Source: Marinobacter bohaiensis
GTDB taxonomy: Bacteria > Pseudomonadota > Gammaproteobacteria > Pseudomonadales > Oleiphilaceae
Assembly (NCBI RefSeq): GCF_003258515.1
Contig: NZ_QGEH01000001.1
Location: 2,356,001 to 2,420,000 of the forward strand
Reading direction: 5' to 3'
DNA length: 64,000 nt
A model generated the notes under the pieces. That model searched no databases and was not told the DNA's origin. It saw only the letters and a list, made by a program, of their open reading frames with translations. This document shows, piece after piece, positions 1 to 64,000 of this stretch. How positions within the stretch are numbered: the stretch's first letter is position 1; the number at the start of each line of letters is the position of its first letter. Both the position numbers and the translations under genes were made by a program.

Positions 1-561
1 TCCATGCCTGTGAGCTTCTGGAACGATCCCGACAACGCCCGCTTCCGGGACGCCTATTTCAGCCGTTTCGAGGGCCTTTGGGCCCACGGCGACTACGGCG
101 AGATCGTCCCGCATACGGCCACGTCGACGACGCCGGAACAGCGTGGCGTGATTATCCACGGTCGTTCCGACGCCACACTGAACCCGGGCGGCGTCCGGAT
201 CGGGACGGCGGAGATCTACCGGCAAGTGGAGAAAGTGGACGCCGTGCTGGAAGCCCTGGCTATTGGCCAGAACTGGGACGACGACGTCCGGGTGGTCCTG
301 TTTGTTCGCCTGAGAGACGGCATCACCCTCGACGACGACCTGCGTCAGACCATTTGCCAGACCATTCGGAGCAACACCACGCCCCGACACGTTCCAGCGC
401 GGATCGTGCAGGTTCCCGACATTCCCCGCACCATTAGCGGTAAAATCGTGGAATTGGCAGTGCGCAACGTGGTCCACGGCGAAGCAGTCCGTAACAAGGA
501 TGCTCTGGCCAATCCCGACGCCTTGGCCTATTTTGAAGACTTGCCTGAACTCCAACAATAA
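1..561 (+). CDS. aacS: Acetoacetyl-CoA synthetase, C-terminal part (5' end outside window)
   Basis: This is the last ~187 codons of an ANL-superfamily acyl-CoA synthetase; the frame is open from base 1, so the gene begins upstream of the window. The segment [20 protein letters not shown] is the A8/hinge region typical of acetoacetyl-CoA synthetase, and [13 protein letters not shown] near the end carries the C-terminal catalytic lysine of the family. The enzyme activates acetoacetate to acetoacetyl-CoA with ATP in the cytosol. It sits 47 bp upstream of a sigma-54 activator gene and just before a TRAP transporter and a CoA-transferase, which supports a role in ketone-body or hydroxybutyrate use. 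Family identity is well supported; substrate specificity is inferred from the family. Confidence 0.88.
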
Positions 562-608
562 GACTCAGGGTCGCCCCGTCGCCGCGCGGGCGGCCGCCAG
601 GGATTGCC

Positions 609-2012
609 ATGACCCGAACCTCCGGATTCACCGAGAAAGAACTCGCCGATCTGTCTGAAAGCCCCCTGCTTGCCCTGCTCGATCACATCTGTGAGGGCAG
701 CCTGATTGTCGACGACCATGCCCACGTGCTGTGGATCAGCGACAAGTACCGGGACATCCTGGGCCTGGAACGGGATCTGCCCGTGCGCGGCACGTCTGTG
801 GAAGAATTGATTCCCAACAGCATGATGCGTCAGGTGGTCCGCGACGGACAGCCGATACTGCTGGATCTTTTGCGTGTTCGCACCACCTGGATGGTGGTGA
901 CCCGCATCCCTATCCGCGACCAGTCGGAGCGCGTGATCGGCGGCATCGGCTTCGTGTTCTACAAGGACATGGATTACCTCAAGGCCTTCGTCGAGAAATA
1001 CGGCCGGCTGCGGGGCGTACCGAGCACGGCCGAGCGTCAGCTCGCCAGCCTGCGTGATACCAAGTACACGTTTGCCGACTTCCTGGGCCAGAGCGAACCC
1101 GTAGAACAGCTGCTGCAACGCGCCCGACGCGCCTCGGAGCTGGACACCACGGTCCTGCTGCTGGGCGAGACCGGCACGGGCAAAGAGGTGCTGGCCCACG
1201 CCATCCACCACGCCTCGGTACGCGCCGAGCGGCCGTTTGTCGGCATCAACATGGCCGCGGTGCCCGATAACCTGATGGAAGCCGAGTTCTTCGGCGTTGC
1301 GCCGGGCGCCTACACCGGCGCCGACCGCAAGGGGCGCAAGGGCAAGCTGCAACTGGCGGACAAGGGAACGCTGTTCCTGGACGAGGTGGGCGACCTGCCG
1401 CCCAACCTGCAGAGCAAGCTGCTGCGCGTGTTGCAGGAGCAGGAATTCGAGGCGCTGGGATCGAACGAGGTCATCCGCGTGGACGTGCGCATCATCGCCG
1501 CCACCAGTAAGGACCTGAAAGCCATGGTGGATGCCGGTGACTTCCGTGCCGACCTCTATTACCGGCTCAATGTGCTGCCGATCGTGGTCCCACCACTGCG
1601 CGAGCGCATCGATGACATCGAACTGCTGGCCAACAGCATGATCGAACACATCGCCCGGGGGTTGGGCATGTCCCGCAAGTGGCTCAGCGAGAGCGCGCTG
1701 GCCTACCTGCAGGATCACGGTTGGCCCGGCAACGTCCGGGAGTTGCGCAACACCCTGGAGCGCACCTTCATCTTCGCCAAGGGCACCACCCTCGACGCCG
1801 AGGACTTCCTGCCGCCGTCACCAGAGCGTGAGCCCGAGCGTCAGCGCCCGGACCAGCGCATCGAACCCCTGCACGAAACCGTGGCCCGCGCCGAACGGGA
1901 ATCCATCCTCAAGGCACTCGAAGCCGCTGACAACAACCGCTCCCAGGCAGCGCGCCTGCTTGGCATCTCGCGCGCCAACCTTTACGAAAAAATGGCCCGG
2001 CACAGCTTGTGA
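609..2012 (+). CDS. Sigma-54-dependent transcriptional activator with PAS sensor domain (HbcR-like role)
   Basis: 467 residues with three parts. Residues ~20-125 form a PAS-like sensor (SLIVDDHAHVLWISDKYRDI). Residues ~155-385 are the AAA+ domain: Walker A GETGTGKE at 186-193, the sigma-54 contact loop GAYTGA at 233-238 (Phe to Tyr variant of GAFTGA), Walker B TLFLDEVGDL. The C-terminal Fis-type helix-turn-helix is NNRSQAARLLGISRANLYEK. It activates RNA polymerase carrying sigma-54. Two near-identical palindromes begin 8 bp after its stop codon, followed by a -24/-12 promoter and a TRAP transporter operon, its probable target. In Pseudomonas, HbcR is a sigma-54 activator of 3-hydroxybutyrate genes; orthology here is not proven. 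No receiver domain, so it probably senses a small molecule through PAS. Confidence 0.9.
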   Translation: MTRTSGFTEKELADLSESPLLALLDHICEGSLIVDDHAHVLWISDKYRDILGLERDLPVRGTSVEELIPNSMMRQVVRDGQPILLDLLRVRTTWMVVTRIPIRDQSERVIGGIGFVFYKDMDYLKAFVEKYGRLRGVPSTAERQLASLRDTKYTFADFLGQSEPVEQLLQRARRASELDTTVLLLGETGTGKEVLAHAIHHASVRAERPFVGINMAAVPDNLMEAEFFGVAPGAYTGADRKGRKGKLQLADKGTLFLDEVGDLPPNLQSKLLRVLQEQEFEALGSNEVIRVDVRIIAATSKDLKAMVDAGDFRADLYYRLNVLPIVVPPLRERIDDIELLANSMIEHIARGLGMSRKWLSESALAYLQDHGWPGNVRELRNTLERTFIFAKGTTLDAEDFLPPSPEREPERQRPDQRIEPLHETVARAERESILKALEAADNNRSQAARLLGISRANLYEKMARHSL

Positions 2013-2020
2013 CCAAGACT

Positions 2021-2055
2021 GTCCGGAATTCCGGACATCGTCTGAAATTCCGGAC
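2021..2055 (+). promoter_or_regulatory. Tandem palindromic activator sites (UAS) upstream of TRAP operon
   Basis: GTCCGGAATTCCGGAC at 2021-2036 is a perfect 16-bp palindrome. GTCTGAAATTCCGGAC at 2040-2055 matches it at 14 of 16 positions. Their centres are 19 bp apart, close to two helical turns. A looser related site with core GGAATTC flanked by GTCT and AGAC lies at 2107-2122. All lie 65-170 bp upstream of the -24/-12 element, the usual distance for enhancer sites of sigma-54 activators. Assignment to the adjacent regulator is inference from position. Confidence 0.72.
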
Positions 2056-2186
2056 AGTGCTTTGGCGATATTTCCGGCCGTTTCCCGCCTTCAGCGCCAT
2101 CATTGTGTCTTGGAATTCAGACAGCGCGCTCTTCCCAGATTCCCAAGGAACTTTTATCTATTTGTTTTCTATGTATTTTAATTTCC

Positions 2187-2202
2187 TGGCACAGGGTTTG
2201 TT
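2187..2202 (+). promoter_or_regulatory. Sigma-54 (-24/-12) promoter for dctPQM and CoA-transferase
   Basis: TGGCACAGGGTTTGTT matches the consensus TGGCAC-N5-TTGCW except that the -12 element reads GT instead of GC. The invariant GG is at 2188-2189. The preceding 40 bp are AT-rich, as expected for DNA that bends between enhancer and promoter. Transcription would begin near 2213, leaving a leader of about 45 nt before the dctP start. Confidence 0.72.
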
Positions 2203-2259
2203 TCGAACTAGATGCAGCTTCTCATCTGCAACGACAACAACAATACCGAGGTACAAACA

Positions 2260-3321
2260 ATGACAAAGCCAATGAAAACCCTCGCCTACCTGTCCGCCTG
2301 CGGCCTGGCCACGGCGCTGGCCGCCGCCCCCGCGCTGGGTGCGGACAAGATCCGCTGGAAAATGCAGGCCGCCTACGGCAGCAATCTGCCAGCACTCGGT
2401 GACACCATTCCGGGCGTTCTCGAAGACCTCAGCGAAGCCACGGATAACCGTGTCATCATCAAGCACTTCGAACCCAACAAACTGGTTCCCACCCTGAACA
2501 TCACCGATGCGGTGCGAACCGGCAAACTCGAAGCCGGCTACACCTGGATCGGTTACGACCAAGGCAAGATTCCGTCGTCCGTGCTGTTCTCGGCGGTGCC
2601 GTTTGGCATGGAGCCCTGGGAGTACATGGCCTGGTGGTACGATGGTGAAGGTCAGGAGCTGGCCGAAGAAATCTACCACAAGAACAACGTGCATCCGGTC
2701 CTGTGCGGCCTGACCGGGCCGGAGACCGGAGGCTGGTTCAACAAGGAGATCAAGACGCTCGACGACATCGACGGCCTCAAGATCCGCTACGCCGGCATCG
2801 GCGGCCGCATCCTGCAGGAACTGGGCGCCTCGGTCACCGTGCTGCCCGGCGGTGAAATTTTCCAGGCCCTCGAGAAAGGCGCCATCGACGCATCCGAGTT
2901 CTCCCTGCCCACCGTCGACAAGCAACTGGGCTTCTACGAAGTCGCCAAGTACAACTACTTCCCCGGCTGGCACCAGCCATTCGCCGCGTTCCACCTGATC
3001 ATCAACAAGGAAAAATGGGACGCCATCAGCGATGCCGACAAGAAGCTGATCGACCTGACCTGTCAGGCCGGCGTCACCCGCAACCTGGCCCGCAGCGAGG
3101 CCTTCCAGGGGGAAGCCATCGAGTTCCTGGAAGATCAGGGCGCCCAGACCCGCAAACTGCCGGAGCCCATCCTGCGCGAGCTGGAAGAGGTCACCAACCA
3201 GGTGCTGCAAAGCGAAGCCGACAAGGACGAGGATTTTGCCCGCGTTCTGAAGAGCCAGAAGGCCTTCGAGGAACAGTACGAGCGCTGGCAGGACCTCGGC
3301 TACCTGCCCCGGGATTTCTGA
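2260..3321 (+). CDS. dctP: TRAP transporter solute-binding protein (DctP family)
   Basis: 353 residues from the ATG at 2260, chosen because the protein then begins with a clean signal peptide (MTKPMKTLAYLSACGLATAL, cleavage near ALGA-DK) and a weak Shine-Dalgarno CGAGG lies 8 nt upstream. An in-frame ATG at 2212 would place 16 non-signal residues in front. The periplasmic domain shows the DctP/TakP pattern: YTWIGYDQGK, LKIRYAGIGGRIL with the conserved arginine that contacts the ligand carboxylate, and ASEFSLPTVDK. It binds a carboxylate and delivers it to the DctQM permease. The neighbouring acetoacetyl-CoA synthetase and CoA-transferase suggest a short-chain keto or hydroxy acid; that ligand is inferred. 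Confidence 0.9.
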   Translation: MTKPMKTLAYLSACGLATALAAAPALGADKIRWKMQAAYGSNLPALGDTIPGVLEDLSEATDNRVIIKHFEPNKLVPTLNITDAVRTGKLEAGYTWIGYDQGKIPSSVLFSAVPFGMEPWEYMAWWYDGEGQELAEEIYHKNNVHPVLCGLTGPETGGWFNKEIKTLDDIDGLKIRYAGIGGRILQELGASVTVLPGGEIFQALEKGAIDASEFSLPTVDKQLGFYEVAKYNYFPGWHQPFAAFHLIINKEKWDAISDADKKLIDLTCQAGVTRNLARSEAFQGEAIEFLEDQGAQTRKLPEPILRELEEVTNQVLQSEADKDEDFARVLKSQKAFEEQYERWQDLGYLPRDF

Positions 3322-3410
3322 TTCCGGTCTGAACGTCGGGTGCGGCACAACGCCGTACCCAGTCACGCTGGCCCGCCGGGGCCAGCCGTTCCAGCTTTGC
3401 GGAGATTAGC

Positions 3411-4004
3411 ATGACCGTTTCCATCGATGCGGCCGGGCCGGACCTCGAGCCCGCGCCGCAGGGGTTGACCCGCGACCGCCTGCCCCACACCCCGATTTCC
3501 CGTGTCCTGGACGGCACCATCCAGTGGGTCGGTGACCTGAGCAGCTGGCTCTGGCCGATCCTGATGCTGGTGATCATCGTCAACGTGGTGTCCCGATACG
3601 TGTTTGCCCAGGGCTTCATCGAGCTGGAGGAGTTGCAGTGGCACCTGTATTCCGCCGGGTTTCTGATCGCCCTGTCCTACGCCCTGCTGCGTGACAACCA
3701 CGTACGCGTCGACCTGTTTCGCGAGCGACTCAGCTTCCGCACCCAGGCGTGGGTCGAGCTGCTGGGCATCATCCTGCTACTGGGGCCGTTCATCGGCATG
3801 CTGCTGTACTACGCCGTGCCCTACGTGGTCGACTCATGGACCATGAACGAGGCCTCCAGCGCGCCCGGCGGGCTCAGCCAGCGCTGGATCGTCAAGAGCG
3901 CCCTCCCTATCGGCCTCGGTTTGCTGATCATCGCGGCTTTCTCGCGCCTGACCCGCCTGCTCGCCTTCCTGTTCGGTTCGGAGGTGCGTCATGGAAATGA
4001 ATGA
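3411..4004 (+). CDS. dctQ: TRAP transporter small membrane subunit (DctQ family)
   Basis: 197 residues, about four hydrophobic segments (around WLWPILMLVIIVNVVSRYVF, AGFLIALSYALL, LLGIILLLGPFIGMLLYYAV and IGLGLLIIAAF). The motif NVVSRYVF, a hydrophilic stretch (RDNHVRVDLFRERL) and an acidic patch ELEELQWHLY are characteristic of DctQ. It forms the inner-membrane permease with DctM and uses a sodium gradient. It has a longer N-terminal cytoplasmic tail than usual (~40 residues). Its last 14 bp overlap the dctM start, implying translational coupling. Confidence 0.9.
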   Translation: MTVSIDAAGPDLEPAPQGLTRDRLPHTPISRVLDGTIQWVGDLSSWLWPILMLVIIVNVVSRYVFAQGFIELEELQWHLYSAGFLIALSYALLRDNHVRVDLFRERLSFRTQAWVELLGIILLLGPFIGMLLYYAVPYVVDSWTMNEASSAPGGLSQRWIVKSALPIGLGLLIIAAFSRLTRLLAFLFGSEVRHGNE

Positions 4005-5346
4005 AATCCTGGCCATCGGCATGTTCGTGGTGTTCATCGGCCTGATCTTCACCGGCTTCCCCATCGCCTGGGTACTGGGTGGCGTCGCCATCGGCTTCAC
4101 CGGTCTGGCAATGATGTCGGATGCTTTTCTGGACACCTTTATCGCCATCGACTGGACATACATTTCCCTGTCCATCGAGCGCATCTGGGGCACCATGAGC
4201 AGCTGGGTACTGGTCGCCATTCCCATGTTCGTGTTCATGGGCCAGATGCTGGACCGCTCCGGCATGGCGGAAAAGCTGATGCTCAACGTCTCGCGCTTGT
4301 TCGGGCGCCTGAACGGCGGCACCGCCATCGCGGTGGTGATCATCGGCCTGCTGCTCGCCGCCTCCACCGGCATCGTTGGCGCCTCGGTGGCCCTGCTGAC
4401 CCTGCTCGCCGTGCCGGTGATGCTCAAGCGCCATTACCAGCCGTCCCTCGCCGTCGGTACGGTATGCGCCGTCGGGACCCTGGGCATCCTGATGCCACCG
4501 TCGATCATGCTGGTGATGATGGCCGACCAACTGGCCATGTCGGTGGGCGACCTGTTCATGGGTGCAGTCTTCCCCAGCGCCCTGCTGGGCGTGGTGTTCG
4601 TGCTCTACATCGTGATCCGCGGCTGGCTGCATCCGGACGCCGCACCGGCCGGCCACGACGCCGAACCGGTGACCCTGAGGGTGATTCTCGACGCGGTCCT
4701 CTCCATCCTGCCGCCGGCCCTGCTGATCCTGGCGGTGCTGGGCAGCATTTTCGCCGGAATCGCCACGCCCACCGAGGCCTCCGGTGTCGGGGCCTTTGGC
4801 GCGACCTTGCTGGCCCTGGCGAACAAGCGGCTCAACCTGACCGTGCTGCGGGACGTCTGCCGCGAGACCAGCCAGACCACCGCGTTCATCTTCGCCCTGC
4901 TGATCGGCGCCACGGCGTTCTCGCTGGTGCTGCGCGGGCTGGGTGGCGACGAGATGATCGCCGGAGCCCTGCACAGCCTGCCGTTCGGCCCCCACGGCGT
5001 GGTCATCTGCATCCTGCTGCTGACCTTCCTGCTGGGCTTCGTGCTGGACTGGATCGAAATCACCCTGATCATCCTGCCGCTGGTGGCCCCGGTGATCCAC
5101 GCGCTGGGTTTCGACATCGTCTGGTTCACCGTGCTGTTTGCGGTCTGCCTGCAGACCTCCTTCCTGACACCGCCGGTCGGCTTCTCCCTGTTCTACTGCA
5201 AGGGCGTGGCGCCGCCATCAATCGGCGTGAAGACCCTCTACAAGGGCGTGACCCCGTTCATCCTGCTGCAGGTGACGGTGCTGGCGATCATCTTCCTGTG
5301 GCCGGCCCTGGTGACCTGGCTGCCAGCTCAGGCCTATGGCGGATAA
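3991..5346 (+). CDS. dctM: TRAP transporter large membrane subunit (DctM family)
   Basis: 451 residues, highly hydrophobic with roughly a dozen membrane segments. Family motifs include GFPIAWVLGG near the N-terminus, VPMFVFMGQML-like AIPMFVFMGQMLDRSG, GIVGASVALLTLLAVPVML, and TLGILMPPSIMLVM. The start at 3991 is preceded by GGAGG with 6 nt spacing and overlaps dctQ. This is the ion-coupled transport subunit. It contains one long cytoplasmic insert around HPDAAPAGHDAEPVTL. It is followed after 12 bp by the CoA-transferase gene, so transport and activation of the substrate appear co-transcribed. Confidence 0.92.
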   Translation: MEMNEILAIGMFVVFIGLIFTGFPIAWVLGGVAIGFTGLAMMSDAFLDTFIAIDWTYISLSIERIWGTMSSWVLVAIPMFVFMGQMLDRSGMAEKLMLNVSRLFGRLNGGTAIAVVIIGLLLAASTGIVGASVALLTLLAVPVMLKRHYQPSLAVGTVCAVGTLGILMPPSIMLVMMADQLAMSVGDLFMGAVFPSALLGVVFVLYIVIRGWLHPDAAPAGHDAEPVTLRVILDAVLSILPPALLILAVLGSIFAGIATPTEASGVGAFGATLLALANKRLNLTVLRDVCRETSQTTAFIFALLIGATAFSLVLRGLGGDEMIAGALHSLPFGPHGVVICILLLTFLLGFVLDWIEITLIILPLVAPVIHALGFDIVWFTVLFAVCLQTSFLTPPVGFSLFYCKGVAPPSIGVKTLYKGVTPFILLQVTVLAIIFLWPALVTWLPAQAYGG

Positions 5347-5358
5347 GAGGAGGCGACT

Positions 5359-6885
5359 ATGACCGATTCAAAACTGATCTCCGCCGAACAGGCCGCCGCC
5401 CTGGTGCCGGAAAACGCCACCCTGGCAACCGGTGGCTTCGTCGGCATCGGCTTTCCCGAATCCCTGGCCCGGGCCCTGGAAGACCGTTTCCTGGCCGAGC
5501 AGGCCCCCAACGGCCTGACGCTGGTCTACGCCGCCGGCCAGGGCGACGGCAAGGAGCGCGGCCTCAACCACCTGGCCCACGAAGGGCTGGTACGGCGTGT
5601 TATCGGCGGCCACTGGGGGCTCGTCCCCAAACTGGGGGCCCTGGCCTGTAACAACCGCATCGAGGCCTACAACCTGCCCCAGGGCGTCATCGCCCAGCTC
5701 TACCGGGACATCGCCGCCGGCAAACCCGGCATGCTGACTCACGTGGGGCTGCACTCCTTCGTGGATCCCCGCCACGGCGGCGGTCGCATGAACGACCGCA
5801 CCCAGGAAGACCTGGTGGACGTGATGACGGTGCGCGGACGGGAATACCTGTTCTACACCACCTTCCCGATCAACGTGGCCTTCCTGCGCGGTACCACCGC
5901 CGACGCCCGGGGCAACATCACCACCGAGCACGAGGCGCTGCCGCTGGAGAGCCTGGCCATCGCCCAGGCAGTGCACAACTCCGGCGGCAAGGTGTTCGTC
6001 CAGGTGGAGCGGCTGACCGAACGCCACCAGCTGCATCCCGAGCGGGTGCACATTCCCGGCATTCTGGTCGATCACGTCATCCTCGCCGAGCCCGCCGAGC
6101 ACATGCAGACCTTCGCCGAGCCCTACAATCCCGCCTACACCAGCGAAATCCGGTTGCCGGCGCTGCAGGGCGGCGAGCCGCTGTCGATCCGCAAGCTGAT
6201 CGGCCGGCGTGCGGCGGAGCACTTGTTGCCCGGCGCCATCGTCAACCTGGGCATCGGCATGCCGGAAACCGTGGCGGAAGTGGCGGCGGACAAGGGACTA
6301 CTGGATCGAATCACACTGACCATTGAACCCGGCGCCATCGGGGGCCGCCCCGCCGGCGGACTCAGCTTCGGGGCCGCGGCCAACGCCGAGGCAGTGATCG
6401 ACCAGCCGGCCCAGTTCGACTTCTACGACGGCGGCGGGCTGGATCAGGCCTATCTGGGCATGGCGCAGGTGGATCGCTTCGGCAACGTCAATGTCAGCCG
6501 TTTCGGCTCGCGACTGTCGGGCGCCGGCGGCTTCATCAACATCAGCCAGAACGCGCGGGAAGTGTTCTTTATGGGGACCTTCGAGGCCGGCAAGCAGGAC
6601 GTGGCCATCCAGGAAGGCGGCCTGGCCATTCGCCAGAGTGGTACGGGACGCAAGTTCGTGGCCGACGTGGAACACATGACCTTCAACGGACGCTACGCCC
6701 TGGAACGGGGGCAGCGGGTGTTCTACATCACCGAGCGCTGCGTGTTCCAGCTCACCGAGAACGGCCTTGAGCTGATCGAGATCGCGCCGGGGCTGGACCT
6801 GGACCGGGATATCCTGGCGTACATGGACTTCCGGCCGGCGATCTCCAGCCGCCTGCACGTCACCGACGCGGCACTGTACCGTTAG
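5359..6885 (+). CDS. Acyl-CoA:acetate/3-ketoacid CoA-transferase (YdiF-type, fused alpha/beta)
   Basis: 508 residues, a single-chain family I CoA-transferase with both halves fused. The N-terminal half shows [21 protein letters not shown] (CoA-binding loop). The C-terminal half shows [14 protein letters not shown] and [16 protein letters not shown], where the glutamate is the catalytic residue that forms the glutamyl-CoA thioester. It moves CoA from acetyl-CoA or another donor to a carboxylic acid such as acetoacetate. A strong ribosome-binding site (AAGAGGAGG) precedes the ATG. As last gene of the TRAP operon and near aacS, it probably activates the imported acid. A bidirectional terminator follows. 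Confidence 0.9.
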
Positions 6886-6902
6886 CTTTATTCAGGCAAA
6901 CA

Positions 6903-6928
6903 AAAAGGGCGCCGATTGGCGCCCTTTT
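6903..6928. terminator. Bidirectional intrinsic terminator between CoA-transferase and etfA
   Basis: AAAAGGGCGCC (6903-6913), loop GATT, GGCGCCCTTTT (6918-6928): a perfect 11-bp stem with A-tract on one side and T-tract on the other, lying between convergent genes. Confidence 0.93.
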
Positions 6929-6945
6929 CTCGTTGAATCAGTCGA

Positions 6946-7887
6946 TTACAGGACTTTCTTCAACTCTTCCTCCAGCTGCGGAACCGCTTCGAACAGGTCC
7001 GCGACCAGGCCGTAATCGGCCACCTGGAAAATCGGGGCTTCCTCATCCTTGTTGATCGCAACGATTACCTTGGAATCGGACATGCCCGCCAGGTGCTGGA
7101 TCGCGCCGGAGATGCCGACGGCGATGTACAGCTGCGGCGCCACGATCTTACCGGTCTGCCCCACCTGCATGTCGTTCGGCACGAAGCCGGCGTCAACCGC
7201 GGCGCGAGAAGCACCGACAGCAGCGCCCAGCAGGTCCGCGACTTTTTCCAGCATCTGGAAGTTGTCGCCGTTCTGCATGCCGCGACCACCGGAGATGACG
7301 ATACCGGCGCTGCCCAGGTCCGGACGATCGGACTCGGCCAACTGCTCGCTAACGAAGGAAGACAGGCCTGCGTCGTGGTCACCGTCTACGGTCTCAACGG
7401 AAGCGGAACCGCCTTCACCGCCAACCGGGTCGAAAGCGGTCGGACGCACGGTCACAACCTTGATGCTGTCGGCGCTCTTAACGGTCGCGATGGCGTTACC
7501 CGCGTAGATCGGACGCACGAAGGTGTCTTCGGATTCAACGCGGATGATGTCGGAGACCTGAGCCACGTCCAGCAGCGCGGCAACGCGCGGCATGAAGTCT
7601 TTACCGGTGGTTCCGGCGGCGGCGAAGATGTGACCGTAGTCCTTGCCCAGGTCAGCGACCAGCAGGGACAGGTTCTCGGCCAGGAAATGACCGTACGCCG
7701 CGTTGTCGGCTACCAGAACCTTGTTCACGCCGTCGATCTTGGCCGCGGCCTCGCCTGCGGCGCCGCAGTTCTCGCCGGCTACCAGAACGTCGATGTCACC
7801 ACCCACAGCCTTGGCCGCCGCGACGACATTCAGGGTCGCCTGCTTCAGGCTGCTGTTGTCATGTTCAGCAATTACAAGGATGCTCAT
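6946..7887 (-). CDS. etfA: Electron transfer flavoprotein alpha subunit
   Basis: 313 residues, the usual length. The C-terminal FAD-binding domain is clear: VISGGRGMQNGDNFQMLEK, TGKIVAPQLYIAVGISGAIQ and HLAGMSDSKVIVAINKDEEA are ETF-alpha signatures. With EtfB it carries electrons from acyl-CoA dehydrogenases and other matrix-type flavin dehydrogenases to the quinone reductase EtfD. The ATG abuts etfB (etfB stop at 7888), so the two are co-translated. The redox partner gene etfD lies divergently at 9408. Confidence 0.97.
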   Translation of the reverse strand: MSILVIAEHDNSSLKQATLNVVAAAKAVGGDIDVLVAGENCGAAGEAAAKIDGVNKVLVADNAAYGHFLAENLSLLVADLGKDYGHIFAAAGTTGKDFMPRVAALLDVAQVSDIIRVESEDTFVRPIYAGNAIATVKSADSIKVVTVRPTAFDPVGGEGGSASVETVDGDHDAGLSSFVSEQLAESDRPDLGSAGIVISGGRGMQNGDNFQMLEKVADLLGAAVGASRAAVDAGFVPNDMQVGQTGKIVAPQLYIAVGISGAIQHLAGMSDSKVIVAINKDEEAPIFQVADYGLVADLFEAVPQLEEELKKVL

Positions 7888-8637
7888 TTAGATCACCTTC
7901 GCTTCGTTCTTCAGTTTGTCGACGAGTTCTGCCACATCGGCCACCTTGACGCCGGCCTGACGGGAAGCCGGAGCCTCAACCTTCAGGGTGGACAGGCGCG
8001 GGGCCACATCAACGCCCAGATCGGCCGGGCTCATGTTGTCGAGCGGCTTCTTCTTGGCTTTCATGATGTTGGGCAGCGAAGCGTAGCGCGGCTCGTTGAG
8101 ACGCAGGTCGGTGGTGACCACCGCCGGCAGGTTCAGGGAAACCGTCACCAGACCGCCGTCGATTTCACGGGTCACGTTGACTTTCTCGCCATCAACAGCC
8201 ACTTCGGATGCGAAGGTGCCCTGGGCCATGCCCGTCAGAGCGGCCAGCATCTGGCCGGTCTGGTTGTTGTCGGTGTCGATGGACTGTTTGCCCAGGATGA
8301 CCAGCTTGGGCTCTTCCTTCTCGACCACCGCCTTGAGCAGTTTGGCAGCTTCCAGGGACTGGACTTCTTCTTCGGTTTCAACATGGATACCGCGGTCGGC
8401 GCCGAGGGCCAGTGCGGTACGGATCTGCTCTTGAGCAGCCTTGGGACCAATGGAAACCACAACGATTTCTGAGGCAACCCCTTTCTCTTTCAGGCGAACC
8501 GCTTCTTCAACCGCGATTTCGCAGAAAGGGTTCATCGCCATCTTGACGTTGGCAAGATCGACGCCGGTGTTATCCGGCTTGACGCGAACCTTTACGTTGT
8601 AGTCGATTACACGTTTAACAGCGACCAGAACCTTCAT
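7888..8637 (-). CDS. etfB: Electron transfer flavoprotein beta subunit
   Basis: 249 residues. Starts [20 protein letters not shown], and contains [19 protein letters not shown] and the ETF-beta signature region [20 protein letters not shown]. It binds AMP and the electron-donor dehydrogenases. A good Shine-Dalgarno GAGGA lies 5 nt upstream of the ATG. It is first gene of an etfBA operon reading away from etfD; the 770-bp spacer holds the shared regulatory region. Confidence 0.97.
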
Positions 8638-9128
8638 AGATTCCTCGTTCTTCTACGATGGGTTTAAGACTTGCAATCATCGGTGTCGGTTCCGGCGGCG
8701 CCGAACCCGGTCACACCAGTGATTCCTGTCGCGTCGATTCGTCCGCGGACCAATCGTACGGTTTCATAGAGGTCCTTCTACCCGGCCTTTCCAGCTCTTT
8801 GTTCCAGACCTCTCGAGGGTGTTTCAAAACGACAGTGTTGCAAACCTACAGCGTTTGAACACGGCAATGCCTGAACACCTCGTTCAACAACCTCCCAGTA
8901 CCAACCATGCAGGCGGCGGAACCGCGAATACACGTTGAACAGTGGGGCTGTTACACTTGGCCCCTCAGTAAAAGCGCCCTAATACTGACGACAATCCCCA
9001 GGGGGGTCAATAGCTCCACAGGCATCGTGGAGCCGTCGTCACCGGCATTGAAGCGGCTTTAACCAGTACCAATGGCTTATGCATTTAAGGCCAAGGGTTC
9101 GCCACAATGCTATCAGGCTACGGCAATT

Positions 9129-9148
9129 TCAAACAAACGTTTGTTTGA
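9129..9148. promoter_or_regulatory. Perfect 20-bp palindrome, probable PsrA/FadR-type fatty-acid operator
   Basis: TCAAACAAACGTTTGTTTGA is a perfect 20-bp inverted repeat. It matches the CAAAC...GTTTG type recognised by the TetR-family long-chain acyl-CoA sensor PsrA, whose known Pseudomonas regulon includes etf genes. It lies ~60-80 bp upstream of the etfD -35 element and within the divergent etfBA region. The regulator itself is not encoded in this window. Confidence 0.7.
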
Positions 9149-9209
9149 CTTTTATTATATTGTATCCTTTGTGGCCGTTGCACAAGCGTTGCGGCGGTAT
9201 CACAGGCGT

Positions 9210-9239
9210 TTGTCGGCGATACCAAGGCTACTATATAAT
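9210..9239 (+). promoter_or_regulatory. Sigma-70 promoter for etfD
   Basis: TTGTCG at 9210-9215, an 18-bp spacer and a consensus TATAAT at 9234-9239. Transcription would start near 9245, inside the first arm of the leader hairpin, about 160 nt before the GTG start. Confidence 0.6.
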
Positions 9240-9240
9240 C

Positions 9241-9272
9241 TCGCACAGCGATTTACCAATACCGCTGTGCGA
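9241..9272 (+). other. Inverted repeat at the 5' end of the etfD leader
   Basis: TCGCACAGCG at 9241-9250 and CGCTGTGCGA at 9263-9272 are perfectly complementary, separated by 12 nt. Because the -10 box ends at 9239, this hairpin would form at the extreme 5' end of the mRNA and could protect it from decay; alternatively it is a second operator overlapping the start site. The sequence does not decide between these. Confidence 0.5.
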
Positions 9273-9407
9273 ACCAGGTGACTCATCGGTTTCTTGTGTT
9301 AACCGGGCTCACCCTACTAAAACGAGAGACAACAGGATTCTTCTTCGCCGCCTCTATAGATGCGCGTCGAATCCCAAGATCCACAAAAGAAGTATGAGGA
9401 GACCAAC

Positions 9408-11060
9408 GTGGAACGCGAATCGATGGAATTTGATGTTCTGATCGTCGGGGCGGGCCCGGCCGGGCTGTCCGCCGCCTGCCGCATCATGCAGATGGCGCAG
9501 GAATCCGGCGAAGAACTCACCGTATGCGTCGTTGAGAAGGGGTCGGAAGTCGGCGCCCATATCATGGCCGGTACCGTGTTCGAGCCGACCGCCCTCAACG
9601 AACTCTTCCCCGACTGGAAAGAGAAAGGCGCCCCGCTGAACACCCCGGTCACCCGCGACGACATCTTCGTGCTGCGCGGCCAGGATTCGGCCACCAAGGT
9701 CCCGAACGCCTTTGTGCCGCGCAACATGCACAACCACGGCAACTACATCATCAGCCTGGGCAACCTGTGCCGCTGGCTGGCCGAGCAGGCCGAGGGCCTG
9801 GGCGTGGAAGTCTACCCCGGCTTCGCCGCCGCCGAGACCATCATCGAGGACGGTCAGGTCAAGGGCATTATCACCGGTGACATGGGCGTGGCCCGTGACG
9901 GCAGCGAAAAAGACGGCTACATGCCGGGTATGGAGCTGCGCGCCAAGTACACCCTGTTCTCCGAAGGCTGCCGCGGCCACCTGGGCAAGAAGCTGATCGC
10001 CGACTTCAAGCTCGACGAAGGCAAGGACCCGCAGCACTACGGCATCGGCATCAAGGAGCTGTGGGACATCGATCCGGCCAAACACGAGCCGGGGCTGGTC
10101 GTTCACACCACCGGCTGGCCGCTGAACGAGTCCGGCTCCACCGGCGGCTCCTTCCTGTACCACCTCGAAGGCGGCCAGGTTTACGTCGGTCTGATCACGG
10201 ACCTGTCCTACAGCAACCCGCACGTGAGCCCGTTCGAGGAGTTCCAGCGCCTCAAGCTGCACCCGGAAATCAAGCAGTATCTGGAAGGCGGCAAGCGCGT
10301 TTCCTACGGCGCGCGTGCCATCACCAAAGGCGGCTACAACGCCCTGCCCAAGATGAGCTTCCCGGGCGGCCTGCTGCTGGGCTGTGACGCCGGCACCCTG
10401 AACAGCTCCAAGATCAAGGGTTCCCACACCGCCATGAAGTCCGGCCTGTTGGGCGCCGAAGCGGTCTTTGAAGCACTGAAGGAAGGCAAGTCCGGTGAGG
10501 AAATTACCAGCTTCGCCGAGCGTTTCGAGAACAGCTGGCTCTACAAGGAGCTGTACGACGAGCGCAACTTCGGCCCGGCCATGCACAAGTTCGGCAACAT
10601 CGTCGGTGGCGGCATCGCGTACCTGGAGCAGAACGTCCTGCGTCGCAGCCTGCCGATCACTTTCCACGACACCACACCGGACTACGCCACCCTGAAGCCG
10701 GCGGACCAGTCGAAGAAGATCGACTACCCGAAGCCGGACAACACCCTGACCTTCGACCGTCTGTCCTCGGTGTTCATCTCCAACACCAACCACGAGGAAG
10801 ATCAGCCGATCCACCTGAAGCTGACCAACCCGGACACCCCGATCCAGGAGAACCTGCCCAAGTACAACGAACCGGCTCAGCGCTATTGCCCGGCCGGCGT
10901 GTACGAAGTGGTGGACGCGGACGATGGCAGCGGCAAGCGGTTCCAGATCAACGCCCAGAACTGCGTTCACTGCAAGACCTGCGACATCAAGGATCCGGCC
11001 CAGAACATCACCTGGGTGACACCGGAAGGCGGTGGCGGTCCGAACTATCCGAACATGTAA
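9408..11060 (+). CDS. etfD: Electron transfer flavoprotein-ubiquinone oxidoreductase
   Basis: 550 residues from a GTG at 9408, chosen because GAGGAG lies 6 nt upstream and the resulting N-terminus (ERESMEFDVLIVGAGPAGLS) matches family members; an in-frame ATG at 9360 lacks a ribosome site. The FAD Rossmann motif is GAGPAGLS. The C-terminus carries the 4Fe-4S ligands: RYCPAGVYE and QNCVHCKTCDIKDP. A membrane-associating mid region is present. It passes electrons from EtfAB to ubiquinone. It is monocistronic, between the regulatory region described and a strong terminator. Confidence 0.96.
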   Translation: MERESMEFDVLIVGAGPAGLSAACRIMQMAQESGEELTVCVVEKGSEVGAHIMAGTVFEPTALNELFPDWKEKGAPLNTPVTRDDIFVLRGQDSATKVPNAFVPRNMHNHGNYIISLGNLCRWLAEQAEGLGVEVYPGFAAAETIIEDGQVKGIITGDMGVARDGSEKDGYMPGMELRAKYTLFSEGCRGHLGKKLIADFKLDEGKDPQHYGIGIKELWDIDPAKHEPGLVVHTTGWPLNESGSTGGSFLYHLEGGQVYVGLITDLSYSNPHVSPFEEFQRLKLHPEIKQYLEGGKRVSYGARAITKGGYNALPKMSFPGGLLLGCDAGTLNSSKIKGSHTAMKSGLLGAEAVFEALKEGKSGEEITSFAERFENSWLYKELYDERNFGPAMHKFGNIVGGGIAYLEQNVLRRSLPITFHDTTPDYATLKPADQSKKIDYPKPDNTLTFDRLSSVFISNTNHEEDQPIHLKLTNPDTPIQENLPKYNEPAQRYCPAGVYEVVDADDGSGKRFQINAQNCVHCKTCDIKDPAQNITWVTPEGGGGPNYPNM

Positions 11061-11079
11061 ACCCCGTTCGGTAAGCATG

Positions 11080-11109
11080 AAAAAGGCGACTCCCCGGAGT
11101 CGCCTTTTT
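11080..11109 (+). terminator. Intrinsic terminator of etfD
   Basis: AAAAAGGCGACTCC (11080-11093), loop CC, GGAGTCGCCTTTTT (11096-11109): 14-bp complementarity followed by a T-run. Confidence 0.93.
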
Positions 11110-11153
11110 CGTTTCCGACTTCATAATGCGTTGAGCGCCCATTCGGACATAAA

Positions 11154-11178
11154 AAAAGCGGCTCCAGGAGCCGCTTTT
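11154..11178 (-). terminator. Intrinsic terminator of the SlyD-like gene (usable from both sides)
   Basis: AAAAGCGGCTCC (11154-11165) and GGAGCCGCTTTT (11167-11178) form a long stem; additional A residues upstream give a U-run on the minus-strand transcript. Located between convergent etfD and the FKBP gene. Confidence 0.9.
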
Positions 11179-11198
11179 CGTGACCGAGCGAGTCGATC

Positions 11199-11660
11199 TT
11201 AGTGCGCGTGACCGTGCTCGACCTCTTCTTCGGTCGGCTCACGCGTTTCGACGACTTCCACGTCGAAGTTCAGGGTCTCACCGGCCAGCGGATGGTTGGC
11301 ATCGATGGTGACGGTCTCTTCCTCAACCTTAACCACGCGAACGATCTGGGGGCCGCCCGGCGTCTGAGCCTGGAACTGCATGCCCGGCTCGATGGTGTCG
11401 ACACCTTCGAATGCGGAACGCGGTACCGGCTGGACCAGCTCTTCGTTCACTTCGCCATAACCTTCGGCGGGATCAACGGAAACCTGTACCTTGTCGCCTG
11501 CGTCCTTTTCATTCAGCGCTGATTCCAGGCCGCTGATGATGTTCTGTGCACCTTCCAGATAGGTCAGCGGCTCGCGACCTTCCTCGCGGGAAGAGTCGAG
11601 CTGCTCGCCCTGTTCGTTGGTGAGCGTGTAATGGATGGTAACAACACGAGGTTGGGCCAT
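11199..11660 (-). CDS. FKBP-type peptidyl-prolyl isomerase, SlyD-like
   Basis: 153 residues from the ATG at 11660, which has AGGAGA 5 nt upstream; a longer frame upstream has no signal. The FKBP core is VVTIHYTLTNEQGEQLDSS, PLTYLEGAQNIISGLESAL and VDPAEGYGEVNEELVQPVP, with the chaperone insert-in-flap region characteristic of SlyD. It catalyses cis/trans proline isomerisation and acts as a cytosolic chaperone. The C-terminus ends HGHAH, only a short remnant of the metal-binding His/Cys tail of E. coli SlyD. Standalone gene with its own terminator. Confidence 0.92.
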   Translation of the reverse strand: MAQPRVVTIHYTLTNEQGEQLDSSREEGREPLTYLEGAQNIISGLESALNEKDAGDKVQVSVDPAEGYGEVNEELVQPVPRSAFEGVDTIEPGMQFQAQTPGGPQIVRVVKVEEETVTIDANHPLAGETLNFDVEVVETREPTEEEVEHGHAH

Positions 11661-11894
11661 GTGTTCTCCTTGCGTGTCGCAATGACTGTGTATGTGTAGC
11701 GGCAATCGAAAGTGGTCTTGAACAGCCGGACTGCACAGAGTGACTAACGACAACCATCCTCGTTAGAGAGCAGGGCTCGATAACAAGAGTGTAAGTCTGA
11801 CAGCGTAACAAACCATGCGCTGACGTCGCTACCAGAGATGTCGGCGGAGCCCTCGCTTTTCAACCCTCTCCGGCCAATTCAGGGTAATTTTTTT

Positions 11895-12458
11895 TCAATC
11901 ACTGCTGCCCAGCTCGAAAAATGCGCCATCACTCCACACGCCCAACATGGACGAATCGTGCTCAGCCGGCACCACACAATCGGCCAGCTCGTAGTAGGCC
12001 GGTGTCGCCAGTCGCGCTTCCACATCGTGCAGCACCGTGACCACCGGGCGCGGCTCGCCGTCGGCGTAGCTACCAAGCTGCAGCGGGTGCTCCCCGCCAA
12101 CGACCAGCGATTCGCCGGTGTTGAGGGTCAGGCTGAGCACCTGGTCACGGCCTTTCCCGCTGACCTTCAGGCTGTGGGCGATCAGTGGCGCGTCTTCAAC
12201 CCGCAGGTGCCACTTCTCCACCGGCGTCACCAGGTAGTATTCGCCGTCGGCTTCGCGACGCAGGATGGTGGCAAACAGCCGCACAAGGGCTTCCCGCTTC
12301 ATGGGCTCACCCCGATACAGCCAGGTGCCGTCGCGCAGGATCTGGATATCGATCTCGCCGGACAGCTCCGGATGCCACTGATCGAGGGGCGGACGCCCTT
12401 CCAGAGATTCGCGGATCTCCTCTAACTGCGCCTCAATGCGTTTGGTGTCGTCTGTCAT
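11895..12458 (-). CDS. DUF1285 family protein
   Basis: 187 residues from the ATG at 12458 with GGGAGAAG immediately upstream. The sequence follows the DUF1285 pattern: PPLDQWHPELSGEIDIQILRDGTWLYRGEPMKREALVRLFATILR, then YYLVTPVEKWHLRVEDAPL and a C-terminal TYYELADCVV-like segment (PAYYELADCVVPAEHD). No membrane segments. The biochemical role of this family is not known to me. The preceding 234-bp gap toward the SlyD gene shows no clear gene. Confidence 0.85.
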   Translation of the reverse strand: MTDDTKRIEAQLEEIRESLEGRPPLDQWHPELSGEIDIQILRDGTWLYRGEPMKREALVRLFATILRREADGEYYLVTPVEKWHLRVEDAPLIAHSLKVSGKGRDQVLSLTLNTGESLVVGGEHPLQLGSYADGEPRPVVTVLHDVEARLATPAYYELADCVVPAEHDSSMLGVWSDGAFFELGSSD

Positions 12459-12780
12459 CTTCTCTCCCGCTATTTTTCGGTACAGCCCTTGCCTGCCAGG
12501 GGAGCCGTGCCAAGCCGCCCGGTCTTGTCCGACGCAGGCGCGTCTTTGACGACCGCTCACCCGACGCATGGTCACGTCGAAACACGACATTGTCCAGTTC
12601 AGGTTGCCGATAAAGACATCTGTCCCGCTGAACAGCCGGAACAGTCAACAGCGCTTCGCCAGGCGACCGGAGAAGCGGCTCGGTGCAATCGATGGCCCCC
12701 GGTCTGTGCCCGTCGCCAGGACGGTGTGGTAGTGTCGACGGGTGACTCACCAAGCCGTCATTGAAGGAAACCAAACAACC
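12459..12780. other. Intergenic region between divergent DUF1285 and aminotransferase genes
   Basis: 322 bp. I find no convincing gene, RNA or palindrome. It must hold the promoters for both flanking genes, but no consensus -35/-10 pair stands out. Confidence 0.4.
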
Positions 12781-13908
12781 ATGGATTTGCAGCAGGAATT
12801 CAATCTCGATCCCGACATTGCCTACCTGAACCACGCGGCCGTGGCGCCCTGGCCGTTGCGGGCCAGCGAGGCGGTGATGCGCTTCGCCCGGGAAAACGCC
12901 GGGCGTGGCGCCCAGCATTACCCGCAATGGATCGAGGTGGAGAACCGCCTGCGCCGACACCTCGGCAACCTGCTGAACGCGCCCTCACCGGACGATATCG
13001 CGCTGGTGAAAAACACCTCCGAAGCGCTTTCCTTCGTCGCCGGCGGCCTTGCCTGGCAGTCCGGCGATGAAATCATTATCTCCGACCAGGAATTCCCCTC
13101 AAACCGGATTGTCTGGGAAGCCCTGGCGGACCAGGGTGTTGTCGTACGAAGCGTCAGCCTGGACGGAAACGATCCCGAGGGCGACCTGGTCAATGCATTC
13201 AACGACAGAACCCGCCTGCTGGCCATCAGCTCCGTGCAGTACGGCACCGGGTTCCGGGTGGATCTGACCCGCCTCGGCGCCGCCTGCCGCAAGGCCGGTG
13301 TGCTGTTCTGCGTGGATGCCATCCAGAGCCTGGGCGCGATACCCATGGACGTGCAACGGGACTGTATCGATTTCACCATGGCCGACGGCCACAAATGGCT
13401 GCTGGGCCCGGAGGGACTGGGCGTTTTTTACGTGCGTCCCGACCTGCGCGAGCAGCTCCGCCTGACCGAATTCGGCTGGCACATGGTCGAGAAACGCAGT
13501 GACTTCAAGCAGACAGACTGGACGCCGTCAGGCACCGCCACGCGCTTCGAGTGCGGCAGCCCCAACATGCTCGCCGCCCATGCGCTGGAAGCCAGTGTTG
13601 GCCTGCTTCTGGAGTACGGACTGGAAAACGTGCAACGGACGATTGAGGCTAAAGTCGACAGCCTCGCGGGACGCCTGCAGGGGATCGATGGCGTGGAAAT
13701 CCTGTCGGACCTGTCACCGGAACGCCGCTCGGGCATTCTGACGTTTCGGATTCAGGGCCAGGATTCGGAATCCCTCTACCAGCGGCTGATGGCCGACCGC
13801 GTGGTCTGCGCCAGCCGTGGCGGCGGTGTTCGCTGGTCGCCCCACTGCCACACCAGCGACGCGTCGCTGGCACTTGCGGTGGAACGACTCGAGAACCTGC
13901 TGCGCTGA
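12781..13908 (+). CDS. Class-V aminotransferase family PLP enzyme
   Basis: 375 residues from the ATG at 12781 (AAGGA at 12764-12768; an earlier in-frame ATG at 12742 adds 13 unlikely residues). Fold type I PLP enzyme: N-terminal AYLNHAAVAPWP, the aspartate-containing CVDAIQSLGAIPMD and the Schiff-base lysine at K205 in ADGHKWLLGPEGLG. Related to cysteine desulfurases, isopenicillin epimerases and kynureninases. It lacks the SufS/IscS active-site cysteine loop as far as I can tell, so desulfurase activity is not supported. Substrate unknown. Convergent with sixA, 3 bp apart. Confidence 0.85.
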   Translation: MDLQQEFNLDPDIAYLNHAAVAPWPLRASEAVMRFARENAGRGAQHYPQWIEVENRLRRHLGNLLNAPSPDDIALVKNTSEALSFVAGGLAWQSGDEIIISDQEFPSNRIVWEALADQGVVVRSVSLDGNDPEGDLVNAFNDRTRLLAISSVQYGTGFRVDLTRLGAACRKAGVLFCVDAIQSLGAIPMDVQRDCIDFTMADGHKWLLGPEGLGVFYVRPDLREQLRLTEFGWHMVEKRSDFKQTDWTPSGTATRFECGSPNMLAAHALEASVGLLLEYGLENVQRTIEAKVDSLAGRLQGIDGVEILSDLSPERRSGILTFRIQGQDSESLYQRLMADRVVCASRGGGVRWSPHCHTSDASLALAVERLENLLR

Positions 13909-13911
13909 GAT

Positions 13912-14367
13912 CTAACCGAGAAACTGGGCCCGCAGGTCGCCGCACCCGGGCCCGACGATGGGCATGTCCAGCACCACCGCCTGACTGGTCATGAACGGGA
14001 TACCGCGCCGGTGGCCGTCCACCAGCAGCGTGGATAGCGCGCCCACCAGCGGCATATGCGAGACGATCATCAGGGTTTCCGGCAAATCGTCTTCGATAAG
14101 CAGCGCATCCAGGCATTGGCCGGGATCGTCATCGGGCGTCAGGAACGGTCGCTCGATCACCGGAACGTTGATGACGCCACTGACGATGGCAGCCGTCTGC
14201 TGGGCACGGACCAGCGGGCTGCACCAGATCAGCTGCGGCCGCCAGCTGGACGAGGCAATCTGATTGGCGACCGTCCCGGTGGCGAAGCGTCCCGCCTCGG
14301 TCAGTTCCCGCTCCTGGTCCAGACTATGCCAGCCCGCCTCGCCGTGACGCATGATGATCAGATTCAC
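13912..14367 (-). CDS. sixA: Phosphohistidine phosphatase SixA
   Basis: 151 residues from a GTG at 14367, chosen because GGAGAAG lies 6 nt upstream and the catalytic histidine then falls at position 8 (MNLIIMRHGEAG), as in E. coli SixA; a GTG at 14400 lacks a ribosome site. The histidine-phosphatase features are RHGEAG, ELTEAG, LIWCSPLVRAQQTA and the second histidine in MIVSHMPLVG. It removes phosphate from phosphohistidine in phosphotransfer proteins. It follows gpsA on the same strand by 55 bp; the same pairing is seen in pseudomonads. Confidence 0.9.
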   Translation of the reverse strand: MNLIIMRHGEAGWHSLDQERELTEAGRFATGTVANQIASSSWRPQLIWCSPLVRAQQTAAIVSGVINVPVIERPFLTPDDDPGQCLDALLIEDDLPETLMIVSHMPLVGALSTLLVDGHRRGIPFMTSQAVVLDMPIVGPGCGDLRAQFLG

Positions 14368-14422
14368 GTGCCGCTTCTCCGATAGTGCAGGTTCTTCCAC
14401 GCTTTGCGCGCGCCAAGCGCGC

Positions 14423-15493
14423 TCAGGACGATGCCGTACGTGGCAGTATGAACTCGACGTCGGAGTTCTGCACCGCCGTCATCAATCCCCGGATCACATC
14501 GTGAATCGTGGCATCGCTGTACAGGATTTTGTAGAGCCCGCCCACTAACGGCATGGGCACGCCCATGTCCTCGGCCTTCTCCCTGACCAGCTGCAGCGTG
14601 CGGATGCCCTCAGCCACCTGCCCCAGTTCAGCCACGGCGTCATCCAGTTCCTGACCCTGGCCGACGGCGTAACCAATGCGGAAGTTGCGGCTTTTCGACG
14701 AGGTGCAGGTCACGATCAGATCGCCAACCCCGGCCAGGCCCATAAACGTCATGGGGTTACCGCCCAGGCTGACGGCAAACCGACTCATTTCGGCCAGGCT
14801 GCGGGTGATCAGCATGGCGCGGGCGTTCTCGCCCAGCTCAAGGGCCGACGCCATGCCGGCGATAATGGCGTAGATGTTCTTGAGGGCGCCTGCCAGCTCG
14901 ACGCCGTAAACGTCGACGTTGGCGTAGACCCGGAAATATTTGCAGCCCAGCAGCTCCTGCACTCGGTTGCGAACGTCCGGGTCCTTGGCCGCAATCACCG
15001 TGGCGGTCAGGTCCCGCTCGGCGATTTCCTGGGCCAGATTGGGACCACTGAGCACGCCGATGCGGGTACGCGGGATTTCTTCCTGCAGGATTTCGCTCAT
15101 CAGGCGAAAACCCTCTCGCTCGATCCCCTTGGTCAGGCTGACGACGACCTGCCCGTCTTCGAAGTCCGCCGCATGTTCGCGGATGACCGTGCGAAACGCC
15201 TTGCTGGGGATGGCCAGAAAAACGGCCTCGGCGCCGTGAATAGTGGCTCTGAGATCGGTAGTAGGATGGATATCGCCCTCGAGCTTGAAGCCGGGCATGT
15301 AACGGGTGTTCTCGCGCTGGCTGCGGATCTGTTCCGCCTGTTCGGCGTCACGCATCCAGAAACGGACATGGTGGCCGTTTTCGGCCAGCACCTTGGTCAT
15401 GGCCGTCCCGAAGCTGCCGCCGCCCAGAACGGCGACCTGGCGTCCGGATTCGGAGGACGCGCGGGCGGATGACTCGTTATTTTTTTCAGACAT
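14423..15493 (-). CDS. gpsA: NAD(P)+-dependent glycerol-3-phosphate dehydrogenase
   Basis: 356 residues from the ATG at 15493; the extra 13 residues of the longer frame are His/Gly-rich and unlikely. NAD-binding Rossmann motif VAVLGGGSFGTAM, catalytic-site segment VYGVELAGALKNIYAIIAGM with the conserved lysine, and NPMTFMGLAGVGDLIVTCTS. It reduces dihydroxyacetone phosphate to sn-glycerol-3-phosphate, the first step of phospholipid synthesis. The N-terminal extension of ~15 residues before the Rossmann strand (EKNNESSARASSES) is longer than in E. coli. Confidence 0.96.
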   Translation of the reverse strand: MSEKNNESSARASSESGRQVAVLGGGSFGTAMTKVLAENGHHVRFWMRDAEQAEQIRSQRENTRYMPGFKLEGDIHPTTDLRATIHGAEAVFLAIPSKAFRTVIREHAADFEDGQVVVSLTKGIEREGFRLMSEILQEEIPRTRIGVLSGPNLAQEIAERDLTATVIAAKDPDVRNRVQELLGCKYFRVYANVDVYGVELAGALKNIYAIIAGMASALELGENARAMLITRSLAEMSRFAVSLGGNPMTFMGLAGVGDLIVTCTSSKSRNFRIGYAVGQGQELDDAVAELGQVAEGIRTLQLVREKAEDMGVPMPLVGGLYKILYSDATIHDVIRGLMTAVQNSDVEFILPRTASS

Positions 15494-15595
15494 GGGGTTT
15501 CCGTGGTGGTGTCCTGGTCCGGCGTGGGCCACTCAGGCCCGGCTTGCCACGGACAGATCCGCCCGACAGGGACGTCTTGAGCGGTCGGTCCGGGG

Positions 15596-16084
15596 TCAGT
15601 GCTCCTCGCACTCGAGGGCCCGCACCAGATTCTTGAATTCTTCCCGGTTGCGGCTGTTCATGCCCATCAGCACACGGTGGGCATCAAGCACTTTATCGCG
15701 AACCTGCTGTTCGCTGGCCCGCAGCACCGGAATCTCTTCCAGTTCCTCGATGCGCGAGGCGGGCTCACGCACGATGATAAAGATCTTGTCGAAACCCATC
15801 GAGGTGATGATGCGGGTCACATCGGGATTGGTGGAAATCAGGGTCGGCAGGAAATGGCTGCGTTTTTCCGCAGCTATAGCAATCTTGGCAAGCAGGCCCA
15901 AGGTGGTGCTGTCGATGATATCGGTTTCTGTCAGATCGATCACCACCGTACGGAATTCCGGATTATTGGTGATCGAATCGACCAGGTTGTCCAGCGTCGA
16001 ACACAGGTTCAGCCGGATTTCGCCGATAAACTTGAGGAGGTAGATCCCCTGCTGTTCGGCTTGCAGTATCTTGTAACTAGACAT
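15596..16084 (-). CDS. hsbA: STAS-domain anti-anti-sigma factor, HsbA-like
   Basis: 162 residues. STAS fold with the phosphorylatable serine in DIIDSTTLGLLAK (S59). A C-terminal extension of ~60 charged residues (IEELEEIPVLRASEQQVRDK) distinguishes it from simple SpoIIAA proteins and resembles HsbA of P. aeruginosa. In that system, unphosphorylated HsbA binds the anti-sigma factor FlgM and, phosphorylated, favours surface attachment through HsbD. Begins 1 nt after the stop of the phosphatase/response-regulator gene, so the two are coupled. FlgM is encoded at 46006 in this window. Orthology is inferred from domain layout and length. Confidence 0.8.
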   Translation of the reverse strand: MSSYKILQAEQQGIYLLKFIGEIRLNLCSTLDNLVDSITNNPEFRTVVIDLTETDIIDSTTLGLLAKIAIAAEKRSHFLPTLISTNPDVTRIITSMGFDKIFIIVREPASRIEELEEIPVLRASEQQVRDKVLDAHRVLMGMNSRNREEFKNLVRALECEEH

Positions 16085-16085
16085 G

Positions 16086-17270
16086 TCAGTTCGCCACTAC
16101 GTCCGTCACTGTCACGATCGCAATATCGTCCGGCAATTCGGTGATGTCATCGAGGTTAAGGGCATCGCTCAGCGATGCGATAGTGTGACGACCTCCGGAG
16201 ACGACTTCAAGTAGTCTCATCTCCTTTTCATGGAGGTTTTTCGCCTTGATAACCTCAAGGATGCCATCGGAAAACAGCAATAACCGGAAGCCTTCGTTCA
16301 GCGGCGTTTCGTAAATCTCCCACTTGGGATCCTCGAACAGCCCCACCGGAAGCCCGGTTCCTTCCAGGAAATGCGTACCGCCCGGCCCATTATCAAGGAT
16401 GGGCATCGGAAAATGCGCACCCACTGCGTAAGTCAGGCTCCGCTCCCGGTGGGAGATAATGCCGGCGAACACCGTCAGGTGCTTGCCGAGCCCGGTGTCC
16501 AGCAACTCCGAGTTGATGCGTTCCAGAAACCGGTCCGGATACAGAATGTCGTCACTGGACCCTCTCTTGACGTTACGTTGCAGGCGGTTGGTCAGATTCT
16601 TCAGCAACACGGTGACGAACGCGGAGCTGGCGCCATGGCCGGATACATCGGCGATATAAACCAGGGTGCGATTCTCATCCAGCGGAAAGTAATCGAGAAA
16701 GTCGCCGCTGAGGTACAGCGAGGGTTTGATCATGTGGTCGATCGACAGCTCGGTGGACTCGAAATGCCGGTCCGGCAACATCTTGAGCTGCACCTTGCGG
16801 CCGGCCCGCTGGTCGGCGCGCAGTTCCGATATCCCCGAGCGCAAGTCCCGATTGGCGCTTTCCAACTCTTCCCGATAGACCTGATTAAGCCGCGACACCC
16901 GCACCCGGTCGAACAGTTTGGACAGCACGTCGTCCAGCGACACCTTGTCGGTAAAGGGCTTGATCACGAAATCGGCGGCGCCGGCACGCAGCGCGGAAAC
17001 CACTTCCTCGGCCGAAGTGGCCGCATGACAGGCGATGACCGGAATAAAGGTTTCCTCGTCATCGAGCCGGCTGTTCAGGCGGGCAATGACGCCGGCCGGC
17101 ACGTCGGCAAAAATGGCGTCGGGCAGCGCCTCGTCGATGGCCCGGGAAGCATTCTCGAGATTGTCGTGGATGCTGACGTAAAAGCCGCGGGACTCCAGGA
17201 AACGGTCCAGTTCCTTCGCGGCCTCGGGATCCGGATCAATAATCAGAATGCGCTCGGTGCGCGATCCCAT
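16086..17270 (-). CDS. hsbR: Response regulator with PP2C-type phosphatase domain, HsbR-like
   Basis: 394 residues. Residues ~7-120 are a receiver domain (ILIIDPDPE, phospho-acceptor D56 in DAIFADVP, VIKPF), residues ~125-165 a linker coiled coil, and ~180-390 a PPM/RsbU phosphatase (VYIADVSGHGASSAFVTVLL, LLLFSDGILEV). By family knowledge such proteins dephosphorylate STAS partners when their receiver is phosphorylated; here the partner is the adjacent HsbA-like protein. GGAGGAAG precedes the ATG. The acidic pocket reads DPD rather than the usual adjacent DD, a minor variation. Confidence 0.85.
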   Translation of the reverse strand: MGSRTERILIIDPDPEAAKELDRFLESRGFYVSIHDNLENASRAIDEALPDAIFADVPAGVIARLNSRLDDEETFIPVIACHAATSAEEVVSALRAGAADFVIKPFTDKVSLDDVLSKLFDRVRVSRLNQVYREELESANRDLRSGISELRADQRAGRKVQLKMLPDRHFESTELSIDHMIKPSLYLSGDFLDYFPLDENRTLVYIADVSGHGASSAFVTVLLKNLTNRLQRNVKRGSSDDILYPDRFLERINSELLDTGLGKHLTVFAGIISHRERSLTYAVGAHFPMPILDNGPGGTHFLEGTGLPVGLFEDPKWEIYETPLNEGFRLLLFSDGILEVIKAKNLHEKEMRLLEVVSGGRHTIASLSDALNLDDITELPDDIAIVTVTDVVAN

Positions 17271-17468
17271 TTAGACTTCCTCCGAGAACATTCGCTGCAC
17301 AGACAGAATGACGGCGCGGAAACCAGCCGAAGCGCCGGACGGGAGGCCACCGAACAGACGCACGGCGGGCATAACGCAAGGCATACCGAAACGGCGGGCG
17401 AACTCACAGACGCCGCAGAACACCACGACTTGCCACAGATTCGACGCTTTCAGGGGGTCACCAGCCAT
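17271..17468 (-). CDS. Possible small protein upstream of hsbR (65 codons)
   Basis: An open frame of 65 codons whose TAA stop directly abuts the hsbR ATG (TAAATG), an arrangement typical of translational coupling. AGAGG lies 7 nt upstream of its ATG. The product is Cys- and Phe-containing with no domain I recognise (MAGDPLKASNLWQVVVFCGV at the start). It could be real or a chance frame in GC-rich DNA that happens to span the hsbR leader. Confidence 0.35.
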   Translation of the reverse strand: MAGDPLKASNLWQVVVFCGVCEFARRFGMPCVMPAVRLFGGLPSGASAGFRAVILSVQRMFSEEV

Positions 17469-17540
17469 TTCAGGGCCTCTTTATATCCGCTATTCTGGCA
17501 CGGCGGCCACATATAACAAGCCTGAGGAGACCTTCAACGG

Positions 17541-19010
17541 ATGCGACGCGCGATAGATGATCTGCTCGGAGCCTACGACAAGCTCATCATGGACCCGGTC
17601 CACGGCGGGATTCCCCTGTACCGCCACGAGATCCAGGTAATCGATCATCCCCTCTTCCAGCGCCTGCGCAACATCTGCCAGAACGACATCCTGAGCCTGG
17701 TTTTCCCCGGCGCCACGCATTCCCGTTTCCTGCACAGCATCGGCGTGATGCACGTGGGCAGCCGTATGTTCCGCGCCATGATCAATGCCTACCTGCGCGA
17801 ACGCCAGCTGAGCAGCCAGGTGGAGCTGACCCTGACCCAGCTCGACGCCCTGGATTACCTGGCCAAGACCATCCGGCTGGCGTGTCTGCTGCATGACAGC
17901 GGCCACTCCAGCTTCTCCCACCAGTTCACCCAGGCGCGTCGCATCAAGGATCTCATGGCCCGCCCCGACCGGTTCCAGAACCTGTGGCACGGCGTTGACA
18001 CCAGCACACTGTACGACGCCGTTCCCGACGAACTGGAGCACGAACACTACTCCGTCCGGGTCGCCTGGGATGTGCTGGAGAGCGTGGATCTGGCTGAGGC
18101 CGGGCTGCACCGGGAAGACGTCCTGGGCATCATGGAAACCACCAACGTGCAGCCGTCGGACACTTTCTGCCGTCACGCCGAGACGTTCTGGTCGTTCATT
18201 GCCGGGGCCGACGCCAACGCCGGCGCCCTGGAATCCGCCTCGACGCCGCGACTGGTGATGGATCTGCTGTCGTCGATCGTGTCCGGGGAGATCGATGCGG
18301 ACCGGGCCGACTACATGCTGCGTGACGGCTTCCACTCGTCGGTCACCATCGGCGGCTTCAACCTGGACCACCTGTTGAGCAACCTGCGCTTCGGCTGGAC
18401 GGTGGATGAGCCCTGGCTCGGACTGGCCATCACACAGAAAGGCCTGGGGGCGCTGGAGGATTTCGTCTACAGCCGCTACCAGATGTACCGCAAGGTCTAC
18501 GCCCACAAAACGGCGCTGGGCTTCGACTGGCTGCTGCGGGAAGCCATCAACGAAGTGCTGGAGGATCCGGACACGTTCGACTGGGTCGACCTGTGCCTGA
18601 GCCGGATGGACTATTTTGCCGAGCTGACCGACAACTTCTTCTGGGAGGCATTCCGGCGCAAGGCGCGCCAGCAGCCGCACAGCTATTCCAAATGCATCGT
18701 CGACCGCGTCAAGCTTGAGCATCTGGATACCCGCGAAAACCTGGAGAACGACCGGCTGAACAATCACTGTGCCGAACTGGCCACGATGCTCGAAACCGAT
18801 CCCGCCGAAGTGGTGACTTGCACCATGCGCGCCCGCTTCTCCAACATCCAGGACAATTTCAACGGCATCAAGGTGCTGATGCGCGAGCCGGTGAGCCGCA
18901 AGCGTCACCTCAAGCGCATCACCGACGTGAGCGCGTTTTTCTCCAAGTTCGGCGACGGCACCATCACCCACTTCTACCGCCGCCCGGCGCTGCTGCGCGA
19001 CGACGCCTAG
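17541..19010 (+). CDS. HD-domain phosphohydrolase (SAMHD1/dGTPase-like)
   Basis: 489 residues. HD metal site: R62/H65 in THSRFLHSIG, H118-D119 in LACLLHDSGHSSFSH and the downstream aspartate in GEIDADRADYMLRD. The N-terminal MDPVHGGIPLYRHEIQVIDH is typical of YdhJ/SAMHD1-type HD hydrolases, which act on dNTPs or related nucleotides in the cytosol. Substrate not determinable from sequence. GGAG lies 11 nt upstream of the ATG. Its 3' end overlaps the convergent renalase-like gene by 4 bp. Confidence 0.87.
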   Translation: MRRAIDDLLGAYDKLIMDPVHGGIPLYRHEIQVIDHPLFQRLRNICQNDILSLVFPGATHSRFLHSIGVMHVGSRMFRAMINAYLRERQLSSQVELTLTQLDALDYLAKTIRLACLLHDSGHSSFSHQFTQARRIKDLMARPDRFQNLWHGVDTSTLYDAVPDELEHEHYSVRVAWDVLESVDLAEAGLHREDVLGIMETTNVQPSDTFCRHAETFWSFIAGADANAGALESASTPRLVMDLLSSIVSGEIDADRADYMLRDGFHSSVTIGGFNLDHLLSNLRFGWTVDEPWLGLAITQKGLGALEDFVYSRYQMYRKVYAHKTALGFDWLLREAINEVLEDPDTFDWVDLCLSRMDYFAELTDNFFWEAFRRKARQQPHSYSKCIVDRVKLEHLDTRENLENDRLNNHCAELATMLETDPAEVVTCTMRARFSNIQDNFNGIKVLMREPVSRKRHLKRITDVSAFFSKFGDGTITHFYRRPALLRDDA

Positions 19011-20020
19011 CGCATCGCCCGTACCAGGGCTTCGGCGCTCTCGAAGGCGCCTTCGACGCGACCGCCCTGCAACCAGTCGCCGCACAGCCCGAGGCGCTGG
19101 GCATCATCCCAGACGTAGCCGGGCGGCCTGGAACCGGCGACGGTGCGGGCATACAGCCAGCGATGAGTCAGTGTCTGAAACGGGGCAGTCGCGACGCCGG
19201 CCACCTCTGCAAACGCCGCCAACAGGCGCTCGGTCACCCATTGCGGGTCCGCGTCCTGGTGGCGTTCCGACCAGTCGCTGCGGGCGTGCAACACCCACCA
19301 CACGTCATCCCCGGCGCGTCCGGGTTTGCTGCTGTTGTTGGCGGCCCAGTCCAGTACCGGGTGACGCACGCCGAGACCGTCCGCATCGGTACAGGGGTTA
19401 TCGGCAAAACAGGCGGCCACCGCCCAGCAGGCCGCCAGCGGGTGATCGTCGAACAGCCCCGGCGCGCCGTCCAGGTCCAGCCCGGAATCCGACAGCAAGG
19501 TGCGCGTCTGCGCCGGTGGCGCCGTGACCAGCACGGCGTCGAACGGGCCATGCCGGCCGCCGGCGGTGTCTTCCAACAGCCATTGCCCGGCATCGCGGGT
19601 CAATCCGGCCACGCGGGTTTCCGCCCGCACGTCGAGATGCTGCGACAGCCGGCGCGAGATCGCGGTCATTCGCGGCACGCCCACGTAGCGCTCGGTTGCG
19701 TGGAAATTCGCCCATTGCCCCTGATCACCCTGGTGGCGCAGGCGCCCTCTCCACTCGGCGTAGCTGTCCGGTCCGGCAAAATCGTCCAGAAACTGGCGGA
19801 AAACAGGATTGCGCACCGTGAAGTACTGGGCGCCAATGTCCACCGCGCCGTCCCCGGTGCGTTTGGCGGCGAGGCGGCCGCCCGGGCCACGGCTCTTCTC
19901 GAACAGGGTGACCGCCTTGCCGGCCTGCTGCAGAAAAATTCCGGCGCTCAGGCCACTCAGACCTGAACCGACGATGGCAATCGACCGTATGGATTCTTTG
20001 ACTGACTGGTGCTTTTTCAT
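19007..20020 (-). CDS. Renalase-like FAD-dependent amine oxidase family protein
   Basis: 337 residues. N-terminal FAD dinucleotide-binding motif AIVGSGLSGLSAG, followed by LFEKSRGPGGRLAAKR and DIGAQYFTVRN, and a C-terminal GLCGDWLQGGRVEGAFESAE that closes the FAD site. This pattern is that of bacterial renalase-like proteins, which oxidise aberrant dihydronicotinamide isomers. The N-terminal 13 residues are polar, so it is probably cytosolic. A sigma-70 promoter is visible at 20056-20084. It is divergent from the membrane-lipid operon, sharing a 118-bp spacer. Confidence 0.8.
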   Translation of the reverse strand: MKKHQSVKESIRSIAIVGSGLSGLSAGIFLQQAGKAVTLFEKSRGPGGRLAAKRTGDGAVDIGAQYFTVRNPVFRQFLDDFAGPDSYAEWRGRLRHQGDQGQWANFHATERYVGVPRMTAISRRLSQHLDVRAETRVAGLTRDAGQWLLEDTAGGRHGPFDAVLVTAPPAQTRTLLSDSGLDLDGAPGLFDDHPLAACWAVAACFADNPCTDADGLGVRHPVLDWAANNSSKPGRAGDDVWWVLHARSDWSERHQDADPQWVTERLLAAFAEVAGVATAPFQTLTHRWLYARTVAGSRPPGYVWDDAQRLGLCGDWLQGGRVEGAFESAEALVRAMR

Positions 20021-20055
20021 TTCAGGGCAGGTGCATCCAAATGTTTGGTTTTAAA

Positions 20056-20084
20056 CGTATAGTGTGCGTCGGTGGGCCAATCAA
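20056..20084 (-). promoter_or_regulatory. Sigma-70 promoter for the renalase-like gene
   Basis: On the minus strand TTGATT (20084-20079), exactly 17 bp, then TATACG (20061-20056). It gives a short leader of ~30 nt. No equally good promoter is visible for the divergent desaturase operon in the same 118 bp. Confidence 0.55.
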
Positions 20085-20138
20085 CCCGCCGGGCTCCGGA
20101 CAACAGCGTCCATCGCCGTACTGGAAAGGCAGTAGATT

Positions 20139-21104
20139 ATGACCCGAGTTCAGCATTGGCTATACAGCATTCAGAGGTGGTTCGATTCCGAGGCCCATTC
20201 GGATCAGTTGGACCGCCAGTCCCGCTCCTTCAACCTGGTCCGGGTGCTGCCTTTCGTGGCGCTGCACCTGGCGTGCCTGCTGGCCTTTTTTACCGGCGTC
20301 AGCGGATTCGCGCTGGCCTTTGCGGTGGGCTTTTTCCTGGTCCGCATGTTCGCGATCACCGGTTTCTATCATCGCTACTTCTCTCACAAAACGTTCAAAA
20401 CCAGCCGTGGCTGGCAGCTGATATTCGCCATCATGGGCGCCAGCGCCGCACAGCGGGGCCCGCTGTGGTGGGCCGCACACCACCGCCACCACCACCAGCA
20501 TTCCGACGAGCCTGAGGATCTGCATTCGCCGCAACACGGCGGCTTCTGGTGGTCTCACATCGGCTGGTTCACCTGCGACGCCGGCTTTGCCATGAACGAG
20601 AAACGCGTCGGTGACTGGCTCAAGTTTCCAGAACTGCGCTTTATCAACCGCTTCGACGCGCTGGTGCCCGCCTGCTGTCTGGCCCTGATCTACCTGCTGG
20701 GCGAAGCGCTTGCCCTCTGGGCACCAGGGCTCGGAACCAACGGTCCGCAGTTGGTCGTGTGGGGCTTCTTCATCTCAACGGTCGTGCTGTTCCATGCCAC
20801 CGTGTCGATCAATTCTCTGGCCCATGTCTGGGGCAGTCGCCGCTTCGAAACCGAGGACGACAGCCGAAATAACTTCTGGCTGGCGCTGATCACCCTGGGC
20901 GAGGGCTGGCACAACAATCACCATCGCTGGCCACGCTCCGCGCGTCAGGGCTTCCGCTGGTACGAGATTGACGTGACCTACTATGTCCTATGGCTGATGG
21001 AAAAGGCGGGCATCATCCACGATCTCAACCGTCTGCCCGAAGAAGTGCACCAGGAAGCCATCGACATTGACCAGGCCCGACGCCAAGAAAGGGAGGCCGT
21101 ATGA
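20139..21104 (+). CDS. Membrane fatty-acid desaturase (delta-9 acyl-CoA/acyl-lipid type)
   Basis: 321 residues, four membrane segments in two hairpins (around LVRVLPFVALHLACLLAFFT and LVPACCLALIYLLGEALALW). The three histidine boxes of di-iron desaturases are complete: HRYFSH, HRHHHQHSD and HNNHH. It introduces a cis double bond into a saturated acyl chain using O2 and reduced electron carriers. First gene of an eight-gene overlapping cluster; its ATGA stop/start overlaps the next gene. It would supply monounsaturated acyl chains to the cyclopropane-synthase-like enzyme further down. Confidence 0.92.
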   Translation: MTRVQHWLYSIQRWFDSEAHSDQLDRQSRSFNLVRVLPFVALHLACLLAFFTGVSGFALAFAVGFFLVRMFAITGFYHRYFSHKTFKTSRGWQLIFAIMGASAAQRGPLWWAAHHRHHHQHSDEPEDLHSPQHGGFWWSHIGWFTCDAGFAMNEKRVGDWLKFPELRFINRFDALVPACCLALIYLLGEALALWAPGLGTNGPQLVVWGFFISTVVLFHATVSINSLAHVWGSRRFETEDDSRNNFWLALITLGEGWHNNHHRWPRSARQGFRWYEIDVTYYVLWLMEKAGIIHDLNRLPEEVHQEAIDIDQARRQEREAV

Positions 21105-21535
21105 ACACGCCCCGGGACAACTGCCTTGAGCGCTTCCAGCGCCTTTTCAACCAGATGTCGGCCCATCAGCTCGGCGAGCTGGAGGCAGTCTACGACCGTG
21201 ATGTGGCGTTCACCGACCCATTCGTCACGCTGTACGGCCTGGACGCACTGGGCGACTATTTCACCGGCGCCTACGCCAACGTCATTGAGTGTCGCTTCGA
21301 GTTCGACGGGGCCGTCGATACCGGCGACCAGGTCGCCCTGCCCTGGATCATGACCCTGCGCCACAAACGGATTCGCCGCGGCGAGCCGGTACAGGTCCAG
21401 GGCATCAGCCATTTGAAACTGGGCAGTGACCGTATCCTATATCACCGGGACTACTTTGACGCCGGCCAACTGCTCTACGAGAACCTGCCGCTGCTCGGTT
21501 CGGCGGTACGCTGGATCCGGAAGTACGCCGCATGA
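21101..21535 (+). CDS. NTF2-like (SnoaL-fold) small protein
   Basis: 144 residues, single NTF2-like cone domain: FQRLFNQMSAHQLGELEAVY, DVAFTDPFVTLYGLDALGDY and a closing GSDRILYHRDYFDAGQLLYE. These folds act as small-molecule isomerases/hydratases or as accessory binding proteins. It overlaps both neighbours by ATGA, so its expression is fixed to the operon. NTF2-like proteins recur in clusters with SDR, DUF1365 and CFA-like genes, but their role there is not established. Confidence 0.82.
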   Translation: MNTPRDNCLERFQRLFNQMSAHQLGELEAVYDRDVAFTDPFVTLYGLDALGDYFTGAYANVIECRFEFDGAVDTGDQVALPWIMTLRHKRIRRGEPVQVQGISHLKLGSDRILYHRDYFDAGQLLYENLPLLGSAVRWIRKYAA

Positions 21536-22326
21536 ACCACGTGAGACTGCAACACCCCACGTCGATCTGGCTGACCGGCGCCTCGTCGGGCATTGGCGAG
21601 CACCTGGCCTTGCAGCTGCTGCACGACAGCCATCACCTCATCATCACCGGACGCCGACGGGAGCCGCTCGACGCCATGGCGGAAGGCTTTCCCGGCCAGG
21701 TCACGGTTGCGCCTGCGGACACCACTGACCGCGACGCCCTGTCGGCGCTGGGCGACGTCTTTACCCAACAGGCGCCGCTGCAGATGGCCATCCTCAACGC
21801 CGGCACCTGCGAGTACCTGGACGTTCAGGCCTTCGACGCGAGTGTGGTCGAGCACAACGTGGCGATTAACTTCAGCGGCACGGTCCGCAGCGTCGAAGCG
21901 GTACTGCCGGCGCTCCGCGCGGCCCGACGCCAGGGACTGCCCGCCCGGATCGTGATCGTCAGTTCTTCGGCCTGGTGGTTCCCCTTCGGCCGCGCGGAAG
22001 GTTATGGCGCGTCCAAAGCCGCGCTGACCTACTTTGCCCACTCACTGCGAGCCGACCTGGCTCACGAAGGGATTGAGGTGACCGTGGTGTCTCCCGGCTT
22101 CGTACGCACACCGTTGACCGACCGTAACGACTTCCCGATGCCCGGCCTGATCGAAGCCGACGAAGCCGCATCCCGAATCATGCACGGCCTGCGCAAAGGC
22201 CATCGGGAGATCCATTTCCCGAAACGTTTCACCCTCACCCTCAAGCTACTGGGCGCCCTCCCGCAGCGCTGGATCGATGCGCTGGCCGCCCGTATGGCAA
22301 GACCGAACAAGGAAGACACTCCATGA
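21532..22326 (+). CDS. Short-chain dehydrogenase/reductase
   Basis: 264 residues. Classical SDR: cofactor loop TGASSGIGEHLAL, NAG motif AILNAGTCEY, active-site serine in IVIVSSSAWWFPFG and the YxxxK motif YGASK, followed by TVVSPGFVRTPL. It catalyses NAD(P)-dependent oxidation/reduction of a hydroxyl or keto group. In this operon the substrate may be an acyl or lipid intermediate; that is inference from context only. Overlaps the genes on either side by 4 bp. Confidence 0.9.
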   Translation: MNHVRLQHPTSIWLTGASSGIGEHLALQLLHDSHHLIITGRRREPLDAMAEGFPGQVTVAPADTTDRDALSALGDVFTQQAPLQMAILNAGTCEYLDVQAFDASVVEHNVAINFSGTVRSVEAVLPALRAARRQGLPARIVIVSSSAWWFPFGRAEGYGASKAALTYFAHSLRADLAHEGIEVTVVSPGFVRTPLTDRNDFPMPGLIEADEAASRIMHGLRKGHREIHFPKRFTLTLKLLGALPQRWIDALAARMARPNKEDTP

Positions 22327-23591
22327 CGCAGCGCCAGCGTGTAGCGGTTATCGGCGGCGGCGTGTCCGGGCTCACCAGCGCCTGGCTCCTGGCCGATCAT
22401 CACGATGTGACGCTCTTTGAAGCCGCCGACTACGCCGGCGGCCACACCCATACCCGACCAGTCGAACTGGGCGGACGCACCTGGCCGGTCAACACCGGTT
22501 TCATCGTGTTCAACGACTGGACCTACCCCAACTTCATCAAGCTGATGGAACGGTTGGGCGTCGTCCACGAGGAAAGCTCGATGAGCTTTAGCGTCGACTG
22601 TGACCGGAGCGGCCTGGAATACAACGGCACCAGCCTCGACACCCTGTTCGCCCAGCGCTGGAACCTGCTCAATCCGCGATTCCTGCGGATGATCCTGGAG
22701 ATCCTGCGTTTCAACAAGCAGACCCGCTCGGATCTGGCCAAAGGACGCATCGGCGACGACGAAACCCTGGGCAGCTATCTCAATCGCCACCGTTTCTCGC
22801 GCTACTTCCGCGACTACTACATTGTGCCCATGGGCGCGGCCATCTGGTCGGCGCCGGAGATCACGCTGGAGCAGTTCCCGCTGCGCTTTTTCCTGCAGTT
22901 CTTCGAGAACCACGGCATGCTGTCGGTGGACGACCGCCCCACCTGGCGCGTCCTCAGCGGCGGCTCCGCCAGCTACGTCACGCGCATGATGGACAAACTG
23001 GGGCCGCTGACCCGGCTCAATTCACCGGTCAGTTCGGTCAAGCGCCATTCGGACCGGGTAGAGATTACCGTCAACGGTAACGTGGAGACCTTCGACCAGG
23101 TAATCCTGGCCTGCCACAGCGACCAGGCCCTCACCATGCTGGACGACGCCAGCGACGCGGAAGCGGAGATCCTGGGTGCCATCGAGTATCAGGACAACGA
23201 TGTGGTGCTGCACACCGACGCGTCACTGCTGCCCACCGCCCGCAAAGCCTGGGCCGCCTGGAACTACTTCATCCCGCAGCACGCCACCGAACCGGTGTCG
23301 GTGACCTACAACATGAACATCCTGCAGAACTTCCACGACGCTCCGGAAACCTTCTGCGTCACGCTGAACCGGACCGATGACATCGATCCGGAGCGCATCA
23401 TCGAGCGATTCCGCTATGCCCATCCGGTGTTCACCCTGGACGCCGTGGCCGGGCAGCAACGTTACGAGGAGATCGGCGGGACCAACCGGACCCACTTCTG
23501 CGGCGCTTACTGGTTCAACGGCTTCCATGAGGACGGGGTGCGCAGCGCGGTGCGGGTTGCCAACGCGTTTGGCGCGGAGTTGGCGGCATGA
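22323..23591 (+). CDS. FAD-dependent amine-oxidase-fold oxidoreductase (desaturase/isomerase-like)
   Basis: 422 residues. FAD motif VAVIGGGVSGLTSAWLL, then FEAADYAGGHTHTRPVEL, and a C-terminal GAYWFNGFHEDGVRSA that completes the FAD pocket. This subgroup of flavoproteins is regularly found next to DUF1365 and CFA-synthase-like proteins and is grouped with phytoene-desaturase-like enzymes. In the Rhodobacter furan fatty acid pathway a dehydrogenation step acts on a methylated acyl chain; whether this protein does so here is unknown. Overlaps SDR and DUF1365 genes by ATGA. Confidence 0.88.
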   Translation: MTQRQRVAVIGGGVSGLTSAWLLADHHDVTLFEAADYAGGHTHTRPVELGGRTWPVNTGFIVFNDWTYPNFIKLMERLGVVHEESSMSFSVDCDRSGLEYNGTSLDTLFAQRWNLLNPRFLRMILEILRFNKQTRSDLAKGRIGDDETLGSYLNRHRFSRYFRDYYIVPMGAAIWSAPEITLEQFPLRFFLQFFENHGMLSVDDRPTWRVLSGGSASYVTRMMDKLGPLTRLNSPVSSVKRHSDRVEITVNGNVETFDQVILACHSDQALTMLDDASDAEAEILGAIEYQDNDVVLHTDASLLPTARKAWAAWNYFIPQHATEPVSVTYNMNILQNFHDAPETFCVTLNRTDDIDPERIIERFRYAHPVFTLDAVAGQQRYEEIGGTNRTHFCGAYWFNGFHEDGVRSAVRVANAFGAELAA

Positions 23592-24478
23592 CCGACCGGG
23601 CGCTGCGCAGTCACTGGCTCGAAGGCACCATACGCCATCGCCGCATGACGCCGGTGCGACACGTCTTCAGCTACGACACCGGCATGCTGGCCCTGGACCT
23701 CGACGACTGGTCGCGCATCGGCGACTGCAGCCGCCTGCTCTCCCGGGAGCGCTTCAACTGGCTGTCGCTGAAGCGCAGCGACTACTTCGCCCCCGAGCGC
23801 AGCGACCTCAAGCAGGCCATCGCCGACCAGGTGGAGCAGGCCACCGGCTGGCGTCCGACCGGCCGAATCGAGCTGATAACCCATCCGCGCTACCTGGGTT
23901 ACGTGTTCAACCCGGTCAGTTTCTATTGCTGTTACGACGACACCGACGATCCAACCGCCGGCGCGCTGCCGCGGGTCGTGGCCGCCCAGATCACCAACAC
24001 GCCCTGGCACGAACGCCACCTGTACTGCCTCACCGGCGCGCCCGTTACCACCACAGACGCCGGTTGGCGCAGCCAGCGCTACAGCTTCAGCAAACGCTTC
24101 CACGTCTCTCCGTTCAACCCGATGGATCAGGAGTACCGCTGGCTGTTCAGCGCCTGCGACGATCAGTTGCGCATCCACATGAACGTCCTCCGGGAAGGCC
24201 AGAAGGTTTTCGACGCCACCCTGGCGGTCCAACGCACCCCCCTGACACGTATATCCATCAGACGACACGTGCGGCGATTTCCCCTGGAATCGATCAAGGT
24301 GGCAAGCGGCATCTACTGGCACGCGCTTAAGCTTAAAATCAAAGGCGCCGTGTTCCATACGCATCCGGACAAGCTCGCCCCCAACGACCCGGCCCACCGG
24401 CTGGGACACGACGATCAGGGCGAGCGCGTCGATCCCGCAGTACCCGGAACAGGAAAGGTAAGCTCATGGAGAACCTGA
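23588..24478 (+). CDS. DUF1365 family protein
   Basis: 296 residues. DUF1365 hallmarks: GTIRHRRMTPVRHVFSYDTG at the N-terminus, THPRYLGYVFNPVSFYCCYD and VVAAQITNTPWHERHLYCLT. The family always accompanies the flavoprotein and CFA-like methyltransferase seen here, but its biochemical role is unknown to me. No signal peptide; a weakly hydrophobic mid-region could associate with membrane. The last 13 bp overlap the methyltransferase gene. Confidence 0.9.
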   Translation: MTDRALRSHWLEGTIRHRRMTPVRHVFSYDTGMLALDLDDWSRIGDCSRLLSRERFNWLSLKRSDYFAPERSDLKQAIADQVEQATGWRPTGRIELITHPRYLGYVFNPVSFYCCYDDTDDPTAGALPRVVAAQITNTPWHERHLYCLTGAPVTTTDAGWRSQRYSFSKRFHVSPFNPMDQEYRWLFSACDDQLRIHMNVLREGQKVFDATLAVQRTPLTRISIRRHVRRFPLESIKVASGIYWHALKLKIKGAVFHTHPDKLAPNDPAHRLGHDDQGERVDPAVPGTGKVSSWRT

Positions 24479-25716
24479 ACACCCAACAGCAGACGTCCAA
24501 CCGATCGCTCACGTCGGGCCTGGCGCGACGACTGGTTACCGGCCAGTTCGAGCAGCTCAAGGCGGGGACGCTGCGGGTCAGCGAAGCCGGACAACCGGAC
24601 GCGGTCTTCGGCGACGGCGACAGCCAGTATCCGGAGGCGGAAATCCGCATCCACGACGCGTCCACCTGGCGTGATCTGCTCACCGGCGGCAGCATCGGCG
24701 CGGCGGAATCCTACGTGGCCGGGGACTGGACCTCCCCCGACCTGACCGCCCTGCTGCGCTTCTTCACGCGTAACATCGACCGGATGAACGCCTTTGAGGA
24801 CCGGTTCAGCTGGATCAGCAAGCCAGCCCTCAAGGGCCTGCACTGGCTCAACCGCAACAGCCGCACCGGCTCGCGCAAGAACATCGAGGCCCACTACGAC
24901 CTGGGCAACGCCCTGTTCGAAACCTTCCTCGATCCGACGCTGATGTATTCGTCGGCGATCTACCCGGACGAGGCTGCCACGCTGGATGAAGCCGCGGTGT
25001 TCAAGCTGGACCGGATCTGCCGCAAGCTCGACCTGCAGCCGGGCGACCGGGTGCTGGAGATCGGCACCGGCTGGGGCGGTTTTGCCATCCACGCGGCGAC
25101 GCACTACGGCTGCCATGTGACGACCACGACCATCTCCCACGAACAGCACGAGCTGGCCCGCGGGCGCATCGAAGCAAAGGGTCTTTCCGACCGGATCACA
25201 CTCCTGTTCGACGACTATCGCGACCTGACCGGCCAGTACGACAAGCTGGTGTCCATCGAGATGATCGAGGCGGTGGGGCCGCAGTTCCTGGACAGCTACT
25301 TTGCCCAGATCAGCGACCGGCTCAAGCCCGGCGGCGAGGCCCTGATCCAGGCCATCAACATGCCCGAGCAACGCTACGAGCGGGCGCTGCGTAACGTGGA
25401 CTTTATCCAGCGCTACATCTTCCCGGGCAGTTTCATCCCCTCGTTCGGCGCCATGCTGGGCTCCGTCCGCAACGGCACCGAGCTGGTCCTGACGCAGGTG
25501 GAGGACTTTGGCCTGCATTACGCCCGCACCCTCCACGATTGGCGGGAGCGCTTCATGGACGCCCGCCGCCAGATTCGCGAACTGGGTTACGACGACCGCT
25601 TCATTCGCCTGTGGGACTTCTACTTCAGCTACTGTGAAGCGGGTTTCTCGGAGCGTGCCATTGGCGTCGCGCACGTCCAGTTCACCAAACCGGGCAGCTC
25701 ACAGGCCCCACATTAA
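24466..25716 (+). CDS. Cyclopropane-fatty-acid-synthase-like SAM methyltransferase with altered active site
   Basis: 416 residues aligned by eye to E. coli Cfa over LDPTLMYSSAIY, LEIGTGWGGFA, SIEMIEAVGPQFLDSYF, LIQAI and RYIFPGSFIPSF. The SAM loop is present (GTGWGG for GCGWGG). Of the Cfa bicarbonate-site residues, Glu (E268), Ile (I297) and Tyr (Y352) are kept, but the catalytic Cys is Ser (S163 in MYSSAIY versus QYSCAYW) and the His is Gln (Q295 in LIQAI versus LLHTI). The spacing E268-Q295 equals E239-H266 of E. coli. It probably methylates unsaturated phospholipid acyl chains, but may not form a cyclopropane. It acts on membrane lipids. Substitutions are seen directly; altered chemistry is inference. 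Confidence 0.88.
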   Translation: MENLNTQQQTSNRSLTSGLARRLVTGQFEQLKAGTLRVSEAGQPDAVFGDGDSQYPEAEIRIHDASTWRDLLTGGSIGAAESYVAGDWTSPDLTALLRFFTRNIDRMNAFEDRFSWISKPALKGLHWLNRNSRTGSRKNIEAHYDLGNALFETFLDPTLMYSSAIYPDEAATLDEAAVFKLDRICRKLDLQPGDRVLEIGTGWGGFAIHAATHYGCHVTTTTISHEQHELARGRIEAKGLSDRITLLFDDYRDLTGQYDKLVSIEMIEAVGPQFLDSYFAQISDRLKPGGEALIQAINMPEQRYERALRNVDFIQRYIFPGSFIPSFGAMLGSVRNGTELVLTQVEDFGLHYARTLHDWRERFMDARRQIRELGYDDRFIRLWDFYFSYCEAGFSERAIGVAHVQFTKPGSSQAPH

Positions 25717-25720
25717 TCGC

Positions 25721-26263
25721 ATGACTCATCACACCGCCATGATCCGCCACGACTTGCTGCGCAACGTCACCAACTTCGCCCTGTTCCAGGTCGGCTGGTT
25801 CGCCTGCGTGCTGTTCCCGGGTGTCGGCGCGGCGTTGCTGGCGCTGGTCATCGTCGGCGCCCACCTGGCTTTCGTCAGTCAGTCGCGGATCGCGGAGGCG
25901 CGGTTTATCCTGCTGGGCACCGCGGTCGGCTCGTTGCTGGATGGGCTCTGGTTTCGCCTGGACGTCCTGGCCGAGCCGGGCACATTGCCCCTGTGGACGC
26001 CGATCTGGCTGGTCGGCCTGTGGGCCGTGTTCATGACTACCCTGGCCCACTCCCTGGCGTGGGTCGGCGAACGACGCTGGCTGCCCTACGTGCTCGCGCC
26101 CCTGGCCGGGCCCTTCGCCTACTGGAGCGCCACCCGGCTGGGCGATGTGCGCTTCCCGGAAACCCTGCCCAGCCTGATTGCGCTGGCGATCGGCTGGCTC
26201 ATCGTGTTTCCGGCGCTGCTGGCGATCAAGCAGCGTTTTTTCAGGGAGATCACTCCGGCATGA
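25721..26263 (+). CDS. DUF2878 family membrane protein
   Basis: 180 residues with about five or six hydrophobic segments (ALFQVGWFACVLFPGVGAAL, LLGTAVGSLLDGLWF, LVGLWAVFMTTLAHSL, LAPLAGPFAYWSA, LIALAIGWLIVFPALLAI). The pattern matches DUF2878, an inner-membrane family seen beside CFA-like genes. Start at 25721, 4 bp after the methyltransferase stop; an alternative ATG is at 25739 and neither has a strong ribosome site, consistent with coupling. Function unknown. Overlaps the next gene by ATGA. Confidence 0.8.
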   Translation: MTHHTAMIRHDLLRNVTNFALFQVGWFACVLFPGVGAALLALVIVGAHLAFVSQSRIAEARFILLGTAVGSLLDGLWFRLDVLAEPGTLPLWTPIWLVGLWAVFMTTLAHSLAWVGERRWLPYVLAPLAGPFAYWSATRLGDVRFPETLPSLIALAIGWLIVFPALLAIKQRFFREITPA

Positions 26264-27030
26264 AAACAAACAGATTCTGGCTGACGGCCGTCGGATTCGT
26301 CGCGACCTCCGGCGTGTCCGCTGCAACGTTCACCTTCACCGGTACGGCACAAGCCCCGGACCAAAGCGCGCTGTACGAAGAACGCCACACCGTGGAGGGC
26401 ACGTGTGAGGCGGGCCAGTTCCGGCCCCGCGACCACCAGGTCGATTACATCGCCCTCAATGAAAGCCTGGGACCGCGCAACGAGGTCTTCGCGCGCAAGG
26501 ATCTGGAATACGCCTCGGACCCGCTGCGGCCAACCGTCGACTTCACCCAGAGCCCGTTCCAGGAACGCATGCGGATCCGCAACGTCGATGACCGCTTGGC
26601 CAGGATCGACTGGCAGGAATCGTCCGGCGACCGCGTCAACGAGGAGGTCCCGCTGTCGGATAATGCGGTCATCGACGCCGGGTTCGTACACCTGATTCAG
26701 AAGCACTGGGCCGCCCTGAATCAGGGGCGCTCCGTCGACTTCGAATTCCTGGCACCGACCCGGGGCGAGAGCTACCGGTTTGTCGCCGAACCCACCGAAA
26801 GCGACACCCTGGACGCTCACCTCGTCGTGTCGATGCGCCCCAGCCAGATGTTCCTGCGCTGGCTCGTCGACCCCATCCTGCTGGGCTTCGACAGCGAGGG
26901 CCGGATCGTCCGCTACCAGGGCCTGGGCAATATCCGCAAGAATCTGGACGAGAACTATACCATCGACCTGCGTTATCGATACGGCGAGTCGCCCTGCCCG
27001 CTGGTCACCGGCAGCGCCACCGGCGATTGA
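26260..27030 (+). CDS. Secreted protein of unknown function at the end of the lipid operon
   Basis: 256 residues from the ATG at 26260 that overlaps the previous stop. A signal peptide is clear (KTNRFWLTAVGFVATSGVSA, cleavage near SAATF). The mature part looks like a mainly beta periplasmic protein: TFTFTGTAQAPD, VPLSDNAVIDAGFVHLIQKH, LVVSMRPSQMFLRWLVDPIL and YRYGESPCPL. Two cysteines (after EGT and in SPCPL) could form a disulfide. I do not recognise a family. Position suggests a periplasmic partner of the lipid-modifying enzymes. Confidence 0.75.
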   Translation: MKTNRFWLTAVGFVATSGVSAATFTFTGTAQAPDQSALYEERHTVEGTCEAGQFRPRDHQVDYIALNESLGPRNEVFARKDLEYASDPLRPTVDFTQSPFQERMRIRNVDDRLARIDWQESSGDRVNEEVPLSDNAVIDAGFVHLIQKHWAALNQGRSVDFEFLAPTRGESYRFVAEPTESDTLDAHLVVSMRPSQMFLRWLVDPILLGFDSEGRIVRYQGLGNIRKNLDENYTIDLRYRYGESPCPLVTGSATGD

Positions 27031-27135
27031 TCGCAGGGAGTGACCGCAACGGTCACGGGGGCCCTTTGTGTCATCACCGGCTATGGTAGACTCGGCGACA
27101 ATCGATTGTTTATCAACGCAGGAAGCCCATCGTCC

Positions 27136-27948
27136 ATGATCGTCGTTTCGTTCAACGTCAACAGTATCCGCACGCGACTCCATCAACTCCAGGCCGTCAT
27201 CGACACCTACAACCCGGATTTTATCGGCCTGCAGGAGACCAAGGTCACCGACGAGGAGTTTCCGGCCGACGACATTCGCGCCATGGGCTATGACGTGCAG
27301 TTCTTCGGACAGAAGACTCACTACGGCGTGGCGTTGATGTCCCGCCATACGCCCGAGAGCGTGCAGAAGGGCTATCCCTGGGACGATGACGACGCCCAGC
27401 GGCGCTTTATTGCGGGTCGCTACGTTGTCGACGGCCAGGCAATCACCGTCATCAACGGCTATTTCCCCCAGGGCGAGAGCCGCGAGCACCCCACCAAGTT
27501 CCCCGCCAAGAAAAAGTTCTACGCCGACCTCAACCGTTACCTGGACGAAAAAACGTCGTCCGACGAGCCCCTCATCGTCATGGGTGACATGAACATCTCA
27601 CCGCAGGACTTGGACATCGGCATCGGCGCCGACAACGCCAAGCGCTGGCTGCGCACCGGCAAGTGCAGCTTCCTGCCGGAAGAGCGGGAGTGGATGGCGA
27701 CGCTGGAAGGCCGGGGCCTGACCGATGTCTTCCGCCACCTGCATCCGGAAGAAGCGGACACCTTCAGCTGGTTCGATTACCGCAGCAAGGGCTTCGAGCG
27801 AGACCCGCGCCGGGGCCTGCGCATCGACCTGATCATGGCCAATAACGCCCTGCTGCCCAAGGTCAGGCGGTCCGGCGTCTCCTACGATATACGCGGCATG
27901 GAGCGCCCGTCGGATCACTGCCCCATCTGGGCCGAATTCGACATCTGA
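27136..27948 (+). CDS. xth: Exodeoxyribonuclease III
   Basis: 270 residues from the ATG at 27136 (AGGAAG upstream); the longer frame lacks family similarity. EEP nuclease motifs: VVSFNVNSIRTRL, GLQETKVTDEEFP with the metal-binding glutamate, VINGYFPQGE, VMGDMNISPQDLDIG, LRIDLIMAN and the catalytic PSDHCPIWAEF. It incises abasic sites and degrades DNA 3'-5' in base excision repair. Standalone, after the lipid operon; a small hairpin at 27040-27056 between them lacks a T-run. Confidence 0.96.
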   Translation: MIVVSFNVNSIRTRLHQLQAVIDTYNPDFIGLQETKVTDEEFPADDIRAMGYDVQFFGQKTHYGVALMSRHTPESVQKGYPWDDDDAQRRFIAGRYVVDGQAITVINGYFPQGESREHPTKFPAKKKFYADLNRYLDEKTSSDEPLIVMGDMNISPQDLDIGIGADNAKRWLRTGKCSFLPEEREWMATLEGRGLTDVFRHLHPEEADTFSWFDYRSKGFERDPRRGLRIDLIMANNALLPKVRRSGVSYDIRGMERPSDHCPIWAEFDI

Positions 27949-27987
27949 TCGGCGCCACGGCGCCGTGACCTCGGGGAAGGGATTGCC

Positions 27988-28614
27988 ATGAAGGTAAAAA
28001 CCCGTGACCGGATACTGGACACCAGCCTCACGCTGTTCAACGTGGTGGGCGAACCCAACGTCACGACCCTGCTGATATCCGACGAACTGGACATCAGCCC
28101 CGGCAATCTCTATTACCACTTCAAGAGCAAGGGCGACATTGTCGGCGAGCTGTTCGGGCACTACGAAGAGGCCATGCTGGACCTGCTCGACGTGCCCGGC
28201 GATGTGGTCGTCTCCCTGGAACAGCTGGCCATCTTCCTGCACCTGACCTTCGAGGCCATCGCCCGTTACCGGTTTCTCTACCAGGACCTGGTGAACGTGT
28301 TGTCACGATACGACAGCCTGCAGAAACGCTTTCGCCGGATCCTGCAGGGCAAGCGTCAGGCGTTTCGCACACTGTGCAACAGCCTGCGGCAGCAAGAGCT
28401 CATGGGAATTTCAGATGCGGAACTGGAGGGACTGTGCGAGCAACTGACGCTGACCCTGAGTTACTGGGTCAGCTATGAACTGCTGTCGCACCTGGATGAC
28501 AAGGACAGCGTGGATCTGGGCCGCGGCGTGTTTCAGGTGATCAACCTGATCGCACCGTACCTGGCGGAAGAGGCGCGTCTGGAGGCGATCCTGATGGCGG
28601 AGGACTATCTGTGA
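27988..28614 (+). CDS. phaD: TetR-family regulator, PhaD-like
   Basis: 208 residues. The N-terminal DNA-binding domain KTRDRILDTSLTLFNVVGEP followed by ISPGNLYYHFKSK closely follows PhaD of Pseudomonas, the carboxylic-acid-responsive TetR-type activator of PHA metabolism and phasin genes. The C-terminal ligand domain is helical, ending LIAPYLAEEARLEAILMAEDY. A phasin gene lies convergently 61 bp downstream, which supports the assignment; no PHA synthase gene is in this window. Ligand and regulon are inferred. Confidence 0.78.
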   Translation: MKVKTRDRILDTSLTLFNVVGEPNVTTLLISDELDISPGNLYYHFKSKGDIVGELFGHYEEAMLDLLDVPGDVVVSLEQLAIFLHLTFEAIARYRFLYQDLVNVLSRYDSLQKRFRRILQGKRQAFRTLCNSLRQQELMGISDAELEGLCEQLTLTLSYWVSYELLSHLDDKDSVDLGRGVFQVINLIAPYLAEEARLEAILMAEDYL

Positions 28615-28675
28615 CGAACTTGTCTGTGACGACCTATCTATAACGCCCTCTGACGCCGCTCAGGGCTGGCGAGCT

Positions 28676-29131
28676 TTACTCTTCCTCGTCGTCCCGCCGC
28701 TGACCGGTTTCCTCCCGCACCGCCTTCAGCTCGGCCTCCAAAGCGGAAATGCGCGCCTCCAGGGCCTCGATCTCATCGCGCCGGTGGATACCCAGCCGCC
28801 GCAAGGCACCGGAAACCCGCTCGTCGAACAGGCCTTCCAGGCGATCCCAGGTGCCGGTGGCCCGTTCCTTGACGTCTTCCACGCGCCCTTCGACGTTGCG
28901 TACCTGCCGACCGACCACGCCGCGGGTCTTGCGATCCAGCTCCTCGCCTTCGTGCACCAGGCGATCGAAGAACTTGCCGGCGTCCTCTTCCGCCTTGGTG
29001 TAGGCGCCCAGGCCCGCCAGCCAGATCTGGCGCGCGGAATCCTTGATCCGGCCCGCCAGTTGGTCGTCGCGCTCCTGTTTCCTGTCCGGATGGGTATCCA
29101 GGTTCTTGTCTTCGTCTTTGTCACTGCTCAT
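28676..29131 (-). CDS. Phasin family (PHA granule-associated) protein
   Basis: 151 residues from the ATG at 29131 (GGAG 9 nt upstream). After a charged, disordered N-terminus, RQIWLAGLGAYTKAEEDAGK is the phasin signature, followed by amphipathic helix and coiled coil (VRNVEGRVEDVKERATGTWD) and a C-terminal heptad region (DEIEALEARISALEAELKAV) for oligomerisation. Phasins coat polyhydroxyalkanoate granules; shorter PhaI/PhaF-like members without the histone-like tail can also act as chaperones. Convergent with a phaD-like regulator. Confidence 0.87.
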   Translation of the reverse strand: MSSDKDEDKNLDTHPDRKQERDDQLAGRIKDSARQIWLAGLGAYTKAEEDAGKFFDRLVHEGEELDRKTRGVVGRQVRNVEGRVEDVKERATGTWDRLEGLFDERVSGALRRLGIHRRDEIEALEARISALEAELKAVREETGQRRDDEEE

Positions 29132-29364
29132 CGTGCGATGCTCCAAACTCGGGACCTGACATGATACGCCGTCGATACTGAATCTTCTTTGCAGATCATT
29201 GTATTACATTCATCCATCGGATTCAGGGGCGAAGGCCCGCGGGCCGCCCTTCCGACCGCCCACCACAACCCCTTTCCGACGTGTTATTAGCTTCGTATGC
29301 AATTCCCCGGAAACCCGCGCCACGCTTGTGGTTGCGGGTCGCTATAAGAGTTCTTTCGTTAGAA

Positions 29365-29521
29365 TAAAATCGTTTCAACTGGAGCGGCCAAAAACTTGAG
29401 ATGTGCAAATTATGAACAATACTAACTGTACCGGTATCCCTGCTGATGCCGGTTTGTCTGGAAGTCTTTCATGGATACTACTCGCACGCCTCTGCCCGGC
29501 CTCCCGTGCCGGGCTTTTTTT
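29365..29521 (+). ncRNA. Candidate small RNA with orphan intrinsic terminator
   Basis: A textbook terminator, GCCCGGC (29494-29500), 7-nt loop, GCCGGGC (29508-29514) and seven T (29515-29521), follows no annotated plus-strand gene. Upstream, ACCGGTA (29430-29436) pairs with TGCCGGT (29447-29453) as a second stem. A -10-like TAAAAT lies at 29365-29370, but no good -35 is visible, so the 5' end is uncertain. Three unpaired GGA motifs (ACTGGAGC, TCTGGAAG, CATGGATA) hint at CsrA/RsmA binding. A 46-codon frame at 29412 runs through the terminator and is unlikely to be coding. Confidence 0.45.
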
Positions 29522-29607
29522 CGCGCCGGATTCCACCACCCCGTCCCGATGATGCTGACGCCCGCAGACATTCCAGGGTCATGGCTTGGCGGCTTGAATT
29601 TATTGGC

Positions 29608-29628
29608 TTACATTATACTTAATTGTAA
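29608..29628. promoter_or_regulatory. Operator-like palindrome overlapping the promoter of the ArsR operon
   Basis: TTACA (29608-29612) and TGTAA (29624-29628) flank an AT-rich centre containing TATACT (29614-29619), a plausible -10 element. An ArsR/BigR-type repressor bound here would block polymerase. It lies 48 bp upstream of the regulator gene, consistent with autoregulation. Confidence 0.5.
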
Positions 29629-29675
29629 ATTGTTTAACCGGTAGACGATCTCACCCTGCCTTACGGAGTGACATC

Positions 29676-30002
29676 ATGAATCACGTCGACATCCATGCCA
29701 TGCGGAATGCCGCCGACCGGGCCAGCCATTTCCTGCGCAGTCTGGCCAACGCCGACCGCCTGATGCTGCTGTGCCAGCTCAGCCAGGGGGAAATGGGCGT
29801 CGGCGACCTTGAGGCGGTGACTGGAATCCGCCAGCCGTCGCTGTCCCAGCAATTGGGCATCCTGCGCCGGGAAGGTCTGATCCAGCCCCGCAAACTCGGC
29901 AAGCAGGTGTTCTACAGCATCGCCGAACCCAAGGTTCTGGTCATGGTGCAGCAACTCTACGATCTGTTCTGTGACAACCCGGCCGAGGAGGCCCGCGCGT
30001 GA
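29676..30002 (+). CDS. ArsR-family persulfide-sensing repressor (BigR/SqrR-like)
   Basis: 108 residues, winged helix ([40 protein letters not shown]). Two cysteines, C33 in LMLLCQLSQ and C99 in YDLFCDNP, are 66 residues apart, the same spacing as the dithiol sensor pair C41/C107 of SqrR/BigR. Such proteins form an intramolecular polysulfide bridge in response to reactive sulfur and then release DNA. The downstream operon of YeeE/YedE halves and a DUF442 protein is the classical BigR target type. Overlaps pmpA by 4 bp. Confidence 0.87.
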
Positions 30003-30433
30003 TCGACTGGGGCAGTTTCACTCCGGTTTCCGCCCTGGTCGGCGGCTCCATGATCGGCCTGGCGGCGGTCCTGCTGATGGCCATGAACGGCCGAATCGCG
30101 GGTATCAGCGGTATACTGGGCGGGCTGCTGCAGCTCCGTCGGGGTGAGGTCGCCTGGCGCGCCGCTTTCATCGCCGGCCTGTTGGCGGCGCCGGTGCTCT
30201 GGCTGTTGGTCGCCGGCCCACCGCACATCGTCGTCGAGGCCAGCAATGCCGCCCTGGTGCTCGCCGGCCTGCTGGTCGGGTTTGGCACGCGCCTGGGGTC
30301 GGGCTGCACCAGCGGACACGGAGTCTGTGGCCTGTCCCGGTTATCGCCTCGCTCACTGGCCGCCACGGCCGTTTTCATGGCGACCGGGTTCATCACCGTT
30401 TTTGTCGTTCGACATCTGCTGGGAGGGGCCTGA
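29999..30433 (+). CDS. YeeE/YedE family transporter, first half (PmpA-like)
   Basis: 144 residues, four membrane segments. Contains [20 protein letters not shown] and the conserved cysteine motif [16 protein letters not shown]. YeeE/YedE proteins move thiosulfate or related sulfur species across the inner membrane via cysteine relays. It begins inside the regulator gene (4-bp overlap) and its stop overlaps the next start by 1 nt. With the following gene it makes up one full-length YeeE-type permease, a split form typical of BigR operons. Confidence 0.9.
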
Positions 30434-30858
30434 TGCGGAGCACTCTGTTCGCCTTCATTGCCGGACTGGTGTTTGGCCTGGGGCTGCTCGTCTCTGGTAT
30501 GGCCAATCCGGCCAAGGTGCTGGGCTTCCTGGATCTGGCTGGCGCCTGGGATCCGTCGCTGGCGCTGGTGATGGCGGGCGCCATCGGTGTCGCCTGGCCC
30601 GGTTTTCTCCTGCTTCGCCGACAACCGCGCAGCCGGCTGGGTCTGCCCATGCGGTGGCCGACCGCCGGCCACATCGACCGGCCATTGCTGACAGGCGCCC
30701 TGCTGTTCGGCGCCGGCTGGGGCCTGGCCGGCTTCTGCCCGGGCCCGGGCGTGGTTGCACTGGGCGCCGGCCAGCCCGGGGCCCTGGTGTTCGTGTCCGC
30801 CATGCTGGCCGGCATGGCCCTGTTCCGGCTGTTCGATGACACCAGACGGCTGCGATAA
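30433..30858 (+). CDS. YeeE/YedE family transporter, second half (PmpB-like)
   Basis: 141 residues, four hydrophobic segments: LFAFIAGLVFGLGLLVSGMA, LALVMAGAIGVAWPGFLLL, LLTGALLFGAGWGLAGFCPG and LVFVSAMLAGMALF. GMANPAKVLGFLDLAG and the cysteine motif GFCPGPGVVALG are family hallmarks. Partner of the preceding protein. Nine codons of 1-nt-overlap coupling suggest 1:1 synthesis. A 135-bp spacer separates it from the DUF442 gene. Confidence 0.9.
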   Translation: MRSTLFAFIAGLVFGLGLLVSGMANPAKVLGFLDLAGAWDPSLALVMAGAIGVAWPGFLLLRRQPRSRLGLPMRWPTAGHIDRPLLTGALLFGAGWGLAGFCPGPGVVALGAGQPGALVFVSAMLAGMALFRLFDDTRRLR

Positions 30859-30993
30859 TCCTCGCTTAAGTGATGATATTGAAGGAATAAACCGCGCCGC
30901 CGGGCATACAATGTAAGGTGCCGAATGCTATCCTGACCGCATGACTGGCCGGTCAAACACAACCCGATGAGTCCGAACTGGAGGAACGCCCCG

Positions 30994-31428
30994 ATGGAGC
31001 TGCACAAACTCGATGACACCCTGACCGTCGCCCCGCAGATTTCCGTGGCCGACGTGGCCGAGGCGGCCCGGGCGGGATTCCGCACACTGGTCTCCAACCG
31101 CCCCGATGGCGAGGGCGCCGACCAGCCCGCTACCGACGCCATCGCTGAAGCCGCCCGCGAACAGGGACTGGAGTGGATCTACCTGCCAGTGCAGTCAGGC
31201 AACGTCACCGACGAGGACGTGGAACGCTTCGCCCCGCTTCTGGAGCAGGCGGACAAGCCCATCCTGGCATTCTGCCGCACCGGCACCCGCTGCTCGACCC
31301 TGTGGGCTCTGTCCCGCGCCCGCCGGGACAACATCGACCAACTGCTGAATACCGCCAGATCCGCCGGTTACGACCTGGAAGCACAACGGGAGCGCATGGC
31401 GTCCCTCGCCTCACGCCGCGACGCGTGA
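30994..31428 (+). CDS. DUF442 / TIGR01244 family putative phosphatase or sulfurtransferase
   Basis: 144 residues from the ATG at 30994, with GGAGG 9 nt upstream. The protein matches the N-terminal domain of Blh (beta-lactamase-like hydrolase of BigR operons): LTVAPQISVADVAEAARAGF, VSNRPDGEG and the active-site loop AFCRTGTRCSTLWALSRA, a dual-specificity-phosphatase-like cysteine. In full-length Blh this domain is fused to a persulfide dioxygenase; here it stands alone. It likely handles protein- or glutathione-bound sulfane sulfur; that is inferred. Confidence 0.85.
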   Translation: MELHKLDDTLTVAPQISVADVAEAARAGFRTLVSNRPDGEGADQPATDAIAEAAREQGLEWIYLPVQSGNVTDEDVERFAPLLEQADKPILAFCRTGTRCSTLWALSRARRDNIDQLLNTARSAGYDLEAQRERMASLASRRDA

Positions 31429-31438
31429 CGGGCGGAGC

Positions 31439-33184
31439 ATGAACGATCGCCTGTCACGCCTTTTTCCGCCACGGATCTGGCTGAAGCAGTACCGCCGCAC
31501 AACCCTGATACAGGACGCCATCGCCGCGGTCCTGATGACCATCCTGGTCATTCCCCAGTCGTTGGCCTACGCGATGCTGGCCGGCCTGCCGCCGGAAACC
31601 GGACTCTACGCCAGTATCCTGCCGGTCATCGGCTACGCGCTGTTCGCCAGCAGCCATACCATGGCGGTGGGGCCGGTGGCGTTGATCGCGCTGATGAGTG
31701 CCACTACCGTGGCGCCGTTAAGCAACGGTGATCCGGCGGTCGCGCTGGGCGCGTCCCTGACGCTGGCGCTGCTGTGTGGGCTCTACCTGTTCGCGATGGG
31801 CATCGCGCGACTGGGGTTCATCGCCAACTTCATCAGCCATCCGGTGATCTCCGGCTTCATCTCCGGATCCGCGGTCCTGATCATCCTGAGCCAATTGGGC
31901 ACCCTGCTGGCCATTCCCGCCAGCGGTGCCAATCTGCCGGACATCATGGGGTCGATTGTCACCCATCTGGAGCGATTCAATGCGTTGACCCTGCTGATCG
32001 GGGTGGGTGCGCTGATCATGTTGCTGGCTGGACGCCGGCATACCCAACCCCTGCTGATACGCCTGGGGCTGGGCGAAAGCGCCGCCGGCCTGCTGCAGCG
32101 GTTGGTGCCTATGGTGGCCGTGCTGGTGACCACCGTCGCTACCGCCAGCGCCGGCCTGGGCGACGCCGGCGTTGCGGTGGTGGGCGTGCTGCCCCAGGGA
32201 CTGCCCGGCCTGACGCTGCCTTCGGTGAATCTGGCGATGCTCGAGACACTGGCGGTGCCGGCCTTTCTGATCAGCCTCGTGATTTTCGTGGAGTCGGCCT
32301 CCATCGCCCACCGAATGGCAGCGCGCCGGGGCGAACGGATCGATCCGGACCAGGAGCTGATGGGCCTGGGCGCGGCCAACGTGCTGACCGCCGTGTCCGG
32401 AGGCTTTGCCGTGGCCGGTGGTTTTTCTCGCACCGTGGTCAATGACCAGGCCGGTGCGCAGACGCAAGTCGCCGGCGTGTTGACCGCCGTCGGCATCGGT
32501 CTGGTCACGGTCTTCTTCACCGACCTGTTCCACTACCTGCCCAAGGCCACCCTGGCAGCCATCATCATGGCTGCAGCGGTCACCCTGATCGATACCCGTT
32601 CCGCCCGCGATACCTGGCGCTACTCCCGGCAGGACGGTCTGGCATTGCTGGCGACCTTCTTGCTGACGGTGTTCGCCGGCGTCATCCCGGGCATTCTTAC
32701 CGGTGTCGCCCTGTCGCTGCTGCTGTACCTCTACCGCACCAGCAAGCCCCATATCGCGGTGGTCGGGCGTCTGCCCGGCACCGAGCACTTCCGCAACGAG
32801 CAGCGCTATGCGGTGGAGACCAACCAGCAACTGATCATCCTGCGTGTCGACGAGGCGCTCTATTTCGCCAACGCCCGCTACCTGGAGGACCGCATCAGCG
32901 AAGCGCTGCGCGACCACCCCGCGGTCACCGACTGCATCCTGATGTGCAGCGGCGTCAACATGATCGATGCCTCGGCGCTGGAAACCCTGGAAGCGATCAA
33001 TACCCGACTGGATGGCGCCGGCGTCCGGCTGCACCTGTCAGAGGTCAAGGGCCCGGTGATGGATCGTCTGGAGACGACGCCTTTCATGCGGCACCTGAGC
33101 GGCCGGGTGTTCCTGAGCACGTTCGACGCCTGGCAGTCGCTCAATACGATTTCCCCTGATACAACCGCCGCCGATAATAGCTGA
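31439..33184 (+). CDS. SulP family anion (sulfate/bicarbonate) transporter with STAS domain
   Basis: 581 residues. About 12 hydrophobic segments, SulP signature YASILPVIGYALFASS-type region and GLPPETGLYASILPVIGYAL, then a cytoplasmic STAS domain (residues ~450-560: LIILRVDEALYFANARYLED, CSGVNMIDASALETLEAINT). It follows the DUF442 gene by 10 bp, so sulfate uptake or efflux is tied to the persulfide-responsive operon: sulfite/sulfate made from sulfide oxidation could be exported. Substrate is inferred from context. Confidence 0.9.
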   Translation: MNDRLSRLFPPRIWLKQYRRTTLIQDAIAAVLMTILVIPQSLAYAMLAGLPPETGLYASILPVIGYALFASSHTMAVGPVALIALMSATTVAPLSNGDPAVALGASLTLALLCGLYLFAMGIARLGFIANFISHPVISGFISGSAVLIILSQLGTLLAIPASGANLPDIMGSIVTHLERFNALTLLIGVGALIMLLAGRRHTQPLLIRLGLGESAAGLLQRLVPMVAVLVTTVATASAGLGDAGVAVVGVLPQGLPGLTLPSVNLAMLETLAVPAFLISLVIFVESASIAHRMAARRGERIDPDQELMGLGAANVLTAVSGGFAVAGGFSRTVVNDQAGAQTQVAGVLTAVGIGLVTVFFTDLFHYLPKATLAAIIMAAAVTLIDTRSARDTWRYSRQDGLALLATFLLTVFAGVIPGILTGVALSLLLYLYRTSKPHIAVVGRLPGTEHFRNEQRYAVETNQQLIILRVDEALYFANARYLEDRISEALRDHPAVTDCILMCSGVNMIDASALETLEAINTRLDGAGVRLHLSEVKGPVMDRLETTPFMRHLSGRVFLSTFDAWQSLNTISPDTTAADNS

Positions 33185-33339
33185 TTTCTATGGAGTCGCT
33201 GCATTGACTAGTTTTTATAGATCGCTGATCCTTAATACCCGATTCAGCGTATGCCAAAAGCCGCTCCTGAAGCGGTCATGATGTCATACGCGCAATGACC
33301 GACACGTCATCAACCCAGCGACTGAACGGAACGCCAACG

Positions 33340-34431
33340 ATGCAATACAAGGGTCCCACCGGATTTCGCCACGACCAGCCCGAGAAGACCGGTGTCCTCA
33401 TCACCAACCTGGGTACGCCGGACGCGCCCACCGCCCCGGCGCTGCGCCGCTACCTCAAGGAATTCCTGTCGGATCCGCGTGTGGTGGAAGCCCCGCGCCT
33501 GCTGTGGTGGTTCATCCTCAACGGCGTCATTCTGCGGATTCGGCCCAAGCGTTCCGCCCATGCCTATCAGCAGGTCTGGGAGCCGGAGGGATCGCCCCTG
33601 CTGATCCATACCGCTCACCAATGCGAGAAACTGCGGGAGCGCCTGCAGGCCCGTTATGGGGACGACGTGGTGGTGAGCTTTGCCATGCGCTACGGCAATC
33701 CCTCGATCACTTCCGCCCTGGAGGCGCTGCAGCAGGCCGGCGTCACCAAGCTGGTGGTTCTGCCGCTGTATCCGCAGTACTCCGCGTCGACGTCGGCGTC
33801 CACTTTCGACGCCATCAGTGCCGACTTCACCCGGCGTCGCTGGTTGCCGGACCTGCGCTTCATCAGCCACTACCCGGATTTCCCGCCGTACATCGAGGCC
33901 ATGGCCCAGCAGATTGAGGCAAACCGCGCCGAGCACGGCCGGGGGGACAAGCTGATCCTGTCCTACCACGGCGTACCGAAGAAGTATCTGCTGCGGGGCG
34001 ACCCCTACCACTGCGAGTGCCTGAAAACCTCGCGCCTGCTGGCACAACGGCTGGGGTTGAGCGAAGACCAGTACATGACCACCTTCCAGTCCCGTTTTGG
34101 CCGGGAGGAATGGCTCAAACCCTACACGGACGAGACCATGAAGGCGCTGCCCGGACAGGGGATCAAGTCGGTGGATGTGTTCTGTCCGGGTTTCTCCTCA
34201 GACTGCCTGGAAACCATCGAGGAGATCGGTCAGGAAAACCGGGACTATTTCATGGAAGCCGGTGGCGAGCGCTTCCACTACATCCCCGCCCTCAACGCGA
34301 CCGACGGTCACATCGACGCGCTGGAGCAATTGGTCGTGGAGAATCTGCAGGGCTGGAAGATCGCCGGACCGTCCAGCGACGACCTGGCGCAACGGGCAAA
34401 GCTGGCCAAAGCCGTTGGAGCAGACGACTGA
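33340..34431 (+). CDS. hemH: Ferrochelatase
   Basis: 363 residues from the ATG at 33340 (MQYKGPTGFRHDQ); an in-frame ATG at 33295 adds 15 residues without a ribosome site. Family motifs: GVLITNLGTPDAPT, LRRYLKEFLSDPRV, the catalytic histidine in LSYHGVPKKY and the glutamate in CPGFSSDCLETIEEIG. It inserts Fe2+ into protoporphyrin IX, the final haem step. Conserved cysteines in HCECLKTS and FSSDC are in positions where some ferrochelatases carry an iron-sulfur cluster; the set is incomplete to my eye. Standalone gene with terminator. Confidence 0.96.
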   Translation: MQYKGPTGFRHDQPEKTGVLITNLGTPDAPTAPALRRYLKEFLSDPRVVEAPRLLWWFILNGVILRIRPKRSAHAYQQVWEPEGSPLLIHTAHQCEKLRERLQARYGDDVVVSFAMRYGNPSITSALEALQQAGVTKLVVLPLYPQYSASTSASTFDAISADFTRRRWLPDLRFISHYPDFPPYIEAMAQQIEANRAEHGRGDKLILSYHGVPKKYLLRGDPYHCECLKTSRLLAQRLGLSEDQYMTTFQSRFGREEWLKPYTDETMKALPGQGIKSVDVFCPGFSSDCLETIEEIGQENRDYFMEAGGERFHYIPALNATDGHIDALEQLVVENLQGWKIAGPSSDDLAQRAKLAKAVGADD

Positions 34432-34487
34432 CCCGCTTGCTGGCGGCAGGCGGCAGAGAATGGCGGATAACGCTGACCGGAAAGAGA

Positions 34488-34513
34488 AGCGGAGGCCGAA
34501 GCCTCCGCTTTTC
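34488..34513. terminator. Intrinsic terminator between hemH and a hypothetical gene
   Basis: AGCGGAGGC (34488-34496), CGAA tetraloop, GCCTCCGCT (34501-34509) followed by TTTT. Lies between convergent genes and can serve both. Confidence 0.92.
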
Positions 34514-34515
34514 CG

Positions 34516-34869
34516 TCAGTGCTCGCGCTCGCTCACTCGATGGTGCCGGTTCAACTGCGCACCGATGTCGCTGAGCAGAGCGTCCGGGTCGATCGCGAAG
34601 TAATGCTCCGAACGCCACCCCAACTGGCGCAGGATGGACGGCAAGGTCCGGAAGGCGATGCGAAACCGCAGCCACGGAATAAACCGATAATGCTCCCCAT
34701 GGGCCGTCCAGGTCACCATGGGCGCCAGGTGCAGGCGCCCGTCCGGGTCCCGCTGGTGCTGGGCCGACAGGTCATCCCGCCAGCTGATATGCAGATCCCG
34801 GACCGCGAACAGGTCCTCCAACTGCCGTTCTTCGGTCAAACCAATCACTCGCTGGATCATCACGCTCAT
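34516..34869 (-). CDS. Hypothetical protein (117 residues)
   Basis: Starts at 34869, the second of two adjacent ATGs, because AGGAGG then lies 7 nt upstream, an unusually good ribosome site that argues for a real gene. The protein is soluble and rich in Arg, Trp and His: ISWRDDLSAQHQRDPDGR, VTWTAHGEHYRFIPWLRFRI and SEHYFAIDPDALLSDI. I recognise no family. Monocistronic, ending at the shared terminator. Confidence 0.7.
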   Translation of the reverse strand: MSVMIQRVIGLTEERQLEDLFAVRDLHISWRDDLSAQHQRDPDGRLHLAPMVTWTAHGEHYRFIPWLRFRIAFRTLPSILRQLGWRSEHYFAIDPDALLSDIGAQLNRHHRVSEREH

Positions 34870-35276
34870 CATTGAGCCTCCTGTAACAAGACCAAGTATT
34901 CCTGATGCTTCGGTTCTTGTTGCGGGCCGATCCCTGACCGCGCTTTCTTGTGTCTTCGATGATACCGCCTGCCGGGCGCCGGAACGCAGGGAGGATACGG
35001 CGATGGCCTTTGCGGACAAGCGTCAGCCCGCGCTGACCGGTCTATGGCCCCTTCCAACCGACCTGCCCGACCGCCAGCGGAACCTCGGAGGCCTGGCCCG
35101 GGTCAAAAATTTCACCGTAAAAGGGGTGGTCATAACGGGGGCATAACCTCTAAGTTATAGAGGTAGATCACCAACACCCGTCATAGTGTGAAAAGCCATA
35201 CCGGTTCCGGGCCGGAGGCCCGACCGACGACCTCGAACGTGGCCACGGCCACGGCACGTCAATCAGGAGAACGCCT
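34870..35276. other. Intergenic region upstream of gabT
   Basis: 407 bp. It contains the ribosome site of the leftward hypothetical gene, and the inverted repeat at 35146-35164. I see no gene or RNA. The ribosome site AGGAGAA precedes gabT at 35264-35270. Confidence 0.5.
35146..35164. promoter_or_regulatory. 19-bp inverted repeat, putative gabT operator
   Basis: ACCTCTA, 5-nt centre AGTTA, TAGAGGT: perfect 7-bp arms. The dimensions resemble MerR-family operators that sit between -35 and -10 boxes; TTATAGAG inside the right arm could serve as a -10 (TATAGA). No MerR-type gene lies nearby, so the regulator is unknown. Confidence 0.5.
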
Positions 35277-36557
35277 ATGAACAACGCTGAACTGCAAGCC
35301 CTCAAGGAAAAGTACGTTGCCGCCGGCGCCGCCAGCCCCAACGATCAGTTTGCGGATCGGGCGGAAAACGCCGAAGTCTGGGATGCCGACGGCAAGCGTA
35401 TGATCGACTTTGCCGGGGGTATCGGCGTACTCAACATAGGCCACCGACATCCGAAAATCGTGGACGCCGTCAAGGCGCAGCTGGATAAGGTGATGCACAC
35501 CTGCCAGACCGTCATGCCCTACGCACCCTACGTCCAGTTAGCCGAGAAGCTCTGCAAGGTCGCGCCGGTCACCGGCGAGGCCCACAAGGCGTGCATGTTC
35601 AACGCCGGCGCCGAGGCCCTGGAAAACGCCGTGAAGATCGCCCGCTGTGCCACCGGCCGCCACGGCGTCATCTGCTTTGACGGCGGCTACCATGGCCGCA
35701 CCCTGATGACCCTGGCCATGACCGGTAAGGTCCTGCCCTACAAGCACGACTTCGGGCCCATGCCGGGCGGCGTGTTCCGCGCCCCGTTCCCGATCCCCTA
35801 CCACGGCATCACCGAGGAAGACGCCCTCGACGCCCTGCACATGCTGTTCAAGACCGACATCCCCACCAAGGACGTCGCCGCCATCGTGGTGGAAGCAGTC
35901 CAGGGTGAAGGCGGCTTCTACATCGCACCGCCGACTTTCCTGCAGGCGCTGCGCCGCATCTGCGACGAACACGGCATTGCCCTGATCGTGGACGAAGTCC
36001 AGTCCGGCTTCGGTCGCACCGGCAAGATGTTCGCCATCGAGCACAGCGACGTGAAGCCCGACATCATGACCATGGCCAAGAGCATGGCGGACGGCATGCC
36101 GATCTCCGCCGTGGTGGGTAACGCCAAGATGATGGACGCCTCCGGCCCTAACAGCCTGGGTGGCACCTACAGCGGTAGCCCGCTGGCCTGCGCCGCGGCC
36201 CTGGCCGTGCTGGACGTGTTCGAGGAGGAACAGATCCTCGAGAAGAGCGTGGTCCTGGGCAACAAGCTGGAGAAACGATTCCTGCAGTGGCAGGACCGGT
36301 TCAAGCACGTGGACAACGTGCGCCACCTCGGCCCCATGGCCGCCTTCGAACTGGTGGAGGACAAGGTCTCGCGCAAACCGCTCGCGGAAATGACCGGGGC
36401 GCTGACCAAGAAATGCAAGGAGAAAGGCCTGATCCTGCTGAACTGTGGCCTCTGGGGCAACTCGATCCGGGTGCTGATGCCGATCACGATCGAAGACGAC
36501 GTGCTGGAGGAAGGCCTGGCCATCATCGAGGAAAGCCTGGCCGAGTTGGAAGCCTAA
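35277..36557 (+). CDS. gabT: 4-aminobutyrate aminotransferase
   Basis: 426 residues, the family length. Class-III aminotransferase: GAEALENAVKIARCATGR, DGGYHGRT, the PLP aspartate in LIVDEVQSGFGRTGKMF and the Schiff-base lysine K268 in MAKSMADGMP, the same position as in E. coli GabT. It transfers the amino group of GABA (or 5-aminovalerate) to 2-oxoglutarate, producing succinate semialdehyde. No gabD or gabP is adjacent. Its last 4 bp overlap the convergent EAL-GGDEF gene. Confidence 0.93.
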   Translation: MNNAELQALKEKYVAAGAASPNDQFADRAENAEVWDADGKRMIDFAGGIGVLNIGHRHPKIVDAVKAQLDKVMHTCQTVMPYAPYVQLAEKLCKVAPVTGEAHKACMFNAGAEALENAVKIARCATGRHGVICFDGGYHGRTLMTLAMTGKVLPYKHDFGPMPGGVFRAPFPIPYHGITEEDALDALHMLFKTDIPTKDVAAIVVEAVQGEGGFYIAPPTFLQALRRICDEHGIALIVDEVQSGFGRTGKMFAIEHSDVKPDIMTMAKSMADGMPISAVVGNAKMMDASGPNSLGGTYSGSPLACAAALAVLDVFEEEQILEKSVVLGNKLEKRFLQWQDRFKHVDNVRHLGPMAAFELVEDKVSRKPLAEMTGALTKKCKEKGLILLNCGLWGNSIRVLMPITIEDDVLEEGLAIIEESLAELEA

Positions 36558-38377
36558 AGCGCCGGCCAGCGGCGGGCGGTCTGCGGACCACCCGCCGTCA
36601 TTCCCTGCGCCGCCGGTTCCTGCGTGACACGGGCCGGCAACTCATCGCCGTCGCACAATCCCAGCCAGAACAACCCATCCACCGCCTTCTTGGCGCCCGA
36701 TTTCGCCATCGACGCCCGGGACGCCAGTTCCGAAGCCGAGGCAAAACGTTCGCCACTGGCCCGAATCAACCCCGCGGACAACGACACCAGGGGAAAACAG
36801 CGTTCGCGGCCGTCGCGGTCCTGGGCGGTAATCTGCCGCGCTTCACGCACCCCTTCGGGATAACGTCCCAGAGCATCGCCGACGAACAATGCCTGCACCT
36901 GCCGACAACGCGCTTCCACGTCCGCCTGATCGCAGAGCACAACGAAATCGTCGCCGCCGATGTGCCCCACCCAGTCCCCGTCGCCATCGAACACCGCGCC
37001 GATCTGTCGTGCCAGGGACAGGATGACGGCATCGCCCTCGCTGTAGCCCAGCAGATCGTTGAACGGCTTGAAGTGATCGATATCGAAGTAGACGCAGGTG
37101 AACGGCTCACCGCGGCGCAGGCGCAGCTCCGCTTCCTGCTGGATCATCACGTTGCCCGGCAACTGGCTCAGCGGGTTGGCGTGGCGGGCCTGTTCCACCC
37201 GGCGGCGGGTGAGCATTTTGAGCAGCGAGCGCGTCGACCCCAGACCCATGTAGTTGCCGTCCCGGGTCACGATGAAGTGCTGCTTCAGGTAGTAGAGATC
37301 GTCTTCCAGCAGCGACTGACTGACCGCTTCCAGCGACTCGTCGTGCTCGACCACCAGCGCGTCGTGACTCATCAGGCTCAACACCGGTTTCTTCTCGTTC
37401 AGGGCGCGACCGTAGGTGGTACTGAAAACCTCCATCACCCGCCATTTGTGCAACAGCCCCAGCGGCCGCGGGCCGTCCACGACCGGCAAGGCAAACACCG
37501 ACGGGGACGCCTGCAAACGATGCCAGGCTTCGCCCAATGTCGCGGTCGGCGGCAGCGGCTCGATGAATCGCCCCAGATAGCCGGCATCGGAGGTGTCCCG
37601 GTTACCGCGAACCACCTCGCTCTCGTCCATGGCATCCAGATTCGCGGCCGGGAACGGGTTGGGCCGGCCCAGCAGGTACCCCTGAATCAAATGAATACCC
37701 ATGGAGCGCAGCAGAGATAGCTCGGCGGCGGTTTCCACGCCCTCGGCAATCAGCCGGCAGCCGAGACGCTCACAGAGGTTGATAACCGAGCGAACGAACT
37801 CTTTCTTCACCAGGTCGCGATCCACATCGCGGATAAAATGCCGGTCGATCTTAACGAAATCCGGCTGAATTTCGGACCACAGCTTCAACCCGGAGTAGCC
37901 GGTGCCCAGGTCATCGATGGCAATCAGAAAGCCACGCTGCTTAAGAGCGATCAGCCGCTCCCGGAGCCGGGCCGGGTCTTCGATGGGATAACGTTCAGAC
38001 AGTTCGATAACGATCCGATCGGGCTGGATGCCATGGGCCGTCAGCATTGCTTCCAGGCGGTCTTCGGTGAACGCTTCGGGCGCCAGCAGCCCTGGCGACA
38101 CGTTCACGAACACCAGGTGATCGAGGCCGTGACGCAGGCAGCTCTGACCCGCTTCGATCAGGCATGCCCGTTCCAGCGGGATCACCTGCCCACACTGCTC
38201 GCCCGCCTGGAAAAGCGCCGGTGCGCCGTGCAACGGGCTGTCGGACGGCCCGCGACTGAGCACCTCATACCCCAGCACCGTGCGACTCTGGCAGTCCACA
38301 ATCGGCTGGAACAGGGTGGACACCAGCTGCTGGTCGATAATCCGCTGTAGCTCGCGGGCCTGGTCTCCAAGCGTCAT
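36554..38377 (-). CDS. EAL-CBS-GGDEF cyclic-di-GMP protein
   Basis: 607 residues from the ATG at 38377 (GGGAGA 5 nt upstream). Residues ~15-245: EAL domain, with motif EVL in place of EAL (GYEVLSRG), but the other catalytic residues kept: FVNVSPG, IELSER, IDDLGTGYSG, FVKIDRHF, IAEGVET, QGYLLGRP. Residues ~270-400: CBS-like pair (VFALPVVDGPRPLGLLHKWR, VMEVF). Residues ~410-590: GGDEF domain with GGDDF in the signature (WVGHIGGDDFVVLCD) and no RxxD inhibitory site. Both activities are possible. Follows the chemoreceptor gene by 16 bp, so they probably share a transcript. Confidence 0.88.
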   Translation of the reverse strand: MTLGDQARELQRIIDQQLVSTLFQPIVDCQSRTVLGYEVLSRGPSDSPLHGAPALFQAGEQCGQVIPLERACLIEAGQSCLRHGLDHLVFVNVSPGLLAPEAFTEDRLEAMLTAHGIQPDRIVIELSERYPIEDPARLRERLIALKQRGFLIAIDDLGTGYSGLKLWSEIQPDFVKIDRHFIRDVDRDLVKKEFVRSVINLCERLGCRLIAEGVETAAELSLLRSMGIHLIQGYLLGRPNPFPAANLDAMDESEVVRGNRDTSDAGYLGRFIEPLPPTATLGEAWHRLQASPSVFALPVVDGPRPLGLLHKWRVMEVFSTTYGRALNEKKPVLSLMSHDALVVEHDESLEAVSQSLLEDDLYYLKQHFIVTRDGNYMGLGSTRSLLKMLTRRRVEQARHANPLSQLPGNVMIQQEAELRLRRGEPFTCVYFDIDHFKPFNDLLGYSEGDAVILSLARQIGAVFDGDGDWVGHIGGDDFVVLCDQADVEARCRQVQALFVGDALGRYPEGVREARQITAQDRDGRERCFPLVSLSAGLIRASGERFASASELASRASMAKSGAKKAVDGLFWLGLCDGDELPARVTQEPAAQGMTAGGPQTARRWPAL

Positions 38378-38393
38378 ATTGTCTCCCGCCGAA

Positions 38394-39998
38394 TCAGACC
38401 TGGAAGCGGGCAATCAGCGTTTCCAGCGACGACGACTGCTCGCGCAGCTGGTCGCTGACCGCCTTGGTCTTGCCCGCATGTTCCTCCAGTCCCTGGGAGC
38501 TCTCGCCCAGCGCATCCGCGCGCCGGCCGACGCGACCGATTTCATCCCGCTGTACGAGAATCGCCTGGTCCACGTCGTTACTGAAATGCATGAGATCGTC
38601 GAACGTCTGCTTCATGGCCCCCAGGTGCGTCTTGAGGGTGCCCAGCGTTTCCCGGTTGCTGTCGCCGGCCTGGCGGGTCTCACCCAGCAGCCCGTTGGCG
38701 TGATCCACCTGTTCCACCAGCTCGTTGACCCACTGCCGGATCTGATCCGTGGATTCGCCGGTGCGTCGCGACAGCCCGCGCACTTCGTCGGCCACTACCG
38801 CGAAACCGCGCCCCTGCTCGCCGGCCCGCGCCGCTTCGATCGCGGCATTCAGGGCCAGCAGATTGGTCTGTTCGGCGATTTCCGCAATCACGCTGATCAC
38901 CTGCTCGATCTTCTCGCTGGAGCCACGCAGATCCTCGATGGCGCCGGCCACCCGGCCGATCACTTCGACCGCGTGCTCGGCGGCGTCTTCGCTTTCCCGC
39001 AACTGGACCTGCACATCGTCGTTGCCGCGCACGGCGCCTTCCACCTGCTCCCGCGTCTGGCGGGCTGACTGTTCGATTTCCCCGGCACTGGCGGTGATGG
39101 CGCCCATGGAGGCGACCACGTCGCGGATCTGCCGGTTGGTGTTGGCGGTGGACGAATGCACGGCTTCGGCCTGCTCATCCAGATTCGACGAACGCTCGCG
39201 CAGCGCTACGGCGGAGCCCGTGACGTCGCCCACGAACTCGCGGAACTTGGAAAGCAGGCCGTTGATGGCCTGGGCCACCGACGTCACTTCGTCTCGCCCG
39301 CTGATTGGGAGGGTGCGGGACAGGTCCGAGGCCGACTCCATCGCCCGCAGCTGCTCGGAGATCACCTGCAGTCGAGTGGTCACCGTCCGCCGCAGCCAGT
39401 AGGTCAACAGCATGACCACCAGCAATGCGACCGCGGCACCGCCCAACACGAAACGCTGCTGCTGGTCGAGGAAGGTCAGCAGCTGGTCGGAACCGGTGTC
39501 GGTCACCTGGCGGCCAGCGCTGCGCATCTCGTCAATCTTCTTCAGCATGGGGTCAACGGCCTGATACAGCTGGAAGTCCACGACCTTGCCTGCGGAATAG
39601 TAGCTTTGCTCGTCGATGGGTGCCTTGAGAGCCTTTAACAGCTCGAGGACCTTGTCGTGGTCAGCCTGGTTCTCTTCAGCCCAGCCGCGCATACGCGGGT
39701 TGTCGAGTGCCTGTTGCCATTGCTCCCGAATGGCCTGGGACGTTTGCTCGAACTGGGCGTTGATCTCATCCCAGAGCAGCAACTGTGCCTTGATCTTGTA
39801 GGCCAGATCCTTGAGCTGCCGGTGGCTCCGGTCGAGGTCGGTCAGCAGCCAGACGTCGGCCATTTCCTCGCGCACCAGCCGATCCGTCGATTCCTTGGCT
39901 TCGTGGACCACGGACAGGGCCAGCCCCGCCAGACCGCCCAACGCGATGAGGCAGAAGCCGGAAAACACCATCAGGCGCATGCGGACGGTTAGGCTCAT
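38394..39998 (-). CDS. Methyl-accepting chemotaxis protein
   Basis: 534 residues. TM1 ~10-30 (LMVFSGFCLIALGGLAGLAL), a helical periplasmic domain ~31-185 without a recognised small-molecule pocket, TM2 ~186-205 (FVLGGAAVALLVVMLLTYWL), HAMP, and the signalling hairpin with the invariant tip IAEIAEQTNLLALNAAIEAA. No C-terminal CheR/CheB-tethering pentapeptide; CheR (43147) and CheV (44023) are encoded 4-6 kb away. It reports an unknown periplasmic signal to CheA. Probably co-transcribed with the EAL-GGDEF gene. Confidence 0.93.
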   Translation of the reverse strand: MSLTVRMRLMVFSGFCLIALGGLAGLALSVVHEAKESTDRLVREEMADVWLLTDLDRSHRQLKDLAYKIKAQLLLWDEINAQFEQTSQAIREQWQQALDNPRMRGWAEENQADHDKVLELLKALKAPIDEQSYYSAGKVVDFQLYQAVDPMLKKIDEMRSAGRQVTDTGSDQLLTFLDQQQRFVLGGAAVALLVVMLLTYWLRRTVTTRLQVISEQLRAMESASDLSRTLPISGRDEVTSVAQAINGLLSKFREFVGDVTGSAVALRERSSNLDEQAEAVHSSTANTNRQIRDVVASMGAITASAGEIEQSARQTREQVEGAVRGNDDVQVQLRESEDAAEHAVEVIGRVAGAIEDLRGSSEKIEQVISVIAEIAEQTNLLALNAAIEAARAGEQGRGFAVVADEVRGLSRRTGESTDQIRQWVNELVEQVDHANGLLGETRQAGDSNRETLGTLKTHLGAMKQTFDDLMHFSNDVDQAILVQRDEIGRVGRRADALGESSQGLEEHAGKTKAVSDQLREQSSSLETLIARFQV

Positions 39999-40207
39999 AA
40001 CGTGAACAACCTCTCAAAAATGTCCCGCTGAGCGTAGAAAAGCCGTGTGACAGTTTTATTGCAAATCGTGGCCAAACACTTGAATTGACGAGATCCTCGT
40101 CATCTTTCACGGGATTTAACAAGCGCCCGCCAGACTCACGAGGAACGGCTGATCCAGGCGGTCGAGACTGATATGCTGAAGTCATGGATCTACGCGGGGA
40201 GAACGCT

Positions 40208-40945
40208 TTGAAACTGAACTGCGACCTGGGCGAAAGCTACGGGGCCTGGCAAATGGGTAACGACGAAGCGGTCATGCCGCTGATCGATATGGCCAATGTG
40301 GCCTGCGGCTTTCACGCGTCCGACCCCAACATCATGGTGCGCACCGTTCAACTGGCCGCGCGGCACGGGGTCGAGATCGGTGCCCACCCGGCCTACTTCG
40401 ACCTCTATGGCTTTGGTCGTCGCTCCATCCCCCACACCGCGGACGAAATCCACGCCCTGATCTGGTATCAGGTCGGCGCGCTCGACGGCATCTGCCGCGC
40501 CCACGGTCAGAGGATCGCCTACGTCAAACCCCATGGCGCGCTCAACAACGACATGATGCAGGACCCGGCGATCCTCGAAGCGGTCATGCGCGCCGTGCAC
40601 GGCTACGATCCCGACCTGCCGTTGATGATCCCCGTCACCCGCTTCCACGACAGCCATCGTGCCGTGGCGCGGGAGATTGGCGTGCCCTTGCTGCTGGAAG
40701 CCTTCGCCGACCGTGCCTACGACAACGACGGCCAGCTGGTGTCCCGTAAGCTGGACGGGGCGGTTCACCACGACCAGACCCGCATCGTCGACCAGGCGCG
40801 CAGCTTCGCCGAACGCGGCGGCGTCTTCAGCGTTGAGCAGCAGTGGCTCGACCTGCCCGCCGACAGCCTGTGCGTGCACGGCGATAACCCCGAATCCCTG
40901 GCGGCCGTGAAGGCCATCCGCGAGGCATTAGGCCAGGCCGCGTGA
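40208..40945 (+). CDS. pxpA: 5-oxoprolinase subunit A (LamB/YcsF family)
   Basis: 245 residues from a TTG at 40208, chosen because GGGGAG lies ~7 nt upstream and LKLNCDLGES is the family N-terminus; an ATG at 40184 adds 8 unrelated residues. Motifs: LNCDLGESYGAW, ANVACGFHASDP, IGAHPAYFD, YVKPHGALNN and FADRAYDNDGQLVSR. With PxpB and PxpC it hydrolyses 5-oxoproline to glutamate using ATP. First gene of pxpABC; it overlaps pxpB by 4 bp (GTGA). Confidence 0.93.
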   Translation: MKLNCDLGESYGAWQMGNDEAVMPLIDMANVACGFHASDPNIMVRTVQLAARHGVEIGAHPAYFDLYGFGRRSIPHTADEIHALIWYQVGALDGICRAHGQRIAYVKPHGALNNDMMQDPAILEAVMRAVHGYDPDLPLMIPVTRFHDSHRAVAREIGVPLLLEAFADRAYDNDGQLVSRKLDGAVHHDQTRIVDQARSFAERGGVFSVEQQWLDLPADSLCVHGDNPESLAAVKAIREALGQAA

Positions 40946-41622
40946 TCGTCGAACCCGTATCCGAGAATGGCGTCCTGATCCGCTTCGGCGAGACAATGGA
41001 CGACGCCCTGACGCCCCGTATCCTGCATGTGCGAAACCTCATCGCCGATCGCCTGGGCGACTGGATCGTCGACCAGGTGCCGGCCTACACCACCCTGCTC
41101 TGCCTGTACGACGTGCAACGCGTGGATTTCCGGCGGGCAGTTTCAGCCATCCAGGCGATCATTGATGACCTGGACAGCCAGCCACCGGCCGACGAGCAGA
41201 TCGGCCGCGATATCGAGCTGCCGGTCTACTATCATCCGGACGTGGGCCTGGATCTGGAAGCACTGGCCAGCAACGCCGGCCTGGCCGTCGACGACGTCAT
41301 CCAGCGCCATACAGGCCGCAGCTATCGCGTGTTTGCCATGGGCTTCGCCCCCGGGTTCGGCTTCATGGGCGAGGTGGACCCCGCCATCGCCACGCCGCGT
41401 AAAGCCACACCACGCCAGCGGGTGCCGGCGGGCAGCGTTGGCATCGCCAACCAGCAAACCGCGGTTTACCCATCGGTCTCCCCCGGCGGCTGGAACCTCA
41501 TCGGCCGCTGCCCGACCGAACTGTTCTCGCTGACCGCCCTCTCCCTGCTCCAGACCGGCGATCGGGTCCGCTTCCGCACCATCACCCGAGAGGAGTTCAT
41601 CGATCTGGGAGGGCAGCTATGA
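40942..41622 (+). CDS. pxpB: 5-oxoprolinase subunit B (carboxyltransferase-like)
   Basis: 226 residues, GTG start overlapping the pxpA stop. Allophanate-hydrolase subunit 1-like: LIRFGETMDDALTPRILHVR, MGFAPGFGFMGEVDPAIATP, PAGSVGIANQQTAVYPSVSP and GGWNLIGRCPTELF. It forms the heterodimer with PxpC. Overlaps pxpC by ATGA. Confidence 0.95.
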   Translation: MIVEPVSENGVLIRFGETMDDALTPRILHVRNLIADRLGDWIVDQVPAYTTLLCLYDVQRVDFRRAVSAIQAIIDDLDSQPPADEQIGRDIELPVYYHPDVGLDLEALASNAGLAVDDVIQRHTGRSYRVFAMGFAPGFGFMGEVDPAIATPRKATPRQRVPAGSVGIANQQTAVYPSVSPGGWNLIGRCPTELFSLTALSLLQTGDRVRFRTITREEFIDLGGQL

Positions 41623-42566
41623 GCGGTCTGCGCATCCTGTCCGCCGGACTCAGAAGCACGCTGCAGGACCTGGGCCGCACCGGCAGCCAGCACCTCGGCC
41701 TCGCCCCCGGCGGGGCCGCGGACCTGCACGCGTTTCGCTGGGCCAACAAGCTGCTGGAGAACGATCCGAACGGCGCCTGCATCGAGACGCTGATGGGCCA
41801 GTTCCAGGCCGAAGCCCGGAGCGCCATGACCCTTGCCGTTACCGGCGCCGACACCGAACTGACGATCAACGGCCGCCGCGCCGGTCTGTGGCGAACCCAC
41901 AACCTCAAGCCCGGCGACCGGCTCGCGCTGGGCGCCACCCGCAGCGGCCTGCTGAACTACGTTGCCGTCAAAGGGGGCTGGCAGGGCGAACGCTTCTGCA
42001 ACAGCCGCTCCATGACGCCGCGAGAACAATTACCCGGCTTCACCCAACTGGAAAGCGACCAGGAGATCCCCTGCGCAGACGGTGCAACCGCCGCAGCCCA
42101 TCAGACACCGGCCGGGTTCATTCCGGATTACGCCGAGCCGCTGACCCTGCGGGTGATTCCCGGCTATCAGTACGCCCGATTCAGCCTCTCGGCCCGCCAT
42201 ACTCTGGCCACACGCGCCTATGACATCACCCAACAGATTGACCGCATGGGCTACCGCCTAGCCGGTCCGGCGCTGGAGGTGCCGGACATCAAGCTCCTTT
42301 CTGAGGGCATCAGCCTGGGCGCCATCCAGGTCCCCGCCGACGGCCAACCCATCGTCCTGCTCAACGACCGCCAGACCATGGGCGGCTACCCCAAGATCGG
42401 CACCGTGGCGGCGCTGGATTGCAGCCGGCTGTGTCAGCGGGGTCCGGGTGCGGCGGTCAGGTTTCAGTTTGCCGAGCTGGCGAACGTACAGTGTGACAGG
42501 GCGTTGTTTGAGGCGTTTTTTGAGAGGACGGAATGGGTGGGGGTGGATCGGCTCAGGTGGCCATAG
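41619..42566 (+). CDS. pxpC: 5-oxoprolinase subunit C (carboxyltransferase-like)
   Basis: 315 residues. Allophanate-hydrolase subunit 2-like: LRSTLQDLGRTGSQHLGLAP, GLLNYVAVKGG, YDITQQIDRMGYRLAGPALE and VLLNDRQTMGGYPKIGTVAA. Third gene of the pxpABC operon that recycles spontaneously formed pyroglutamate. The operon has no adjacent transporter here. A terminator follows at 42759, ~190 bp downstream. Confidence 0.95.
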   Translation: MSGLRILSAGLRSTLQDLGRTGSQHLGLAPGGAADLHAFRWANKLLENDPNGACIETLMGQFQAEARSAMTLAVTGADTELTINGRRAGLWRTHNLKPGDRLALGATRSGLLNYVAVKGGWQGERFCNSRSMTPREQLPGFTQLESDQEIPCADGATAAAHQTPAGFIPDYAEPLTLRVIPGYQYARFSLSARHTLATRAYDITQQIDRMGYRLAGPALEVPDIKLLSEGISLGAIQVPADGQPIVLLNDRQTMGGYPKIGTVAALDCSRLCQRGPGAAVRFQFAELANVQCDRALFEAFFERTEWVGVDRLRWP

Positions 42567-42758
42567 AGACGGTGATTTGGCGCCTTTCAATCATTCTTGT
42601 GGAGTGTCGTTCGGAGCACTCCCGATCGGGATTATTCGGCGCTGCGCGCCTCACCCCTTCGGGGCCGTCGTCGCTGGCGCTCCGACGTTCCTACGCAGGC
42701 TTCGCCTGCTTCGGTCGAACCCGCGAGGGTTCTTCTACCCTACCAATCGGCCAATAAA

Positions 42759-42780
42759 AAACCCGGCTCATGAGCCGGGT
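42759..42780. terminator. Intrinsic terminator, distal to tRNA-Ser
   Basis: AACCCGGCTC (42759-42768), loop AT, GAGCCGGGTT (42771-42780), flanked by A6 on the left (U-run for the minus strand) and CTTTTATT on the right. Serves the tRNA side and probably pxpC. Confidence 0.88.
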
Positions 42781-42785
42781 TCTTT

Positions 42786-42799
42786 TATTGGCGGAGAGG
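42786..42799 (-). repeat. Copy of the tRNA-Ser 3' tail
   Basis: ATTGGCGGAGAGGG here is identical to 42928-42941, which spans the encoded CCA and the acceptor-stem 3' strand of tRNA-Ser(GGA) plus two flanking bases. Each copy is followed, reading leftward, by its own terminator. The rest of a tRNA is absent, so this is a tail repeat, not a second gene. Confidence 0.7.
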
Positions 42800-42898
42800 G
42801 GTAAGCCAGGTCCCCGGTGCGAACATCGTTCGCACCCTGGCGAACGCTCCCGACCTCAGGGCGGGAGCCGGACGGTCACCGACCGTTCCGCCATAAAA

Positions 42899-42920
42899 AA
42901 GCCCGGCAGTTGCCGGGCTT
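42899..42920 (-). terminator. Intrinsic terminator immediately after tRNA-Ser
   Basis: AAGCCCGGCA (42899-42908), loop GT, TGCCGGGCTT (42911-42920); five further A residues to the left give the U-run on the minus-strand transcript. Confidence 0.9.
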
Positions 42921-42929
42921 CCTTAATAT

Positions 42930-43020
42930 TGGCGGAGAGGGAGGGATTCGAACCCTCGATACGCTATTAACGTATACACACTTTCCAGGCGTGCGCCTTC
43001 AGCCACTCGGCCACCTCTCC
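42930..43020 (-). tRNA. tRNA-Ser (anticodon GGA), CCA encoded
   Basis: Read on the minus strand it begins GGAGAGGTGGCCGAGTGG and ends CCCTCTCCGCCA. The acceptor arms GGAGAGG/CCTCTCC pair, the D arm has GCCGAGTGGCTGAAGGC, the anticodon loop is CTGGAAA with anticodon GGA, there is a long variable arm typical of tRNA-Ser, and the T arm is GAGGGTTCGAATCCCTC. Length 91 nt including the genomically encoded CCA. It decodes UCC/UCU. Confidence 0.97.
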
Positions 43021-43062
43021 AATAAACTGTTTCAGATGGGCTGCCCCGATCTGAGGGCGCAA

Positions 43063-43091
43063 ACTCTAATGCTTTTGCCCTGGTTTGGCAA
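43063..43091 (-). promoter_or_regulatory. Sigma-70 promoter of tRNA-Ser
   Basis: On the minus strand TTGCCA (43091-43086), 17 bp, TAGAGT (43068-43063), followed by a GC-rich discriminator (TTTGCGCCC) as in stringently controlled stable-RNA promoters. Start near 43056, giving a ~35-nt 5' leader removed by RNase P. Confidence 0.68.
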
Positions 43092-43146
43092 CACCCTTTC
43101 GCAAATTTCTTTCAAAAACAACGCAGAGTGTAGTTTTTGATCAGTT

Positions 43147-43980
43147 TCACTTTTTCTTGGCGCGGTAGATGATGCCCGGCTGGCACTGGACCATTTCGTA
43201 GTACTCCGGCAATCCATTCAGGGATTCGGAAGCACCCAGGATCAGGTATCCGCCCGGGCTCAGGGCGCCGTGCATGCGGGTGAGGATGTCTTTCTTGAGA
43301 TCCGCGGAGAAATAGATCAGGACGTTGCGGCAGAACACGAGGTCGAATTTGCCGAGCATGTATCGCTCCAGCAGGTTCAGTTCCTTGAACTCGACCATGC
43401 TCTTGATGGCCGGTTTGATCTGCCAGCCGCCGCTGGGGGACGGTGCGAAGAAGTTGCGCTGGCGTTCCGGGGACAGGCCGCGGCCGATGGCGAGCATTTC
43501 GTACTCGCCCTTGCGGGCGACGTCGAGGACGCTGCGGGAGATGTCGGTCGCGGTGATTTTGACGTCACCGCGCAGTTTGCCCGGCTTGAGACGGCGGAAC
43601 TCGTCAATCGCCATGGCGATGGAGTACGGCTCCTGCCCGGTCGAGCAGGCGGCGGACCAGATGCGCAAAGGCTGGCCGCCCTTCTGCTCCGCCAGCTCCG
43701 GCAACAGTCGTTCGGTGAGGATGCGGAACGGGTGGGTGTCACGAAACCAGAGGGTTTCGTTGGTGGTCATGGCGTCGATGACCACCTGACGCAGCGGGTC
43801 GCGCGGTCGTTGCAGCTGTTTGACCAGGCCTCCCAGCGTATCAAACCCGTTTTCTTCCAGGATCTTGCGCAGCCGGCTCTTCACCAGATACTGCTTGTTT
43901 TCACCGAGCAGTATGCCGCAGGCGTCCTGCAAAAAAGTCTTGAAGGCGTCGTATTCCTGGGGAGTAATCTCTGATTTCAT
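43147..43980 (-). CDS. cheR: Chemotaxis protein methyltransferase CheR
   Basis: 277 residues. N-terminal helical domain (ITPQEYDAFKTFLQDACGIL) and SAM-dependent methyltransferase domain: TTNETLWFRDTHPFRILTE, IWSAACSTGQEPYSIAMAID and DLVFCRNVLIYFSADLKKDI. It methylates glutamates of chemoreceptors. 42 bp downstream of cheV on the same strand, so they form an operon; the order cheV-cheR next to divergent flgA matches Pseudomonas. Confidence 0.96.
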   Translation of the reverse strand: MKSEITPQEYDAFKTFLQDACGILLGENKQYLVKSRLRKILEENGFDTLGGLVKQLQRPRDPLRQVVIDAMTTNETLWFRDTHPFRILTERLLPELAEQKGGQPLRIWSAACSTGQEPYSIAMAIDEFRRLKPGKLRGDVKITATDISRSVLDVARKGEYEMLAIGRGLSPERQRNFFAPSPSGGWQIKPAIKSMVEFKELNLLERYMLGKFDLVFCRNVLIYFSADLKKDILTRMHGALSPGGYLILGASESLNGLPEYYEMVQCQPGIIYRAKKK

Positions 43981-44022
43981 GAGCTCTCAGCAGTTGCGGT
44001 GCATCCGGTCGGGTGTAGCCTG

Positions 44023-44955
44023 TTACAGCTTGTCCATGACTTCCATAACGCGCTCAGCCAGTTCGTCGGGACTGAACTTGGCCATAAAGTCGTCTGCCCC
44101 CACCTTCTGGACCATGGCCTTGTTGAAGACGCCACTCAGCGAGGTGTGAAGCATGATATAGACGGAACTCAGCTGCGGGTTTTCCTTGCAGCGGGACACG
44201 AGGGTGTAACCGTCCATTTCCGGCATTTCCACATCGGAAATGATCAGCGACAGATGATCGGAAACATCCGAACCATCGGCGGTCAGTTCGCGCAAGTATT
44301 CCAGCGCCTGCTTGCCGTCATTACGTACGACCACCTGCAGGCCAATCGCCGTCAGGCAGCGCTCGACCTGACGCCGGGCGACGCTTGAGTCATCCACCAC
44401 CAGCACCGGACGCGTGCTGGAACGGTCGCTGCTCGCTCCCCGGCCAATCATCTCTTCGCCCACGTCTTCCGACAGCGGCGATACCTCGGCCAGGATCTTC
44501 TCAACATCAATGATCTCAATCAGCTGATCGTCGATGCGGGCGACCGCCGTGAGGTAAACCTCCCGTCCGGCGCCTTTCGGCGGCGGCGAGACCTCTTCCC
44601 AGTTCAGGTTGACGATCCGGTCCACGCCACCCACCAGGAAACCCTGGGTGCGCCGGTTGTACTCGGAAATGATCACGAAACTCTCCGCCAGATCCGACGC
44701 CGGCAGCTCCGGCATGCCGATGGCCAGGCCGAGATCGATGATGGGAATGGTTTCGCCACGGATGTGGGACACGCCACGTACGACCGAACGGCTCCTGGGA
44801 ATGGAGGAAAGCCTGGGACACTGCAGGACCTCCTTCACCTTGAAGACGTTGATGCCGTACACCTGACGCCCCCGCAACCGGAACAGCAGCAGTTCAAGGC
44901 GGTTTTGCCCCACCAGCTGCGTGCGTTGATTAACACTGTCCAATACACCGGCCAT
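44023..44955 (-). CDS. cheV: Chemotaxis protein CheV (CheW-receiver fusion)
   Basis: 310 residues. CheW domain at ~15-155 (ELLLFRLRGRQVYGINVFKV, GVSHIRGETIPIIDLGLAIG) then a receiver domain at ~180-305 (PVLVVDDSSVARRQVERCLT, phospho-acceptor in LIISDVEMPEMDGYTL). CheV couples receptors to CheA and its receiver domain tunes adaptation. Divergent from flgA with 202 bp between them. Confidence 0.95.
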   Translation of the reverse strand: MAGVLDSVNQRTQLVGQNRLELLLFRLRGRQVYGINVFKVKEVLQCPRLSSIPRSRSVVRGVSHIRGETIPIIDLGLAIGMPELPASDLAESFVIISEYNRRTQGFLVGGVDRIVNLNWEEVSPPPKGAGREVYLTAVARIDDQLIEIIDVEKILAEVSPLSEDVGEEMIGRGASSDRSSTRPVLVVDDSSVARRQVERCLTAIGLQVVVRNDGKQALEYLRELTADGSDVSDHLSLIISDVEMPEMDGYTLVSRCKENPQLSSVYIMLHTSLSGVFNKAMVQKVGADDFMAKFSPDELAERVMEVMDKL

Positions 44956-45019
44956 ACGCTGTTACCTGTCTTGTACTCAGTTTCACCCCGCGAGGTCGGA
45001 CATCCCGAAACATTTAGTC

Positions 45020-45033
45020 GGCACGGTTATTGC
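45020..45033 (+). promoter_or_regulatory. Sigma-54 promoter of flgA
   Basis: CGGCACGGTTATTGCGA contains the invariant GG at 45020-45021 and GC at 45032-45033 separated by exactly 10 nt. Start near 45045, giving a leader of ~110 nt. Flagellar flgA is commonly sigma-54/FleQ dependent in polarly flagellated gammaproteobacteria. Confidence 0.72.
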
Positions 45034-45157
45034 GAGATTACCACCAAAGGGTCCCGCATCTTCCGACGGTGACGGAAAGCCGTCAATAGGGCCTAGGGCG
45101 AATTCCGTCTCATTGCATGTTCCAAACTCACCGTAAGCATAGGACAGACTGTCGAAA

Positions 45158-45862
45158 ATGCGCGTATACATTTTGTCTCTGCTGCTGGGCCTGACGGTCG
45201 TGTCCCAGGCGGCGGCCGTCGAAAAAACGACGCCCCGGATGATACGGGATGCCGCCCACGAGTTTCTGAAGCAGTTCGTCCGCGAGCAGCAGGCCGAAGG
45301 CCGCGAGGTCAGTTACAGTCTGGGCAACCTGGACTCCCGACTCAACCTTGCCGCCTGCCTGGATGGGCCGACGGTGGATTTCTCCAGCAATCCCATGCAG
45401 ACCACCCAGCCCACCCTGGAGGTCTCCTGCCAGGGCCAGCGCCCCTGGCGCATGTACCTGTCGGTGTCCATGGAAATCCGCGGTCAGGCCCTGGTGGCGG
45501 CGCGTGCACTGAGCCGTGGCGCCCGGGTCACCGAGAGCATGATCCGCTCCCAGGCGGTGGTCATCAATGCCTCGCGGCGCGGCGCCATTACCGACAGCCA
45601 ATCCCTCGTGGGCATGGAAATCCGTCGCTCGGTCAGTTCCGGCACCCTGTTCACGCCGGATATCGTGACCCAGCCGGATGCCGTGGCCCGGGGCGACCAT
45701 GTTATTATTATCGCCCGCAGCGGACCGATCGCCGTCCAGTCCCGCGGCAAGGCCCTGGGTAATGGGCGCGTAGGCGAGCAGGTCCTGGTACAGAACCTGC
45801 GTTCAGAAAAGACACTGCGGGCGCTGGTCACCAGCCCCGGGCACGTCGAAGTCCCGATGTAG
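45158..45862 (+). CDS. flgA: Flagella basal body P-ring formation protein FlgA
   Basis: 234 residues. Signal peptide MRVYILSLLLGLTVVSQAAA, then the periplasmic chaperone part with the SAF domain: QALVAARALSRGARVTESMI, GMEIRRSVSSGTLFTPDIVT, VARGDHVIIIARSGPIAVQS and GRVGEQVLVQN. It assists FlgI P-ring assembly in the periplasm. Followed by flgM after 143 bp with an internal sigma-28 promoter. Confidence 0.94.
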   Translation: MRVYILSLLLGLTVVSQAAAVEKTTPRMIRDAAHEFLKQFVREQQAEGREVSYSLGNLDSRLNLAACLDGPTVDFSSNPMQTTQPTLEVSCQGQRPWRMYLSVSMEIRGQALVAARALSRGARVTESMIRSQAVVINASRRGAITDSQSLVGMEIRRSVSSGTLFTPDIVTQPDAVARGDHVIIIARSGPIAVQSRGKALGNGRVGEQVLVQNLRSEKTLRALVTSPGHVEVPM

Positions 45863-45937
45863 CCACAACCATCAGTATGAGCGGCAAGGCCTTGCCTGGA
45901 AGCGGCAACGACCTGCCGAAAAAATGTCAAAAGTCGC

Positions 45938-45964
45938 TAAAGCTTCCCAGGAGCCGGCCGATAC
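45938..45964 (+). promoter_or_regulatory. Sigma-28 (FliA) promoter of flgMN
   Basis: TAAAGCTT (45938-45945), exactly 11 nt, GCCGATAC (45957-45964): near-perfect match to TAAAGTTT-N11-GCCGATAA. It lies 41 bp upstream of flgM, giving the usual feedback control of the anti-sigma factor by its own target. Confidence 0.88.
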
Positions 45965-46005
45965 ATTATGTAACCGGTTAGATCACACCATGTGCAGGTA
46001 TCGAT

Positions 46006-46326
46006 ATGTCCGTTAATTTCAATGGCGTTGGCCCGGGGCACGTCAACACCAAGACCAACCAGAACGTATCTGAGCAGTCTGCGCCGAAAAGCCCCTCGAC
46101 GCCGACCGAACAGGCTCGTACCCAAAGCTCCCAGCCCGACAGCGTCAGTCTGAGCAGCCAGGCCCGGGACCTGAAGAAGCTGGAAGAGCAGATGAACAGC
46201 TACCCGGAAGTCGACGACGAGCGTGTCGAGCAGATCAAGGCCGCCCTGGCTGACGGCAGCTATAAAGTGGATGCAGAGAAACTGGCCCAGAAAATGCTTG
46301 ATATGGATCAAAGCATTTTTGGGTGA
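46006..46326 (+). CDS. flgM: Anti-sigma-28 factor FlgM
   Basis: 106 residues, N-terminally disordered (Ser/Thr/Gln-rich) with the C-terminal FliA-binding helices DSVSLSSQARDLKKLEEQMN and VDDERVEQIKAALADGSYKV followed by DAEKLAQKMLDMDQ. It holds FliA inactive until exported through the hook-basal body. In P. aeruginosa, HsbA also binds FlgM; an HsbA-like protein is encoded at 15596. Expressed from the sigma-28 site described, followed by flgN after 7 bp. Confidence 0.95.
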   Translation: MSVNFNGVGPGHVNTKTNQNVSEQSAPKSPSTPTEQARTQSSQPDSVSLSSQARDLKKLEEQMNSYPEVDDERVEQIKAALADGSYKVDAEKLAQKMLDMDQSIFG

Positions 46327-46333
46327 GTAGATC

Positions 46334-46804
46334 ATGGCCGCCATTGATGAACTGAAGAAACTTCTGAGAGAAGACATCAAACAGCTTGAGCAGTTGGGAG
46401 GCGTTCTGGCTTCGGAGAAGTCGCTGCTCAAATCCTCCGATGTGGATGGCCTGGAAAGCGTGACCCAGGAGAAGAACCGGCTTCTCGCCTCCGTCCGCGA
46501 ACGGGCCAAGCAAAAGATCCACGTTCTGGTCCAGATGGGCTTCAACCCGCGCAACGGACAACCGTCCACGTTCATCCGCAGCGCCGGCATCGAGGAACTG
46601 ACCACGCTCTGGCAGGACGCGGAAAACCGTCTCAAGGCCTGCCAGCGCCTCAACCAGGTTAATGGCCGAATCATTGGACACCTGCAACAGCGCCTTGGCC
46701 GCCTGAATGAGATTTTCCGGGGCTGCTCGGACCAGGCCAAACTGTACAGCTCTTCCGGCCAGTCCTCAGCCGTCAGCCACAAGACGGTCCTGGCCAGCGC
46801 CTGA
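46334..46804 (+). CDS. flgN: Flagellar export chaperone FlgN
   Basis: 156 residues, all-helical: AIDELKKLLREDIKQLEQLG, VLASEKSLLKSSDVDGLESV and VNGRIIGHLQQRLGRLNEIF. FlgN binds hook-associated proteins FlgK and FlgL and delivers them to the export gate. Immediately downstream of flgM, as in most gammaproteobacteria, and ended by a strong terminator. Confidence 0.9.
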   Translation: MAAIDELKKLLREDIKQLEQLGGVLASEKSLLKSSDVDGLESVTQEKNRLLASVRERAKQKIHVLVQMGFNPRNGQPSTFIRSAGIEELTTLWQDAENRLKACQRLNQVNGRIIGHLQQRLGRLNEIFRGCSDQAKLYSSSGQSSAVSHKTVLASA

Positions 46805-46830
46805 ACCGCCACCGGGTGTGAACACAAAAG

Positions 46831-46856
46831 AAAAGCCGGCCCTGTTGCCGGCTTTT
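46831..46856 (+). terminator. Intrinsic terminator of flgMN
   Basis: AAAAGCCGGC (46831-46840), 6-nt loop, GCCGGCTTTT (46847-46856): symmetrical, so usable from both strands. Confidence 0.92.
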
Positions 46857-46938
46857 CTCGTTATCCGCGACGTCTTTTTCCCTTCCGCTGGCGACACTGA
46901 TCGCCTCCCCCAACACCTGCATCGGCACGCAAGCGAGA

Positions 46939-47667
46939 TCAGTCGCGCACGTAGATCGTCATCTTTGAGTCCGGCGAAAAACGGATGTCGTGCAGACCGA
47001 TGTTGCCCAACGTGGGGCCGGTTCCGTTCGTCACCCGGATATCGGTCAGACTGATACGCTCGATCCGCTCCGGCAGTGCCAGGCGCACCCCGCCATCCGG
47101 CTGAATCCGGATCCGCGGACTGCCCGGCCGGTAATGGACGCCGGAGACGGTCACGTCAGCCTCAAGAAAATTCAACACCGGCACGAAGGTGTGCGCCAGC
47201 AACTTGAGACCCTCGACGGCATCCACCTCCTCACCCTGCGCGGCCTGCCCCAGGTTGGCCACGGCTTCGATCCGGGCCTTCAGGGTGTCGCTACCCTGCC
47301 CGGCAGCAGCCTGCATTTCACGGTCGCTCAATGGCTGGAAGCCGCGCTCAGGGTTCATGATCTGGCCGACGGGCGCCGCTTCAGAACGGTCCGGCGCCAC
47401 TGCAGCAAGCGTGACCACAGGCTGCAGCGGCAAGGTGACAACCGCAAACCACGCGGCCGTGCGCCGGTAACGGCGCTGTTGCCGCAGGACCCGTTCCAGT
47501 TCCCGGTGCGTCAGCCAGCCGGACGCCACCACCACCTCACCCAGTAACCGTCCGGACGCGCGCTGCGTTTCCAGCGCCTGTGTCAGCTGCCCTTCGCTGA
47601 GGTATCCGCGATTGACCAGCAGCCGACCCAGTCGGGATTTATCCTGATAAGCCTGCCTCGTGTTCAC
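46939..47667 (-). CDS. Membrane protein with tandem MshEN (c-di-GMP-binding) motif, FilA-like
   Basis: 242 residues from a GTG at 47667 (GGAGG 5 nt upstream). Residues 12-35 and 41-64 form two 24-residue MshEN motifs separated by exactly 5 residues: the first begins RLGRLLVNRGYLSEGQLTQA, the second LLGEVVVASGWLTHRELERV. This is the c-di-GMP-binding element of MshE-type ATPases, but no ATPase domain follows. One membrane segment ~70-90 leads to a periplasmic or surface domain; LSDREMQAAAGQG resembles a short motif of FilA/DUF6160 pilus-associated proteins. Adjacent to flagellar genes. The motif is seen directly; ligand binding is inferred. Confidence 0.72.
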   Translation of the reverse strand: MNTRQAYQDKSRLGRLLVNRGYLSEGQLTQALETQRASGRLLGEVVVASGWLTHRELERVLRQQRRYRRTAAWFAVVTLPLQPVVTLAAVAPDRSEAAPVGQIMNPERGFQPLSDREMQAAAGQGSDTLKARIEAVANLGQAAQGEEVDAVEGLKLLAHTFVPVLNFLEADVTVSGVHYRPGSPRIRIQPDGGVRLALPERIERISLTDIRVTNGTGPTLGNIGLHDIRFSPDSKMTIYVRD

Positions 47668-47785
47668 TGTCCCCTCCGTGTGTCGCTCCTGTGCGATGCG
47701 CCTTGTTGCCAAGGCCGGGCCGTCCTGTCACCGGAAATTTGGTACACTCCGCTGCATTCCTACAGCCAAGCACGAGGACGCCACC

Positions 47786-48418
47786 TTGACGATTCCGGCC
47801 CTGAAAAAACGCGTAAAAGACTCGGTTTCTGTGACCGCATTCCGCTTCATCCTGACCCTGATGCTGAGTCTCGGTGGTTTCGGTGCGGCCCAGGCGCAGA
47901 ACGGCGAGATGCCGATTGTGCGGCTGGACACCACCGAGGGCGTGATTACTCTGCGCCTGCGTCCCGACGTGGCCCCACAGACCGTCGATAATTTCCTCCA
48001 ATACGTTGAGTCCGGCTTCTACGACGGCACCGTTTTCCATCGTGTCATCCCCGGCTTCATGGTCCAGGGCGGCGGCTTCACACCGGACCTGCAGCGCAAG
48101 GCGACCCGCGATCCAGTGGCCAACGAGGCCAGCTCGACCTTCGGCAACGTGCGCGGCTCGGTTGCGATGGCCCGGACCAACGATCCCGATTCAGCCACCT
48201 CCCAGTTCTTCATCAACCTGGTCGACAACGAATACCTGAACAAAGGCGTTCGCGGCGCGGGCTACACCGTATTTGGCACGGTGATCGAAGGCATGGGCGC
48301 AGTCGACGCCATTGCTTCGCTCCCCACCGAGCGCAAGGGCATGATGGCGAATGCACCGACCGAGCCCGTCATCATCCGCTCCGCCACGGTGGTTGCTGCG
48401 GAGAACGCTCCGGAATGA
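47786..48418 (+). CDS. ppiA: Periplasmic peptidyl-prolyl cis-trans isomerase (cyclophilin)
   Basis: 210 residues from a TTG at 47786, chosen for GAGGA ~8 nt upstream and because it yields a signal peptide with n-region KKR and cleavage near AAQA-QNGE. The cyclophilin core is IVRLDTTEGVITLRLRPDVA, DGTVFHRVIPGFMVQGGGF with the catalytic arginine, SVAMARTNDPDSATSQFFIN and YTVFGTVIEGM. It isomerises prolyl bonds of exported proteins. Overlaps mnmC by 4 bp, an uncommon pairing. Confidence 0.9.
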   Translation: MTIPALKKRVKDSVSVTAFRFILTLMLSLGGFGAAQAQNGEMPIVRLDTTEGVITLRLRPDVAPQTVDNFLQYVESGFYDGTVFHRVIPGFMVQGGGFTPDLQRKATRDPVANEASSTFGNVRGSVAMARTNDPDSATSQFFINLVDNEYLNKGVRGAGYTVFGTVIEGMGAVDAIASLPTERKGMMANAPTEPVIIRSATVVAAENAPE

Positions 48419-50349
48419 GCGAGAGCACGTCTCGCACCAAGCCTTCTCGTCCCAATCCGTCTCGCCTCAGCCCGCCGTCAGCCGGCCCGGCGATCGAGTC
48501 GGCGGACATCGAATGGCGCGACGGCCAGCCGGTCTCCCGGCGTTTCGGTGACGTCTACTTCAGTCGTGACAACGGTCTGGAGGAGACGCGCTATGTGTTC
48601 CTTGGCCACAATCAGTTGGACCGCCGTTTTGCCAACCTCGGCAACGGCGACAGCTTTGTCGTCGCCGAAACCGGCTTCGGCACCGGGCTGAATTTCCTCG
48701 CCACCTGGCAGGCCTGGCGCAACCACGCGCCGGCCGACGCCAACCTGCATTTCGTCACGGCCGAGCGGTTTCCGCTGACCCACGAAGACCTGACCCAGGC
48801 GCTCGAACTGTGGCCGGAACTGGCGCCACTCAGCGCGGAACTGCTCGACCAGTACCCCGCTTTGATCAGCGGCACTCACCGGCTCGTTTTCGACGGCGGC
48901 CGCGTGCGCCTGACGCTCTACCAGGGCGAAGCGCTGGAGGCCTGGCAGAGCCTGGACTTCACCGCCGACGCCTGGTTCCTGGACGGTTTCGCCCCGGCCC
49001 TGAATCCGGACCTGTGGGTTGACCGCCTGATCGACGCCGTCGCCACACACAGCAAGCCGGGCACCACCGTGGCCACTTTCACCGCCGTCGGGGCCGTGCG
49101 CCGGGGCCTGCAGGCCGTCGGCTTCGAGATGCGCAAGACGCCGGGCTATGGCCGCAAGCGGGACATGCTGGTCGGCTGCTTTCGTCCGGGCGACGTCGTT
49201 GATCACAAGGCGTCTGAGCGTCCTCGTGCCATTGTCGTCGGCGCCGGTATCGCGGGCGCCCTCACCGCGCGTAACCTGGCCGAACGTGGATACGAGGTCG
49301 AGGTCCTGGCCGCCGGGGACGGCCCCGGGGACGCGGCTTCCGGCAACCCCCAGGCCGCGCTCTACGTGAAGCTCGGCATCGATCGGACGCCGGAGACCCG
49401 CCTCGCCCTGGCCGCCCTGCTCCACGCCCAACGCACCTACGCCCGATACAGCCCACTGGCCGGCGATACCGAGCCGTTCTGGCACCCGACCGGGCTACTG
49501 CAAATCGCCGCCACCGAGCAGGAAGCGTCCCGGCAGAGCCGTTTCATTTCGCGCAACCACTATCCGGCCGAGGTGCTGCGCCCGGTCACCGCTGACGAGG
49601 CGAGCCAACTGAGCGGCGTGCCCATCGCGCACGCCGGGCTCTGGTTCCCGGGCAGCGGCTGGCTGGCGCCGCGGCGTGTCTGCCAATGTCTGCTCGATCA
49701 CCCGTCGATCCGCTGCCGTTTCAACGCCACCGTGGAAACCCTGGCGCACGATGGCGAGCATTGGCGCGTCACAACCACCGACGGCTTCGAGGCTGCGGCC
49801 CCGCAAGTCGTGCTCGCCGCCGGACACCGGATCGAAAGTCTGCTGCCGGGAGAAACCGGCTATCGCTTCAAACCCATACGCGGCCAGGTCAGCCAGCTCC
49901 CGGAGCAAGCCTTCGCGGCCGGCCCCGAGGTAGTGGTCTGCGGGCCCAGCTACCTCAATCCGGCGCATCAGGGCTGGGCCGTCACCGGCGCGACCTTTGA
50001 CCTGCGTGACGCGAACCCGGCCGTCTCGGCCGTGTCTCACCAGGAAAACCTGGACAAACTGAGCCAGTGGCTTCCGGACCTCTGGGGTCACGACGCACCT
50101 GCTGCCGATCAAATTCGCGGCCGGGTCGCCTTCCGCTGCACGACTCACGATTACCAGCCCGTCGCCGGCGCCGTGGGCGATCAGCCGGACGGGCTCTACG
50201 TCCTTACCGGCCTGGGCAGCAAGGGTTTCGCCCTGGCTCCGTTGCTGGCCGAGTGGCTGGTGGACCGGATGACGGCCCACCCCAGTTGTCTTGAGATCGA
50301 TTTGAGCGGCAGACTGAACCTGGCGCGCTGCTGGGAGTCGAACACTTGA
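48415..50349 (+). CDS. mnmC: Bifunctional tRNA 5-methylaminomethyl-2-thiouridine biosynthesis protein MnmC
   Basis: 644 residues, two fused domains. Residues ~20-260: SAM-dependent methyltransferase (VVAETGFGTGLNFLATWQAW, DAWFLDGFAPALNPDLW). Residues ~265-640: FAD oxidase (IVVGAGIAGALTARNLAERG, ASGNPQAALYVKLG, GLGSKGFALAPLLAEWL). The FAD part removes the carboxymethyl group of cmnm5s2U34 and the other methylates the product in tRNA. A 25-residue Ser/Pro-rich N-terminal tail precedes the first domain. ATGA-coupled to ppiA. Confidence 0.95.
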   Translation: MSESTSRTKPSRPNPSRLSPPSAGPAIESADIEWRDGQPVSRRFGDVYFSRDNGLEETRYVFLGHNQLDRRFANLGNGDSFVVAETGFGTGLNFLATWQAWRNHAPADANLHFVTAERFPLTHEDLTQALELWPELAPLSAELLDQYPALISGTHRLVFDGGRVRLTLYQGEALEAWQSLDFTADAWFLDGFAPALNPDLWVDRLIDAVATHSKPGTTVATFTAVGAVRRGLQAVGFEMRKTPGYGRKRDMLVGCFRPGDVVDHKASERPRAIVVGAGIAGALTARNLAERGYEVEVLAAGDGPGDAASGNPQAALYVKLGIDRTPETRLALAALLHAQRTYARYSPLAGDTEPFWHPTGLLQIAATEQEASRQSRFISRNHYPAEVLRPVTADEASQLSGVPIAHAGLWFPGSGWLAPRRVCQCLLDHPSIRCRFNATVETLAHDGEHWRVTTTDGFEAAAPQVVLAAGHRIESLLPGETGYRFKPIRGQVSQLPEQAFAAGPEVVVCGPSYLNPAHQGWAVTGATFDLRDANPAVSAVSHQENLDKLSQWLPDLWGHDAPAADQIRGRVAFRCTTHDYQPVAGAVGDQPDGLYVLTGLGSKGFALAPLLAEWLVDRMTAHPSCLEIDLSGRLNLARCWESNT

Positions 50350-50507
50350 TGACCGCCATGCGCCCTGGACTGCATTCCGGCGAATTTCGCAACGATTCGA
50401 GCCACGTTTCTGATTGTTACGATAAAGTCGTTCATTTTTGGCGCCATTCGCCGATAAGGTATCCAACGGGGTTGCATCCCCTTGCCTGCAGTCAGTGAGG
50501 ATGGCCT

Positions 50508-51140
50508 ATGCCCATATTTGTCAGTGAACCCGGACGCCCCCAGCCAACCCGCCTGCCCGAGGTCTACCGCGGCCAGGGTATCGGTACCGTCGATGAGCTG
50601 AACGAGTCCCAACCCGCCCATGAGAGCCGCAACGACCCCGTGGACGTGGTAGAAACCCAGCAGCGCCAGGCCGCCGCACAGCGAGCCATCAACGAATACG
50701 GCGAGCAGACCCAGTCCAGCGATCCGGAAAGCGGTGCCTACATTCCGGTTTCCCGCATGGCCACCGAGCACGTCCACACCCTGCCGGCCAGCGCCACCTT
50801 CCGCGAGGGATTCGAACTGATGGAGCGCTTCGACATCCATCACCTGGCCATCGTGTCCGACGAGCGCGTCGCCGGGCTGATCAGCGACCGCTGGATGCTG
50901 CACTGGCTGCGCGAACAACCGGAAGACGACCGCCTGATTCGCTTCGCCAGCGTGGAACTGCCCGCCTTCCTCACGGCCACTCCGGAGACCGACGCCCATC
51001 AGCTCGCCCGCATGATGCTCGCCCACCGCCTGGACGCGGCGCTGGTCATCGGCCCGGGCTCCAATCCGCAAGGCATCGTCACCGGCCGCGACTTCCTGCG
51101 TCTTTACGCGGAGAGCAGCGCCCAGGCCGGCAACGTCTGA
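50508..51140 (+). CDS. CBS-domain protein with disordered N-terminal half
   Basis: 210 residues. The first ~75 are polar and Gln/Glu-rich (VETQQRQAAAQRAINEYGEQ), with no predicted domain. Residues ~78-200 form a CBS pair: PVSRMATEHVHTLPASATFR, HHLAIVSDERVAGLISDRWM and ALVIGPGSNPQGIVTGRDFL. CBS pairs bind adenine nucleotides or c-di-AMP-like ligands and regulate partners. No catalytic domain, so probably a regulatory subunit. Convergent with the lipoprotein gene, 10 bp apart. Function unknown. Confidence 0.82.
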   Translation: MPIFVSEPGRPQPTRLPEVYRGQGIGTVDELNESQPAHESRNDPVDVVETQQRQAAAQRAINEYGEQTQSSDPESGAYIPVSRMATEHVHTLPASATFREGFELMERFDIHHLAIVSDERVAGLISDRWMLHWLREQPEDDRLIRFASVELPAFLTATPETDAHQLARMMLAHRLDAALVIGPGSNPQGIVTGRDFLRLYAESSAQAGNV

Positions 51141-51150
51141 ACAGCCCGCC

Positions 51151-54009
51151 CTAAGGTGGGTTAAGCCACTCGCCATCACCATTGAACAGCAGCACTTCAT
51201 AGATCCTGCCGCCGGCGTTACGTGATACCAACGCCGTGATCTCAGCGTTTTCGTAAACCGCCAGACGTTCCAGTCGGGCACCGATGCCCAGCGACGGATA
51301 CTGGTCCCGCCCCCGCTCCAGCAGGCGCCCGAAGCGGTGCTCGATCGGCGAGTCCGGGTCGTCTTCGTTTTCCTCGATCACGACCTGCTCCTCGCGGCCA
51401 ACGCGTGCCAGGATCAGCCCGCCGCCGGAACCCTCGACGAAGGCGCCGCTGCTGTGTCCCCCGATGATGAGGTCGCCGTCAAACCCGGTGGCGGCCGACC
51501 AACGCTCATCGGACAGATCGTCGCCATCGTTGAGCGTCAGCGCCGAATCGAACGTGCCATCCAGCTCATAGGTCAGCACATAGCCGGTGCCGGAACGCGC
51601 GTCGGCACCCGCCACCAGCTCAGCCACGTACTCGGACTCGTCGATGTGCTGCGAGTAGCCAAAGGCCCCGTCGCCGACCAGCCACGCAAACGCATCATCA
51701 ATTTCAGCGGCGTTCGCGGTGTCGCCGCGGGCGGTACCGACCTGGCTCGTCGTGGCGTCGTCGCTGCCCGCCCCCGTCACCTTGGACAGGAACAGGTCGC
51801 GCCCGCCCAGTGGCGTCTGGTTGCCGATCTGTCCCAGCGTGGTGCCGGTCAGCGTGGTGGTGAGATTGTCGACGCCCAGCCCGGTCAGACCGTCTGCGGC
51901 GCCCGAGCCCTGCTGGTGGGTCCAGGCGGTTTCCGGAGCCTCGACACCGTTGTTGGTGACCGTGTCGATGCGCTGCACGAAGACGTCCACGCCGCCACGC
52001 CGGCTTTGCCCGGGCCAGGCGCCGGTTGTCTCGCCGGCAAGGAAAATCTGGTCCGAGGTGTTTAGGCGGATTGCCAGCGGCTTCTCGTCAACAGCGGTGC
52101 CGTCCTGTCGGTGCCAGACTTCCGTGTAGCCCGGCTCGTCGGCATCGCGCCGGTACAGATAGACCGCCTGGTCGAGACCGCCGCGGCTGGTCGCTCCCGG
52201 CACGGCGCCGTCCGTACGGAACGCCATCACCAGCGAGCGGCGGATACGCTTCTCCGAACCCGCTTCAATCACCCGCTGGGCGAACGCCAGGCGCGGCTCC
52301 GGCGCCACCGTGCTGCCGGTCGCCACCGTCAACGTCTGCTCCGGGGCGCTGCCACCGAACCGGTCGTAGATATCCAGCGTGGCGTAGTATTCTCCGCTGG
52401 CGTCGTCATGGAGGGAACTGGCGACAAAGACACGACCGTTATCCCCCACCACCAGATCCGACGGCACACTGCCCGCCGCCGCATCGCCCACCAGAAGCGG
52501 GGATGTCAGTTCATTGAGCCACAGCGTCAGCGGCGTACCGGCCGACGCGTAGAAGGCGCGCCCGTTCTGGTAGCTGGCGTCGACCGTGACCGACAGGAAT
52601 TCGTCGCCATTATCCGGGCCGTCCCCGGCCGGGTCCTCGGACGCCGGCGGTGCTGCCGAATCGTCAACCGCGGCCACCTCGAAGTACGCGGTATCCTCGT
52701 TGGCCGGAAAGGTCAGCTCGGTGCCGGCGACGAAGGTCTCCGGAGCCTCCGGGTCGGGCACCCGGAACTCGAAATCCGCGGCACCGGCTTCGGCCACGTC
52801 CGGGTCATTGAACAGACGCACCGAATAGGCTTGCGACGCGGGGGCGTCGCCGCGATCCAGCACCGCCTGGAAGCGTCCGGTCGCACCTTCGTTCAGGGCA
52901 CTGGCCGCATGCCCTTTCAGCGACTGGAAATTCACCGTCGGCGCGTTATCGGAAATGCTCAGGGCCTCGCCCAGGCCATTACCGTCACTGCCCAGGGACA
53001 CCAGGCCCTCACGGACCTCAGTCAGGGCCAGTCGGAAATGCTCGGTCGGCTCGGGAAACGGATCGTCGACGACTTCGAGGCGGATGAAACATTCCGTGAT
53101 CCCCGGCGGAACGGTGAGTACGCCCGACGTGTCGTCGATCACCTCGACATAATCCGGCTGAGGCAGACGTTCGCGGGTACCACTGCCGTTGCGATTGCCG
53201 GCGAGGACCACGTCCTTGCCCAGTTGCACCAGCTGCAGGTTCTCGGTCGAGAATTCGCAGGCCTGGCCGTCCGCGCCGCCATCGCAGTCGGCCGGATCAA
53301 AGTCGCTCTCCAATTCAAAGACCAGCCTGGTCGCCAGGACCGACGGCTCAGCCAGACGCACGGTAACCAGCACCGGGCGTGTTTCCAGCACCCGGCTCTC
53401 GGTATCGCCGGAGGCGCTGCCGTCTTCGTTGTACAGATCATAGGTCACTTCGTGGCGGCCGGTGCCGGACATGTCCGGCATGGCGCAGATCTCACCTTCG
53501 CCGGCTCCCTCAATGGCCGCCCCGGTTTCGCCTTCGGTGTAGTCCGGCGCGGCGATGGACACTGTATTTTCCTGGACGTCGATGTCGAACGCCTCGACGC
53601 CCACCCGTCCGCCGTCGGTGGTGGTGAGATTGATGTTGTCGTGGGCGCCCAGATCCGCCTCGCCGCGTCCGCCGCCGGTCACACCGGGCACGCCGCGCAG
53701 GATGATGCCCTGGCGCGCCTTGTTGCTGGTGTCCTCCAGCCCCAGCCAGGCCGGCGCGTTGGTCAGGGAATAATCGAGAATCCGGTCGCCACCATAGGCG
53801 CCGAAGTTGTATGCGTATTCCACACCGAGGTAAGCAGTAGCCGGTGGCGTACCGATAATGGTGGGCGCGTCGGAGGACTTTTCCGTGCGGCAGCCGCCCA
53901 GCAGGACGGCGGCCATCAGTGTGGGCAGCACCAGACGGAAAACAGTCCGGTGCCGGGCGGGCTTGAGAAAGCAGACAGGCTCGGGGCGAGACGGGCGGTT
54001 GGCGCGCAT
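51151..54009 (-). CDS. Large outer-membrane lipoprotein with Ig-like, Calx-beta-like and SBBP-like repeats
   Basis: 952 residues. Lipobox LLGGC at 36-40 (acylated C40, next residue Arg, so sorted to the outer membrane). Residues ~50-115: putative Ig domain (PTIIGTPPATAYLGVEYAYN, APAWLGLED). Residues ~130-480: Calx-beta-like segments (PPGITECFIRLEVVDDPFPE, EHFRLALTEV; FPANEDTAYFEVAAVDD). Residues ~530-940: beta-propeller-like repeats (DQIFLAGETTGAWPGQSRRG, VDVFVQRID; DLFLSKVTGA). The protein is strongly acidic and has no cell-wall or autotransporter anchor. Probably an extracellular-facing scaffold or adhesin. The signal peptide is long (~40). Identity of any ligand is unknown. Confidence 0.75.
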   Translation of the reverse strand: MRANRPSRPEPVCFLKPARHRTVFRLVLPTLMAAVLLGGCRTEKSSDAPTIIGTPPATAYLGVEYAYNFGAYGGDRILDYSLTNAPAWLGLEDTSNKARQGIILRGVPGVTGGGRGEADLGAHDNINLTTTDGGRVGVEAFDIDVQENTVSIAAPDYTEGETGAAIEGAGEGEICAMPDMSGTGRHEVTYDLYNEDGSASGDTESRVLETRPVLVTVRLAEPSVLATRLVFELESDFDPADCDGGADGQACEFSTENLQLVQLGKDVVLAGNRNGSGTRERLPQPDYVEVIDDTSGVLTVPPGITECFIRLEVVDDPFPEPTEHFRLALTEVREGLVSLGSDGNGLGEALSISDNAPTVNFQSLKGHAASALNEGATGRFQAVLDRGDAPASQAYSVRLFNDPDVAEAGAADFEFRVPDPEAPETFVAGTELTFPANEDTAYFEVAAVDDSAAPPASEDPAGDGPDNGDEFLSVTVDASYQNGRAFYASAGTPLTLWLNELTSPLLVGDAAAGSVPSDLVVGDNGRVFVASSLHDDASGEYYATLDIYDRFGGSAPEQTLTVATGSTVAPEPRLAFAQRVIEAGSEKRIRRSLVMAFRTDGAVPGATSRGGLDQAVYLYRRDADEPGYTEVWHRQDGTAVDEKPLAIRLNTSDQIFLAGETTGAWPGQSRRGGVDVFVQRIDTVTNNGVEAPETAWTHQQGSGAADGLTGLGVDNLTTTLTGTTLGQIGNQTPLGGRDLFLSKVTGAGSDDATTSQVGTARGDTANAAEIDDAFAWLVGDGAFGYSQHIDESEYVAELVAGADARSGTGYVLTYELDGTFDSALTLNDGDDLSDERWSAATGFDGDLIIGGHSSGAFVEGSGGGLILARVGREEQVVIEENEDDPDSPIEHRFGRLLERGRDQYPSLGIGARLERLAVYENAEITALVSRNAGGRIYEVLLFNGDGEWLNPP

Positions 54010-54204
54010 TCAATCATCCATGGCCGGTATTGTTATTGTGCCAACGGCCGGCATTGCGTCTGGGCGATGCTCGTTACAGGCCGTTACATTTCCGGTTCAT
54101 GGTAAAGAATTCGGTGGGCGCGCTATCTGCGCGAGTTCTCAGATTGGAGGGATGGCGGCCACAATGCGCGCTGGGCTCGCATCGTGGCCTGTCCGGACGG
54201 GATA

Positions 54205-56265
<2,061 letters not shown>

Positions 56266-56303
56266 TTATGGCATATTCTCGGGGTATTCCTGCAGTCGTC
56301 GCG

Positions 56304-57416
56304 TCAGCCTACCCGCTTGGAGCGCCGTTTGCGCTCGAACTCCCGGATGCGCTGTCGACAATGCTCAATGGTTTGCGGCGTCATCACACTGCGGCGCTCG
56401 TCCTTCATTTCGCCACCGAGGTTATGCACCACGCACTGTGCGGTTTCCAGCATGAACTCGAACGCCTTGAGCGAATCCGAGGGCCCCGGCATGCTCATGA
56501 AGAAGCTGATGCCCGGTGTGCTCATGGTCTTCATGTCTTCGGGCCGGAACGTGCCCGGCTCAACAGCGCTGGCGACGCTGAACTGGACCGGGCTGCGGGT
56601 GTCGCTTTCCTCGTGGCGGTGGTAGATGTCCATGTCGCCAAACTCCAGGCCGCAGGCCTCGAACAGCTTGCGCAGCGCCGGTCCTTCGAACGCCTTGTCC
56701 TGACGGGACAAAACGTTGATGACGATGACTTCCTGGGCATCGGGACGGTTGGCCCCGGCCTTGGGTGCGTCACTGTCCACGGCGTGGGGACCCGCCGTGT
56801 GCCGACTGGCGGTGTCGTCTTCCACCGTGGGCTGAACCGCCGGTTCAGGCTCGAATTCGGGCTCCGGGGCTTGCGGCGCGCTTTCGGCAACCGGCTCTTC
56901 GAAGCGTTCATCCTCCGGCTCGTCCCAGCCGCCGGCATAATCATCGGGCGCCTCGTCGACGGCGCTCATGTGCTCCACCGGCTCCTCGTAAACCGCATCG
57001 GCCTCGTACACCTCATCGGCCTCGTAGCCGCCGGGTGACGGTGCCATGTCCGCCGTAGTCTCTTTAAAGGATTCATCGTCCGCGACGGTATCGGTCACTT
57101 CAGGGACCGACTCAGGTCGCGCGTCCACCACCGGCCGCGTGGGCTTCTGGCGCTTGGGGCCAAACCGGGACTTGTGCGCCTGGCGCACGTAGCCGCGTTC
57201 TTCGAGGGTATCCGCCGTCACCGGGCGGGATCCGCCGTTAGGCAGTTCGGGGTTGAATTCTTCGTCGATGGGCGAGCCGTCGATATCGTCGGCACCCATG
57301 CCATTGGAGATAGCGATGGCCTCCTTCCGGGCACGGCGCATGCGACGCACGCCGTCGATAACAATACCCAGAATAATCAAGGCTCCAATGGCAATTAACC
57401 ATTCACGCAGAGACAT
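56304..57416 (-). CDS. zipA: Cell division protein ZipA
   Basis: 370 residues. N-terminal membrane anchor WLIAIGALIILGIVIDGVRR, a basic stretch RRMRRARKE, a long acidic and Pro-rich linker (~40-215) and the C-terminal FtsZ-binding domain (EVIVINVLSRQDKAFEGPAL, LFEACGLEFGDMDIYHRHEE, TPGISFFMSMPGPSDSLKAF). It tethers FtsZ to the membrane at the septum. The linker here is Glu/Asp-rich rather than Pro/Gln-rich as in E. coli. A 332-bp spacer separates it from smc. Confidence 0.94.
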   Translation of the reverse strand: MSLREWLIAIGALIILGIVIDGVRRMRRARKEAIAISNGMGADDIDGSPIDEEFNPELPNGGSRPVTADTLEERGYVRQAHKSRFGPKRQKPTRPVVDARPESVPEVTDTVADDESFKETTADMAPSPGGYEADEVYEADAVYEEPVEHMSAVDEAPDDYAGGWDEPEDERFEEPVAESAPQAPEPEFEPEPAVQPTVEDDTASRHTAGPHAVDSDAPKAGANRPDAQEVIVINVLSRQDKAFEGPALRKLFEACGLEFGDMDIYHRHEESDTRSPVQFSVASAVEPGTFRPEDMKTMSTPGISFFMSMPGPSDSLKAFEFMLETAQCVVHNLGGEMKDERRSVMTPQTIEHCRQRIREFERKRRSKRVG

Positions 57417-57748
57417 AGAAATGCGGTCCTGTTGGTTCTTCTAATCCTTTACGGTGACATCAGGCGTTTGCCGGAACAGGATGCTGTGAAAACGGTCGGC
57501 GGATACCGTTACGCAATCATTTAGCGATCGCATTCACGGATCATTCGTTTGCCGGTCTACAAACGTATCTATAAACAACATCCTGCTGGCGTTGGACAAT
57601 GCCCTGCTGGCGCCCGTCGGCTCCTGAATACTCTAAGCAATGAGTGTCAGGAATACAACGCGCCAGCCCGCCACATGGCGGGTTTGTCATCCGTAACGGC
57701 ATAAATTTGACAGCAGATTGCAACTATTGCCGCCAATTCCTTGATTCG
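57417..57748. other. Intergenic region smc / zipA
   Basis: 332 bp. Contains an inverted repeat CGTTTG (57546-57551) / CAAACG (57560-57565) and a hairpin CCCGCC (57667-57672) / GGCGGG (57677-57682) followed by TTTG on the plus strand, which is not a terminator for the leftward smc transcript. The zipA promoter should be here; no consensus pair stands out. Confidence 0.4.
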
Positions 57749-60700
57749 TCAGGCCTCGGCGAGCGCGGCAGCCTCTTCCACGTCCACCGATACCAGTCGC
57801 GAACAGCCAGGTTCGTGCATGGTCACCCCCATCAGTTGATCCGCCATTTCCATGGCGATCTTGTTGTGGGAAATGTAGATGAACTGCACCTGGGAGGACA
57901 TTTCCTTCACCATGTTGGCGTAGCGGCCGACGTTTGCGTCGTCGAGCGGCGCGTCCACCTCGTCGAGCATACAGAACGGCGCCGGGTTGAGCTGGAAGAT
58001 CGAGAACACCAGCGCAATGGCGGTCAGCGCCTTCTCCCCGCCCGACAGCAGGTGAATGGTGCTGTTCTTTTTGCCCGGCGGGCGCGCCATGATGGCCACC
58101 CCGGTTTCCAGCAGGTCTTCGCCGGTCAACTCCAGGCTCGCGCTGCCGCCGCCAAACACCTTGGGGAACAGCGCCTGCAGGCCGCCGTTGACCTTGTCGA
58201 AGGTTTCCTTGAAGCGCTGCCGGGTTTCCCGGTCGATCTTGCGGATCGCCGACTCCAGCGTCTCCAGCGCTTCCATCAGATCCTCGTGCTGGGAATCCAG
58301 GTAGGTCTTGCGTTCGCTCTGGACCTGGTACTCGTCGATGGCCGCGAGGTTGATCGCGCCGAGGCGCTGAATGCGGTTGCCGATTTTCTCCAGTTCGTCG
58401 GCCCAGTCCTTTTCGCTGGCTTCCTCTGGCAGGGTTTCGAGAATTTCCGCCAGTTTGACGTCCAGCTCCTGCAACTGCTCAAGGTAGTTGCTGGCACGGA
58501 TCTCCAGCGCCTGGGATTCCATCTTGGCTTTCTCAAGCGTGGCGCGGACGTCCTGAATCCGGTGTTCCGCCTTGCTCCGGCCCTGCTCCAGCTCCCGCAC
58601 TTCGCGGTCGATTTCCTCCAGCGAGTCCCGGGCCTGGCCGAGTTTTTCTTCCTCGGCGAGGCGACGATCTAGCAAGCCTTCCAACTGCATGGCCAGGTCT
58701 TCGATCGGCTCCTCAGCCACCTCGCGGTTCTCGCGCAGCACCATGATGCGCTCTTCCAGGCGCTCCTTCTGTAGCTGCATGCGATCCAGGGTCTGTTTGA
58801 GGCCGCTGTGCTGGCTTTGCAGCGACTGCACCTGCAGCTCCACCTGGTGGGCGTGATCCCGGTCGTGGCGGGCCTGGTGGCGCATTTCGTCGAGTTTTTC
58901 GCGGACCGAATCACGCCGGCTGAGCAGCGATTCCTTCTCGTTAGCGTGGTCCTCGGTGGCATTCAGCGCCTCCTGCCAGACCGCACGCACTTCCTCCAAC
59001 TTGGCCAGCTCGTCTTCCTGTTGCTCGCGGACGTCGGCGGAGTCCTCGTCGATCCGGGACAGCCGCGACTCAATCTGCTCGGCGCGAGCTTCCAGGCCAC
59101 TCATGCGCGAGCCGATATCGCTCAGCTCGCGATCCACTTCCGAAACCTGTTGCTGGGCCTCGTCCCGGCGCAGCTCCGCGTCCTGGGTGCGCTCCTTGAG
59201 ATCAGCCAGGCGCGCGCTGGCGCTTTCCCAGCGCTGGCTCAGGGAATCCACCTCGGCCCGCAACCCGTCGACCTTCTCCTGACGCTCAATGACACCCACC
59301 TGCCCTTCGGCGGACTCCGGCGTCTTGAGCCAGTGGCGACCCAGCCAGACGCCATCGCGGGTGAGGATGGTTTCGTGCGGCGCCAGATTGTCGCGGCGCG
59401 CCAGGGCCTCGTCGAGGGTTGCGGCGGTGTGGATGCTGTCGAGGAACCCGTGCAGCCCGCCGGACTGGCTGACTTCCGCCGACAGCCGGCCCGTCGTGGC
59501 CTCGCCCGCGCCCGGCGCCGCCGTCATCAGGGACAGGCCGCGCGGCGCTCCGTCCAGCAAATCGCTGAACGCGTCGACGGCATCGACGCACACACTCTGA
59601 GTAAAGCTGCCCAATACCTGCTCCACGGCGAAAGACCAGTCACTGGACGCCTTGATCTGCTGGGCGTAGCGGGGTTTTCCCGCCAGTGACTGGGACTCCA
59701 GCCACGCCTGCAGGGCATCGTCGTTGCTGCCCAGTTGCTCGGCCAGCAGGGCTTCCTGGGACGTCAGGTTGGCCCGGGCGGTCTGCAGCTGCTCACGCAG
59801 TTCGTGGCTTTCCGTCTCGGCTTCCACCTGGGCATCCCGGGCTTCCTGGAGATCGCTGCCCGCCGTTTCGATCTGGGCCTGGGCCTCCTCACGACGCAGT
59901 TCCAGCATGGCGCGCTGTTCACGCAGATCGTCCAGCTCCTGACGGTCGATCTGGCCTTCCAGCAGTTGACGTTCATCGGTCAGGCGCTGGAGGCGGGTCT
60001 TGAGGCTGTCGATGGCGTCTTCGGTGGCGCGGATGCGGGACTGGGCCAGCTCGGCACGCTGACGGGCTTCGGCGGAGCGGCTGCTGAAGCTCTCCCACTC
60101 CTGTTGCCACTCACCCATCGCCTGTTCCGCGGACTGCAACGCGTCCGCCGACGCCTCGGACCGGGCCGCCAGCTCTTCCTGTTCCGGCTCCAGCATGGCC
60201 AGCTCTTCGGCGGCGTGGTTCAGCTTTTCCTCATCGCTGCCCAGCTCTTCGGCCAGCTCCCGCTGGTTGGCCAGGGCCTGATCCAGCTCGGCGGCCATCT
60301 GCCGCGAGCGCTCGCGCTGGTGTTCCAGGCTCTGTTCGATGCGGGCGATGTCCGCACCGGCCTCATAATAACGGGCCTGGGCGCGGTTGAAATGTTCGGT
60401 GCGGTCCTGGTGGTCCTCGCGCAGGCCTTCCAGCCGGGTTTCCAGGGAAACACGCTCGGTCAGCAGGCGCTCCAGCTCCAGCTCGGTCTCGCTGATCTTT
60501 TCGCGGCCGTACTGCAGTTGCTGGTCGAGGGCCTGCCAGCGCAGCACCGTCAGTTCCGCCTTTTTCTGGCGTTCTTCCTGCTTGAGGGTCTTGTAACGCT
60601 CGGCGGCCTGGGCCTGACGCTGGAGGTGCTGGAGCTGGCGATCCAGTTCCTCGCGCAGATCGGTCAGGCGTTCCAGGTTTTCATTGGTGCGGCGGATGCG

Positions 60701-61246
60701 GTTTTCGGTCTCACGGCGGCGCTCCTTGTACTTGGAGATGCCGGCGGCTTCCTCGATGTACACCCGCAGTTCTTCTGGCTTGGCCTCGATCAGACGCGAG
60801 ATCATGCCCTGCTCGATGATGGCGTAGCTGCGCGGCCCCAGACCGGTGCCCATAAACAGATCGGTGATGTCCCGGCGGCGGCATTTGGAGCCGTTGAGGA
60901 AGTAGTCGGACTGCCCTTCCCGGGACACCCGGCGCTTGACCGATATCTCCGCGAACGCCGCGTACTCACCCGGCGCGGAGCCGTCGGCGTTGTCGAACAC
61001 CAGTTCGATGGAGGCCTGGCCCACCGGCTTGCGGGCGCTGGAGCCGTTGAAGATGACGTCCGTCATGGACTCGCCGCGCAGGTACTTGGCGGAGCTTTCC
61101 CCCATAACCCAGCGCACGGCGTCGATGATGTTGGATTTACCACAGCCATTGGGCCCCACCACCGCCGTCATGTTGGACGGGAAAGGTACGGTCGTGGGAT
61201 CGACGAATGACTTGAAACCTGCCAGCTTGATTGACTTGAGACGCAT
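57749..61246 (-). CDS. smc: Chromosome segregation protein SMC
   Basis: 1165 residues. Walker A VGPNGCGKSNIIDAVRWVMG near the N-terminus, two long coiled coils around a hinge (~505-680), and a C-terminal head with the ABC signature LSGGEKALTAIAL and Walker B PFCMLDEVDAPLDD. It forms the condensin ring with ScpA/ScpB (not in this window) and organises the chromosome. Its presence instead of MukB supports a Pseudomonas/Marinobacter-type gammaproteobacterium. Preceded by a GntR gene 33 bp upstream on the same strand. Confidence 0.97.
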   Translation of the reverse strand: MRLKSIKLAGFKSFVDPTTVPFPSNMTAVVGPNGCGKSNIIDAVRWVMGESSAKYLRGESMTDVIFNGSSARKPVGQASIELVFDNADGSAPGEYAAFAEISVKRRVSREGQSDYFLNGSKCRRRDITDLFMGTGLGPRSYAIIEQGMISRLIEAKPEELRVYIEEAAGISKYKERRRETENRIRRTNENLERLTDLREELDRQLQHLQRQAQAAERYKTLKQEERQKKAELTVLRWQALDQQLQYGREKISETELELERLLTERVSLETRLEGLREDHQDRTEHFNRAQARYYEAGADIARIEQSLEHQRERSRQMAAELDQALANQRELAEELGSDEEKLNHAAEELAMLEPEQEELAARSEASADALQSAEQAMGEWQQEWESFSSRSAEARQRAELAQSRIRATEDAIDSLKTRLQRLTDERQLLEGQIDRQELDDLREQRAMLELRREEAQAQIETAGSDLQEARDAQVEAETESHELREQLQTARANLTSQEALLAEQLGSNDDALQAWLESQSLAGKPRYAQQIKASSDWSFAVEQVLGSFTQSVCVDAVDAFSDLLDGAPRGLSLMTAAPGAGEATTGRLSAEVSQSGGLHGFLDSIHTAATLDEALARRDNLAPHETILTRDGVWLGRHWLKTPESAEGQVGVIERQEKVDGLRAEVDSLSQRWESASARLADLKERTQDAELRRDEAQQQVSEVDRELSDIGSRMSGLEARAEQIESRLSRIDEDSADVREQQEDELAKLEEVRAVWQEALNATEDHANEKESLLSRRDSVREKLDEMRHQARHDRDHAHQVELQVQSLQSQHSGLKQTLDRMQLQKERLEERIMVLRENREVAEEPIEDLAMQLEGLLDRRLAEEEKLGQARDSLEEIDREVRELEQGRSKAEHRIQDVRATLEKAKMESQALEIRASNYLEQLQELDVKLAEILETLPEEASEKDWADELEKIGNRIQRLGAINLAAIDEYQVQSERKTYLDSQHEDLMEALETLESAIRKIDRETRQRFKETFDKVNGGLQALFPKVFGGGSASLELTGEDLLETGVAIMARPPGKKNSTIHLLSGGEKALTAIALVFSIFQLNPAPFCMLDEVDAPLDDANVGRYANMVKEMSSQVQFIYISHNKIAMEMADQLMGVTMHEPGCSRLVSVDVEEAAALAEA

Positions 61247-61279
61247 AGCCGCCCGTTGTCCTGCTCGTTGTCGTCCTGC

Positions 61280-61966
61280 TTATCCCGTCTGGGCTGAAGC
61301 GTCCATTTCTGAATTCAAGGTTTTCAGTACCAGGCTGCGCTGGTGCTCGCCGAAGTGACGAATGGCACCGGCCAGGGCGTCGGCATCGCGATCCAGCGCC
61401 GCCCTGGCCAGCGTCTGGAACAGCCGCCGGGTTTCGCCCACCTCTTCCCGGAAACGGGCCATCGCCAGGTAATAGGTCCGGCTGATCGCCGGCCGGAAGT
61501 TTTCCAGCGTCTCTTCGAGGAACGGGTTGTCGGCGATGCCAAAGGCGTGACGCATCAGCTCGAACCCGCCTTCAATGATGCGCTCGTGATCGTCCCCGGC
61601 GGACACCACCAGCTCGTCGAGCGCCCGCATGCGCTCCACCAGCGGCATCAGATCGGCGCCTTCGGTCAGCTCCACCACGCGGCGCGCGAGCATGGCCAAC
61701 AGTTCGATATACACATCGTAAAGGCCGTTGACCGCGGTCGGCGTCAGGGCCGACACCACCGCACCCTTGCGCGGATAGATGTCGATCAGGTGGCGACGTT
61801 CCAGAATCAGCAACGCCTCGCGAACCGAACCGCGGCTGACGTTGAGTTCACCGGCGATCCGCAGTTCCTGGATCCGGTCACCGGGCTGCATCTGGCCGAC
61901 GATGATGCGTTGTCCGAGATGCTGTGCAATCTGTTCGGAGAGACTCTCTGGCGCTTGAAACCGCAT
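61280..61966 (-). CDS. GntR-family (FadR/FCD) transcriptional regulator
   Basis: 228 residues. N-terminal winged helix (ELRIAGELNVSRGSVREALL, ILERRHLIDIYPRKGAVVSA) and an FCD ligand domain (~85-215: AMLARRVVELTEGADLMPLV, HAFGIADNPFLEETLENF). In Pseudomonas a GntR gene holds the same place upstream of smc. Ligand unknown; FCD proteins usually bind carboxylates or fatty acids through a metal. Probably starts the smc transcript. Confidence 0.9.
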   Translation of the reverse strand: MRFQAPESLSEQIAQHLGQRIIVGQMQPGDRIQELRIAGELNVSRGSVREALLILERRHLIDIYPRKGAVVSALTPTAVNGLYDVYIELLAMLARRVVELTEGADLMPLVERMRALDELVVSAGDDHERIIEGGFELMRHAFGIADNPFLEETLENFRPAISRTYYLAMARFREEVGETRRLFQTLARAALDRDADALAGAIRHFGEHQRSLVLKTLNSEMDASAQTG

Positions 61967-62090
61967 GCTGAATTCGCGAGTGAAAAATTAACGCCGAAGT
62001 GTAACACAACGGCCCATCGAGCCCAGTTCCAACCGGGCCCAATCGGGTCGCTGGTGTGAATGGCCCGGGTGTCCGTTACCGGGCGGCCCG

Positions 62091-63467
62091 TCAGATGCGG
62101 CGCGCGCGGAAGGACCGTCCTTTCATTTTACCTGAAGAAAGCTTTTCAAGCGCCTGTTTTGAATGGGATCGTTCGACGGCCACGCAAGCGCTGTTGTCCA
62201 TCACGTTGATCTTGCCCACGGACTTGCCGGGGACACCGGACTCACCGGTCAGGGCACCGAGAATATCGCCCGGGCGAACCTTCTGCTTTTTGCCACCGTC
62301 AATCTGCAGGGTGACCATCGGCGGCTTGTAGGACGTCTGATGGCGCTGGTTGCCGGCCGGCAGCGACGATTCCCTGATCGTCTGCCCGGTGCGCTCTGCC
62401 AGCGCCTCGACCTTGTGACGCTCTTTCTCGGAGAAAAAGGTAAAGGCCCGGCCGCGATTGCCGGCGCGACCGGTGCGGCCAACCCGGTGTATGTGCACGT
62501 CCAGGTCGCGCGCCACGTGGTAGTTGAACACCGCGTCGAGGTTGTCGATGTCCAGCCCCCGGGCCGCCACGTCCGTGGCCACCAGCACGGTGGCGCTGCG
62601 GTTGGCGAAGCGGATCAGCATCAGGTCACGGGCTTTCTGCTCAAGATCCCCGTGCAGGGCCAGTGCGGTGAAACCGTAGCTGCGCAGGGCGTCCGCCACG
62701 GCGTCGGTCTCGCGCTTTGTGTTGCAGAAGACGATGGCCGAATCGGGACGATGCTTCATCAACAACAGGCGCAGCCCTTCCAGACGCTGGTCATCGTCTT
62801 TTACCGGGAAGAACGCCTGATCGATCGAGCCCTGACTGTGAGACGCTTCGATCTCGACGCGCTCGGGTTGCCGCATGATGCGGCCGGCAATCGCCTCGAT
62901 GGCCTCCGGATAGGTGGCGCTGAACAGCAGGGTCTGACGATCCTGGGGGACTTCGGCAACGATCGCGTCGAGCTGTTCCTGGAAGCCCATGTCGAGCATC
63001 CGGTCGGCCTCGTCCAGAACCAGCGTGCTGACGCGATCGAGCTTCAGGGTGCCTTTGCGCAGGTGATCCGAAATGCGCCCCGGCGTGCCCACCACGATGT
63101 GCGCGCCATGTTCCAGCGAGCCGATCTGGGGCCCGATGGGCATGCCGCCGCACAGGGTGAGGATCTTGACGTTGTGGACGGCCCGGGCCAGTTTGCGAAG
63201 CTCGCCCGCCACCTGGTCCGCCAGCTCGCGGGTGGGACACAGGATCAGCGTCTGCACGCAGAATCGCTCGACACGAAGCTTTTGCAACACGCCCAGCCCG
63301 AACGCGGCCGTCTTGCCGGAGCCGGTCCGCGCCTGGGCTATCAGGTCACGGCCGGCCAGGATACGGGGCAGGCTCGCCGCCTGGATCTCGGTCATGGCGT
63401 TGTAGCCGAGCGAGTCCAGGTTGCGCAGCAGCTCCGGGCGCAGGTCGAGTTCGTTAAAGTCAGGCAT
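62091..63467 (-). CDS. dbpA: ATP-dependent RNA helicase DbpA
   Basis: 458 residues from the ATG at 63467 (a TTG two codons earlier is less likely). DEAD-box motifs: Q-motif MTEIQAASLP, Walker A ARTGSGKTAAF, PTRELADQV, DEAD in TLVLDEADRMLD, SAT in LLFSATYPE, and HRVGRTGRAG. The C-terminus carries the DbpA RNA-binding fold (MVTLQIDGGKKQKVRPGDIL, GKINVMDNSACVAVERS), which targets hairpin 92 of 23S rRNA during 50S assembly. Monocistronic. Confidence 0.94.
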   Translation of the reverse strand: MPDFNELDLRPELLRNLDSLGYNAMTEIQAASLPRILAGRDLIAQARTGSGKTAAFGLGVLQKLRVERFCVQTLILCPTRELADQVAGELRKLARAVHNVKILTLCGGMPIGPQIGSLEHGAHIVVGTPGRISDHLRKGTLKLDRVSTLVLDEADRMLDMGFQEQLDAIVAEVPQDRQTLLFSATYPEAIEAIAGRIMRQPERVEIEASHSQGSIDQAFFPVKDDDQRLEGLRLLLMKHRPDSAIVFCNTKRETDAVADALRSYGFTALALHGDLEQKARDLMLIRFANRSATVLVATDVAARGLDIDNLDAVFNYHVARDLDVHIHRVGRTGRAGNRGRAFTFFSEKERHKVEALAERTGQTIRESSLPAGNQRHQTSYKPPMVTLQIDGGKKQKVRPGDILGALTGESGVPGKSVGKINVMDNSACVAVERSHSKQALEKLSSGKMKGRSFRARRI

Positions 63468-63522
63468 TGGCAATTCTGTCCGTTCGGGAAAAAGTGGCGG
63501 CCATTCTACCTCAGCCAGGCCC

Positions 63523-63792
63523 CTACCAGTGAATCGGTCCTTTCCGCAGGTTTCTCACGTAGCGCTTGTTCAGGGTGCGCAGGATCGGCGCGAACAGGAA
63601 GAACACGCTGCCGATAATGAAGAACCAGGTGGCCACCGTCTGCCAGGACTCCCACAGGAACAGGACACTGCCGACCAGGAACAGGATTGCCGAGACATAG
63701 TCGTTGGCAATGTGCAGCCACTCATAGCGTTCGTGGATGCGTTTTTCGGCTTCCAGCAGTTCCTGGTCCAGGCGATGAGCGGACTTATTCAT
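63523..63792 (-). CDS. YrhK-family small membrane protein
   Basis: 89 residues from the ATG at 63792 (AAGGAG 9 nt upstream). Helical N-terminus (LDQELLEAEKRIHERYEWLH) and two membrane segments (YVSAILFLVGSVLFLW and VATWFFIIGSVFFLFAPILR) joined by ESWQT, the YrhK pattern. Function unknown; YrhK domains often occur as short inner-membrane proteins. Confidence 0.78.
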   Translation of the reverse strand: MNKSAHRLDQELLEAEKRIHERYEWLHIANDYVSAILFLVGSVLFLWESWQTVATWFFIIGSVFFLFAPILRTLNKRYVRNLRKGPIHW

Positions 63793-63908
63793 GCGGCGGG
63801 CTCCTTGCAGCTTCAGAGGGTTGACGTCAGTCGGTCCCCTAACGGTGCCCGGCCAGGGCGGGATGGGCAAGCCGGAGTCGGCGTCTGCGGATGATGCGGG
63901 AAAAGACA

Positions 63909-63928
63909 CCCGGGCCAGGCGGCCCGGG
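63909..63928 (-). terminator. Probable terminator of the gene at the window's right edge
   Basis: CCCGGGCC (63909-63916), AGGC, GGCCCGGG (63921-63928). On the minus strand the stem is followed by TGTCTTTTCCC, an acceptable U-rich tail, 9 bp beyond the stop codon at 63938. Confidence 0.65.
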
Positions 63929-63937
63929 CCGATGCCC

Positions 63938-64000
63938 CTAGTGACTGATCATCCAGGGGCGCATGGAGGGAAACATCTTCTTGCCGTCGGCGGTGTAGAA
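63938..64000 (-). CDS. C-terminal 20 residues of an unidentified protein (5' part outside window)
   Basis: Reading leftward from the window edge, the frame encodes FYTADGKKMFPSMRPWMISH and a TAG stop at 63938-63940. An intrinsic terminator follows directly, which supports a true gene end. Too short to name a family. Confidence 0.55.
   Translation of the reverse strand, partial: FYTADGKKMFPSMRPWMISH

Follow-up and report, generated by a model that had tools for sequence, protein, structure and literature searches.

What does an enzyme of the CMAS family make when the site that holds bicarbonate in its cyclopropane-forming relatives has been altered? The question is raised by a 416-residue protein encoded in the window, the whole 64,000-nucleotide stretch of the Marinobacter bohaiensis genome analyzed here. 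The protein is recognized by the Pfam CMAS profile (PF02353, 270 bits), and the solved structures nearest to it in sequence are those of the Cfas 6bqc, 5z9o, and 7qos, with a phmmer E-value of 5e-57 against E. coli Cfa (PDB 6bqc). The initial annotation had aligned it by eye to E. coli Cfa and reported a serine (Ser163) for the catalytic cysteine and a glutamine (Gln295) for a histidine, with Glu268, Ile297, and Tyr352 retained and an interval of 27 from Glu268 to Gln295. A MAFFT alignment with the E. coli K-12 Cfa, with which phmmer agrees, reproduces all of this to the residue: Ser163 corresponds to Cys139, Glu268 to Glu239, Gln295 to His266, Ile297 to Ile268, and Tyr352 to Tyr317, and the Glu268-to-Gln295 interval is indeed 27. 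The word “catalytic” for the cysteine was nevertheless too strong, as a 2024 paper (PMC11387697), in the portion available, gives Glu239, His266, and Tyr317 as the bicarbonate ligands of Cfa. In the same portion, the bicarbonate is thought to accept the proton whose loss closes the ring. The ligand set is incomplete in the window protein, which has the Glu and the Tyr and carries Gln295 in place of the His.

The gene closes a run of six genes in the order desaturase-NTF2-SDR-UfaD-UfaO-UfaM, which lie head to tail with overlaps of 4, 4, 4, 4, and 13 bases (Table 1). A second gene of the flavin amine-oxidase family (19007-20020, minus strand) is divergent from this operon and bears a weak likeness to UfaD (37% over 78 positions).

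Table 1. Genes of the operon and diagnostic codons of ufaM, in window coordinates
Feature	Position	Strand	Evidence or remark
Membrane fatty acid desaturase, first of the overlapping run	20139..21104	+	PF00487
SnoaL/NTF2-like gene	21101..21535	+	PF12680; companion in 6/18 gammaproteobacterial clusters
Short-chain dehydrogenase (SDR)	21532..22326	+	PF00106; companion in 6/18 gammaproteobacterial clusters; 31% to the C. johrii SDR
ufaD-like gene, flavin amine-oxidase family	22323..23591	+	PF01593; 42% to C. johrii UfaD over 427 positions
ufaO-like DUF1365 gene, 13-base overlap with ufaM	23588..24478	+	PF07103, 1.4e-74; 32% to C. johrii UfaO over 250 positions
ufaM, predicted SAM-dependent fatty acyl methyltransferase, CMAS family	24466..25716	+	ATG start, 416 aa
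Ser163 codon (Cfa Cys139)	24952..24954	+	S/A/C/G, variable within the UfaM type
Glu265 codon (Cfa Gly236)	25258..25260	+	Glu in 121/121 UfaM-type, Gly in 67/67 Cfa-type
Glu268 (Cfa Glu239, retained) and Ala269 (Cfa His240) codons	25267..25272	+	Alignment
Gln295 codon (Cfa His266)	25348..25350	+	Gln in 121/121 UfaM-type, His in 67/67 Cfa-type
Asp312 codon (Cfa Pro279)	25399..25401	+	Asp in 121/121 UfaM-type, 3/67 Cfa-type
DUF2878 gene, frequent companion, downstream of ufaM	25721..26263	+	PF11086; start codon at 25721
Next downstream gene, putative operon member	26260..27030	+	No Pfam/NCBIfam match

As a flavoprotein is encoded two genes upstream of the CMAS protein, a 10-methylene/10-methyl enzyme of the BfaB/TmpB kind might also be considered, with the neighboring flavoprotein as the reductase, and tmp operons have been reported from gammaproteobacteria in the sections available of PMC7791843. 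However, the tmp units described there consist of two genes with the methyltransferase first and a TmpA that resembles geranylgeranyl reductases, and the bfa genes were chosen for a conserved bicarbonate site, which is altered in the window protein. The window flavoprotein is neither a BfaA nor a geranylgeranyl-reductase-like TmpA; it is a PF01593 protein like UfaD that precedes the methyltransferase gene, with the DUF1365 gene lying between the two. This reading is accordingly improbable, and the gene order instead points to the furan fatty acid pathway of UfaM.

In this pathway, according to the parts of PMC7380195 at hand, UfaM converts cis-vaccenate to 11-methyl-12-trans-18:1, and deletion and complementation in R. 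palustris (ufaD RPA2571, ufaO 2570, and ufaM 2569) show the three genes to be needed and enough for the 9M5 furan fatty acid. The reactions themselves were demonstrated in earlier studies of R. sphaeroides and R. palustris. In Halomonas YLGW01, the ufa genes are consecutive, and the accessible part of PMC12089945 describes an 11-methyl-12-enoate peak upon expression of its ufaM in E. coli. For R. sphaeroides, we used C. johrii (Cereibacter, like R. sphaeroides), whose PufM is 100% identical to the query over 304 residues. A search of its genome for CMAS proteins gave a single strong hit, L121, besides four weak and partial ones. Directly upstream of L121 is a DNA photolyase gene; in R. sphaeroides, phrA is RSP_2143, a tag adjoining RSP_2144 (PMC7074977, as far as available). 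The sole DUF1365 gene of C. johrii comes after a UfaD-like gene and before genes for an MFS protein, a DUF3833 protein (186 aa), and an SDR (245 aa), and lies beside rpoE and chrR. The corresponding parts of the published record give RSP1088 and RSP1087 as 186 and 245 aa (PMC7380195) and place RSP_1090/91 next to rpoE-chrR (PMC7074977). On the basis of the photolyase neighbor, together with a ufaD-ufaO operon fitting RSP1091-1087, we take L121 as the RSP2144 ortholog. At the five sites compared above with Cfa, L121 reads S-E-Q-I-Y, identical to the window protein, with which it shares about 40% identity overall; three other named Rhodobacteraceae that were searched have the same five residues.

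The gene order UfaD-UfaO-UfaM, the tree (see below), and the five residues shared with the syntenic C. johrii ortholog make it very probable that the window gene encodes UfaM, which catalyzes the initial methylation in the synthesis of furan fatty acids. They also support the suggestion of the initial annotation that the product is a methylated or rearranged acyl chain and that the enzyme is related to those of furan fatty acid synthesis. Its family, operon, orthology, and residue pattern are established here; the kind of enzyme is already known, and the window gene adds another member to it.

The residue pattern was defined in two nested alignments. The first (n=100) contains the window protein, E. 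coli Cfa (L038), two further full-length CMAS proteins from the window genome, three plasmid-borne and four Rhodobacteraceae proteins, and 29 loci and 60 chosen rows of a first search; the second (n=197) adds 28 new loci and 60 chosen rows of a second search and nine in-cluster paralogs, the other matches of both searches, mostly weaker or shorter, being left out of the alignments. At the position of Cfa His266, 121 of the 197 sequences have Gln (the UfaM type), 67 have His (the Cfa type), and the nine paralogs likewise have His. With Gln at this site in 121/121 members of one type and 0/67 of the other, the association is not due to chance. Three other sites separate the types: site 236 (Glu in 121/121 Gln-type against Gly in 67/67 His-type sequences), site 240 (Ala in 119 and Ser in two against His in 65 and Gln in two), and site 279 (Asp in 121/121 against 3/67). 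Glu265, Ala269, and Asp312 are hence the strongest extra marks of the UfaM type, and the window protein, with E265, A269, Q295, and D312, shows the UfaM pattern as defined in the present alignment. Site 139 behaves differently: it is Cys in all 67 His-type sequences but Ser in 94, Ala in 17, Cys in nine, and Gly in one of the Gln type. Glu239 and Tyr317 are retained throughout both types. These counts make the His-to-Gln change a rule and the Cys-to-Ser change none, so that of the two bicarbonate-site alterations first proposed, one is fixed and the other optional. Likewise, the idea that loss of Cys and His diverts the reaction calls for revision: besides His to Gln, the fixed changes include the overlooked marks Gly to Glu, His to Ala (119/121), and Asp312. 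As judged from conservation over the 121 Gln-type sequences, no stand-in His or Cys is apparent elsewhere in the window protein: His143, its sole invariant His, shows no variation in the Cfa type either, and Cys390 is its sole near-invariant Cys (99% of the Gln type against 43% of the Cfa type). The initial annotation had reckoned with such a replacement; none was seen among these residues. The in-cluster CMAS paralogs (n=9) also bear Glu at the site of Cfa Gly236.

These comparisons bear on whether the protein could be a true cyclopropane synthase that tolerates Ser and Gln. It belongs to the same Pfam family and retains Glu268, Ile297, and Tyr352, and E. coli carrying the Halomonas ufaM also held cyclic fatty acids, but so did the control, already with 11% Cy17:0 (PMC12089945, same part). 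Against this reading, the protein reaches 285, 267, and 214 bits with the three NCBIfam Cfa profiles, whose cut-offs stand at 600, 400, and 650; both Cys and His are present in all 67 Cfa-type sequences; the gene sits in a ufaD-ufaO operon; and the same genome already has two full-length CMAS proteins (L001 and L002) with the complete Cfa residue set. The initial annotation had named a Cfa with the same Ser and Gln as a finding that would speak against it; no such protein was encountered, all 67 His-type sequences having Cys, although these are, E. coli Cfa apart, assigned to the type by sequence. A cyclopropane synthase is hence improbable at this locus, and the UfaM assignment is retained. 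The complete Cfa set of L001 and L002 suggests that the organism may also make cyclopropane fatty acids.

A residue important in Cfa has been lost, which could be taken to indicate a relic CMAS protein that has no activity or a regulatory role and persists in the operon. However, the reading frame is open and His143, Tyr144, Asp250, Tyr251, Glu268, and Tyr352, which are common to both types, are all retained; moreover, the altered residues are themselves invariant or almost invariant among the 121 sequences, which argues for selection and not decay. A relic is the least credible of the readings considered, with hardly any probability left to it. The true Cfa, the BfaB/TmpB type, and the relic were all rejected on the grounds given with each.

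The UfaM residue type tracks the pathway across genomes. A UfaO homolog occurs within the fetched stretch of a few kilobases for 88/121 Gln-type sequences, including the window, as against 0/67 of the His type. The 33 Gln-type sequences without UfaO nearby comprise one at a contig end (L016), four from Rhodobacteraceae (L120-L123), two gammaproteobacterial ones (L031 and L032), and 26 from the second search. At the level of gammaproteobacterial genomes, and among the rows fetched, DUF1365 is found in 37/38 with a Gln-type protein and in 0/38 with the His type only. The exception, a 1.5-Mb genome (G003), codes for a Gln-type protein (L032) that retains the Cys, without a DUF1365 match; its pathway may have the methyl olefin as the end point. 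In a tree of 96 rows built by a quick method (54/121 Gln-type, 33/67 His-type, and the nine paralogs), the Gln type, including C. johrii L121, forms one side of a single branch, supported by an SH-aLRT value of 99; two changes are needed to account for the His type. Given this single origin of the Gln group, its association with UfaO represents one old evolutionary event and not many.

To place the operon among its relatives, we took the 20 best-matching gammaproteobacterial clusters, of which 18 have enough upstream DNA and two are cut by contig ends. A desaturase 45-58% identical to that of the window stands directly before ufaD in 9/18 (L203-L206, L209, L211, L214, L215, and L220). The NTF2 and SDR genes occur in 6/18, and 3/18 have neither these nor the desaturase; the window has both. 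The operon desaturase may supply the cis olefin to UfaM, which would suggest that the operon by itself covers the whole way from saturated chains to furan fatty acids. In the available text of PMC7380195, all seven mentions of “desaturase” refer to UfaD or to a cited reference. A second CMAS-family gene (about 310-350 aa) is found near ufaM in 9/20 clusters (L203, L204, L206, L207, L209, L211, L214, L215, and L216) and is absent from the six-gene run of the window itself. The L203 paralog, the sole one compared, resembles a coclaurine N-methyltransferase of plants (6gkv, E 9e-64). As to regulation, the window genome has an rpoE-chrR pair preceded by TGATCC-N16-CGTAA. The best candidate for a ChrR/sigma-E site before the desaturase is GCATCC-N17-CGTATA near 20033, which is off by two bases and in spacing; the pattern ATCC-N17-CGTA is present at three places in the window. 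On Azospirillum and Mesorhizobium plasmids (L035 and L036), ufaD-ufaO-ufaM genes lie beside genes for a sigma factor and ChrR, with TGATC-type sites before ufaD.

How might the altered site yield a methyl olefin? We propose that methyl transfer by UfaM would leave a carbocation on the neighboring carbon and that Glu265, three residues before Glu268, would act as the base in place of bicarbonate. It would abstract a proton from the chain at the carbon past the cation to give a trans olefin next to the methyl branch, with no ring; UfaD and UfaO would then form a diene and insert oxygen to produce the methyl furan fatty acid. That the proton would leave the chain and not the methyl group is suggested by the product, 11-methyl-12-trans-18:1. 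The replacement of bicarbonate by Glu265 as the base has, in our estimate, slightly less than an even chance of being correct. For the window copy, we infer the activity, substrate position, and chain length, and with them the product, from sequence.

Parallels among mycobacterial enzymes of the family bear on this proposal. In the alignment with Hma, Glu265 falls on Glu146 and Gln295 on Gln176 (the number 176 being counted from the alignment). Hma/MmaA4 (PDB 2fk7) is, like UfaM, a CMAS protein without cyclopropanation that has this Glu and Gln at the bicarbonate site; unlike UfaM, it retains His150, has Ser178 where UfaM has Ile, and acts on mycolic acids to give a hydroxyl product. The excerpted account in PMC8708032 has it hydrate the double bond and end in a hydroxyl, with a water in the crystals bridging bound fragments to Glu146, Glu149, and Ser178. 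MmaA1 (PDB 8raq) agrees with UfaM in having Glu in place of Cfa Gly236 and Ala in place of His240, but it retains the His, carries Asp at the site of Glu239 and Leu at that of Ile268, and likewise acts on mycolic acids; according to the consulted part of PMC5660069, it introduces an allylic methyl branch. In the alignments compared, Hma, MmaA1, and UfaM all have the Glu, which Cfa, CmaA1, and MmaA2 lack. Since MmaA1 retains the His, its loss is not necessary for a methyl olefin product. At these sites, UmaA carries Gly and His and shares only the Ala with UfaM; it is credited with a trans double bond and a vicinal methyl in the introduction of PMC8708032, and a passage of PMC5660069 cites 10-methylstearate from it. 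If the former credit is correct, the Glu is not necessary either, as UmaA has Gly. That the in-cluster paralogs bear the Glu too, the one compared being similar to coclaurine N-methyltransferase, likewise speaks against the proposal. Taken together, we offer the tentative and rather less likely generalization that UfaM works without bicarbonate, with Glu265 as base and Gln295 for the His; that the Gly-to-Glu change arose separately in non-cyclopropanating mycobacterial enzymes (with His to Gln in Hma), so that whether a ring, a methyl olefin, or a methyl alcohol results would depend largely on a single active-site position; and that part of the gammaproteobacteria, including the window organism, add their own desaturase to form the cis olefin for UfaM. 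In the literature searched, no statement was found of the UfaM Glu/Gln pattern or its match with Hma/MmaA1, though the first report of UfaM lies outside this coverage and may contain it; the word “bicarbonate” is absent from the available text of PMC7380195.

The residue pattern offers a simple means of distinguishing furan fatty acid methyltransferases from cyclopropane synthases by sequence. In the plasmid records examined, the UfaM-type genes are named “cyclopropane-fatty-acyl-phospholipid synthase family protein”. The pattern also makes the product choice of CMAS-family enzymes testable via a few residue changes.

Compared with known systems, the window UfaM has its family, Glu239, Ile268, and Tyr317 in common with E. 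coli Cfa (PDB 6bqc) and departs from it by Cys139 to Ser, Gly236 to Glu, His240 to Ala, His266 to Gln, and Pro279 to Asp. With BfaB/TmpB, set apart here by their published descriptions in part, it shares the CMAS family and a flavoprotein partner, but the partner family and the operon are different. It is closest to the characterized UfaM (RSP2144, via its C. johrii ortholog), being of the same family and clade with the same Ser/Glu/Gln/Ile/Tyr set. R. palustris, with the ufaD-ufaO-ufaM order of the window, and Halomonas YLGW01, with the three genes consecutive, are likened to it by gene arrangement. Unlike these known UfaM systems, the window operon additionally contains desaturase, NTF2-like, and SDR genes; the ufaD-ufaO operon of C. 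johrii ends in an SDR gene too, with its ufaM (L121) situated apart, by the photolyase gene.
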